Source: Myxococcaceae bacterium
GTDB lineage: Bacteria > Myxococcota > Myxococcia > Myxococcales > Myxococcaceae
NCBI GenBank assembly: GCA_020247085.1
Contig: JADCJJ010000187.1
Span: 1-36,860 of the forward strand
Direction: 5' to 3'
DNA length: 36,860 nucleotides
Shown: positions 1 to 36,860 of the stretch, piece by piece
Layout of the letters: each line of letters opens with the position of its first letter
How positions within the stretch are numbered: position 1 is the first letter of the stretch
Translations under genes and position numbers: made by a program
Notes under the pieces: generated by a model
Told to the model about the DNA's origin: nothing
What the model saw: only the letters and a program-made list of their open reading frames with translations
Databases searched by the model: none

Positions 1-518
1 GCGATGCCGAAGTCGAGCAGCTTCGTCTGCCCGTCCCACGTCACCATCACGTTCTTCTGCGCCACGTCCCGGTGCACCACCGGCACCTCCTCCCCGGACG
101 GCTTCACGTACGTGTGCGCGTAGTGCAGCGCCTGCGCACACTCGTTGAGCACCGACACCGAGAAGCCCAGCGGCAACACGTGCTGCAGCTTCGAGCACGT
201 CGAGACCACCTGGTTCAGGTTCTGCCCGGCGATGAACTCCATCACCACGAACAGCCCCTCGTCGTCCTCCCCGAGGTCGAACACCTGCGCGATGTTCGGG
301 TGGTTGAAGCCAGCGGTGATGCGCGCCTCGTCGAGGAACATTCGCATGAACCGCTCGTCGCGCGACGCGTCCGGCAGGATGCGCTTGATGACGACGACCT
401 TCTCGAAGCCCCCGGGCCCCTCCATCGTCCCGAGGAAGAGCTCCGCCATGCCGCCCGTGCTGAGCGGTGTCAGAATCTCGTACCTGCCGACGCGGTCCCC
501 ACGCGTAGCCGTCGCCAT
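1..518 (-). CDS. Ser/Thr protein kinase, N-terminal part (cut by window edge)
   Basis: The first 172 residues of a Hanks-type Ser/Thr kinase are readable; the rest lies beyond base 1. The ATG is at 518-516. Seen in the translation: a Gly-rich loop around residues 18-28 (LSTGGMAELFLG), the ATP-anchoring Lys45 in VVVIKR, the helix-C Glu64 in FLDEAR, the catalytic loop HRDVAQKN at 149-156, and the Mg-binding DFG at 169-171, where the window ends. All early catalytic residues are intact, so an active kinase is expected. It is clearly related to the complete kinase at 3084-5243: both share EAR...FNHPNIAQVF and the HRDVA(Q/E)KN(V/I)MVT stretch, which suggests an old duplication around the lipoprotein gene between them. 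Targets and any C-terminal sensor or membrane segment cannot be seen. Confidence 0.93.
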   Translation of the reverse strand, partial: MATATRGDRVGRYEILTPLSTGGMAELFLGTMEGPGGFEKVVVIKRILPDASRDERFMRMFLDEARITAGFNHPNIAQVFDLGEDDEGLFVVMEFIAGQNLNQVVSTCSKLQHVLPLGFSVSVLNECAQALHYAHTYVKPSGEEVPVVHRDVAQKNVMVTWDGQTKLLDFGI

Positions 519-828
519 CGCCGCCGAGACTGTACCGCCACTCCCCTGTGAGTCGGGGTGTTGGCTCGCTGTGGAGCCCCTGTGGCTGCCCTCCGCCCAT
601 ATGTGGGGAACTTCGGGATGTACTCGGGCTTGTGGAAGAGCACTCGCAACCGGCCCCTTCTGCACAGGCCTATTCTTTATAAGTATTTGATTTTTATAGA
701 CTATCGGGTCTTCCACTGGAAAAGTCGACCCTGCTGTCACGGCTGTTGATCTGAAGAATGATCAAACAAGCGATGACGACAGGCCGCCCGATGGCATCTG
801 GCACGGGACTCGTAAGTGGCTGTGCCCG
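519..828. other. Intergenic region with an A+T-rich island
   Basis: This 310-base gap separates the divergent kinase and lipoprotein genes. No convincing gene was found. Its notable feature is a short A+T-rich island at about 671-704, very unlike the surrounding G+C-rich DNA; such islands often mark promoters or sites for DNA-bending proteins. A second lower-G+C patch (GATCAAACAAGCGATGACGA) lies at about 759-778. No clear sigma-70 -35/-10 pair was found in the island on either strand. Confidence 0.5.
799..814 (+). promoter_or_regulatory. Possible sigma-54-like promoter element
   Basis: The 16-mer TGGCACGGGACTCGTA has a perfect -24 box (TGGCACG) but a poor -12 box (TCGTA against TTGCW), lacking the usual GC. 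If used, transcription would begin near 825, which would favour the GTG at 847 over the ATG at 829 as the start of the downstream lipoprotein. The A+T-rich island about 100 bases upstream fits the layout of enhancer-dependent promoters. The degenerate -12 box makes this a weak call. Confidence 0.25.
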
Positions 829-3069
829 ATGACAGGATGGTGTCAGGTGCGAGCGCGCTCCGACGGTCGACCGGCCCGTGTCAGCCGATTCGCTCTGGCT
901 GCGCTGGTGGTGTCGCTCCTGGGGTGTCGGGACGAGCGCCTCGAGAACACGACGAACGCGCTGCGCTTCACGAGCGACGAGGTGCGCTTCGACGAGTGCT
1001 TCGCCGACGGGGCGCTGAAGCGGGTGACGGTGGGAGTGCTCAACGAGGGGCGCTCGGGTCTGCCGGTGACGTGGCAGGTGCCGGACGAGCCGGTGCGGGT
1101 GCTCGACCTGCCTGAGGTGTTGCCGCCGGGCGAGACGACGCTGACGCTCGAGCTCGTCGCCGCGGTGCCGGGGCGCTACTCGAGGACGCTGGCCGTCTCG
1201 TCGGAGGGGCTCCGTCCGGTGCGGGTGGGCATCGACGCGGTGGTGCGGGCGATTCCGACGTGTCGCCCCTCGTCCAGCTGTGGCGTGGCGTCGTTCGACC
1301 TGTCAACACAGCGGTGCATCGAGACGACGCAGCCTGACGGCACGGCCTGCGACGCGCAGAGCGCCTGCATCGAAGCGGCGACGTGCCAGGCCGGGCGCTG
1401 CGTGGGCAGGCCTCGCCGGTGTGACGACGGCAACGCGTGCACCGTCGACGTGTGCAACGCCACCCTGGGTTGCGAGTTCCTTCCGGCGCCGCCGTGTCCC
1501 GGCGACGGCAAGTGCCAGCAGGGGGTGTGCGACCCGCGCCTGGGTTGCCGGCTGGCGCCGATGGCCGATGGGACGACGTGCGGCACCACGCAGACGTGCC
1601 GCGCGGCCGAGGTGTGCCTCGAGGGGCGCTGCGTGGTGCGAGACCCGCCCGACGGCTACACGTGCGCGCAGGCCTCGCCGTGCCAGGACCGTGGCGTGTG
1701 CGTGAACGACGTCTGCGTGAGGCCGCCGGCGGCTGCGCTGACGCCGTCGTGGGCGCTCGACACGATGGCCGTCGACGGGGGCGCGCAGCCACCGCAGCTT
1801 CACGACTTCGTCATGGAGCCTGACGGCGCGATGACGTTGGGTGGCTTCTTCCAGACACCGGTGGTGCTGCGGGCGAACACGTCGACGCCGAGGCCGACGC
1901 CGCTGGGTGTGTCTCGCCGATGCATCCTGTGGGGGCCGCGGCTGGTGTGCGCGGACTACCCGGCGAGCCCGAACGGGCGGGTCACCGCCATCGACCCGTC
2001 AACGGGCGCCTCGCTCTGGTCGTTCGACGTGCGCGCCGAGCGCCCTGACTTCCTCGCGCTGGTCTCACAGATTTTCCTCGCGCGCCTGGTGGTGCAGACG
2101 TCAGACCGCCTCGCCGCGCTCTTCGAGGCCTACCCGTCGAACGCCACCTCGGCGAGCACCCAGTGCCGTCGGTACTTCATGGTGACGCTCGACGCGATGG
2201 GCCGCGCGGTCAACGGGCAGCGCATCAGCGACCCGCTCCTCGACGTCTGCAACCACCCGCACCCGTATGGCGTCGCGGCAGACAGCGTGGGCAACGTCTT
2301 CATCGCCTTCTCGCCGACGGCGAGCCAGCAGGCGCCGCTCGAGCCCGACCGCCCCACCCTGCTGATGAGCTTCACAAGGGACGGGGTGTTTCGCTGGAAG
2401 GTGACGGACTCGACGATGCCCGGCGGTGAGCTGGCGGTGGCGCGCGGACTGCTCTACCCCGAGAACGGCGCGGTGGTGCTGCTGGCGTCGACCGGCCAGC
2501 CGGCCTTCTCGCTGCCCTCGGCGCTGGGGCGCATCGTGGTGTCTGACGCGCGCTTCGTGCCGGCGCCCGTCGAGGGAGGCGCCCGCCTCGACGGCTACGA
2601 AGCCGGCACGAGCTCGCTGCGCTGGACGCATTCGCTGCCGGCTGGCGTCACCTTCTGGTCCGACCAGGTGCGTCTCGCCCGCTGGGCGGTGCCCGATGGG
2701 CATCGCACGGTGGCGCTCACCTTCGTCAAGGACGCCTCGAACCCGATGGTGCCGGTCTCGCTGCGCGCGATTCACGTCAACGACGGGAGCGAGGCCTTCA
2801 GCTGTCCCCTCATGATGGTGCCTCGAACGCCCGCCCAGCTGTTCGAGCTGGGCCACCAGTCGTTGGGCCTGATGGAAGGAGCCCTCGACCGCGGTGGGGG
2901 CCGGGCCTGTGGCAAGTGCGACCCGCCGTTCGCCGGGAGCTCGGCGGCCTTCCGCCACTTCCGCGTTCCGGGCCTCGACGTCCCCCACGAGCCGTGGATT
3001 GGCACCTTCGGTGGGCCGTCGCACGACCACCGTGAAGAGGCCAGCAGCCCGTCACCCGGGCCCAACTGA
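829..3069 (+). CDS. Predicted outer-membrane lipoprotein with Ig-like, Cys-rich and beta-propeller-like parts
   Basis: A 746-residue protein with a lipoprotein signal peptide: Arg-rich n-region, hydrophobic ALAALVVSLLGC, and lipidated Cys33 counted from the ATG. The residue after Cys is Arg, not Asp, so outer-membrane sorting is expected. Residues about 45-145 resemble an ASPM/Hydin-type Ig-like fold. Residues about 145-300 are Cys-rich with motifs such as CDDGNACTVDVC, as in many myxobacterial surface proteins. The remainder reads like a PQQ/quinoprotein-type beta-propeller (for example DPSTGASLWSFDVRAE). No enzyme motif was seen. The start is uncertain: the ATG at 829 lacks a clear ribosome site, while the in-frame GTG at 847 is preceded by AGGA at 834-837. 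It ends 14 bases from the convergent kinase gene. A function beyond a surface lipoprotein cannot be assigned. Confidence 0.85.
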   Translation: MTGWCQVRARSDGRPARVSRFALAALVVSLLGCRDERLENTTNALRFTSDEVRFDECFADGALKRVTVGVLNEGRSGLPVTWQVPDEPVRVLDLPEVLPPGETTLTLELVAAVPGRYSRTLAVSSEGLRPVRVGIDAVVRAIPTCRPSSSCGVASFDLSTQRCIETTQPDGTACDAQSACIEAATCQAGRCVGRPRRCDDGNACTVDVCNATLGCEFLPAPPCPGDGKCQQGVCDPRLGCRLAPMADGTTCGTTQTCRAAEVCLEGRCVVRDPPDGYTCAQASPCQDRGVCVNDVCVRPPAAALTPSWALDTMAVDGGAQPPQLHDFVMEPDGAMTLGGFFQTPVVLRANTSTPRPTPLGVSRRCILWGPRLVCADYPASPNGRVTAIDPSTGASLWSFDVRAERPDFLALVSQIFLARLVVQTSDRLAALFEAYPSNATSASTQCRRYFMVTLDAMGRAVNGQRISDPLLDVCNHPHPYGVAADSVGNVFIAFSPTASQQAPLEPDRPTLLMSFTRDGVFRWKVTDSTMPGGELAVARGLLYPENGAVVLLASTGQPAFSLPSALGRIVVSDARFVPAPVEGGARLDGYEAGTSSLRWTHSLPAGVTFWSDQVRLARWAVPDGHRTVALTFVKDASNPMVPVSLRAIHVNDGSEAFSCPLMMVPRTPAQLFELGHQSLGLMEGALDRGGGRACGKCDPPFAGSSAAFRHFRVPGLDVPHEPWIGTFGGPSHDHREEASSPSPGPN

Positions 3070-3083
3070 AGAGGCGTGCTGCT

Positions 3084-5243
3084 TCAGCGGGCGTCGTCCG
3101 GCGGCGTCATGCCGTCGGCGGTCGGCGCCGGTCGAACCGTGTTGGGAGTCGGCCCGGCCGGCAGCTCCTCGGGCTGTGCGTCGCCGCTCGAGAAGGGCCC
3201 CAGGTTCAGCGCATAGAGCACGGCGAGCACCGCCGCGACGAAGAGGAAACCGAGCACCATCGCCACGACGGGGGTGAAGGCTCGCTGATTCGGCTGAACG
3301 CTGGTCTCGGAGAAGTCGTCATCGTCGGGGAGCGCCGCGCTGGAGCTCACCGGCGCGCTCTGGGGTGGCTCGATGAACGTGCGGGACGGCATCGGCGGCC
3401 TGGGCACGGGTGGCTCGAAGGCGCGATTGGGTGACGTGCGGTCCTCGGGCTCGTCGCTCGACCAGGGCTCCGAGGTGGCGCGCTTGGTGATGCTGTGCGT
3501 CTCGCCCGTCGTGGTGTTCGCCACCACGGGCGCCTGGGGTTGAACCAATGGGCTCACGGTTCCACCTGGAATCGTCTTCGGCTGATTGGCGCTCCGACCG
3601 CCGCTCGGGTCCGTGTCGGCACTCGGGTCTCTCGAGGTGCCTGGGAGTCTCGGCGCTCCCGGGTCCGTCTCGGTGCCGAACTCCACCGGCGGGGGTGGCT
3701 TGCTGACCGGCTGCGTGTCGTTCGTCGAGGCGGCCTTGCGCTCCGCGAGAATCTTCGCGCGCAGCACCTTGATTTCCTCGGGAAGCGCCGCGGCTGGAAT
3801 CGTCTTCGCCTCGCTGGTGTCGCCCTCCAGCACCGAGTTGAGCGTCACCACCGCCGGCCTCGCCAGGTCTCGGTCCGAGAGGTCCTGACCTGTCTTCGAG
3901 GGGCGTGGCTTCGCAGGAGGGGGCGCGGGGATTGGCGAGAGCCGGCCCAGGCTGGGGCTCGTCGTGGGCGGTGTTGGCCGTGGAGCGGGCCGGTCTTGCC
4001 CGCTGGGGCTGCTCGGTGTCGGCGTCGGCAGTTGGGAGGGCCGCCGTTGCCCGCTGGGGCTGCTCGGTGTCGGCGTCGGCGACGCCTGGGGCGACCGGAG
4101 CGAGTTGGGGAGCCCGGTCGGAGGCGTCGGGGCAGGCGGCGGCACGGGCGCTGGGGCCCGGTCAGGTTCCACCGGAGTCAGCCCAGAGGTGGAACTCGCC
4201 TTCACCCGTGCCATCAGCGAGTCGATGCGGATCTCTCCCGTGGTCTCCGAGCCGAAGTTCGTCGCTTCGAGAACGCGCCGCGTCTCTTGGCGACGCTGGG
4301 CGAAGTGGCGCGAGACGAGCTCGCCGGTCTGCTCGGGGTGCCAGATGAGGCCCGGCGCGGCCTTCTCGATGGCGCGGGCGAACTCGAGCGCCGTCGAGAA
4401 ACGCTCGTCGCGGTTGCGCTGGAGCGCCCTCATCACCACCGCGTCGATGTCGGGCGTCACCCCGGCGACGGTGCGCGACGGTGGCGCGATGGTGGCGTTG
4501 AGGGCCGCGAGCATGCCCTCTTCCGCGTTCTTTCCGTGGAACAGGCGCAGGCCGGTGAGGCACTCGTGCATGACGACGCCGAGCGAGAAGATGTCACTGC
4601 GTGGGTCGAGCGGCTCACCGCGAATCTGCTCCGGCGACATGTAGCCCGAGGTGCCCTTCACCATGCCGACGCTGGTGCGGCTCGAGCGCCCGAGGGCCTT
4701 GGCGATGCCGAAATCGAGCAGCTTGGTGACGCCCTCGTACGTCACCATGATGTTCTTCTCGGCGACGTCGCGGTGAATGACGATTTGCCGGCGCCCGCGG
4801 GCATCGGTGAAGGTGTGCGCGTAGTGGAGCGCGAGCGCGGTGTCGCGCACCGCCTGCAGCGTGAGACCGACGGGAATCGCCTCTTTCGCCGCGCGGCACG
4901 CCCGGGCCATCTCGACGAGGGTGCAGCCCTGGACGAACTCCATGGCCATGAAGAGCTCGCCGGCGTCAACGTCGAGCTCGAACACCTGGGCGATGTTGGG
5001 GTGGTTGAAGGCCGCGGTGGTGCGCGCCTCTTCGAGGAACATGCGCACGAAGTCTTCTTCGCCGCCGATGTCGGGGAGGATGGTCTTGAGGACGACCAGC
5101 TTTTTGAAGCCGCCGATGCTCGACTGCGTCGCCAGATAGATGAGGCTCATGCCACCCGAGGACAGGCGACAGAGGACCTCGAACTTCCCAAGCTGTCGCC
5201 GGTCGAGCGACGTCGAGGGGGCGATGAAGGTATGTCCGGCCAC
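3084..5243 (-). CDS. Membrane-anchored Ser/Thr protein kinase
   Basis: A complete 719-residue Hanks-type kinase starting at GTG 5243. Residues about 18-290 form the kinase domain: Gly-rich loop LSSGGMSLIYLA (27-38), Lys53 in VVLKTI, helix-C Glu in LEEAR (about 72), HRDVAEKN at 157-164, DFG at 177-179, and an activation loop ending GTSGYMSPEQ. All catalytic residues are present. Residues about 350-650 are a Pro/Ser/Thr-rich linker. One transmembrane helix lies at about 657-680 (VVAMVLGFLFVAAVLAVLY), followed by a tail of about 40 residues. The kinase is therefore cytoplasmic with a short extracytoplasmic tail and no recognisable sensor domain, unlike PASTA kinases. The linker contains a perfect short duplication (see 3996-4080). 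No ligand or target is evident. Confidence 0.95.
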   Translation of the reverse strand: MAGHTFIAPSTSLDRRQLGKFEVLCRLSSGGMSLIYLATQSSIGGFKKLVVLKTILPDIGGEEDFVRMFLEEARTTAAFNHPNIAQVFELDVDAGELFMAMEFVQGCTLVEMARACRAAKEAIPVGLTLQAVRDTALALHYAHTFTDARGRRQIVIHRDVAEKNIMVTYEGVTKLLDFGIAKALGRSSRTSVGMVKGTSGYMSPEQIRGEPLDPRSDIFSLGVVMHECLTGLRLFHGKNAEEGMLAALNATIAPPSRTVAGVTPDIDAVVMRALQRNRDERFSTALEFARAIEKAAPGLIWHPEQTGELVSRHFAQRRQETRRVLEATNFGSETTGEIRIDSLMARVKASSTSGLTPVEPDRAPAPVPPPAPTPPTGLPNSLRSPQASPTPTPSSPSGQRRPSQLPTPTPSSPSGQDRPAPRPTPPTTSPSLGRLSPIPAPPPAKPRPSKTGQDLSDRDLARPAVVTLNSVLEGDTSEAKTIPAAALPEEIKVLRAKILAERKAASTNDTQPVSKPPPPVEFGTETDPGAPRLPGTSRDPSADTDPSGGRSANQPKTIPGGTVSPLVQPQAPVVANTTTGETHSITKRATSEPWSSDEPEDRTSPNRAFEPPVPRPPMPSRTFIEPPQSAPVSSSAALPDDDDFSETSVQPNQRAFTPVVAMVLGFLFVAAVLAVLYALNLGPFSSGDAQPEELPAGPTPNTVRPAPTADGMTPPDDAR
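3996..4080 (-). repeat. In-frame 51-bp duplication in the kinase linker
   Basis: A 34-bp identical sequence occurs at 3996-4029 and again at 4047-4080, a period of 51 bp or 17 codons. It encodes the repeated peptide TPTPSSPSGQ in the Pro-rich linker of the kinase. It is a coding repeat that changes linker length only. Confidence 0.9.
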
Positions 5244-5364
5244 GGAGTGCAGGACAGTCTACACGCCCCGGGTGGTGCGTCGTCTTTCTCGACGCGCCCG
5301 TCCCACCCGTGACTACCCGCTCTCCGAGCGGCGGGGCGCTGGGCAGAACCTGCCGCCTGCGTGG

Positions 5365-6249
5365 TCAACCGGAAGGAGGGCCCGCGGGCGTGGCGCGAAG
5401 AGGCGGAGCGAGGGCGCCCCACAGCACGCCGCAGACACAGAGGAGCGCGCCGAAGGCCGACAGCGGCACCAGCGGCTCGTGCAGCACGGTGAAGCCGAGG
5501 GCCCAGGCCAGCACGGGGACGAGCTGCGTGATGGCGCTGCCGGCGGTGGCGCTGGTGAAGCCCATGCCGAAGGTGAAGAGGAGCTGCCCGCCGACGGACA
5601 GCAGGCCCATGACGAGGGCAGCGCCGAGCAGGTCGCCCTCGAGCGCAACCCAGCGGGGTGCCGAGAGGGGCCCGCAGATGGCGGCGCCGACGACGGAGAA
5701 GGCGAGGAAGACGGTCGAGGCGCCCGTGTCCTGCCGCAGCGAGCGGATGACGGTGATGGCAGCGCCGCCGAAGACGCCCGAGGCGAGCCCAGCGAGGCCG
5801 CCGAGGCCTGGAGAGAGGGGCTGACGGAACTCGCCCGTCGCGATGGCGACGAGCACCGCGCCGATGGTGGCCAGGCCGAGGCCGAGGCGCGCCGCACCCG
5901 AGGGTCGCTCTCCCAGCACGAGCCCGGCGAAGACGGCGGCCCAGATGGGTGAGCAGTAGTTGAGGACGGTGGCCGGCCCGCTGCCGAGCCGCTCGATGGC
6001 GATGAAGTACGTCAGCACGGCGCCGCAGCCGAAGAGGCCCCGCAGCAGCAGCTTCGCCGGCCGTCGCACGTCGGGCCGCTCCCGCCGGGCGAGGAACCAG
6101 CCCATCATGACGATGGCGCCGACGGCGAAGCGCACGAAGGAGAGCTGCGTGGCCGGCACCCGGGCCGAGAGGTGGCGGGCGAGCACGGCCATCATCGCGA
6201 AGAAGACGGACGAGACGACGATGAGCCAGGTACCTCGGCGCGACTGCAC
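5365..6249 (-). CDS. EamA/DMT-family transporter
   Basis: A 294-residue integral membrane protein made of two EamA-type halves, with about ten hydrophobic helices (for example TWLIVVSSVFFAMMAVLA near the N terminus and LLSVGGQLLFTFGMGF in the second half). The typical end of the first half, ATVLNYCSPIWAAVFAGLVL, precedes an LGERPS turn, as in drug/metabolite exporters. GTG 6249 is chosen because AAGGGGC stands just upstream and the protein then has normal family length. Members of this family export or import small metabolites; the substrate cannot be deduced. It is transcribed in the same direction as purEK but is separated from purK by about 300 bases, so a shared transcript is uncertain. 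Confidence 0.92.
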   Translation of the reverse strand: MQSRRGTWLIVVSSVFFAMMAVLARHLSARVPATQLSFVRFAVGAIVMMGWFLARRERPDVRRPAKLLLRGLFGCGAVLTYFIAIERLGSGPATVLNYCSPIWAAVFAGLVLGERPSGAARLGLGLATIGAVLVAIATGEFRQPLSPGLGGLAGLASGVFGGAAITVIRSLRQDTGASTVFLAFSVVGAAICGPLSAPRWVALEGDLLGAALVMGLLSVGGQLLFTFGMGFTSATAGSAITQLVPVLAWALGFTVLHEPLVPLSAFGALLCVCGVLWGALAPPLRATPAGPPSG

Positions 6250-6552
6250 GAAGAGCCCCTTAATCGAAGGGCGGCGGACCGCCTACGCCGCGCCGCTGCG
6301 GTTGTCTCGCGACGGTGGCAGCGCTCGTGCGCGTCATCACGACGCCTCGAGCCGGAGCCCCGTCGCGTCGGTCGAACCTGCGACCGGTGCGGCAGGCAGC
6401 ATCATGAGCCCGTGCGGTGGCGTGGGTGCGGTCGCCACGTCGCGCACCCAGCGCCGAGAGCCGTCGGTGAGGCGCGGGCGCGGCAGACGGGTGGTGCGTC
6501 CGGTGTCGAGAACCGTCGGTGAGGCGCGGGAGCGGCGCGGCGAGGCGGCTCG
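6250..6552. other. Intergenic gap with an 18-bp direct repeat
   Basis: No gene was recognised in this 303-base gap between the transporter and purK. It contains an exact direct repeat, CCGTCGGTGAGGCGCGGG, at 6461-6478 and 6513-6530 (52-base spacing). The open frames across it are Arg-rich and look non-coding. No T-run terminator is visible. Confidence 0.5.
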
Positions 6553-7689
6553 TCACCTTCGCTGGAGCGCGTCGCGGAATGCTCGGGCCTTGAGGCAGGC
6601 GGCGTCGGCGGTGTCGGCGTGCACTACGAAGTGGCCCATCTTCCGCTTCGGCCGGGCCTCGTGCTTGCCGTACAGGTAGACGTCGACGACCTCGGGGAAG
6701 CGCTGCCAGGCCTCGAGGTCGAGCGGGCCGCCGGTGTGCCCCTGCGCGAGCCACACGTCGCCCAGCAGGTTGCCCATACACCAGCCGCCGGGGTGGAGCC
6801 GCGGGGCGGTGAGGGGCACCCCCGAGAGGATGCGGGCGAGCGCGTCGAACTGGCTCAGCGTGCACGCCTGCCGCGTGACGTGGCCCGAGTTGTGAACGCG
6901 GGGGGCGAGCTCGTTGACGTAGAGGCGGCGCACGCCGTCACGGCCGGTGCCGACGAAGAACTCGACCGTCAAGAGCCCCACCACCTCGAGCGCGCGGGCG
7001 ATGCCGAGGGCCACGCGTCGCGCCTCCTCCTGGAGGGCCTCGTCGACGCGCGCCGGCAGCACCGTCACGTCCAGCACGTGGTCGACGTGCACGTTCTCGA
7101 ACACCGGGAACGTCACCTCGCCGCCGCGCCCGTCGCGAGCGACGATGCACGACACCTCGGCCTCGAGCGAGAGCACCTCTTCGAGGACCCAGGGCCGCCC
7201 CATGTCGGGCAGCGCCGCCGCTTCGCCGACGGCCCGCAGCCGATGCTGGCCTTTGCCGTCGTAGCCGCCGAGGGCCGACTTCACGATGCAGGGCGCTCCG
7301 AAGCGCCGCACGGCGTCGTGGAGCGAGTCTTCGGCGCCCACCACCGCGAAGTGCACCGGGCGGAAGCCGTGCTGCGCGAGGAACGTCTTCTCGAGCCCCC
7401 GGTGCTGCGACGTCGTCAACACGTGCAGCGACGGCGCCAGCGCATGGGCGTGCGGCTCGAGCGGCACCGAGGGGATGTTCTCGGAGTCGTAGGTGACGCG
7501 GTCGATGCCGCGGAAGAAGGCCTCGAGGCCGGCGGCATCGTCGAGGGGGTGGCGGACGACGCTCGACAGGCGCTGCGCGCACGGGGCCGAGGGGTCGGGC
7601 TCGAGGATGCGCACCGGCGTGTCCAGCTTCTGCAGGGCCTCGGCCAGCATGAGCCCGAGCTGTCCGCCGCCGAGGATACCGACGGTCAC
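6553..7689 (-). CDS. purK: N5-carboxyaminoimidazole ribonucleotide synthase
   Basis: A 378-residue ATP-grasp enzyme of purine synthesis that converts AIR, ATP and bicarbonate to N5-CAIR in the cytoplasm. Seen: the N-terminal nucleotide-binding loop [15 protein letters not shown], the ATP-grasp segment [14 protein letters not shown], the acidic VLEEVL, and the family signature [14 protein letters not shown], in which Val replaces the more usual Pro. The C-terminal part [16 protein letters not shown] is also characteristic. Its GTG start (7689-7687) overlaps the purE stop codon in the tetranucleotide GTGA, so translation is probably coupled and the two products, which act in sequence, are made together. 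Length is normal for the family. Confidence 0.97.
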
Positions 7690-8255
7690 GGCCGCGCCTT
7701 CTTCCGGCCCGACGCGGCCACCTTCGCCTCGAGGGTGAGCTCGGCCGACGAGGCGCGCGCCTTCTCGGCGTTCTCGACGCGGAAGGCCTCGAGGGCACGG
7801 TGCAACGCCTCGTCGTCGAGGGCCAGCAGGCGCACCGCGAAGAGCGCGGCGTTGGTGGCACCCGCGGGGCCGATGGAGAAGGTGGCCGTCGGGACGCCCG
7901 CCGGCATCTGCACGATGGACAGCAGCGAGTCGACGCCCGACAGCATCTTCGACTGCACCGGCACGCCCAGCACGGGCAGCGACGTGAGCGACGCCACCAT
8001 GCCCGGCAGGTGCGCGGCGCCGCCGGCGCCGGCGATGATGACGCGAACGCCTCGCGCGCGGGCCTCCTGGGCGAACGCCACCATCAGCTCAGGGGTGCGG
8101 TGGGCCGAGACGACACGGCGCTCGTGCGAGACGCCGAAGCGCTCGAGCGTCTCTGCAGCGTGGCGCATCGTGTCCCAGTCCGAGGCGCTCCCCATGATGA
8201 CGGCGACAGTGGGGGCGGGCGGCGGCCGGGCAGGACGGTTTGCGGTGGGCGGCAT
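7686..8255 (-). CDS. purE: N5-carboxyaminoimidazole ribonucleotide mutase
   Basis: A 189-residue class I PurE, which isomerises N5-CAIR to CAIR, the step after PurK. Seen: [14 protein letters not shown] (the SDW signature), VSAHRTPE with the catalytic His, the Gly-rich [19 protein letters not shown], and [16 protein letters not shown]. The ATG at 8255 gives a short Pro-rich leader of about 15 residues before the first strand. The C terminus is about 20 residues longer than typical bacterial PurE and ends in a Lys/Arg-rich tail. It is the first gene of a two-gene unit with purK (4-nt overlap). Confidence 0.97.
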
Positions 8256-8677
8256 CGAGGCGCGAAACCCTACACCTGCTCTTTCGATGAATCGATTGCT
8301 CGCGCTGCCTCCGTCGCCCGGCCGCGACGGAGCGCTTGCCCGCTCCAGCGGAGTCGCGCTGCGCTCGCCCGTGAGTTCGCCTGGCCCGAGCGCGGTGAGG
8401 CTTGCTTCTGGGCGAGGCCGCTCCGCCGCGGCCCTTGAGTCCCGTCAGTTGGGCGGCGCGCGGGGCACGAGCGCGGTCGGGTGTGGTGGTGCGTCCGTTG
8501 ACCCGTGCGCAGTCACCGCACCGGAGACGAGTACGGCCGCGCGCGATGACGAGGGAAGGGACACGGGGACGGTGGCCTGGCCGCGAAAGCGCGCTCGCTC
8601 GCACGACGCGCGGTGGCCCGGTCGGGGGTGAGCGCGAGCGCCCCGGCCTCTCGAGGGCCAGGTGGCGAGCGCGGGCG
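8256..8677. other. Intergenic region upstream of purE
   Basis: This 422-base stretch lies between purE and the Rieske oxygenase gene, both on the minus strand. No convincing gene was found: open frames exist in several phases but are Arg/Ala/Pro-rich shadows. The part next to purE has lower G+C and contains the palindrome AATCGATT at 8290-8297; it presumably includes the purE promoter. No PurR-like operator or riboswitch could be recognised. Confidence 0.45.
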
Positions 8678-9724
8678 CTACGTCTTCATGCGCAGGCGGT
8701 GCTCGTGCACCTCGGCCGGCGTTTCCTCGGCGAGGGCGGCCTGCTTGAGCAACCGCGTCACCTGCGGCCCGAGCACGTCGAGCTCGGTCGAGGTGTAGCG
8801 CGCGCCACCGAACCGGCGCAGCTGCTCGGTCTGCTGCCGCAGTACCACCGCATCTTGAGCGAAGATGGCCGAGGCGACGGGCGCGACGAAAGGCTTCACC
8901 ACCCACGCCGGCAGCGGCAGCTTGAACGTCACGACCGCGAAGACGCGCGTGCAGGTGTCGTGCACCGGCGTCAGCGCGCTGGTGGCGTAGAGGTGGCTGC
9001 GCTCACCGAGCCGGTACTCGACCTGCGCGATGGACGGCAGGAGGAACCGGTCGAAGTGCACCGTGACGCCGCCGCCCGGAGCGAGGAGGCGGCCGATGAG
9101 GCCCTTCGGCGCGGGCTCGCCGATGAACTCGGCCTCGGCCCACGTGGCGTGGCGGCGCACCACCACGTCGATGACGTTCGATTTCTGCGCCGTGCGGAAG
9201 AGGCCCCGGTGCAGGAACGCGGTGTGCGGCACGTCGAGGGTATTCTCGACGACGGCGTGCACCGACGCCTCGACCTCGAACTCGCGCACCACGGTGCCCC
9301 ACGGCCGCTCGCCCAGGTGCGGGAAGGAGAAGGGCGCGCTCGAGGGCACGACGTCGGGCGTCGAGTACACCCAGACGAAGCCCTGCTGCTCGACGCAGGC
9401 CCACGTCTCGGCGCAGCGCGACCGCAGCGACACCTCGCCGTCGACCAGTCCGGGCACCGCGACGCACTGGCCGTCTCCTGAGAAGCGCCAGCCGTGGTAG
9501 CGGCACTGCAGCTCGCCCGCGACGACGTCTCCCGCCGACAGGGGGACGTTGCGGTGGGGGCACCGGTCGGTGAAGGCCGCCGGCGCCCCGCCGCGCCCAC
9601 GAAAGAGCACGAGGGGCTTGTCTTGCAACGTCACCGCCAACGGCCGGCGTCCGAGGGCCTGCGAGCGGCAGGCGACGAACCACGCGTCAGGAAGGGTCAG
9701 ACCCGGCGGTGGCGCGGCGCTCAT
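8678..9724 (-). CDS. Rieske [2Fe-2S] aromatic-ring-hydroxylase-type oxygenase
   Basis: A 348-residue Rieske non-heme-iron oxygenase alpha-subunit-like protein. The Rieske cluster ligands are Cys55, His57, Cys74 and His77 (CPHR...CRYHGW). The mononuclear iron site is visible in ENTLDVPHTAFLH, with His167 and His172 and the bridging Asp164. ATG 9724 was chosen because homologous proteins begin just before the LPDAWFVACRS strand; the open frame continues about 100 codons upstream but that part is Arg-rich and shadow-like. Such enzymes hydroxylate, demethylate or open rings in small molecules using electrons from a reductase; no reductase gene is adjacent. The substrate is unknown, and neighbours do not indicate one. 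Confidence 0.9.
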   Translation of the reverse strand: MSAAPPPGLTLPDAWFVACRSQALGRRPLAVTLQDKPLVLFRGRGGAPAAFTDRCPHRNVPLSAGDVVAGELQCRYHGWRFSGDGQCVAVPGLVDGEVSLRSRCAETWACVEQQGFVWVYSTPDVVPSSAPFSFPHLGERPWGTVVREFEVEASVHAVVENTLDVPHTAFLHRGLFRTAQKSNVIDVVVRRHATWAEAEFIGEPAPKGLIGRLLAPGGGVTVHFDRFLLPSIAQVEYRLGERSHLYATSALTPVHDTCTRVFAVVTFKLPLPAWVVKPFVAPVASAIFAQDAVVLRQQTEQLRRFGGARYTSTELDVLGPQVTRLLKQAALAEETPAEVHEHRLRMKT

Positions 9725-10034
9725 CGGCCCTGACTGTAACAGGCGCATGGACCCGCGGCGCCCGCCGGACCGGCGGTGGGTGGCGCCACGGAAGGCGCGG
9801 CCCAGGGCGACGCTGGCGGCTGATGACGAAGGCAGGGCCTCGGGTGGGCTCCAGCCCGGCGCGCGTGACGTGCTCCAGACGCACCAGCGCGCGCCCGGAG
9901 CGCCCGGCGTCGACGCGGGCGGCCACCCGGCCTCTCGCCCCCACGGAGACCTCGAGCGAAAGACGGCACGACCGCGCCGCGCACCCTTCGACTTCCGGGT
10001 TTGAGCCCGCCGTGGAAGGTGGGACGCTGCCCGC
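9725..10034. other. Divergent intergenic region
   Basis: A 310-base gap between the divergent Rieske oxygenase and chemotaxis receptor genes. It must hold promoters for both, but no clear -35/-10 or sigma-54 site was identified. An open frame on the minus strand crosses it as a 5' extension of the oxygenase and is judged non-coding. Confidence 0.45.
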
Positions 10035-11648
10035 ATGGGCGCTCTCTGGGCCAGGCTCTCGCTGCGGGTTCAGGCCGGCATCGCCGTCGCCGTCCCCTGC
10101 ATGCTCATCGCGCTGTTCGCCGCCATCACCTTCCCCTCCCGCCTCACCCAGCAGGCCGCCGAGGCCCTCGAGCGCCAGGCCACCCTCCTCGGCCAGCTCG
10201 CGGCCACCAACTCCGCGCCCACCGTCCGCCTCATCAACGACGGCCTCGCCCAGCCCGACGAGCTCGAGAGCCTCTTCAAGGGCCTCCACGCGAGCAAGGA
10301 GCTGTCGCGCGCCGGCGTGCTGCGGCTCGACCCGTCGCGCGTCAAGGGCACCGGCCGCGACCGCGTCATCACCCCCACTCCGGGTGACGGTGCGCTCGTC
10401 TACGGAGACCTGCTCCCGGAGACCTACGCCGTCGCCCCCGAGGACCAGTGTGTCACCCGCCGCGCCGAGACGCTCGACGTGTGCTGTACCGCCCGCGACA
10501 AGGACACCGCCGTGATGGTGGTGCTGCGCTTCTCGCTCGACCGCTTCGCCGAGCAGCGCCGCGACAACCAGGTGCTGGGCCTGTGGCTGCTCGTCGCGGG
10601 CCTCGCCCTCGGGCTGCTCCTCGCGCTGCTCCTCTCGAGCGCCATCTCTCGGCCGCTCGGCGTCGTCACCCGCCTCGCCCGCGAGCTCGCCGCCGGTGAC
10701 GTCACCGTCAGCACCGTCGAGGTGGGCGGCGCCGAAGAGGTCCGCTCCATGGCGGCGTCGGTGAACGAGATGGTCGGCAGCCTCAAGGGCCTCGTCGGCG
10801 AGATGGTGAGCCTCTCGGGGCGCCTGTCGAACGCCGCCCGCGGCCTCATCGCCGCCTCGACCGACCAGGAGCACGTCACCAGCCAGCAGTCTGCCTACGC
10901 CCAGCAGATCGCCGCCACCTTCGAGGAGCTGTCGCGCACCGCCGAGATGATTACCCGCGCCACTGAGACCGTCGAGCAGGCCGCCGGCCGCACCAACCAG
11001 GCCGTCGACGACGCGCGCAGCACCGTCGCCAAGGTGGTGACGGCCATGACCGAGATTCGCCGCGAGTCGAAAGAGGTCGCCGACGTCATCTCGCGCCTCA
11101 ACGGCGAGCTGCAGCAGGTGTCGCGCATCGCCGCCGTCATCAAGCAGGTCGCCGACCGCTCCGACCTGCTCGCCCTCAACGCCGCGCTCGAGGGCACCAA
11201 GGCCGGTGAGGTGGGCCGCGGCTTCTCGGTCGTCGCCGCCGAGATGCGCAAGCTCGCCGAGTCCGTCGCCCAGTCGGCCCGCGACATCGGCCGCATCGTC
11301 GAGAGCGTGCAGCAGTCGGGCGAGACCGCCGTCAGCCGCTCGAAGCAGGGCGTCGAGACCTCCGAGCGGGGCACCCAGATTGCCCAGCAGGCTTCGACCT
11401 CGTTCCAGCAAATCGTCGAGCTCGCCCGCGGCACCAAGGAGGCCGCCCAGCAGATCGCCGTCGCCACCCGCCAGCAGCGGCAGTCGAGCGAGCAGGCCGT
11501 CGCCGGCGCGCGCAACGTGGCCGACCTCGTCAAGCAGGGCGTCGACGCCACCGGCCGCACCACCCGCATCGCGCAGGACCTGCAGACGTCCGTCGAGGCG
11601 CTCACCGCCGTCACCGGCCGCTTCAAGGTCGACCCGACGGGCTCCTGA
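10035..11648 (+). CDS. Methyl-accepting chemotaxis protein
   Basis: A 537-residue transmembrane chemoreceptor. TM1 is at about residues 13-33 (AGIAVAVPCMLIALFAAITF), followed by a periplasmic sensor of about 145 residues, TM2 (LWLLVAGLALGLLLALLL), a HAMP linker beginning RPLGVVTRLARELAAGDV, and a long cytoplasmic coiled coil. The hairpin tip that contacts CheA/CheW reads SDLLALNAALEGTKAGEVGR, where most receptors have EAARAGE in place of EGTKAGE. The sensor carries several cysteines, including a CC pair near its end, whose role is unknown. There is no C-terminal CheR/CheB pentapeptide. A Shine-Dalgarno-like GGAAGGTGGGA precedes the ATG. No che genes lie nearby, so this is an orphan receptor in this window. 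Confidence 0.95.
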   Translation: MGALWARLSLRVQAGIAVAVPCMLIALFAAITFPSRLTQQAAEALERQATLLGQLAATNSAPTVRLINDGLAQPDELESLFKGLHASKELSRAGVLRLDPSRVKGTGRDRVITPTPGDGALVYGDLLPETYAVAPEDQCVTRRAETLDVCCTARDKDTAVMVVLRFSLDRFAEQRRDNQVLGLWLLVAGLALGLLLALLLSSAISRPLGVVTRLARELAAGDVTVSTVEVGGAEEVRSMAASVNEMVGSLKGLVGEMVSLSGRLSNAARGLIAASTDQEHVTSQQSAYAQQIAATFEELSRTAEMITRATETVEQAAGRTNQAVDDARSTVAKVVTAMTEIRRESKEVADVISRLNGELQQVSRIAAVIKQVADRSDLLALNAALEGTKAGEVGRGFSVVAAEMRKLAESVAQSARDIGRIVESVQQSGETAVSRSKQGVETSERGTQIAQQASTSFQQIVELARGTKEAAQQIAVATRQQRQSSEQAVAGARNVADLVKQGVDATGRTTRIAQDLQTSVEALTAVTGRFKVDPTGS

Positions 11649-11757
11649 CGCGGCTCACGGGCCAGGCCGCCCTGACGATTCAGTTGCGTTCCTTCGGTCA
11701 CGTCGCGAAGACCGGGGCGCTGCTTTCATTTTTCTTACGTTTCTTGGGGTCCTCCAG

Positions 11758-12654
11758 ATGGCCTGGCTCAACTACCACCACCTCTTGTACTTCTGGACGG
11801 TCGCGCGCACCGGCACCATCGCGAACGCGAGCCGGGAGCTGCACCTCTCGCAGCCGACCATCTCGACGCAGCTGAAGACGCTCGAGGACGCGCTCGGCCA
11901 GAAGCTGTTCCAGCGGGCCGGACGGCGGCTGGTGCTGACGGACGTGGGGCGCACCACCTACCGCTACGCCGACGAAATCTTCCGCCTCGGGCGCGAGCTG
12001 CAGGAGTCCATCACGCGGGGGCCGATGAGCCGGCAGGTGCGCTTCACCGTCGGCGTCTCGGACGTGGTGCCGAAGCTGGTGGCGCAGCGGCTGCTTGAGC
12101 CGGCCTACGGCGCCGTGCCCGATCTGCAGCTCGAGGTGCACGAGGGCAACCTCAACGGGCTCCTGGCGCGGCTGGCGCTGCACGAGCTCGACGTGGTGCT
12201 GAGCGACTCGCCGGCGCCCAACGACGTGAAGGTGCGCGCCTTCAGCCACAAGCTGGGCGAGAGCGGGCTGTCGTTCTTCGCCAAGGGCTCGCAGGTGGCG
12301 CCGCTGAAGAAGGGCTTCCCCCAGTCGCTCGACCAGGCGCCGATGCTGCTGCCGCAGACGGGCAGCAGCTCGCGCATCGCCCTCGACCAGTGGTTCGAGA
12401 AGAAGGGCGTGCGGCCGCGCGTGGTGGGCGAGTTCGACGACTCGGCGCTGATGAAGGTGTTCGGCGCGGCGGGCCGGGGCGTCTTCACGGCGCCCACCAC
12501 CATCGAGCCCGACGTCGTTCGCCAGTTCGAGGTGCAGCCCATCGGGCGCACCGACGAGATGACGCAGGCCTACTACGCCATCTCGGTGGAGCGCCGCCTG
12601 CGGCACCCGGCGGTGGTGGCCGTGGCCGAGTCGGCCCGCAAGGAGTTCGCTTGA
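11758..12654 (+). CDS. LysR-family transcriptional regulator, NhaR-like
   Basis: A 298-residue LysR-type regulator. The N terminus, MAWLNYHHLLYFWTVARTGT, followed by the helix-turn-helix LHLSQPTISTQLKTLEDALG, matches the NhaR branch, whose members open with a similar LNYHHLxYFW block. Residues about 90-295 form the effector-binding domain. ATG 11758 is chosen because the family N terminus begins there; the open frame runs further upstream through the chemoreceptor gene only as a shadow. NhaR proteins activate Na+/H+ antiporter and other stress genes in enteric bacteria, but no antiporter is adjacent here, so the regulon is unknown. A T-rich stretch at 11723-11745 just upstream may be promoter DNA. 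Confidence 0.92.
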   Translation: MAWLNYHHLLYFWTVARTGTIANASRELHLSQPTISTQLKTLEDALGQKLFQRAGRRLVLTDVGRTTYRYADEIFRLGRELQESITRGPMSRQVRFTVGVSDVVPKLVAQRLLEPAYGAVPDLQLEVHEGNLNGLLARLALHELDVVLSDSPAPNDVKVRAFSHKLGESGLSFFAKGSQVAPLKKGFPQSLDQAPMLLPQTGSSSRIALDQWFEKKGVRPRVVGEFDDSALMKVFGAAGRGVFTAPTTIEPDVVRQFEVQPIGRTDEMTQAYYAISVERRLRHPAVVAVAESARKEFA

Positions 12655-12745
12655 GCGCGCAGGTCCCCACCGCGCGGCCGGGGCGCTGAGCCTCGCCGCC
12701 GCCGGCGACAGGAGGAGCCCCCAGCCCCGCCGGCCGGGTCGTCCG

Positions 12746-13330
12746 TCAGCGGCTCCCGTCGGGCGGCGGGTCGACGACGTCGAGCTCGAGCGTGCGGCGG
12801 CGCTGGTTCGCGTACCAGAGGAACACCGTCACCGGCCCCACCTCATCGCACCGCACCTCGAGCTGGTCGTTCCCGATGGACGTCATCGCGCACCGGCGGT
12901 GGCTGCCCGGCGCCACCTTCTCGAGGCCGCCAGGGCCCTGGAGCACGAAGGTGCGCCCGCGTGGCACCGCCAGCCCGTGCGTTCCATCCCACGTGAAGCG
13001 CGGGACGCCCGCGTCGGGTGAGGCGACGACCGGCGGCGCCGCGACCTCGACCTGGAGCCCCCTCGGAACGGCCCCGTACCAGAGCGCCACCGTCGTCACG
13101 CCCGCCCGCTTCGCCGTCAGCACCAGCGTCGAGGGCCCGCTCACCTGCACGTCGCACCGCGCGCCGTCACTCGCCGAGACCCGCGTCGGCGGCGCCTGCA
13201 GCTGAAGCGTCACCACCTGCCCTTCGACGAGCTTCACGGCCGACCGCCCGTCCCACCGCACCACCCCGCCGTCCGCCGCCGCGAGCGCCACCGCCATCAG
13301 CATCGCCACCATGTCGGCGCCTTGTGCCAT
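12746..13330 (-). CDS. Small exported protein with two tandem pilus-N-like domains
   Basis: A 194-residue protein with an apparent signal peptide (MVAMLMAVALAAA; start at ATG 13330, or at the internal Met7, 13312). The mature part contains two copies of a roughly 65-residue beta-rich unit: the first ends VTTVALWYGAVPRGLQVEV, the second VTVFLWYANQRRRTLELDV. Each holds one Cys at the same relative place (GARCDVQV and HRRCAMTS). The pattern resembles the N-terminal domain of CpaC/RcpA-type pilus secretins, but without the secretin part. This assignment is by pattern only. It is divergent from glnA and may act in the periplasm; a function cannot be given. Confidence 0.75.
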   Translation of the reverse strand: MAQGADMVAMLMAVALAAADGGVVRWDGRSAVKLVEGQVVTLQLQAPPTRVSASDGARCDVQVSGPSTLVLTAKRAGVTTVALWYGAVPRGLQVEVAAPPVVASPDAGVPRFTWDGTHGLAVPRGRTFVLQGPGGLEKVAPGSHRRCAMTSIGNDQLEVRCDEVGPVTVFLWYANQRRRTLELDVVDPPPDGSR

Positions 13331-13499
13331 GCCCGGGCCTTCGACGCCCCATCTCCTTGAAAGTTCTCGAAGGACAGTTGATGGGTGAGCTGCTTCAAAG
13401 AACGAGGAAACAAGGCTTCAGAGCGGTCGACTTGAGTTTATTGGTGTGAGATGGAGCGTTCCCGTCGTTCGAAAACGCCCTCTCTGAAGGAGACCGCCC
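13331..13499 (+). promoter_or_regulatory. glnA upstream region with strong ribosome-binding site
   Basis: This divergent intergenic region is noticeably lower in G+C between about 13360 and 13480 than its surroundings and must carry the glnA promoter. A strong Shine-Dalgarno GAAGGAGA at 13486-13493 lies 6 bases before the ATG at 13500, supporting that start. A sigma-54 site, common before glnA in proteobacteria, was looked for; the best candidate has GG and GC one base too far apart, so none is claimed. Confidence 0.5.
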
Positions 13500-14942
13500 A
13501 TGTCGACCCCTCCCCTCCGTGACTTCCTCGAGATTCCCTATGAGCAGCTCGAGGAGATGAACCTGTCGGTGAAGCAGGCGCGCATCAACCGTGAGCCGGC
13601 CGAGAAGCTGAAGGAGGCGCGGCTGAAGTACCTGACGGACGAGCGCCGCATCAAGGCGGTGACGGTGTGCTTCACGGACCTCGAGGGCCGGCTGCACATG
13701 CTCGACTACGACAAGAAGTTCCTCCTCAAGTCGGGCGACAACCTCACCTTCGACGGCTCGTCGGTGCGCGGGTTCTCGGCGCAGCACGAGTCCGACCTGC
13801 GGCTCAACGTCGACTGGGCGTCGTTCTACTGGCTGCCGGCGGACGTGTTCGGGCCTGGTAAGGTGTTGGTGTTCTCCGAGGTGTTGGGCCGTGATGGCGC
13901 GACCTATCCGAGCGACCTGCGCACGCGCCTCAAGCAGTACGGCGAGCAGCTCTTCGCGAAAGAGGGCGCGGTGTGTCACGTCGCCCCTGAGATTGAGGGC
14001 TTTCTCTTCGAGGGCCGCGACGCCGAGCGCCGGTACCACGAGACGCACGGCTTCCAGTACGTGTCGACGGGCGGGTACTACCACTCGCTGCCGGGCGACA
14101 AGCTGCGCCACTTCATCGACAACGCTGCCGAGGTGCAGCGCGCGATGGGGTTTGGCAACGAGAAGGACCACCCCGAGGTGGCGCCGAGCCAGTTCGAGAT
14201 GAACTTCTCGTACTCCGAGGCGCTCATCACCGCCGACCAGGTGCAGCTCTACAAGCTGCTGTGCCGGCAGGTGGCCGCGAACCTCGGCATGACGGCCTCG
14301 TTCCTGCCCAAGCCCGTCACCGGCATCAACGGCAACGGCATGCACACCAACATGTCGTTCTCGAAGGGCGGCAAGAACCTGTTCTGGGACCAGAAGGGCC
14401 AGGACGGGCTGTCGAAGCACGGCTGGGACGCCATCGACCGCATCCTCACCAACGCCGACGACATCTGCCTCATCTTGAACCCGTCGGTGAATGCGTACCG
14501 CCGGCTCGACCCGCACTTCGAGGCGCCGAATCAAATCAAGGCCTCGCCGAACAACCGTGGCGCGATGGTGCGCATCCCCACGGGCAACGAGCGCTCGGCG
14601 CGCATCGAGGTGCGCTCGGTGGCGCCCGACGCGAACCCGTACCTGGTGTTCTACACGCTGATGCGCACCGCCCTCGAGGGCTCGGGCTCGGAGCAGACGG
14701 CCGACGAGTCGAAGCGCAGCCGCACGCGCTTCCTGCCCGACAACATCTACGACGCCATTCGCCTGTTCAAGGGCTCGAAGTTCGTCTCCGAGGTGCTGGG
14801 AGAGGGCGTGCAGGGCAAGTTCGCCGAGCTGAAGCAGATGCAGGCCGACCGCTGCCCGAAGGCGCTCGGGACGCAGATCAAGGTGCCCGAGATTCAGTTC
14901 CACCACGAGGTGACGAACCAGTACCTCTGGTCGAAGTTCTGA
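13500..14942 (+). CDS. glnA: Glutamine synthetase, type I family
   Basis: A 480-residue cytoplasmic enzyme that makes glutamine from glutamate, ammonia and ATP. Seen: the beta-grasp motif FDGSSVRGFSAQHESDLRL, the first metal-ligand strand APEIEGFLFEG, the ATP-binding signature LPKPVTGINGNGMHTNMSFS, and the C-terminal active-site segment NRGAMVRIPTGNERSARIEV with ANPYL. The region where E. coli GlnA carries its adenylylation Tyr reads DNIYDAIRLFKG: a Tyr is present but the following LPPEE is not, so control by adenylylation is uncertain. The C-terminal region also differs from the usual sequence, so this belongs to a divergent GSI subgroup. It has a strong ribosome site and stands alone, not with ntrBC or glnB. 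Confidence 0.95.
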   Translation: MSTPPLRDFLEIPYEQLEEMNLSVKQARINREPAEKLKEARLKYLTDERRIKAVTVCFTDLEGRLHMLDYDKKFLLKSGDNLTFDGSSVRGFSAQHESDLRLNVDWASFYWLPADVFGPGKVLVFSEVLGRDGATYPSDLRTRLKQYGEQLFAKEGAVCHVAPEIEGFLFEGRDAERRYHETHGFQYVSTGGYYHSLPGDKLRHFIDNAAEVQRAMGFGNEKDHPEVAPSQFEMNFSYSEALITADQVQLYKLLCRQVAANLGMTASFLPKPVTGINGNGMHTNMSFSKGGKNLFWDQKGQDGLSKHGWDAIDRILTNADDICLILNPSVNAYRRLDPHFEAPNQIKASPNNRGAMVRIPTGNERSARIEVRSVAPDANPYLVFYTLMRTALEGSGSEQTADESKRSRTRFLPDNIYDAIRLFKGSKFVSEVLGEGVQGKFAELKQMQADRCPKALGTQIKVPEIQFHHEVTNQYLWSKF

Positions 14943-15068
14943 CGTCGAGGTGGCGCTTCGAAGCGGCCCGGGTCCCCGGGGCTCCGTCGCGGCGCCGAGC
15001 GCCCGGGTGGGGGGGACGACAAGCGTGGCCGGGCCGGCGGACGAGGGGGCCGCCGGGTCGAGTCGGGG

Positions 15069-17837
15069 GTGAGCCGCGCGCGCGTCCAGTTGAACGATGA
15101 CGTCCGGGGCGCGCTGTGGTCGGCTCGGACCGAGCGCATGCGTTCGAGAGACACCTGTCCGTCGTGCGGGGAGAAGGTCGCTCCTGGCGACCTCCTGTGC
15201 CCGAACTGCGAGCTCATCCTCGACCCGAGCCAGCTGCCAGACCGGCCGTCGGGAGACGTCTCGGTGGTGCGGCGAATGCTCGAGGCTCCGCAGCGGGGCC
15301 TCCCTGCGTCGCGGCCGCAGCGCCCGGCGTCAGCAGCGCCCGGGAGCGCCGGGCGGAACCACGAGGGTCCGACGCGGGTGTTCGCCCTCGGCCGAGACAG
15401 CGGCGTGCCCATCGTGGTGGCGTCGCTGACGAAGAAGGCAGCGCAGCTCTCCGAGCTCGAGGCCTTCGTGGTGTCGTTCATCGATGGCGCGTCTGACGTG
15501 CCGGCGCTCGCTGCGAAGGCGGGGCTCCGGGTGCTCGAGCTCGGGGTGGTGCTGCAGACGCTGAACGACAAGATGATCGTCGACTTCGCCGACGAGCCGC
15601 CGACCGGCGAGGACGAGGTCATCGAGGCGTCGCTGGCCGACGACGTGTTTCAGGCGCCGACGGTCGCCGGCCCTGGCGCGATGCGAAGGCCCCTCGAGGC
15701 TGCGTCGGGCGAGGGATGGGCGGACGACGACGTGGCGATGGGCACCACAAGGCCGCCACGGGGCCGGGAGGGTGTCTCGGGGGACGGGTGGGCGGACGAC
15801 GACGTGGCGACGGGCGCTTCGGGGCCGCCACGGAGCCGCGAGGCTGCGTCGGGCGAGGGATGGGCGGACGACGACGTGGCGATGGGCACCACGAGGCCGC
15901 CACGGGGCCGGGAGGGTGCCTCGGGGGACGGGTGGGCGGACGACGACGTGGCGACGGGTGCTTCGGGGCCGCCATGGAGCCGCGAGGCTGCGTCGGGTGA
16001 CGGGCGTGCGGACGATGACGGAACGACGGGCGCCGGAGCACCGCTGACGGGCCGGGAGGAAGACGCGCACGGCGGGTGGGTGGGCCCAGGCGCTTCGACG
16101 CGAGACGAGGTGCCACCGGCGGCGCCCACGCCCCCTGGACCCGTGGCGCAGCAGATGAGCCGCTTGCCGGCGCCCCGACGGACGAGGCCCTTCGAGCCCG
16201 ACGTGCCGTCTCCCCGCGACGTGACTCCGGCTGACGACGTGACTCCGGCTGACGCCGTGCCGCCGGCCGCGCCGACGCCGCCCGACGCTGGCAGGCGCTG
16301 GCAGACGCATTCGGCCTCGGCTGAACCCCTCGAGGCGTCACCGGGCGGGCGGGCACCGTCGCCGCGGCACGCCGACGGCAGCGAAGGCGCGAGGCCTCCC
16401 GAATCAGAGGGACGACCGGCGTTGGTGGACCCGGGCAGCCGGGGCGTCGCGCCGCCCGGCAGTCGCGATGACGACGGTCGCGGCCTGTCCGGAAAGAGGC
16501 CTCACGGTGAGCCGGTGCGCCTGCCGGGTGCCGCCTCGAAGGCCGGCGCTCCGCCGGTGGTTCCGCCGGCGGCGCCCTCTTCGAGGCGCGGCGAGCACGT
16601 GCCGGTGCCGCTGCCCGGTGGCGACGCAAGAGCGCCAGCCGAGCCTCGGCCGCCAGCCGGTGCCAGCTCCTCCTTTCCGGGGCTCGCGCTCTCCGAAGAG
16701 GCCTTCTCGGTGGCCCTCGCGGCGTCGTCGCGCCCGTTCCCGTCGCCGTCCCCCGAGCTGGACGCCGGGCACCAGCCTGGCGACGGCCAGGAGGGCGCGG
16801 CGCCAGGCCGGTCCTCCATCGTCTTCGCGTCGTCCTGGCCCACCCCGAAGGCGCCCCTCGTCGCTCCGGCCGCGCGCGAGGGCTCGCCTCAGTCTGGCGT
16901 GCTGACCCGGTCCGTCGTCGTGTCGCCGACGCCGCGGTCGCTCGAGCCCATCGAGCCCCAGCCCTCCATCATCATCGCGCCGCTCGATGCCCCGCCGGCC
17001 GCGGCGCGGCCCCCACCGCCCCCGCCGCCGAGAGAGACGCCGCCGCCCGTCGTCGTCGCGCCGCCGACGATTCGTCCCGTGGTGTCGGCGGTGATGGCGG
17101 CGGTCGAGGCGCTGGTGCCGCTGCCGGCCGGGCCGGGCGTCGAGCTGCCCTGGGTGCAGGCGCCGGAGCCTTCGGCGCGTGAGGGCTCCGAGCCGAGCTC
17201 GTCTCCGACGGCGCCGGAGCTGCCCATGGCGTCGGCGGACACCGTCGCGAAGCGGCGGAAGACCCTGGCGAGCGGCCTTCGCCCCGCGCAGCCGCGGGCG
17301 GTCCCGGCCGAGCGTGGGAGCCCGCGTGGCGCGGCGCGCCCCGCCGACACGCTGCCCGAGGTCGAGGTGGTGCCGGCCGAGCCGCCGGCGGGCAAGGCGG
17401 CCCGGCCCGTGGCGCCGGAGCCGGTCGCCGCCGTCTCGGACTCACGCATCGTCCATGCCGGGAAGGCGAACCGGAAGGTGCTCGACGCCTTGAGTCAGGT
17501 GAAGCGCCGTGACGTGTCGAGCGAGCCGGCGAGGCCTGCGCTCGAGTCCTCCGAGACGCCGGCCGACCGCCTCGCCGCCGGCTCGCTCCAGGTGGCGCTG
17601 CGCATGGAGCAGGGCGGCCGCCTCGACGACGCCATTCGCTACCTCGAGAAGTCCATCGCGCAGAGCCCTGACGCTCCATCGCTCTACAACCGGCTCGCCA
17701 TCATCCTCATGCGCGAGCGCGCCGACCTGCGGCGCGCCGAGCAGCTGCTGCAGAAGGCCGTGGCGCTGGCCCCCGACGACGGCGTCTACTCGATGAACCT
17801 CAAGGCCGTCGTCACCCGGCGGGCGTTGAAGCCGTAG
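15069..17837 (+). CDS. Zinc-ribbon/low-complexity/TPR protein
   Basis: A 922-residue protein with three visible parts. Residues about 30-48 form a zinc ribbon, CPSCGEKVAPGDLLCPNC. Residues about 100-175 are a compact helical domain (LSELEAFVVSFIDGASDVPA...) of a type seen in myxobacterial multidomain proteins. Residues about 210-800 are low complexity, rich in Pro, Ala, Ser, Asp and Arg, including five 24-residue repeats built on GWADDDVA. The C terminus holds two to three TPR units (SLQVALRMEQGGRLDDAIRYL...). There is no signal peptide or transmembrane segment, so a cytoplasmic scaffold is likely. The start is uncertain: GTG 15069, or ATG 15138 just before the zinc ribbon. A role in motility or signalling complexes is possible but not shown. 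Confidence 0.85.
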   Translation: MSRARVQLNDDVRGALWSARTERMRSRDTCPSCGEKVAPGDLLCPNCELILDPSQLPDRPSGDVSVVRRMLEAPQRGLPASRPQRPASAAPGSAGRNHEGPTRVFALGRDSGVPIVVASLTKKAAQLSELEAFVVSFIDGASDVPALAAKAGLRVLELGVVLQTLNDKMIVDFADEPPTGEDEVIEASLADDVFQAPTVAGPGAMRRPLEAASGEGWADDDVAMGTTRPPRGREGVSGDGWADDDVATGASGPPRSREAASGEGWADDDVAMGTTRPPRGREGASGDGWADDDVATGASGPPWSREAASGDGRADDDGTTGAGAPLTGREEDAHGGWVGPGASTRDEVPPAAPTPPGPVAQQMSRLPAPRRTRPFEPDVPSPRDVTPADDVTPADAVPPAAPTPPDAGRRWQTHSASAEPLEASPGGRAPSPRHADGSEGARPPESEGRPALVDPGSRGVAPPGSRDDDGRGLSGKRPHGEPVRLPGAASKAGAPPVVPPAAPSSRRGEHVPVPLPGGDARAPAEPRPPAGASSSFPGLALSEEAFSVALAASSRPFPSPSPELDAGHQPGDGQEGAAPGRSSIVFASSWPTPKAPLVAPAAREGSPQSGVLTRSVVVSPTPRSLEPIEPQPSIIIAPLDAPPAAARPPPPPPPRETPPPVVVAPPTIRPVVSAVMAAVEALVPLPAGPGVELPWVQAPEPSAREGSEPSSSPTAPELPMASADTVAKRRKTLASGLRPAQPRAVPAERGSPRGAARPADTLPEVEVVPAEPPAGKAARPVAPEPVAAVSDSRIVHAGKANRKVLDALSQVKRRDVSSEPARPALESSETPADRLAAGSLQVALRMEQGGRLDDAIRYLEKSIAQSPDAPSLYNRLAIILMRERADLRRAEQLLQKAVALAPDDGVYSMNLKAVVTRRALKP
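15708..16067 (+). repeat. Five 72-bp coding repeats with a 144-bp higher-order period
   Basis: Five units of 72 bp start at 15708, 15780, 15852, 15924 and 15996 and each encodes a 24-residue Asp-rich peptide around GWADDDVA. Units 1 and 3 are nearly identical to each other, as are 2 and 4, giving a 144-bp higher-order repeat; unit 5 is degenerate. This pattern indicates a recent duplication of a two-unit block within the low-complexity linker. Confidence 0.93.
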
Positions 17838-17902
17838 GGGGCGCTGCGCGGTCGATTCCCCGTCTCGCCGTCGTCATCTTCGCGTCGGGCTCTGGCCCCG
17901 CT

Positions 17903-18607
17903 TCAGGCCGGGCGCGTCGCCGAGACGATGACGTAGTCCATCTCGAGGAGGGGCCACAGCCAGCAGACCGACGCGGCGTACACCGCCCGTGTCCAGGGGG
18001 TGCGCATCATCCAGTGAATGTCGTCACCCTCGAGCCGCTTTCGCAGGAAGGCGAAGAGGTGGGGCCAGACGTGCTCGGTGATGGAGTCGACCCTGACGTC
18101 GACGAAGCCAGCCGCCTCGAGGCGGGCCCGGTAGGCCTCCCGGTCGTAGAGGTTCTCGGCCGGAACCTGCCACTGCAGGTGCCCGTAGCGGTAGAGCAGC
18201 CGGTCCTTCAGGGTCGCGCGCAGCGGGGTGCAGATGTCGCTGAGCACCAGCCGGCCGCCAGGCGTGAGCACGCGGTGCGCCTCCCGGAAGAAGGCCTCGC
18301 GGGTGATGAAGTGAAAGGCGCACTCCATCGCCGAGACCGTGTTGACCGTGCCGTCGGGCAGCTTGGTGTCGGTCGCTGACCCCTCGCGCAGGTCGATGCG
18401 CGCGTCGAGGCCAGCGCGGCTCACCCGCCCCCGTGCCTCCAGCACCTGCGAAGGGGTGATGTTGAGGCCGGTGATGTGGCCGACGTCGAACTCCTTCACC
18501 CACAGCAGGTCCTGGTCGGCGAAGCCGAAACCGACGTCAAGCAGCCGGGTCTGGTTCGAGAAGCCTCCCGTCTTCGCGAGGGTTCGCGCCAGGTTCTTCT
18601 TCGCCAT
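17903..18607 (-). CDS. SAM-dependent methyltransferase
   Basis: A class I methyltransferase of 234 residues if started at ATG 18607. Seen: motif I LLDVGFGFADQDLLW, a motif II-like acidic end in GHITGLNITPSQV, EGSATDTKLPDGTVNTVSAM around motif IV, and the post-motif LTPGGRLVLSDIC. The order matches small-molecule O- or C-methyltransferases of the Methyltransf_11/25 type. The C terminus (ASVCWLWPLLEMDYVIVSA) is hydrophobic. In-frame sequence upstream of 18607 contains WNTGFD, reminiscent of the family N terminus, but that DNA also reads convincingly on the other strand as part of another gene (see 18591-18953). The enzyme may therefore be N-terminally truncated. The substrate is unknown. Confidence 0.78.
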   Translation of the reverse strand: MAKKNLARTLAKTGGFSNQTRLLDVGFGFADQDLLWVKEFDVGHITGLNITPSQVLEARGRVSRAGLDARIDLREGSATDTKLPDGTVNTVSAMECAFHFITREAFFREAHRVLTPGGRLVLSDICTPLRATLKDRLLYRYGHLQWQVPAENLYDREAYRARLEAAGFVDVRVDSITEHVWPHLFAFLRKRLEGDDIHWMMRTPWTRAVYAASVCWLWPLLEMDYVIVSATRPA

Positions 18608-18953
18608 CCGCCCGCTGGTGCGCGCGACGCTGCGGGCATCGAACCCGGTGTTCCAGACCGTCGAGCTGCGCGCCTCGGGCGCGGCCGTCGAGTGCCGCAC
18701 GCCGCCCGTCTCCGTGTTCGCCGCTCCTGACGCGGGCGTGACCGCGGTGATGGGGCTCGACGGCAAACCCAGCAGCGCCACGCACCAGTGGGTCGGTGAG
18801 ACGTTGGTGCAAAAGACGTGGAGCGCCGAGGGTGTGCGCGAGACACGCTTCGTTCCCGCTGGTGACGGGCTGACGTTGCACGTCGAGGTGTCCAGCCCGC
18901 GCCTCCCGGTGCCGCTGCGCTACCAGCTGCAGTACACGCGGGCGACGCCCTGA
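18591..18953 (+). pseudogene. 3' remnant of a lipocalin-like small secreted protein gene
   Basis: In the plus frame ending at the stop 18951-18953, about 120 residues read like the C-terminal two thirds of a small myxobacterial exported protein family that I recall by pattern: RFFFAIRPLVRATLRASNPV, then MGLDGKPSSATHQWVGETLV, and finally LHVEVSSPRLPVPLRYQLQY. The expected signal peptide and first domain should lie further left, but that DNA encodes the methyltransferase on the other strand. No start codon with a signal peptide is present. The likely explanation is a deletion that joined two divergent genes and removed the 5' part of this one. Third codon positions of the two antiparallel frames coincide here, so base composition cannot decide which strand is real. 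Confidence 0.45.
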
Positions 18954-18981
18954 GCGGCCGCGCCGCCGGACGCCGTCGGCG

Positions 18982-20439
18982 CTACGCCAGCGGGCACCAG
19001 TACGAGTGGAAGCCCAGGGGGATGCGGCGGGGCAGGTGCACGGTGCTGACGAGGGCCATGGAGCGGGCGTCGATGACGAAGGCTGCCGAGCGCTGCTCCC
19101 GGGCGTTGGTGCCGAAGGTGACGAGCCAGCCGTCGTCTTCGGCGCGGGCCGCCGGGGCCGGGGCGAACGAGGCCTCGCCGAGGAACCAGCCGGGCGGGGC
19201 GTCGAAGCTCGCCACCGCCCGCGCCGACGAGTCCCCCAGGGCGTACTTGAGGAGCCCGTCGAACATCAGGTCGGGCCGCCGCGCCACGCGCGGGTGGTAG
19301 GCGAAGGCGGCGCGGCGCCCCTGCACGGCGTCGTTGATGCGGGGGAACTCGGTGGCCACGTCGTCGAGCTGGCGCTCCGTCGTCGCGCCGGTCTTCAGGT
19401 TGAAGCGCCACTCGTACAGGTGCGGCACCAGCTCGATGGTGTCGAGCCGCGCCACCTGGCCCGAGGTATCCTGCGTCTCGGGAATGAGGTCGCGCACCCG
19501 GCAGCCCAGCAGCACCACCTCGTCGCCAGCCTCGTAGGCGTTGACCGTGTGGTACATGTAGCAGGGCTCGGCCTCGAACCAGCGCACGTCGGCGGCGGTC
19601 CCCCGGCGCGGGATGAGGCCGAAGCGGCTCGGCGTACCGCGGTCGAAGGCGATGCGGCGCTTGCCCTCCTTCAGCTTCGCGACGTCCCACCCGAGGGGGA
19701 AGTCCATCAACACCGAGTAGCGCTCGGTGATGGCCATGTCGTGGAGGATGTGCGGCGCCGGCGTCTCGATGGCCTCGTATCGCACCAGCGCTCCCTCGGC
19801 CGACACCACCCCGTAGCGAAGGAAGGGCCGCTTCAGCAGCGAGTAGTCGAAGAAGACGAGCTCGCCGGTGCGGGGGTCGACCTTGGGGTGCGCCGAGAAG
19901 CCGCCGGTGAGCCGCCCGCCGAACGTCTGCGGCCCCTTCGTCGACAGGTCCGTCACGTCGAGCTCGTACGGCGTGCCCGACAGCCACCACAGCGCGTAGA
20001 GCCGGCCCTGGTGGAAGACGAGGTCGGTGTTGGCCGTGTCCTTCAGCGGGCCCGAGGGCAGGTCGCGCCGGCGCGGCGGCTCCATGATGCCCGTCCACAG
20101 CGCCTGGCCCTCGGCGCGCTCCCGCTCGAAGCCCGCCGTGCGCACCCACTTGTTCGCGTAACTCGCCCGCCCGTCGCGGAAGCGCACGCCGTGCACCATG
20201 CCGTCGCCGTCGAACCAGTGGTAGCGGCCGATGGGCGGGAACTGCGGGTTGGGCGAGTTGCGCACGTACAGGCCGCGCAGCTCCGGCGGCAGCGCCCCCG
20301 TCACCACCAGCCCGTCGACGGACAGCTCGTCGCGCACCGGCTCGTGCTCACCCTGCAGGTAGAGGTTCTCGAACATGGTGCGAAGACCATACGTGGCCGA
20401 AGGTTTCGAGGCCATCGGCGCCGGGCCGGCGTCCGTCAC
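18982..20439 (-). CDS. Carotenoid-cleavage-type oxygenase (RPE65 family)
   Basis: A 485-residue member of the carotenoid oxygenase family, which uses one Fe(II) held by four histidines to cleave polyene or stilbene double bonds. All four expected ligands are visible in order: GGFSAHPKVDP, ILHDMAIT, YMYHTVNAYE and the C-terminal GFHSYWCP. The family opening GLYVRNSPNPQFPPIGRYHW and FDGDGMVHGVRF is also clear. GTG 20439 is preferred as the start because it overlaps the upstream stop codon in GTGA; the internal ATG 20415 or 20376 could be used instead. No signal peptide is seen, so it is probably cytoplasmic or membrane-associated. It is translationally coupled to the TIGR02265-like gene. The substrate (carotenoid, apocarotenoid or other) is unknown. 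Confidence 0.93.
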   Translation of the reverse strand: MTDAGPAPMASKPSATYGLRTMFENLYLQGEHEPVRDELSVDGLVVTGALPPELRGLYVRNSPNPQFPPIGRYHWFDGDGMVHGVRFRDGRASYANKWVRTAGFERERAEGQALWTGIMEPPRRRDLPSGPLKDTANTDLVFHQGRLYALWWLSGTPYELDVTDLSTKGPQTFGGRLTGGFSAHPKVDPRTGELVFFDYSLLKRPFLRYGVVSAEGALVRYEAIETPAPHILHDMAITERYSVLMDFPLGWDVAKLKEGKRRIAFDRGTPSRFGLIPRRGTAADVRWFEAEPCYMYHTVNAYEAGDEVVLLGCRVRDLIPETQDTSGQVARLDTIELVPHLYEWRFNLKTGATTERQLDDVATEFPRINDAVQGRRAAFAYHPRVARRPDLMFDGLLKYALGDSSARAVASFDAPPGWFLGEASFAPAPAARAEDDGWLVTFGTNAREQRSAAFVIDARSMALVSTVHLPRRIPLGFHSYWCPLA

Positions 20440-20990
20440 TGCCAGGACACCTCGAAGACCGCGCCCTCGGTGGGCGAGCAGCTGACGACGCGCACGACGA
20501 GGTCCTTCGTGGCGCTGAACTCGAGGCCTGCCTCGAGCAGGCCCCGGAAGTACTGGGGGAAGGCTACGCGGTTGACCCACAGCTCGAAGCGGTTGGGCCC
20601 GAGGGCGGTGAGGCGGGTGACGGAGTAGTTGTTGGTGGTGCGCAGGTTGCGCGTCATGCGCTCGAGCGCGCGGCGGGGGCCGAGCAGCTTGAGGAGCGGC
20701 AGCAGGGCCCTTCCCATGAACGTCTCGCCGTACGACTCGAAGATGGCGCGGCCCAGGCGGTAGGTGGCCTCGTCGAAGGGTGCGCCGGGCCAGCGCACGT
20801 CCATGGTGAGGCGCAGGCACTGGAGCCAGAGCTCGTACGGGTAGGCCGGGTCGGGGCGCTCGAGGTCGACGCCGAGGGCGCGGAAGCGGGCGAGCACGGG
20901 CGCGGTCGCCTGGGGCCCCAGGGCGCGCAGGAGCGCCTCGACCGAGGACGCGAAGATGACCGGGTCTCCAGAGGGTGCTTCGTCAGACAC
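20436..20990 (-). CDS. TIGR02265/DUF2378-like myxobacterial protein
   Basis: A 184-residue protein with GTG start at 20990. It matches by pattern the DUF2378 (TIGR02265) family, which is abundant in and largely confined to myxobacteria: an N-terminal segment ending VIFASSVEALLRAL, the central FDEATYRLGRAIFESYGETF, and a C-terminal region RFELWVNRVAFPQYFRGLLE followed by short beta strands ending VFEVSWQ. There is no signal peptide or membrane segment. The family has no settled function. Its stop codon overlaps the start of the carotenoid oxygenase by 4 nt, so the two are co-translated; this is a rare functional clue for the family. No upstream gene is close. Confidence 0.85.
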   Translation of the reverse strand: MSDEAPSGDPVIFASSVEALLRALGPQATAPVLARFRALGVDLERPDPAYPYELWLQCLRLTMDVRWPGAPFDEATYRLGRAIFESYGETFMGRALLPLLKLLGPRRALERMTRNLRTTNNYSVTRLTALGPNRFELWVNRVAFPQYFRGLLEAGLEFSATKDLVVRVVSCSPTEGAVFEVSWQ

Positions 20991-21072
20991 TGCGAAGAGA
21001 CTTCAACACGCCCCGGGCGGGGGTCCGCAAGCAGAACGCATGAGGGCGCGGCCGACCCGGTGGGTCCGTTCG

Positions 21073-22836
21073 TCAGCGCAGCCGGCGGCAGTCGGCCGAG
21101 CAGCCGTCACCCGGGGTGGTGTTGCCGTCGTCGCACACCTCGCCGGCGTCGAAGCGGCCGTCGCCGCAGCGGGGCACGCTGCAGTCGGCGCGGCAGAGCG
21201 CGGCGGTGTCGAGCGCCTCGATGGTGATGGGCTCGGCGCGGTTGAGGGCGATGCGAGTGCCGTCGTCCTTCACCCAGCCCCAGGTCGAGATGCCCGCCTG
21301 GAAGCGGGGCGTGACGGTGATGCGCCAGCGCCCGGGGAAGGGCAGCGGCCCGAGCGCGCCGCCGTCGCTGTTGCGCACGAAGCTCCAGCGGCCGAAGGCG
21401 GTGCCCGGCGTGGCGCCGAGGAAGAACTCGGAGCCGTCATCGTCCACCACGTCGACGCCGGTGCCAGGGGGCAGCCCGGTGAGGTCCATCTGCACGGTGG
21501 ACTGGGGCTGGGCGAGGTTGGTGCCGTCGAAGTCGATGCCGTGCGTGAGGACGAGGGACAGGCGGCCGGTGTTGGCGTCGGCGAAGAGGTAGATGCGGCT
21601 CTCGCTCACTACCTCGAGGCCGGTGTGCGAGCTGGCGGAGCGGTAGTCGTAGAACTGCTGCACGGTGCGCGGGCGGACGATGGCGTCGGTGCCGATGCGG
21701 GTGCCGGACGGCTGGGTGATGCGGAACGCGGGGGTGTCGCCGTTCATCGCGCCGAGGTCGCAGGCCTCGCTGCCGGCGCGCTTCCCGTCGCCGCAGCGGG
21801 GCGGCTGGCAGGCGTCGTCGCAGAAGTCGTCGTCGACGCGGTTGCCGTCGTCGCAGGCCTCGGCGCCGCGCTGCACGGCGCCGTCGCCGCAGCGGGCGGG
21901 CTGGCACGAGACGCAGGCGTCGCCGTCGTCGGAATTGGCGTCGTCACAGGCCTCGACGCCGCGGCGCAGGGCGCCGTCACCGCAGCGGGCGGGCTGGCAT
22001 GAGACGCAGGCGTCGCCGTCATCGGCGTTGGCGTCGTCGCAGGCCTCGACGCCGCGGTGCACGAGGCCATCTCCACACCGCGCCTTCGTGCATGAGGAGA
22101 GGCAGGCGTCGTCGTCTGCGGCGTTGCCGTCGTCGCAGGGCTCGACGCCGTCGTGGGTGAAGCCGTCGCCGCAGCGGGCCTCCTGGCACGAGACGCAGGC
22201 GTCGGTGGAGGTGGCGTTGGCGTCGTCGCAGGCCTCGACGCCGCGGTGCACGCGGCCGTCTCCGCAGCTGGCCCGCACGCAGGACGAGAGGCAGGCGTCA
22301 CCGTCGACGGCGTTGCCGTCGTCGCACTGCTCGGGTGGCTGCACCCGGGCGTCGCCGCACGACGTCGGCCCGCAGCGCGACGTGCAGGCGCTGGAGCCCG
22401 AGGGCCCGTCGTCGCAGGCCTCGACGCCGGCCCAGACGACGCCATCGCCGCAGCGGGCCGCCTGGCAGGTCGCGCGGCAGGCGTCGGTGTCGACGAGGTT
22501 GCCGTCGTCGCAGGCCTCGACGCCGGCCCAGACGACGCCGTCGCCGCAGCGGGTCCGCTCGCAGGTGTTCCGGCAGGCGTCGGTGTCGACGGCGTTGCCG
22601 TCGTCACAGGCCTCGACGCCGGCCCAGACGACGCCGTCACCGCAGCGGGCCACCTCGCACGAGGCGCGGCAGGCGTCGGTGTCGTCGGGGTTGCCGTCGT
22701 CGCAGCCCTCTCCGCGCTGGAGCACGCCGTCGCCGCACAGCGCTGGGCGCGGCGGGACCTCGGGCGCCGGGACGAGGTCTGTCCGGCCGCAGGCGGCGAG
22801 GAGCACCAGCAGGCAGGTCGTCACGCGCCACGACAC
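21073..22836 (-). CDS. DUF4215-repeat lipoprotein with an inserted beta-sandwich-like domain
   Basis: A 587-residue surface lipoprotein. GTG 22836 gives a good lipoprotein signal ([11 protein letters not shown]); the open frame runs 36 codons further but that part does not fit a signal peptide. The mature protein has about eleven tandem Cys-rich units of the form CGDG...G.E.CDDGN...DAC...C, then a domain of about 170 residues without Cys (from [16 protein letters not shown] to about EPITIEAL), then one final [16 protein letters not shown] unit at the C terminus. The middle domain contains strands such as [19 protein letters not shown] and looks like a beta sandwich. Such proteins are common on myxobacterial surfaces, with adhesion or sorting roles proposed. 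It is followed on the same strand by the TIGR02265-like gene. Confidence 0.88.
21755..22740 (-). repeat. Tandem coding repeats (DUF4215 units)
   Basis: About eleven imperfect copies, roughly 78-87 bp each, encode Cys-rich units with the core CGDG and CDDGN or CDDAN. Two subtypes are visible: units 2-4 share [12 protein letters not shown], while units 6, 8 and 9 share [10 protein letters not shown] and DACVSC. This suggests local duplication of blocks. Recombination here could change the copy number. Confidence 0.88.
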
Positions 22837-22886
22837 GGCCAGAGTCTGGCAGGGCGGCGTGGGAGCGTCGAGGAAGGGGGCCTCAT
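22821..22886 (-). CDS. Possible 21-residue leader ORF overlapping the lipoprotein start
   Basis: An ATG at 22886-22884 is preceded by an excellent Shine-Dalgarno sequence (GGGGAGGAGGGC). It opens a 21-codon Arg/Pro-rich frame that ends at TGA 22823-22821, overlapping the first codons of the DUF4215 lipoprotein (GTG 22836) in another frame. The strong ribosome site belongs to this short frame rather than to the lipoprotein, which has none of its own. It could be a leader peptide that delivers ribosomes to the downstream start, or a sign of a frameshift or sequence error. Confidence 0.3.
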
Positions 22887-22916
22887 GCCCTCCTCCCCGG
22901 ATTCGCACCTGGAACT

Positions 22917-23570
22917 TCAGTCCGTGCCCCTTCGTTCTTCGCACCGCCGGCGCCGAGCTCGTCGAACTCGCGCTCGCTCCGCTGCACCGTCGTCGCGTCT
23001 CCTCGCGGCTCGGGCGCGCGGAACGTGCCTCGGTCGAGGCCTTCGCAGAAGAGGCTCAGCCCCGTCCCATCGAAGAAGAGGACCTTCACCGTCCCCCGCC
23101 GCTCCCCGGAGAAGGCGAAGCCTGCCCGGCTGCGCCCGAGGCGCTCGCTGCGCATCGACCTCGAAGGACTCGAGAAAGCCTTTGCCGCCGTCCGGCCTGG
23201 GCACGATGGTGCTGCGCGCAGCGTCCACGCACGCGAACCGATCGATCGCGTTGATGAGCCAGTACCCTGCCGCGCAGGCGCCGGTGACAGGGTGCCGCCC
23301 TACGGCCGCCGCATTCCCGATGTTGCTGATCACGCCCTGCGCGAGCGCCACGCGCAATGCGTCCGACACCGCGGTGAAGCTCCCCCCGATGAGGTCCGTC
23401 GTCTCCGGTCCGCTGGCGCAGTGCAAGGCGAGTTCGACGGCGCTCTGCGGCATCGGCAGCGGGTGCCCCCTGAGCCAGTCCGTCGGGTCCAGGTCCGGCG
23501 GAGCATCTGCGGTGCATGCAATCCCCGGGATGCGATTGTCGTGCTCGAGCAGGGAGGAGGGCGTCGTCAC
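22917..23570 (-). CDS. Hypothetical protein, probably truncated by the IS66 remnant
   Basis: From GTG 23570 the first about 138 residues have the look of a real protein, with balanced composition, several Cys ([38 protein letters not shown]) and the segment [21 protein letters not shown] do not recognise the family. After about position 23155 the frame enters the IS66 TnpB remnant in a different phase and becomes Arg-rich nonsense to the stop at 22917. The original 3' end has thus been lost or replaced. No ribosome-binding site is evident. It is most likely a decaying gene. Confidence 0.35.
22946..23155 (-). mobile_element. IS66-family TnpB (Orf2) remnant
   Basis: About 65 residues in this minus frame match the core of IS66 Tnp[21 protein letters not shown], then [20 protein letters not shown] and [11 protein letters not shown]. 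Compare the family pattern F.F...R...vKvl..D..G..l...RLerG.F..P. The N-terminal 40-45 residues of TnpB are missing, and neither TnpA nor the TnpC transposase is present, so this is a dead fragment. No terminal inverted repeats were found. Confidence 0.7.
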
Positions 23571-23839
23571 GTCTTGACACTCTTCGGTGGCGGGTCGCCG
23601 CCTTCGTCGACAGCGCGCGTTCGACTCACGTCGCGGTTGGCATCGGTGAAGGCCACATCCATCACAGCGCGGGCCGGCCTTCAGTCGCGTGCGCTCGGTC
23701 GAGTCGTCTGCGTGCCTTCAGTCTCGGCCTCGCGCTGCCCACGTCGCTCGTGTCGCCGGCTGCGCTGAGGAGCGCTTCGGCGACCAGGTGCGGCGACGGT
23801 GTTCGTCGAGCGGACACGAAGCGCGCACGCCGCTGTCGG
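23571..23839. other. Gene-free stretch
   Basis: No gene, promoter or repeat was recognised in these 269 bases between the truncated hypothetical gene and the small secreted protein gene. It may hold further unrecognisable debris next to the IS66 remnant. Confidence 0.35.
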
Positions 23840-24478
23840 TCACTTTCGCGCAGGCGTCATGGGGTTCACGCCGACGTAGCCCAGCTCGAGGGACGACTGG
23901 CCCACCTCGAGGATGACGTACGCGTCTCCGTCCTGGCGGATGAAGAGGCGGTTCTTCAGCACGACGAGGCGCGAGCGCCCCACCGTGCGCCCGGGCCGGG
24001 TCTTCATCGCTGGCATCCTGGGGATGGAGGACACGAACTGCTGAACGGGGTTGTTCGCAGGGACCGGTGTGCCCGCCTGGACGTGCCCGACGGCCTGCTG
24101 AAGGTCCGCCGCCTCGCGTGGATTCTCCGGGGTGATGTCGTCGAACAGCGCGCCCGTGTCGTCCAGCAAGAGGAAGGTCCCCTGGACGCGCCCCTTGGCG
24201 ACCACGGAGGCCGCCCCCAGGAAGCTCCGCCGTTCGCCCAAGGGGCTGGGAGCCTTTCCGCGGGCGAAGCGGGTGAGGGCGTCGCAGGCGAAGACGCGGT
24301 CCGGCGGGAGCGCGGCGGTCAACATGGGGCGCGCGCCCCTGCCCGGGCAGCCCAGCGCCTGTGCCATCGACTGCAGGTCTGCGCTGGAGAGGTCCGTGTC
24401 CGGGGCCGCTTCGGTCTGGAAGCCGGTGAGCAGGAACCACGGCACGGCGAGCGAAGCCAAGGAGCGGGAGGGGAACAT
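23840..24478 (-). CDS. Hypothetical secreted protein
   Basis: A 212-residue protein with a likely Sec signal peptide (FPSRSLASLAVPWFLLTGFQ then TEAAP, cleavage near residue 25), starting at ATG 24478. The mature part has two Cys (LGCPGRGA and VFACDALTRF) that could form a disulphide and ends with predicted strands such as SRLVVLKNRLFIRQDGDAYV and ILEVGQSSLELGYVGVN. No known domain or catalytic motif was recognised. It is divergent from the CBM9/DUF5916 gene. Cell location is probably periplasmic. Confidence 0.7.
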   Translation of the reverse strand: MFPSRSLASLAVPWFLLTGFQTEAAPDTDLSSADLQSMAQALGCPGRGARPMLTAALPPDRVFACDALTRFARGKAPSPLGERRSFLGAASVVAKGRVQGTFLLLDDTGALFDDITPENPREAADLQQAVGHVQAGTPVPANNPVQQFVSSIPRMPAMKTRPGRTVGRSRLVVLKNRLFIRQDGDAYVILEVGQSSLELGYVGVNPMTPARK

Positions 24479-24873
24479 GAGGTGCGCACGAGAGCGCTCC
24501 TCCCTCTACACTCCCGGAGAAGCCACTTCCACGCGGAGCCATGCCAACAGGTGGGCACCCTGCGTCGTTCACCGCGGCTCCAGCCGAGCTGCCTCGGTTC
24601 CGAGCCCTCGCGCTGGCGCGCGACGACGTCGTCGCCCAGCGCCGTCGCGATGGCGGGTCCCAGCAGGCCGGCCACGCCGAGTTCTCTGTCAGGGCTGGCG
24701 CTGCGGCAGGCGCCTGTCGACGTCCCTGCCCCGCGCCGGCGGCCACCCGGCCTGAAGCCCTTCACGAGCGGGTCGACGCCCACGCCGGGCTCCGCTTCAG
24801 CGAGGTGGGCGCCCGTCCACCGTCGTGCGATTCACCGGCGCCCGGCGCGTGGAGGCGGTATCTCGGCGCCGCC
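24479..24873. other. Divergent intergenic region
   Basis: A 395-base region between the divergent small secreted protein and CBM9/DUF5916 genes. An open frame on the plus strand extends the latter by 111 codons across it, but the signal peptide sits downstream of that extension, so the region is judged non-coding. No specific promoter motif was identified. Confidence 0.45.
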
Positions 24874-27072
24874 GTGGTGCTCCGTCGCTCCTGTCTGCTG
24901 TTGTTGCTCATCGGCGCCCCGGCCGCGGCCGACGTGATGAAGGACTTTCCGCCGCCCTCGCCTCGCCCGCGGGCGACGGTGACGCGGGCCGACGGGGCGC
25001 TCCGGCTCGACGGCCGCCTCGACGAGCCGGCGTGGGCCTCGGCGCTGCCGCTGTCGGCCTTCCGCCAGGTCGACCCGGACCAACTCGAGCCCGCGCGGCA
25101 CGCGACGACGGTGCGGGTGCTGGCGACCGATGACGGGCTGTGGGTGGGCGCGCGGTGCGACGACGAGGCGGGCTCCCGCGGCATTCAGCAGACCGACCTG
25201 CGCCGCGACTTCAACCTCTTCCGTGGCTTCGACTGGTTTGGCGTGGTGCTCGACCCGCTCGGCGACGGCCGCAACGCCTTCGGCTTCTTCGTCACGCCCT
25301 GGGGCAGCCAGCACGACGTGCAGGTCATCGACGACGAAATCGTCGAGACGCAGTGGGACACCGTCTGGCGCGTCGCCGTGACGCGCGACGAGGCCGGCTT
25401 CACCGTCGAGCTCGAGCTGCCGTGGAAGAGCCTGCGCACCGAGCCCGACCGCCTCGTGTGGGGCTTCAACGCCGTGCGGGCCGTGCGACGGACGATGGAG
25501 CGCTCCGCCTGGAGCCCCTACCCGCGCACCTTCAGCCCCTTCCGCATGCCGTATGCCGGAGAGCTTGCCTTCACCGAGGCCCCCACCACGCGCACGCGCC
25601 TCAACCTGCAGGTCCGCCCCTACGCCATCGTGCGGGCCGATGGCGACGGCGTGTCGGCGCCCACGCTGCGCCCCAACGCCGGCGGCGAGGTGACGTGGGC
25701 GCCCACGCCGAACACCGTCGTCGACCTCACCGGCAACACCGACTTCGCCGAGGTGGACGTCGACCGGCGCGTGGTCAACCTCTCGCGCTTCAACGTGCTC
25801 TTCCCGGAGCGGCGGCAGTTCTTCCTCGAAAACGCCGGCCTCTTCACCATGGGCCAGGGCCTGGTGCAGCCCTTCTTCAGCCGGGCCATCGGGCTGTCGA
25901 ACGGCCAGCCCCAGCCGCTGTCGGGCGGGGCGCGCCTGGTGTACCGCTCGGCCGAGCGCAGCGCCGGCGGCATGGTGGTGCACACGCTGCCGACGGACGC
26001 GCAGCGCTCGAGCGTCTTCGGCGTCGCCAGGTACTCGCACCACCTGCTCGGAGAGTCTCGCGCCGGCGGCATGGTGGTGCTGCGCCACGACTTCGAGGCG
26101 CCGGGGCTCGCGAGCGCGACGAACGTCGTGCCCGTCGTCGACGCCCTGGTGCGGAAGGGGCCGCTGTCGCTGACGGCGATGCTGAGCGGCAGCGTCGACC
26201 AGGTGCACGACGGCACGCCCTCGCGGCTGGGGCTGGCCGGCGCCGTCGAGGGCAGCCTGCAGGGAAACTGGGGCGACCTGACGCTGCGGGTGGCCGGGTT
26301 GACGCCGGGCTACCGGGCGCGCTCTGGCTTCGTCTCGCGCACCGAGGCGCTGCAAGCGTCGGCGAACTGGTACCTCGACTACCGGCCAGCCTGGCTGCCG
26401 AAGTGGGTGCGCACGCTGCAGCAGTTCCTCGACGCGCAGGTGCTGTGGAGCACGAAGGACGGCTCGTTTCAGGAGGCCAACGCGTACTTCGAGGCCTTCT
26501 GGGTGACGCTCGCCGGCGGGGACCGCGGCTGGGTCTATGGCCAGCGCACCTGGCAGTTCCTCGACCGCGAGTTCGCGCCCGTGCCCGGCGTCTCGTTTCC
26601 GCAGGGCAGCTACGTCTTCGACCGCGTCGGCGTCGCGGCGTACAGCGAGCAGAGCCGCCTCTTCTCGGTCGGTGGCAACGTCGGCGTCGGGCGCTACTAC
26701 CTGGCGGACTTCGTGCGCGCCCAGGGCCAGGTGGGCTTCTCGCCGGTGCCGCACGTCGGGCTGTTCCTCAACTACGAGCTGAACCGCTTCGAGGGTGAGG
26801 GCGTGCAGTGGGCCTCTCGCGTGGCGGTGACGCACCTCGTGCAGCTCGAGGCTCGCCTGGCGCTGACGCCGCGGCTCCAGCTCATCGGCAGCTACCAGCG
26901 CGACACCGCGGGCAACGTCGGGCTGCTCAACGCCCGGCTCGCCTGGGAGTTTCTCCCGCTGTCCTTCGTCTACGTCGTCTTCACCGACACCCGCGGCGCC
27001 TTCCAGGCCGGTCCGGGCCAGGTGCCGGAGCAGCGCCTCGTCGTCAAGGCGACGTACACCTGGCGGCCTTGA
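24874..27072 (+). CDS. CBM9-like/DUF5916 outer-membrane beta-barrel protein
   Basis: A 732-residue exported protein if started at GTG 24874 (or 24877), which places the signal peptide SCLLLLLIGAPAAAD at the N terminus. Residues about 30-220 resemble the carbohydrate-binding family 9/DOMON fold (LRLDGRLDEPAWASALPLSA, TVRVLATDDGLWVGARCDDE, TVELELPWKSL). The rest fits DUF5916: a hallmark FPERRQFFLENAGLF segment, then repeated amphipathic strands of a large barrel ending LVVKATYTWRP. Such proteins are frequent in myxobacteria and Bacteroidetes and are thought to sit in the outer membrane; substrate and role are unknown. GGAGGCGG at 24851-24858 could serve as a distant ribosome site. It converges on the cytochrome series, with a 100-base gap. 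Confidence 0.9.
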   Translation: MVLRRSCLLLLLIGAPAAADVMKDFPPPSPRPRATVTRADGALRLDGRLDEPAWASALPLSAFRQVDPDQLEPARHATTVRVLATDDGLWVGARCDDEAGSRGIQQTDLRRDFNLFRGFDWFGVVLDPLGDGRNAFGFFVTPWGSQHDVQVIDDEIVETQWDTVWRVAVTRDEAGFTVELELPWKSLRTEPDRLVWGFNAVRAVRRTMERSAWSPYPRTFSPFRMPYAGELAFTEAPTTRTRLNLQVRPYAIVRADGDGVSAPTLRPNAGGEVTWAPTPNTVVDLTGNTDFAEVDVDRRVVNLSRFNVLFPERRQFFLENAGLFTMGQGLVQPFFSRAIGLSNGQPQPLSGGARLVYRSAERSAGGMVVHTLPTDAQRSSVFGVARYSHHLLGESRAGGMVVLRHDFEAPGLASATNVVPVVDALVRKGPLSLTAMLSGSVDQVHDGTPSRLGLAGAVEGSLQGNWGDLTLRVAGLTPGYRARSGFVSRTEALQASANWYLDYRPAWLPKWVRTLQQFLDAQVLWSTKDGSFQEANAYFEAFWVTLAGGDRGWVYGQRTWQFLDREFAPVPGVSFPQGSYVFDRVGVAAYSEQSRLFSVGGNVGVGRYYLADFVRAQGQVGFSPVPHVGLFLNYELNRFEGEGVQWASRVAVTHLVQLEARLALTPRLQLIGSYQRDTAGNVGLLNARLAWEFLPLSFVYVVFTDTRGAFQAGPGQVPEQRLVVKATYTWRP

Positions 27073-27172
27073 GGCGCGCCGCGAGTCCCAGTGGGGCCCG
27101 GGGGCCGGCGCAGACGAGGGCCGCCGTGGGCGCCGCGGCCCCGGCGAAAGGGGGCGTGGCTGACGGGCCTCG

Positions 27173-28765
27173 TCAGGGAAGCCGTGGGGCGTCTTTCGCG
27201 CGCAGGCGCTGCTGCGTCCCGGGTGAGGCGTCGGTGAACAGGTGGCAGCCCACGCACTGCGCCGGCGGCGTCGGGTGGCGCTTCGGGTCGAGGCGCTGGT
27301 GGCAGGCGCGGCAGGTGGTGGGCGTCGCGCCCGGCTCCGGGGTGTGCGGCGCGTGACACGCCTCGCAGCGCTGGTGCCCCGCCTCGCGGTGCAGCGCCGG
27401 CAGCGCCGCGGGCGCGTGGCACGCCGTGCACGCCTTCACCACGGCGCCCGAGTGGCTCTCGTGGCAGCTCCCACAGGCCGGGTGCCCCGGCTGAGGCGGG
27501 GCGCGGTCGGCGTGGCAGTCGAGGCAGGCCCGCGGCGGCGCCCCCGGAGCGCCGTGCGGCAGCGAGGCGTGGCAGCCGGCACAGGCGAGATGGCCCTGCT
27601 GCCGCGCGCCGGGCTTCACCGTCACCTGCGCCACCTCGTCGAAGCGGGCCTGGTGGCAGCCGCGGCACTCGGCGTCGTCGCGGGGCCGCCCCTCGTGCGG
27701 GGCGTGGCAGTCGTCGCACGTCATGCGGGCGCCGTGCACCACCGCGGCGGTGAAGGGGGCCGCGTCGTGGCAGCTGACGCAGGGCTTCGCGAGCTGGTCG
27801 CCGGCCTCGTGCGGCGCGTGACAGCCGGTGCACCGCGGCCCCTCGGCCGCCGGGGGGTGGGTGACGGCCTCGTCGCGGTGGCAGCCCTCGGTGCAGCCGA
27901 CGGGCGCGGCGGCCGGCGCGTGCGGGCGGTGGCAGTCGGTGCAGGCGTCGTGCACCCACCCGGCGACGACGGGCGTGACCGGATGACAGGCGGCGCAGGG
28001 CTTCACCGCGCCCCGCTCGAAGCGGTGCGCCTCGTGGCACGCGCCACAGCCGGCGTGGGCCTTCGGAGAGAGGGCCTGGGGTGAGACGCGCGCGGTGGCC
28101 GGCAGGGTGGGCTTCGCGTGGCACGACAGGCACCGGCCGCTGGCCGCCGCCGCCGGGGTGTGGTGCGGGTGGCACGCCATGCACGTCTCGGCCAGCGTCG
28201 GCCCCTTCGCGCCGTGCCGCAGGGTGACGTCGTGGCAGGTGGCGCAGTCGGCGGCCCGGGTGAAGGGCGCCTCGTGCGGCCGGTGGCACGCCTCGCAGTC
28301 CGCGCGGTGCACGGTGATGGCGGCGTGCGCGGCCTGCGGCTGCTGGTGGCACGCCATGCACGTCCACCGCTCGAAGCGGGCGGGCAGCGCCTTCGCCACG
28401 AAGGGGTGGCAGGTGAGGCAGCCCGGCGTCGAGGCGCCCGCGTCGAAGGGGTGGTGCTGGCGCTGCTGCGGCTGGTGGCAGCCGGCGCACACCGCCTCGG
28501 TCGGCGCCGCGAAGCCCGCGTCGGTGAGGGCGTGGCAGTCGCGGCAGCGGACCTGGGCGCTGCCGGAGTCGACGAGGCCGCCGTCGCCGCGCACGAGGCC
28601 GGTGGCGAGGTGGCGCTGGTGGCCCGGCGCCGGCCGCGCGAGGTGGTAGCTGCCGGGCACCATCTCGAGGGGGGGCGGCTCGGCCGTGGGCCGCGGGCGC
28701 GCCTCGCAGGCCCACAGCCCGAGGGCCACGACGACGGCGAGGGCCACTCGGGGCGCGGGCGTCAC
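27173..28765 (-). CDS. 23-heme c-type cytochrome lipoprotein
   Basis: A 530-residue protein with 22 CXXCH motifs and one CX3CH (CTEGCH), about one heme per 23 residues. The GTG start at 28765 overlaps the stop of the upstream gene (GTGA) and gives a lipoprotein signal, VALAVVVALGLWAC, with lipidated Cys20. The motifs follow one another as CXXCH-x-x-H pairs (for example CEACHRPHEAPF and CDDCHAPHEGRP), typical of doubled-CXXCH cytochromes in which extra His residues provide the distal ligand. Heme attachment implies export through Sec and cytochrome c maturation. A protein this dense would be essentially a wire of stacked hemes, tethered to the periplasmic or outer face of the outer membrane. 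It is the last gene of the minus-strand series. Confidence 0.93.
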   Translation of the reverse strand: MTPAPRVALAVVVALGLWACEARPRPTAEPPPLEMVPGSYHLARPAPGHQRHLATGLVRGDGGLVDSGSAQVRCRDCHALTDAGFAAPTEAVCAGCHQPQQRQHHPFDAGASTPGCLTCHPFVAKALPARFERWTCMACHQQPQAAHAAITVHRADCEACHRPHEAPFTRAADCATCHDVTLRHGAKGPTLAETCMACHPHHTPAAAASGRCLSCHAKPTLPATARVSPQALSPKAHAGCGACHEAHRFERGAVKPCAACHPVTPVVAGWVHDACTDCHRPHAPAAAPVGCTEGCHRDEAVTHPPAAEGPRCTGCHAPHEAGDQLAKPCVSCHDAAPFTAAVVHGARMTCDDCHAPHEGRPRDDAECRGCHQARFDEVAQVTVKPGARQQGHLACAGCHASLPHGAPGAPPRACLDCHADRAPPQPGHPACGSCHESHSGAVVKACTACHAPAALPALHREAGHQRCEACHAPHTPEPGATPTTCRACHQRLDPKRHPTPPAQCVGCHLFTDASPGTQQRLRAKDAPRLP

Positions 28766-28986
28766 GGGCGGCGCGAGGCGACGTCGGCGGCGATGGAGAG
28801 CCCGAACAGCAGACACGCGACGACGCCGAGGCCCTGCGCGACGGACATGGCGGCCACGACGGGCAGCGGCGTGGCGAAGACGACGCCCAGCGCCATCAGC
28901 GTCAGCGCGCAGAGGCCCAGCACGCACGCCGCGCGCAGCGCCTTCGAGGCGGGCCACCGCGCCAGCAGCCGCACGAGGGCCCTCAT
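28762..28986 (-). CDS. Small two-helix membrane protein
   Basis: A 74-residue protein with a basic N terminus (MRALVRLLARWPASKALR) and two predicted transmembrane helices, about residues 20-38 (ACVLGLCALTLMALGVVFA) and 46-67 (AMSVAQGLGVVACLLFGLSI). Its ATG overlaps the stop of the membrane cytochrome gene (ATGA, 28983-28986) and its stop overlaps the start of the 23-heme gene (GTGA, 28762-28765). It is thus embedded in a tightly coupled operon. It has no heme motif. It may be an inner-membrane partner of the four-heme cytochrome; no family was recognised. Confidence 0.8.
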   Translation of the reverse strand: MRALVRLLARWPASKALRAACVLGLCALTLMALGVVFATPLPVVAAMSVAQGLGVVACLLFGLSIAADVASRRP

Positions 28987-29624
28987 CGCCGCCTCCGCCC
29001 GGCCAGCTCCTCGGCCGTCTTGCTGAAGGGGTGCGCCACGCCGTGACAGCCGGCCGACGCGCACGAGACGCGGTTCTGCTCGAGCTCGTCGGTGAGGGCG
29101 ACGTGCTCCTTCACGTTCGAGAAGGACGCCAGCGTGCCCGAGTGGCACTGCCGGCAGTTGGCGTTGGGGTACGGCTTCGCGGTGCGCACCTCGGCGTGGA
29201 AGCGCTCGAGCGACCAGCCCGAGTACCCGCCGAGGTAGTAGTTCCACACGTGCGCCATGCCCGTCAGCTTCGTCAGCGGGTACCCGAAGAGGCCGTAGTC
29301 GGCGTGGCAGGTGTAGCAGGCCGTCGGGCCCGTGAAGGGGCTGCGGGCGTGCCGCGCCGCCAGGCCCTGGCTCGTCGGGTCTTCGAGGTCGCGCAGGTGC
29401 GTCGTCATCACGTGGCACGAGCCGCAGAAGTCCCGCTCGGTGGTGCGGTGCAGGCCGAAGGCCGTGCTGGACACCGCCGTGATGAAGGGAAGCACCGCCA
29501 GCCCCAGCAGCAGCCGCAGCCGCACGGTGGCCGTCAGCGCCGGCCGCGCCACGAGGTGGTGGAGCAGGATGAGGGCCGCCGCCGCCGCGCTGACGAGGGT
29601 GAGGGCTCCGAAGGGCGTCGTCAC
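28983..29624 (-). CDS. NapC/NirT-like membrane-anchored multiheme cytochrome c
   Basis: A 213-residue protein from GTG 29624. Two N-terminal hydrophobic helices (LVSAAAAALILLHHLVA and LRLLLGLAVLPFITAVS) are followed by heme sites CGSCHVM at 67-73, CYTCH, CRQCH and CASAGCH (a CX4CH). The CXXCH-x-M at the first heme is typical of NapC/NirT/NrfH quinol dehydrogenases, which usually have one membrane helix; this one has two. Proteins of this kind take electrons from menaquinol and pass them to periplasmic cytochromes, as CymA does in Shewanella. In this cluster it is the natural entry point from the inner membrane. It is coupled to the 74-residue membrane protein by a 4-nt overlap. Confidence 0.88.
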   Translation of the reverse strand: MTTPFGALTLVSAAAAALILLHHLVARPALTATVRLRLLLGLAVLPFITAVSSTAFGLHRTTERDFCGSCHVMTTHLRDLEDPTSQGLAARHARSPFTGPTACYTCHADYGLFGYPLTKLTGMAHVWNYYLGGYSGWSLERFHAEVRTAKPYPNANCRQCHSGTLASFSNVKEHVALTDELEQNRVSCASAGCHGVAHPFSKTAEELAGRRRR

Positions 29625-29804
29625 GGCTGGGGGGCTCCGTCTCGGCGGGCCAGGGTCGCCGCGCGGGCTCGGCGGCGTCGCGGCGCAGATGGGGCACCGT
29701 GCCCTGCCGGGGTGCGGGCGTCACCGGCGGGCCCGGGGGCGCCTCGGCGACGGCTCAGGCCTCTGACTCCCGGTGCGCGCTGCACTCGCCGTCCCGGAGC
29801 GCTG

Positions 29805-32000
29805 TCACGGCGCCAGCGCGTGCACCGTGTCGACGCACGCCGACTTCCCGGCCGCGTGGCACACCGCGCACGACTCGAGGCCGCCCATCGTGGTGTTGAG
29901 AATCGTGTGGGCCTGCGCCGCCACCGACGTGTGGCAGCCGGTGCACGCCGCGCTGGTGGGCGGCTCGAACACCGGCGTCGCCGCCACCGCGCCGGGCAGG
30001 CAGGCGAGGCCGCCGTCGGCCGGTACGCTCGGGCCGCCGTCGGCCAGCGACAGGGCGCAGCTGCGCAGCTCGCTGCGAGACGGCAGCACGGTGGCCGGGA
30101 GCGGCAGGGTGTACGCCGTGGCCGTGTGGCACTTCTGGCAGTCGTTGAGGGGCGCCGGGTACCGCGCCGCCGCGTGCGTCGCGTGGATGAGGTCCTTGAA
30201 GTTGCCCGCGCCCGCCGTGACGACGCCGCCGTCGATGGGCACCACCAGGCCGCGGCTGCGCACCAGGTTGGAGTTGTGACACGAGACGCAGTTCTCGACG
30301 CTCTTGCGGCTGCCGCCGTGCTCCTGCAGGTCCTGGTGGCACGCCTCGCACTGGCGCTGGGTGACGTCCTTTCGCCGGCTCACCGGGGCGGCGTCGGTGA
30401 CGGCGAAGGCGCGCACCGGGTCGTCGGCGCACCAGCGCATGCCCGCGTCCGTCGTGGCGCACAGCTCGATGCCCACCTGGAAGCTCCCCGTGTCTCCCGC
30501 CAGCAGCTCCGTCGCCGCGCGGTAGGTGAAGACGCCGGCGTCGACGCGCTCGAGGCAGGCGCCGCCGTCGGTGACGACGGCGCAGTCCGGGGCGTTCTCG
30601 GCCGTCTCCGAGACGAAGCGGGCCACCTCGACGGTGGGGCCGGCGAAGGTGAAGCGCAGGCGGGACAGCCGCTGCGCGAGGAGGTCGCGCGGCTGGCCGT
30701 TCACCTGGGTGAGGAACGTCACCCGCGGGCGGGTGCCGGGCGGCGTGGCCGCCATGGGGAAGATGGTGCCCATGACGTTCAGCCGGTTCGGGTCGCGCGA
30801 CGGGGCGCGGTGCTTGAGGGTCGTTGGCGAGATGGAGTTGTCGGCGTGGCAGACGATGCACTCGGTGTCGGCGCGCGGCCCGCCCGGGTGCACGCGGTAC
30901 CCGGCCGGCGCCGTGCTGGCGGCGAACCAGATGCGGTCGTGACAGCCCGAGCAGTTCTCCCGGGTGGGGTTCGTCTTCCACCGGTCGCTCGCCGTGTGGC
31001 AGGCCTCGCACTCGTTGAGGTTCCCCGGGTAGGCGACGGTGCTGTAGTCGTGCGCCACGTTGCCGAAGCCGACGAAGCGGTACGGTACCCCGCCGTCGAC
31101 GCTCTGCAGCCGGGGCCCTGCGTGCAGGTTGTGCACCATCGCCTTGAAGTCGAACGAGGTGCCGGTGTCCGGGTCGATGTCGGCGGTGTTCGTGTGGCAC
31201 ATGATGCACAGCGGCACCTCGCGCCGGGCCCCGCCGTGCGCCTCGAGCCGCGTGTGGCAGGCGTTGCAGGCCTGGTCGGTGACGAGGGCCCGCGTCGCCG
31301 TCACCGGCTGGCCGTCGGGGCGGAAGTGGAACACCGCGTTGTCGACCGCGCGCACGCCCTGTGAGGTGCGCGTGGCGTAGAGCCCGACCGAGTGCGTCTT
31401 GCCGGCGTTCGCGCCCACGTCGACGACGGCGCCGAAGCGGTAGCGGTACAGGCCGGCCCCGGCCGGTGACAGCTCGGTCCACGTGCCGTTGGTGTCGGCG
31501 GCGTTCTGCTGGAAGGTGCCGCCGTCGAAGAGCACGGCGCGGCGGGTGTAGCTGACGTACTGGAGCGGCAGGCCGTCGCTCGCGCGCTGCTCGAGCAGGC
31601 CGAGCACCAGCGAGACGCTGACGGCGCCCTCGGTGAGGGAGCCCGTTCGGTCGAGCGGCCGTCCCCCCTCGTCGGTGAGCCGCAGGTCGACGGTCGCGCC
31701 GCCGTCGGCGACCCCCGCGTCGAGCACCGTGACGACGAGCCCCGTGCCGGTGAAGCGGAAGTCGCGCCCGTTGGTGCCGGCGTCTCCGGCCGGGCCCTGG
31801 GGCCCCTGGGGGCCCGCCGGGCCATTCATGCCAGCGGTGCCTGGAGCGCCGTTCATGCCGTCGCTCCCGGAGGGCCCTGGCGCGCCGACGGGGCCCCGCT
31901 CGCCGGCAGGCCCCTGGGCGCCGTTCATTCCAGCGGGGCCCGTGCAGGCCGTCGCCGCCGCGATGGCGCCGGCGGCCGTGAGGATTCGCAGACAGCTCAT
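29805..32000 (-). CDS. OmcA/MtrC-type decaheme cytochrome lipoprotein with collagen-like stalk
   Basis: A 731-residue protein with ten CXXCH sites (CNACH, CIMCH, CEACH, CSGCH, CIVCH, CEACH, CVSCH, CQKCH, CTGCH, CAVCH), the number typical of OmcA/MtrC cytochromes. ATG 32000 is preceded by GAGGGGAG with good spacing and gives a lipoprotein signal ending ATAC (Cys19). From residue 21 to 80 there are 20 uninterrupted Gly-X-Y triplets (for example GPAGMNGAQGPAGERGPV), a collagen-like rod between the lipid anchor and the first beta domain. Five hemes precede and five follow a central beta domain, as in the split pentaheme design of the family. It should sit at the cell surface as a terminal reductase for minerals or other extracellular acceptors. 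Confidence 0.93.
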   Translation of the reverse strand: MSCLRILTAAGAIAAATACTGPAGMNGAQGPAGERGPVGAPGPSGSDGMNGAPGTAGMNGPAGPQGPQGPAGDAGTNGRDFRFTGTGLVVTVLDAGVADGGATVDLRLTDEGGRPLDRTGSLTEGAVSVSLVLGLLEQRASDGLPLQYVSYTRRAVLFDGGTFQQNAADTNGTWTELSPAGAGLYRYRFGAVVDVGANAGKTHSVGLYATRTSQGVRAVDNAVFHFRPDGQPVTATRALVTDQACNACHTRLEAHGGARREVPLCIMCHTNTADIDPDTGTSFDFKAMVHNLHAGPRLQSVDGGVPYRFVGFGNVAHDYSTVAYPGNLNECEACHTASDRWKTNPTRENCSGCHDRIWFAASTAPAGYRVHPGGPRADTECIVCHADNSISPTTLKHRAPSRDPNRLNVMGTIFPMAATPPGTRPRVTFLTQVNGQPRDLLAQRLSRLRFTFAGPTVEVARFVSETAENAPDCAVVTDGGACLERVDAGVFTYRAATELLAGDTGSFQVGIELCATTDAGMRWCADDPVRAFAVTDAAPVSRRKDVTQRQCEACHQDLQEHGGSRKSVENCVSCHNSNLVRSRGLVVPIDGGVVTAGAGNFKDLIHATHAAARYPAPLNDCQKCHTATAYTLPLPATVLPSRSELRSCALSLADGGPSVPADGGLACLPGAVAATPVFEPPTSAACTGCHTSVAAQAHTILNTTMGGLESCAVCHAAGKSACVDTVHALAP

Positions 32001-32034
32001 GGTGATGGACTCCCCTCGATGCGGGTCGATCACT

Positions 32035-32050
32035 TGCGTGCCCCGTACCA
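32035..32050 (-). promoter_or_regulatory. Possible sigma-54 promoter for the decaheme gene
   Basis: Read on the minus strand, TGGTACGGGGCACGCA has the -24 box TGGTACG and -12 box ACGCA with the required GG-N10-GC spacing. Transcription would start near 32024, about 24 bases before the ATG and upstream of the ribosome site GAGGGGAG, which is a good geometry. The TT of the -12 box is missing, and GG-N10-GC occurs by chance in very G+C-rich DNA, so the call is tentative. Confidence 0.35.
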
Positions 32051-32211
32051 GCCGCGTCAGAGGGGAGGGCCCCGGTGGGGGCGCAGGGCTTGCGCGTCGC
32101 CGCGGGTGGGCCGCAGGCTTCGCGTCGTCGGTCGGCGCGTACGGGGTGGGCGCCCGCGGGAGGCCTCCCACGATTCTTGAATGGGCGTGGGGCGACGTGC
32201 CCCGCCGCGCC

Positions 32212-33594
32212 ATGCCCCCGTCCCTGCTGCGTCACGCTTCGCGGTGGGCAGCGGTCGCGGCGTGCGGCGTCGTGAGCGGCCGGGCGGTGGCGCAGCAGGC
32301 GAGTTGGGTCGACGCCCGCGCGACGATGACGGCGCAGGTGTTTCAGCAGGCGCTGCTGCCGGGCCCCGGGGGCGTGGGGGCGCCGCTCGAGCTGGCGCTG
32401 CCGGTGATGACGACGGCCTTTCTGCGCTTCGGGGCCGTCGACCTGCCGGGTGCGCCTGACGCGCTGGGCGGAGAGCTCTCGGCGTGGGGCCGGCTCGGCC
32501 CGCGCGACGGGTGGCTCGGAGACGGCGACGTCACCACGGCCTCCGCGCAGCTGCGCACGGGGCGGTGGCGGCTCACCGTCGGGCGGCAGGTGACCCTGCC
32601 GGGGACGAGCCGCTTCGTGCGCTTCGACGGCGTGACGGCGGGCGTCCGCGTGGGGGCGGTGGACGTCGACGCGTACGCGGGCTGGGTGGCGCTGCCACGG
32701 TGGAGCCTGCCGCGCGGGGCCTGGGTGCTGGGCTTCCTTGGTGAGGCGCTCGAGGACCCGCGGCTGCGAGAGGCGCAGAACCGCGCGGGGCAGCTCACCG
32801 CGGGTGCGCGCGTCGGCCTGCGGGCGGGGCCCGTGCGCGCGCTCGTGGGGTTTCACGAGCAGCGTGACGCGGTGGGGCTGGCGGTGCGGGCGGTGAGCGC
32901 CGACGTGCAGGGGCAGCCGCTGGCCTGGCTGGCGCTCGGCGGCCATGGCTCGCTCGACCTGACGGGCCTGGCGGTGGGTGGAGGGAAGCCGGTGGGCGTG
33001 TCCGAGGCGCGCCTCTTCGCCGACGTCGTCGGGCTGGCCTTCGGCACGGCCTCGCTCGACTACTCGTTTCAGAACACGGCGCTGCTGCTGCCGCAGACGT
33101 CGGTGCTGGCGGCCTTCGGCGGCGGCGCGTGGCATGAGGTCGGCGCCGAGCTGACGGCGCAGCTCCCGGCCCGGGTGCGGGTGACGGGCCGGGGCGCGGG
33201 GCAGGTGTACGAGCGCGGGGTGCCGGGCGGGCGCGGCCTCGTGCGGGCGCGCTGGTCGCCGGGGCTCGAGGGGCGCTGGCTGGTGCAGGGCGAGCTGCAG
33301 CGCACGCAGACGGCCGAGAACGGCTTCCACCAGGTGCGCGTCGGCGCGCGGGGCCGGCTGCTGCGGCAGGTGTCGGCGGCGGTCGACGCGTCGCTGTTCC
33401 TCTACGACCGGCCCGTGCTGGGGCTGCGCGAGTCGATGACGGGGGTGGTGAGCGCCGAGTGGGCCTTCGGGCGGCAGCTGCGGCTCCTGGTGTCGACGAC
33501 GGTGCTGCGAACGCCCTACGCCGCGTTCGAGGTGCAGGGGCTGGCGCGGCTCGTCTTCGAGTGGGACCCGGCGACGGCGGGAGGCCTGCCGTGA
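32212..33594 (+). CDS. Predicted outer-membrane beta-barrel (putative porin of the cytochrome conduit)
   Basis: A 460-residue exported protein with signal peptide RHASRWAAVAACGVVSGRAVA, starting at ATG 32212. The mature part has no Cys-based motifs or hemes and consists of alternating amphipathic strands, such as TAGVRVGAVDVDAYAGWVAL and RWLVQGELQRTQTA, ending AFEVQGLARLVFEW, as in outer-membrane barrels. It lies between divergent multiheme cytochrome genes, where MtrB/PioB or ExtB-like porins are found in known conduits. It is much shorter than MtrB (about 700 residues), and I could not match it to that family, so the porin role rests on fold and context. It is 55 bases upstream of the 12-heme gene and probably co-transcribed. 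Confidence 0.8.
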   Translation: MPPSLLRHASRWAAVAACGVVSGRAVAQQASWVDARATMTAQVFQQALLPGPGGVGAPLELALPVMTTAFLRFGAVDLPGAPDALGGELSAWGRLGPRDGWLGDGDVTTASAQLRTGRWRLTVGRQVTLPGTSRFVRFDGVTAGVRVGAVDVDAYAGWVALPRWSLPRGAWVLGFLGEALEDPRLREAQNRAGQLTAGARVGLRAGPVRALVGFHEQRDAVGLAVRAVSADVQGQPLAWLALGGHGSLDLTGLAVGGGKPVGVSEARLFADVVGLAFGTASLDYSFQNTALLLPQTSVLAAFGGGAWHEVGAELTAQLPARVRVTGRGAGQVYERGVPGGRGLVRARWSPGLEGRWLVQGELQRTQTAENGFHQVRVGARGRLLRQVSAAVDASLFLYDRPVLGLRESMTGVVSAEWAFGRQLRLLVSTTVLRTPYAAFEVQGLARLVFEWDPATAGGLP

Positions 33595-33649
33595 GGGCGC
33601 GTCGCGCCGCGTCTGGGCGGTTCGATTCCGCGCGCGGGCGGGGGCCGGC

Positions 33650-34720
33650 ATGAGGCGTGTCGGCGCCCTGGTGGTGGGGGTGGTGCTCGTGTCGGCGTGC
33701 ACGAAGGGGCTGTTGACGCACTTCCCGCATCGCCAGCACCTCGCCGGGCTCGCCTGTGGAGCCCCCGGCCAGCCCGCGTGCCTCTCGTGCGGGAGCTGCC
33801 ACCGGGGCGAGACGGTGCGCGACGGCGGCGTCGAGGTGGCGACGGGGGCGTGGCACCCGCCGCGCGCGGAGTCGTGCACGGGCTGTCACGATGAGGCCGC
33901 GCGGATGTTGGCACGCTCGGTGCGGCCGGCGCTCGCGACGCTGCCAGCAGGGAAAGCCGTCACCTTCGAGCACGACCCGCACCTCGCGATGCCCGCCATC
34001 AAGGGGCAGTGCGTGACGTGCCACGCGGGCGCCGTCGGCGACACGGGTGGGCCGCCGCTCTTCCCGCCGATGGAGACGTGCCTGGGGTGTCACGAGCATC
34101 GGCGCCAGTTCGACCGCGGCAGCTGCACCGGCTGCCACCGGCCGGGCGACCTGCGGGGCCTGAAGCCCGTGTCGTTCTTGTCGCATGACGCGGCGTGGAC
34201 GCGGCGGCACGGGCTGGTGGCGCGGAGCGAGCCTGCGCGCTGTGAGAGCTGCCACGCCCAGACGAGCTGCGACGGCTGCCACGACGCGACGCGGCCGATG
34301 AGCGCGGCGGCGAGGAACCCGGAGCGGCTCGAGGCCGAGCTGGTGCACCGCTTCGACTTCCTCACCCAGCACGCCGTCGAGGCCGAGTCGCAGCCGGGGA
34401 CCTGCCTGACCTGCCACGCGCAGCCCGACTGCGACGCGTGCCATGCCGCGCGCGGCGTTTCACCGATGAACCGGGGCGCGGTGAGCCCGCACCCGGGGGG
34501 CTGGGCGAGCGGCGCGGGCGCGGCGAGGAACGCGCACGGTCCCGCGGCGCGGAGGAATCTGCTGTCGTGTGCGGCCTGTCACGACCAGGGCGCGGCCAGT
34601 ACGTGCGTCCGCTGCCACCGCGTCGGTGGGCTGGGCGGAAGTCCGCACCCGGCCGGGTGGCAGGGGGCTGCGCCGGCGGGGGCGCCAGAGTGCCAGGCAT
34701 GCCACGGAGGGGCGCCGTGA
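33650..34720 (+). CDS. 12-heme c-type cytochrome lipoprotein
   Basis: A 356-residue protein with twelve CXXCH motifs (from CGSCH after residue 45 to CQACH at the C terminus). The N terminus, RRVGALVVGVVLVSAC, is a lipoprotein signal with lipidated Cys17. Several isolated His residues in stretches such as TFEHDPHLAMPA and LTHFPHRQHLAG are likely distal heme ligands. A dodecaheme outer-membrane lipoprotein next to a barrel resembles the OmcB or ExtA/ExtD plan of Geobacter conduits, though sequence identity to those was not tested. It probably sits inside or beside the barrel, passing electrons across the outer membrane. Its stop codon overlaps a GTG (34717) in GTGA. Confidence 0.93.
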   Translation: MRRVGALVVGVVLVSACTKGLLTHFPHRQHLAGLACGAPGQPACLSCGSCHRGETVRDGGVEVATGAWHPPRAESCTGCHDEAARMLARSVRPALATLPAGKAVTFEHDPHLAMPAIKGQCVTCHAGAVGDTGGPPLFPPMETCLGCHEHRRQFDRGSCTGCHRPGDLRGLKPVSFLSHDAAWTRRHGLVARSEPARCESCHAQTSCDGCHDATRPMSAAARNPERLEAELVHRFDFLTQHAVEAESQPGTCLTCHAQPDCDACHAARGVSPMNRGAVSPHPGGWASGAGAARNAHGPAARRNLLSCAACHDQGAASTCVRCHRVGGLGGSPHPAGWQGAAPAGAPECQACHGGAP

Positions 34721-34807
34721 CGTCGTCGGGCGGCTCGCGGGAAGAGGTCTCCGGTGAGGTCGGGCGTCGGGTGTCAGGCGTCGAGACTCCGGTCGCGGTG
34801 GAGGTGT

Positions 34808-34978
34808 GCGCGGGGCGTGGTGCAGCGTCCGATGAGGTGGGAGGCGGGAAGGTGGCGCGCCGTGGCGCGGGGCGTGGTGCAGCGTCCGATGAGGTGGGAG
34901 GCGAGAAGGTGGCGCGCCGTGGCGCGGGGCGTGGTGCAGCGTCCGATGAGGTGGGAGGCGGGAAGGTGGCGCACGGTG
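34808..34978 (+). repeat. Three 57-bp tandem repeats before the 15-heme gene
   Basis: Copies at 34808-34864, 34865-34921 and 34922-34978; copy 2 differs from copy 1 at one base and copy 3 at two. The unit begins GCGCGGGGCGTGGTGCAGCG and contains GAGGTGGGAGG. Since 57 is divisible by 3, several frames stay open; in the cytochrome frame the unit reads AGRGAASDEVGGGKVARRG. The array fills the middle of the 308-base stretch 34721-35028 between the 12-heme and 15-heme coding parts, in which no separate gene was seen. Confidence 0.95.
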
Positions 34979-35028
34979 GCGAGGCGGCGTCGGGGTGGCG
35001 CGCGGTCGGGGGCATCGCAGGCGCTGTC

Positions 35029-36630
35029 GTGCAGTCGCCGGCGCGCGCGGCCTCGGCTCGGGCGCGTGGACTCCATACACGCGAGCGCGTCGGCGTTCGG
35101 GCGTGTGGCTCGCGCTGGGCGTGGCCGCTGTTCGCCCTCGCGGTGCTGCCGGCGTGCTTCGTCCCGCGCGAGCCGCCGCGCCCGCCACCGGAGTGCGCGC
35201 GGTGCCACGGAGACGCCACGCGCGAGGGCACGGCGCTGCAGCAGGCCGCGCCACCGTCGGACACCTTCGGCAACGTCGACGTCAGCTTCCCGAGCGTCGG
35301 CGCGCACGCGCTGCACCTGACGGCGAGCCCGACGCACGGCGCGGTCGAGTGTCATCAGTGCCACCCCGTCCCCGCCGTGACCGGGAGCTCCGGGCATGGC
35401 GATGGCGTCACCCAGGTGGTGCTGCCAGCGCGCGACGGCGGGCCGGCCCCGCGCTGGGACGTCTCGGAGCGCACCTGCAGCAACTCGTCGTGCCACGGGC
35501 CTGTCTCCGGGAGCTGGACGCGCCCCCGCCCGTCCGAGGCGGCCTGCGGGAGCTGCCATGCCACCCCCCCTGCCCTCCCGCACCCGCAGTACGGGGACTG
35601 CGGCGCGTGCCATGGCGAGGTGGTGCGCGAGGGCGCCTTCGTCGCTCCCGGGAAGCACGTGGATGGAACGGTGCAGGTGGTGGCGGCGACGTGCGGGAGT
35701 TGCCACGGCAGCGACGACTCGGGGGCTCCACCGCGCGCGCTCGACGGCGGTACGAACGTCTCGCAGTCGGGGGTCGGTGCTCACGCGGCGCACCGCGGTG
35801 GCGGCGCCGGTGGCCGCCCGGTGGCGTGTGAGACGTGCCATGCGGCGCCCACCGCGGCGGCGCACCCGAACGGCAGCCCCGTCGAGGTGAAGGGCGCGGT
35901 CGGGTGGAGCCCTTCGAGCGGTCGCTGCATGACGAGCTGCCACGGGGTGGCCTCGCCCGCCTGGACGAGCGTGGACGCGGGGTTGACCTGCACGAGCTGC
36001 CACGGTGCGCCGCCTCCGGTGCCACACCCGGCCGTGTCGCAGTGTGTGCTGTGCCATGGGGCTCCAGCGAAGGAGCGTCACGTCGACGGCGTGGTGCAGG
36101 TGGAGGTGCCCGTCGTGTGCAACGGGTGCCACGGGAGCGCCGCGAACGCCGCGCCACCGGGTGACCTCTCGGGGTCGTCAGAGACCGAGCGCGTGGGCGT
36201 CGGCGCGCACCAGGCGCACCTCGCTCCGCGGGGCCCGGTTCGGGCGGTGCGCTGCGCTGAGTGTCACGAGGTGCCCATGACGGTGAACGCCGGCCGCCAC
36301 CTCGACGGTGTCACGCAGGTGCGCTTCCTGGGCGTGGCGCGCGCGAACGGGGCCGCGCCCACGTGGAGTGGAATGACGTGCGCGAGCTCCGCCTGCCATG
36401 ACACCTCGGTGTGGCGCAGCAGCCCCGGCGGTGGCTCGAGCCCGGCGCCGGCCTGGACGCGGGTCGACGGGAGCCAACGCACCTGCACCTCGTGTCACGG
36501 CGCGCCGCCGCCACCGCCGCACGTGCAGCGTGACGATTGCGCCTCGTGCCACCAGAACGCCGCGCCCGACGGCGGCTTCGTCCGGGCCGAGTTGCACGTC
36601 GATGGACGCGTCGACTTCTTCGTCCCGTGA
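35029..36630 (+). CDS. 15-heme c-type cytochrome lipoprotein with CXXCH, CX3CH and CX4CH sites
   Basis: A protein of 533 residues from GTG 35029, with lipoprotein signal WAWPLFALAVLPAC. Fifteen heme sites are seen: twelve CXXCH, one CX3CH (CMTSCH) and two CX4CH (CSNSSCH, CASSACH). Each CX4CH is followed by CXXCH, the pattern of the Geobacter-type CxxxxCH...CXXCH domain. Three repeated blocks are recognisable around HVDGTVQV, HVDGVVQV and HLDGVTQV. The start is uncertain: the frame is open back to GTG 34717, which overlaps the previous stop, but that would put 140 repeat-rich residues before the signal peptide. No ATG exists between. Likely an outer-membrane or surface cytochrome of the same conduit. 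Confidence 0.85.
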   Translation: MQSPARAASARARGLHTRERVGVRACGSRWAWPLFALAVLPACFVPREPPRPPPECARCHGDATREGTALQQAAPPSDTFGNVDVSFPSVGAHALHLTASPTHGAVECHQCHPVPAVTGSSGHGDGVTQVVLPARDGGPAPRWDVSERTCSNSSCHGPVSGSWTRPRPSEAACGSCHATPPALPHPQYGDCGACHGEVVREGAFVAPGKHVDGTVQVVAATCGSCHGSDDSGAPPRALDGGTNVSQSGVGAHAAHRGGGAGGRPVACETCHAAPTAAAHPNGSPVEVKGAVGWSPSSGRCMTSCHGVASPAWTSVDAGLTCTSCHGAPPPVPHPAVSQCVLCHGAPAKERHVDGVVQVEVPVVCNGCHGSAANAAPPGDLSGSSETERVGVGAHQAHLAPRGPVRAVRCAECHEVPMTVNAGRHLDGVTQVRFLGVARANGAAPTWSGMTCASSACHDTSVWRSSPGGGSSPAPAWTRVDGSQRTCTSCHGAPPPPPHVQRDDCASCHQNAAPDGGFVRAELHVDGRVDFFVP

Positions 36631-36654
36631 GGGTGACGTGTGGTGGTGAACAGT

Positions 36655-36860
36655 GACGGCGCTCTCGTCGTGAGGCGGGCGCATGAGGCCTGTCGGCGTC
36701 GCGCTGGCGCGTCCGAAGGCGCGGAGCGACGGCGCTCTCGCCGTGAGGCGGGCGCATGAGGCCTGTCGGCGCCGCGCTGTCGCGTCCGAAGACGCGGAGC
36801 GACGGCGCTCTCGCCGTGAGGCGGGCGCATGAGGCCTGTCGGCGCCGCGCTGGCGCGTCC
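36655..36860 (+). repeat. 73-bp tandem repeat array running off the window
   Basis: Copies at 36655-36727, 36728-36800 and 36801-36860 (cut by the window edge), differing from each other at one to four bases. The unit begins GACGGCGCTCTCGCCGTGAG and contains the small hairpin CGCC-GTGA-GGCG and the palindrome GGCGCC. A 73-bp period is not a multiple of three, so a coding role is unlikely. It starts 25 bases after the 15-heme stop codon. Full length is unknown. Confidence 0.95.

Follow-up and report, generated by a model that had tools for sequence, protein, structure and literature searches.

Two divergent operons in a genome of uncultured Myxococcaceae encode five multiheme c-type cytochromes, an outer-membrane beta-barrel and a small membrane protein, and together these probably form a single trans-envelope conduit that carries electrons from quinol to an extracellular acceptor. 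The island lies at positions 27173-36630 of the window, by which we mean the whole stretch of DNA analysed, 36,860 nucleotides long (contig C98 of a 7.36 Mb genome in 641 contigs). The nearest named relative is the metagenome-assembled genome Prado148 ('Myxococcaceae bacterium isolate Prado148').

Among the Myxococcota, Anaeromyxobacter is already known to respire with extracellular acceptors, and the members of the Myxococcaceae are known chiefly as aerobic soil predators. What is new is the occurrence, in uncultured Myxococcaceae, of a barrel-cytochrome pair similar to Pcc Group IV together with a 23-heme lipoprotein, a small membrane protein (B) and an OmcA/MtrC exit. The open-access literature searched, which omits most subscription journals, yielded no paper on such an arrangement or on Prado148. 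A conserved conduit in uncultured genera would put mineral or partner respiration within the Myxococcaceae and would link Mtr-type surface cytochromes with a Pcc-type barrel. It would also make a whole wire open to test at a single locus, with a candidate protein for the step across the periplasm, which is poorly understood.

Gene layout and heme content

The seven genes, here called A to G, are arranged as D-C-B-A on the minus strand and E-F-G on the plus strand. A (27173-28765, GTG start) encodes a 23-heme cytochrome, B (28762-28986) a 74-residue membrane protein of no known family that is hydrophobic from about residue 15 to 72, C (28983-29624) a tetraheme cytochrome and D (29805-32000) a decaheme cytochrome. 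On the other strand, E (32212-33594) encodes the barrel, F (33650-34720) a 12-heme and G (35095-36630) a 15-heme cytochrome. The open reading frames at 27173-28957 and 34438-36630 exceed the likely genes, for which 28765 and about 35095 are the probable starts. C and B overlap by four bases (ATGA), as do B and A (GTGA, where the stop of B overlaps the start of A), which suggests coupled translation.

Counted by script, A has 23 heme motifs (22 CX2CH and one CX3CH), C has four (three CX2CH and, as the last, one CX4CH), D has ten, F has 12 and G has 15 (12 CX2CH, one CX3CH and two CX4CH). With the motif defined as CX2-4CH the island holds 64, a total that requires the CX3CH and CX4CH motifs to be included. 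The first-pass annotation had arrived at the same figures for the five cytochromes (10, 4, 23, 12 and 15, sum 64), and the barrel and the small membrane protein that it placed among them are both confirmed. Every CX2CH motif of the window is found in the five cytochrome frames. A three-motif pattern, strict enough that NapC- and MtrC-like spacing escapes it, has 17 matches in the 7.36 Mb genome, all within the island, and a backward control pattern has none. The clustering of heme motifs in the island is not due to chance.

All heme motifs of A, C, D, F and G, including CX3CH and CX4CH, are invariant across 8-13 Myxococcaceae genomes (11 for A, 11 for C and 13 for G), where the lowest pairwise identities of the compared cytochromes are 0.28-0.55. 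The atypical motifs are very probably real heme sites. Outside the motifs, A has 24 invariant histidines for its 23 hemes, G has 15 for 15, F has 12 for 12 and D has 11 for 10 (with the non-orthologous copy in locus L054 left out), and no CXXCK motif occurs in the island cytochromes. Such a pattern is what bis-histidine hemes of electron transfer should show, and not what open catalytic hemes should.

Two tandem repeats lie close to G. One, of 57 bases (3.2 copies at 95%), is found between the F and G genes at 34808-34990. The other, of 73 bases (at least 2.8 copies at 96%), begins just past G and runs off the contig end (36655-36860), and it probably broke the assembly there.

The barrel and its 12-heme partner

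The AlphaFold2 model of E (24 sequences, pLDDT 77.5) has about 22 beta-strands, and Foldseek relates it to outer-membrane barrels of a general sort (porins, ushers, AlgE). The TM scores are low, none of the matches points to a specific relative, and MtrB is not among the 50 matches listed. Model and structural likeness thus bear out the earlier prediction of an outer-membrane barrel. In family models E finds nothing above cut-off, and comparison with solved structures by sequence, single or profile, gave nothing useful. Assignment to the MtrB/PioB family was rejected, as PF11854 has no match in E or in the whole genome. Among 195 Myxococcota genomes searched, this family is present in one; its sole barrel there (G156:C803:4141-6402) comes from an assembly that is fragmented and about 6% contaminated.

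A profile of the barrel matches 41 of 4214 open reading frames, one per locus and each beside a relative of F. In these 41 loci, which come from about ten families, the barrel always stands first and on the same strand as its partner. Over 33 loci the pairwise identities of E follow those of F with a correlation of 0.94, much of which is explained by shared ancestry. In a tree of F, a single group with full support unites the thirteen copies from Myxococcaceae islands and separates them from an Anaeromyxobacteraceae-like group. Profile search also finds an adjacent barrel/12-heme pair in genomes of 5,013,479, 5,029,329 and 5,277,990 bp, which we take to be Anaeromyxobacter dehalogenans 2CP-C and 2CP-1 and strain Fw109-5. 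In the first of these, the E-values are about 1e-103 for the barrel profile and 1e-105 for the cytochrome profile, with 22% and 36% identity to the window proteins. The barrel had been described as unrecognised; these profile matches instead make E a distant member of the porin family that adjoins a 12-heme cytochrome. A relation to porins had been set beforehand as a test of the electron-conduit idea, and it is found here for the pair by profile homology. The E-F pair fits Pcc Group IV of Anaeromyxobacter, and the barrel is thus of a known kind.

F, for which we propose a place inside the barrel, was also considered as a ten-heme cytochrome of the MtrA/DmsE type and rejected, with 12 motifs and 16.8 bits against TIGR03508 (cut-off 192.2). 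It matches an MtrC domain model weakly and, like A, matches generic multiheme cytochrome models. An AlphaFold2 model of F without hemes was poor (pLDDT 55) and was left unused.

Diverged two-gene pairs of a barrel and a 13-heme cytochrome occur in a 12,489,432-base genome (L088, 4499-7153) and in a 6.8 Mb genome (L087, 6124-8859), and at a third locus (L086, 6641-7822) the cytochrome alone was recognised. All three belong to large-genome Myxococcaceae, so porin-cytochrome pairs may exist in cultured, aerobic myxobacteria.

Proposed inner-membrane entry and the 23-heme protein

C scores 46.5 bits against PF03264 (NapC/NirT, cut-off 24.1), in agreement with the NapC-like entry first proposed. 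Its hydrophobic N-terminus and four hemes are those of a NapC/NirT quinol dehydrogenase, which is its predicted role. The first heme motif reads CGSCHVM, and a methionine two residues past a heme motif is typical of NrfH/CymA proteins. NrfH itself was rejected, the score against TIGR03153 (39.4 bits) being below the equivalog cut-off of 134.2. B finds nothing above cut-off in family models; it is kept next to C in 10 relatives, and also in L084 and L113, two distant operons.

The first-pass annotation had put the 23-heme protein A in one of the usual places of such layouts. It is F, however, that constantly accompanies the barrel, and A therefore does not hold the position of MtrA; A is more likely a periplasmic bridge. 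A catalytic role for A was considered and is less likely, because the number of distal histidines matches that of the hemes. Most relatives show lipoprotein-like signals in A, F and G, and F and A may accordingly be anchored in the outer membrane. A and G could lie on either face of it.

Proposed surface cytochromes

D scores 327 bits against TIGR03507 (OmcA/MtrC), where the NCBI curated cut-off is 209.3, and it also matches PF22113 and the solved structures of MtrF, MtrC and UndA. With this score, ten motifs and a lipoprotein character it has the features of an OmcA/MtrC decaheme, so that the surface exit of this type suggested earlier is supported. The lipobox is clear in most relatives and weaker in the window copy, which is a probable lipoprotein. 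After the probable lipid anchor, the N-terminus of D contains a collagen-like G-X-Y repeat (31770-31940, minus strand). This stretch is found with variable length in all island relatives checked, and in L084 as well, and it might serve as a spacer to raise the decaheme above the surface. D is absent at the island in two relatives (L050 and L056) and replaced in a third (L054), which means that the exit is not fixed; in L053 the contig end falls inside D. G scores 106 bits against TIGR01904 (CxxxxCH/CxxCH domains, cut-off 27), and we propose it as a second outer-membrane or surface cytochrome.

Conservation of the island

In a search with the barrel, strong relatives at 47-86% identity came from 12 other Myxococcaceae genomes, among which are five of the six remaining genomes of the same genus. 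Around these barrels, genes with 23, 4, 10, 12 and 15 heme motifs recur; in one genome (G112) the set is divided over two contigs (L055 and L118). The flanking genes, a DUF5916 protein and another, are not common to the islands of relatives. The DUF5916 protein adjoins the island at 25000-27072 (plus strand) and has CBM9-like carbohydrate-binding and DUF5916 domains; a link between this protein and the island was rejected, as the two are not conserved together.

In a different Myxococcota lineage (family f17), two genomes (loci L084 and L113) have all seven families along a single strand, ordered D-G-C-B-E-F-A. In L113 the E-values in that order are 1e-185, 1e-30, 1e-67, 1e-10, 1e-38, 1e-84 and 1e-62, and L084 is similar; as multiheme similarity can stem from CXXCH alone, weight is placed on the barrel, C, D and the gene order. 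A matches the 25-heme proteins of these two loci well, though not decisively. That the seven-gene set survived rearrangement indicates a real unit, and nothing else speaks as strongly for one device. A lack of joint conservation in relatives had been named as evidence against a conduit, and the island is conserved in relatives and reordered in L084 and L113. The same had been said of missing genes for cytochrome c maturation, and these are present in the genome.

Relation to known conduits

Pcc Group IV of Anaeromyxobacter is a two-gene cluster of a porin and a 12-heme cytochrome, and its cytochrome Adeh_3392 rose under Mn(IV) reduction (PMC4245776). The likeness to E-F is in the barrel gene followed by an adjacent 12-heme cytochrome gene. 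The difference is that there are only two genes there and no surface cytochrome, whereas the island adds a NapC-type entry, a small membrane protein and 23-heme, 15-heme and MtrC-like proteins. The extABCD and extEFG clusters of Geobacter, as described, also combine a dodecaheme partner with a barrel (of 18-21 predicted strands) and lipoprotein cytochromes, and provide a precedent for the pairing of barrel and dodecaheme; in Geobacter conduits replacement most often affects the surface lipoprotein (PMC6148476), and here too the proposed surface protein, D, is variable. No NapC-type entry is described there, and heme numbers and order differ from the island. Shewanella mtrCAB shares a decaheme surface protein of the OmcA/MtrC family and a barrel with a multiheme partner. 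As the first-pass annotation held, the layout is nevertheless unlike mtrCAB, since E has no MtrB/PioB match and F, with 12 hemes, is far under the MtrA/DmsE-family cut-off. In the cymA-mtr clusters of Rhodoferax and Sideroxydans, a NapC/NirT-type quinol dehydrogenase is encoded with the outer-membrane conduit, a precedent for entry genes beside conduit genes; the barrel there is of the Mtr type, and in the passages compared no 23-heme protein or B is reported (PMC6295460).

Proposed path and alternatives

In the path that we infer, C together with B would take electrons from quinol at the inner membrane, and A would carry them across the periplasm. F, held in the 22-strand barrel E, would pass them through the outer membrane, and G and D would hand them on to an acceptor outside the cell, for instance to Fe(III) or Mn(IV) oxide, to humics or to another cell as partner. 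It is likely that electrons flow outwards in this way, to an acceptor that is solid or extracellular. Since two haem-copper oxidase (COX1) genes are also present in the genome, extracellular respiration would be optional, and the organism probably respires oxygen as well. A more specific version, which we put forward tentatively as slightly short of an even chance, is a self-contained quinone-to-surface wire in which a Pcc-type barrel serves an OmcA/MtrC-type terminus and is fed by a periplasm-spanning 23-heme lipoprotein and by a NapC-type entry whose small membrane subunit is new, the whole being a mobile or anciently shared Myxococcota module.

The wire could also run inwards. Fe(II), reduced minerals or partner cells would then deliver electrons at D/G and E-F, and these would cross on A and reduce quinone or feed the reduction of oxygen. 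The two COX1 genes would suit this, and for the Mto pathway of Sideroxydans it has been proposed that CymA acts as a quinone reductase (PMC6295460). D, however, is of the OmcA/MtrC type, which is associated with the reduction of metals, and the closest pair of a characterised kind comes from genomes matching Anaeromyxobacter, a reducer of Fe(III); we regard inward flow as unlikely. It is similarly unlikely that the island holds two independent devices around a common promoter region, namely a porin-cytochrome conduit (E-F-G) and a quinol-driven periplasmic system (C-B-A, possibly with D). Such a division would agree with the divergent operons, with the loss or replacement of D in relatives that keep the remainder, and with the many genomes in which the E-F pair stands alone, but the interleaving of all seven genes on one strand in L084 and L113 fits one device. 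A third alternative, in which the hemes chiefly store electrons or act as a reductase of some soluble compound, is very improbable. Sixty-four hemes do seem to exceed the needs of a minimal conduit, yet distal histidines are about as many as hemes, CXXCK is absent, and the cluster has a barrel and no reductase gene.

Putative regulatory element

Scans for sigma-70 promoters, terminators and Rfam families found nothing. A putative sigma-54-type (-24/-12) element, TGGTACGGGGCACGCA, lies at 32035-32050 on the minus strand, about 35 bases before D and thus ahead of D-C-B-A. It has the form TGGTAC-N7-GCA and is the one match in the window, where 0.32 would be expected. An element at the matching place is found in four of five same-genus relatives (L045-L048). 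Control of D-C-B-A by this element is suggested tentatively, as a lead only. A similar sigma-54-like element is found close to D in L113.
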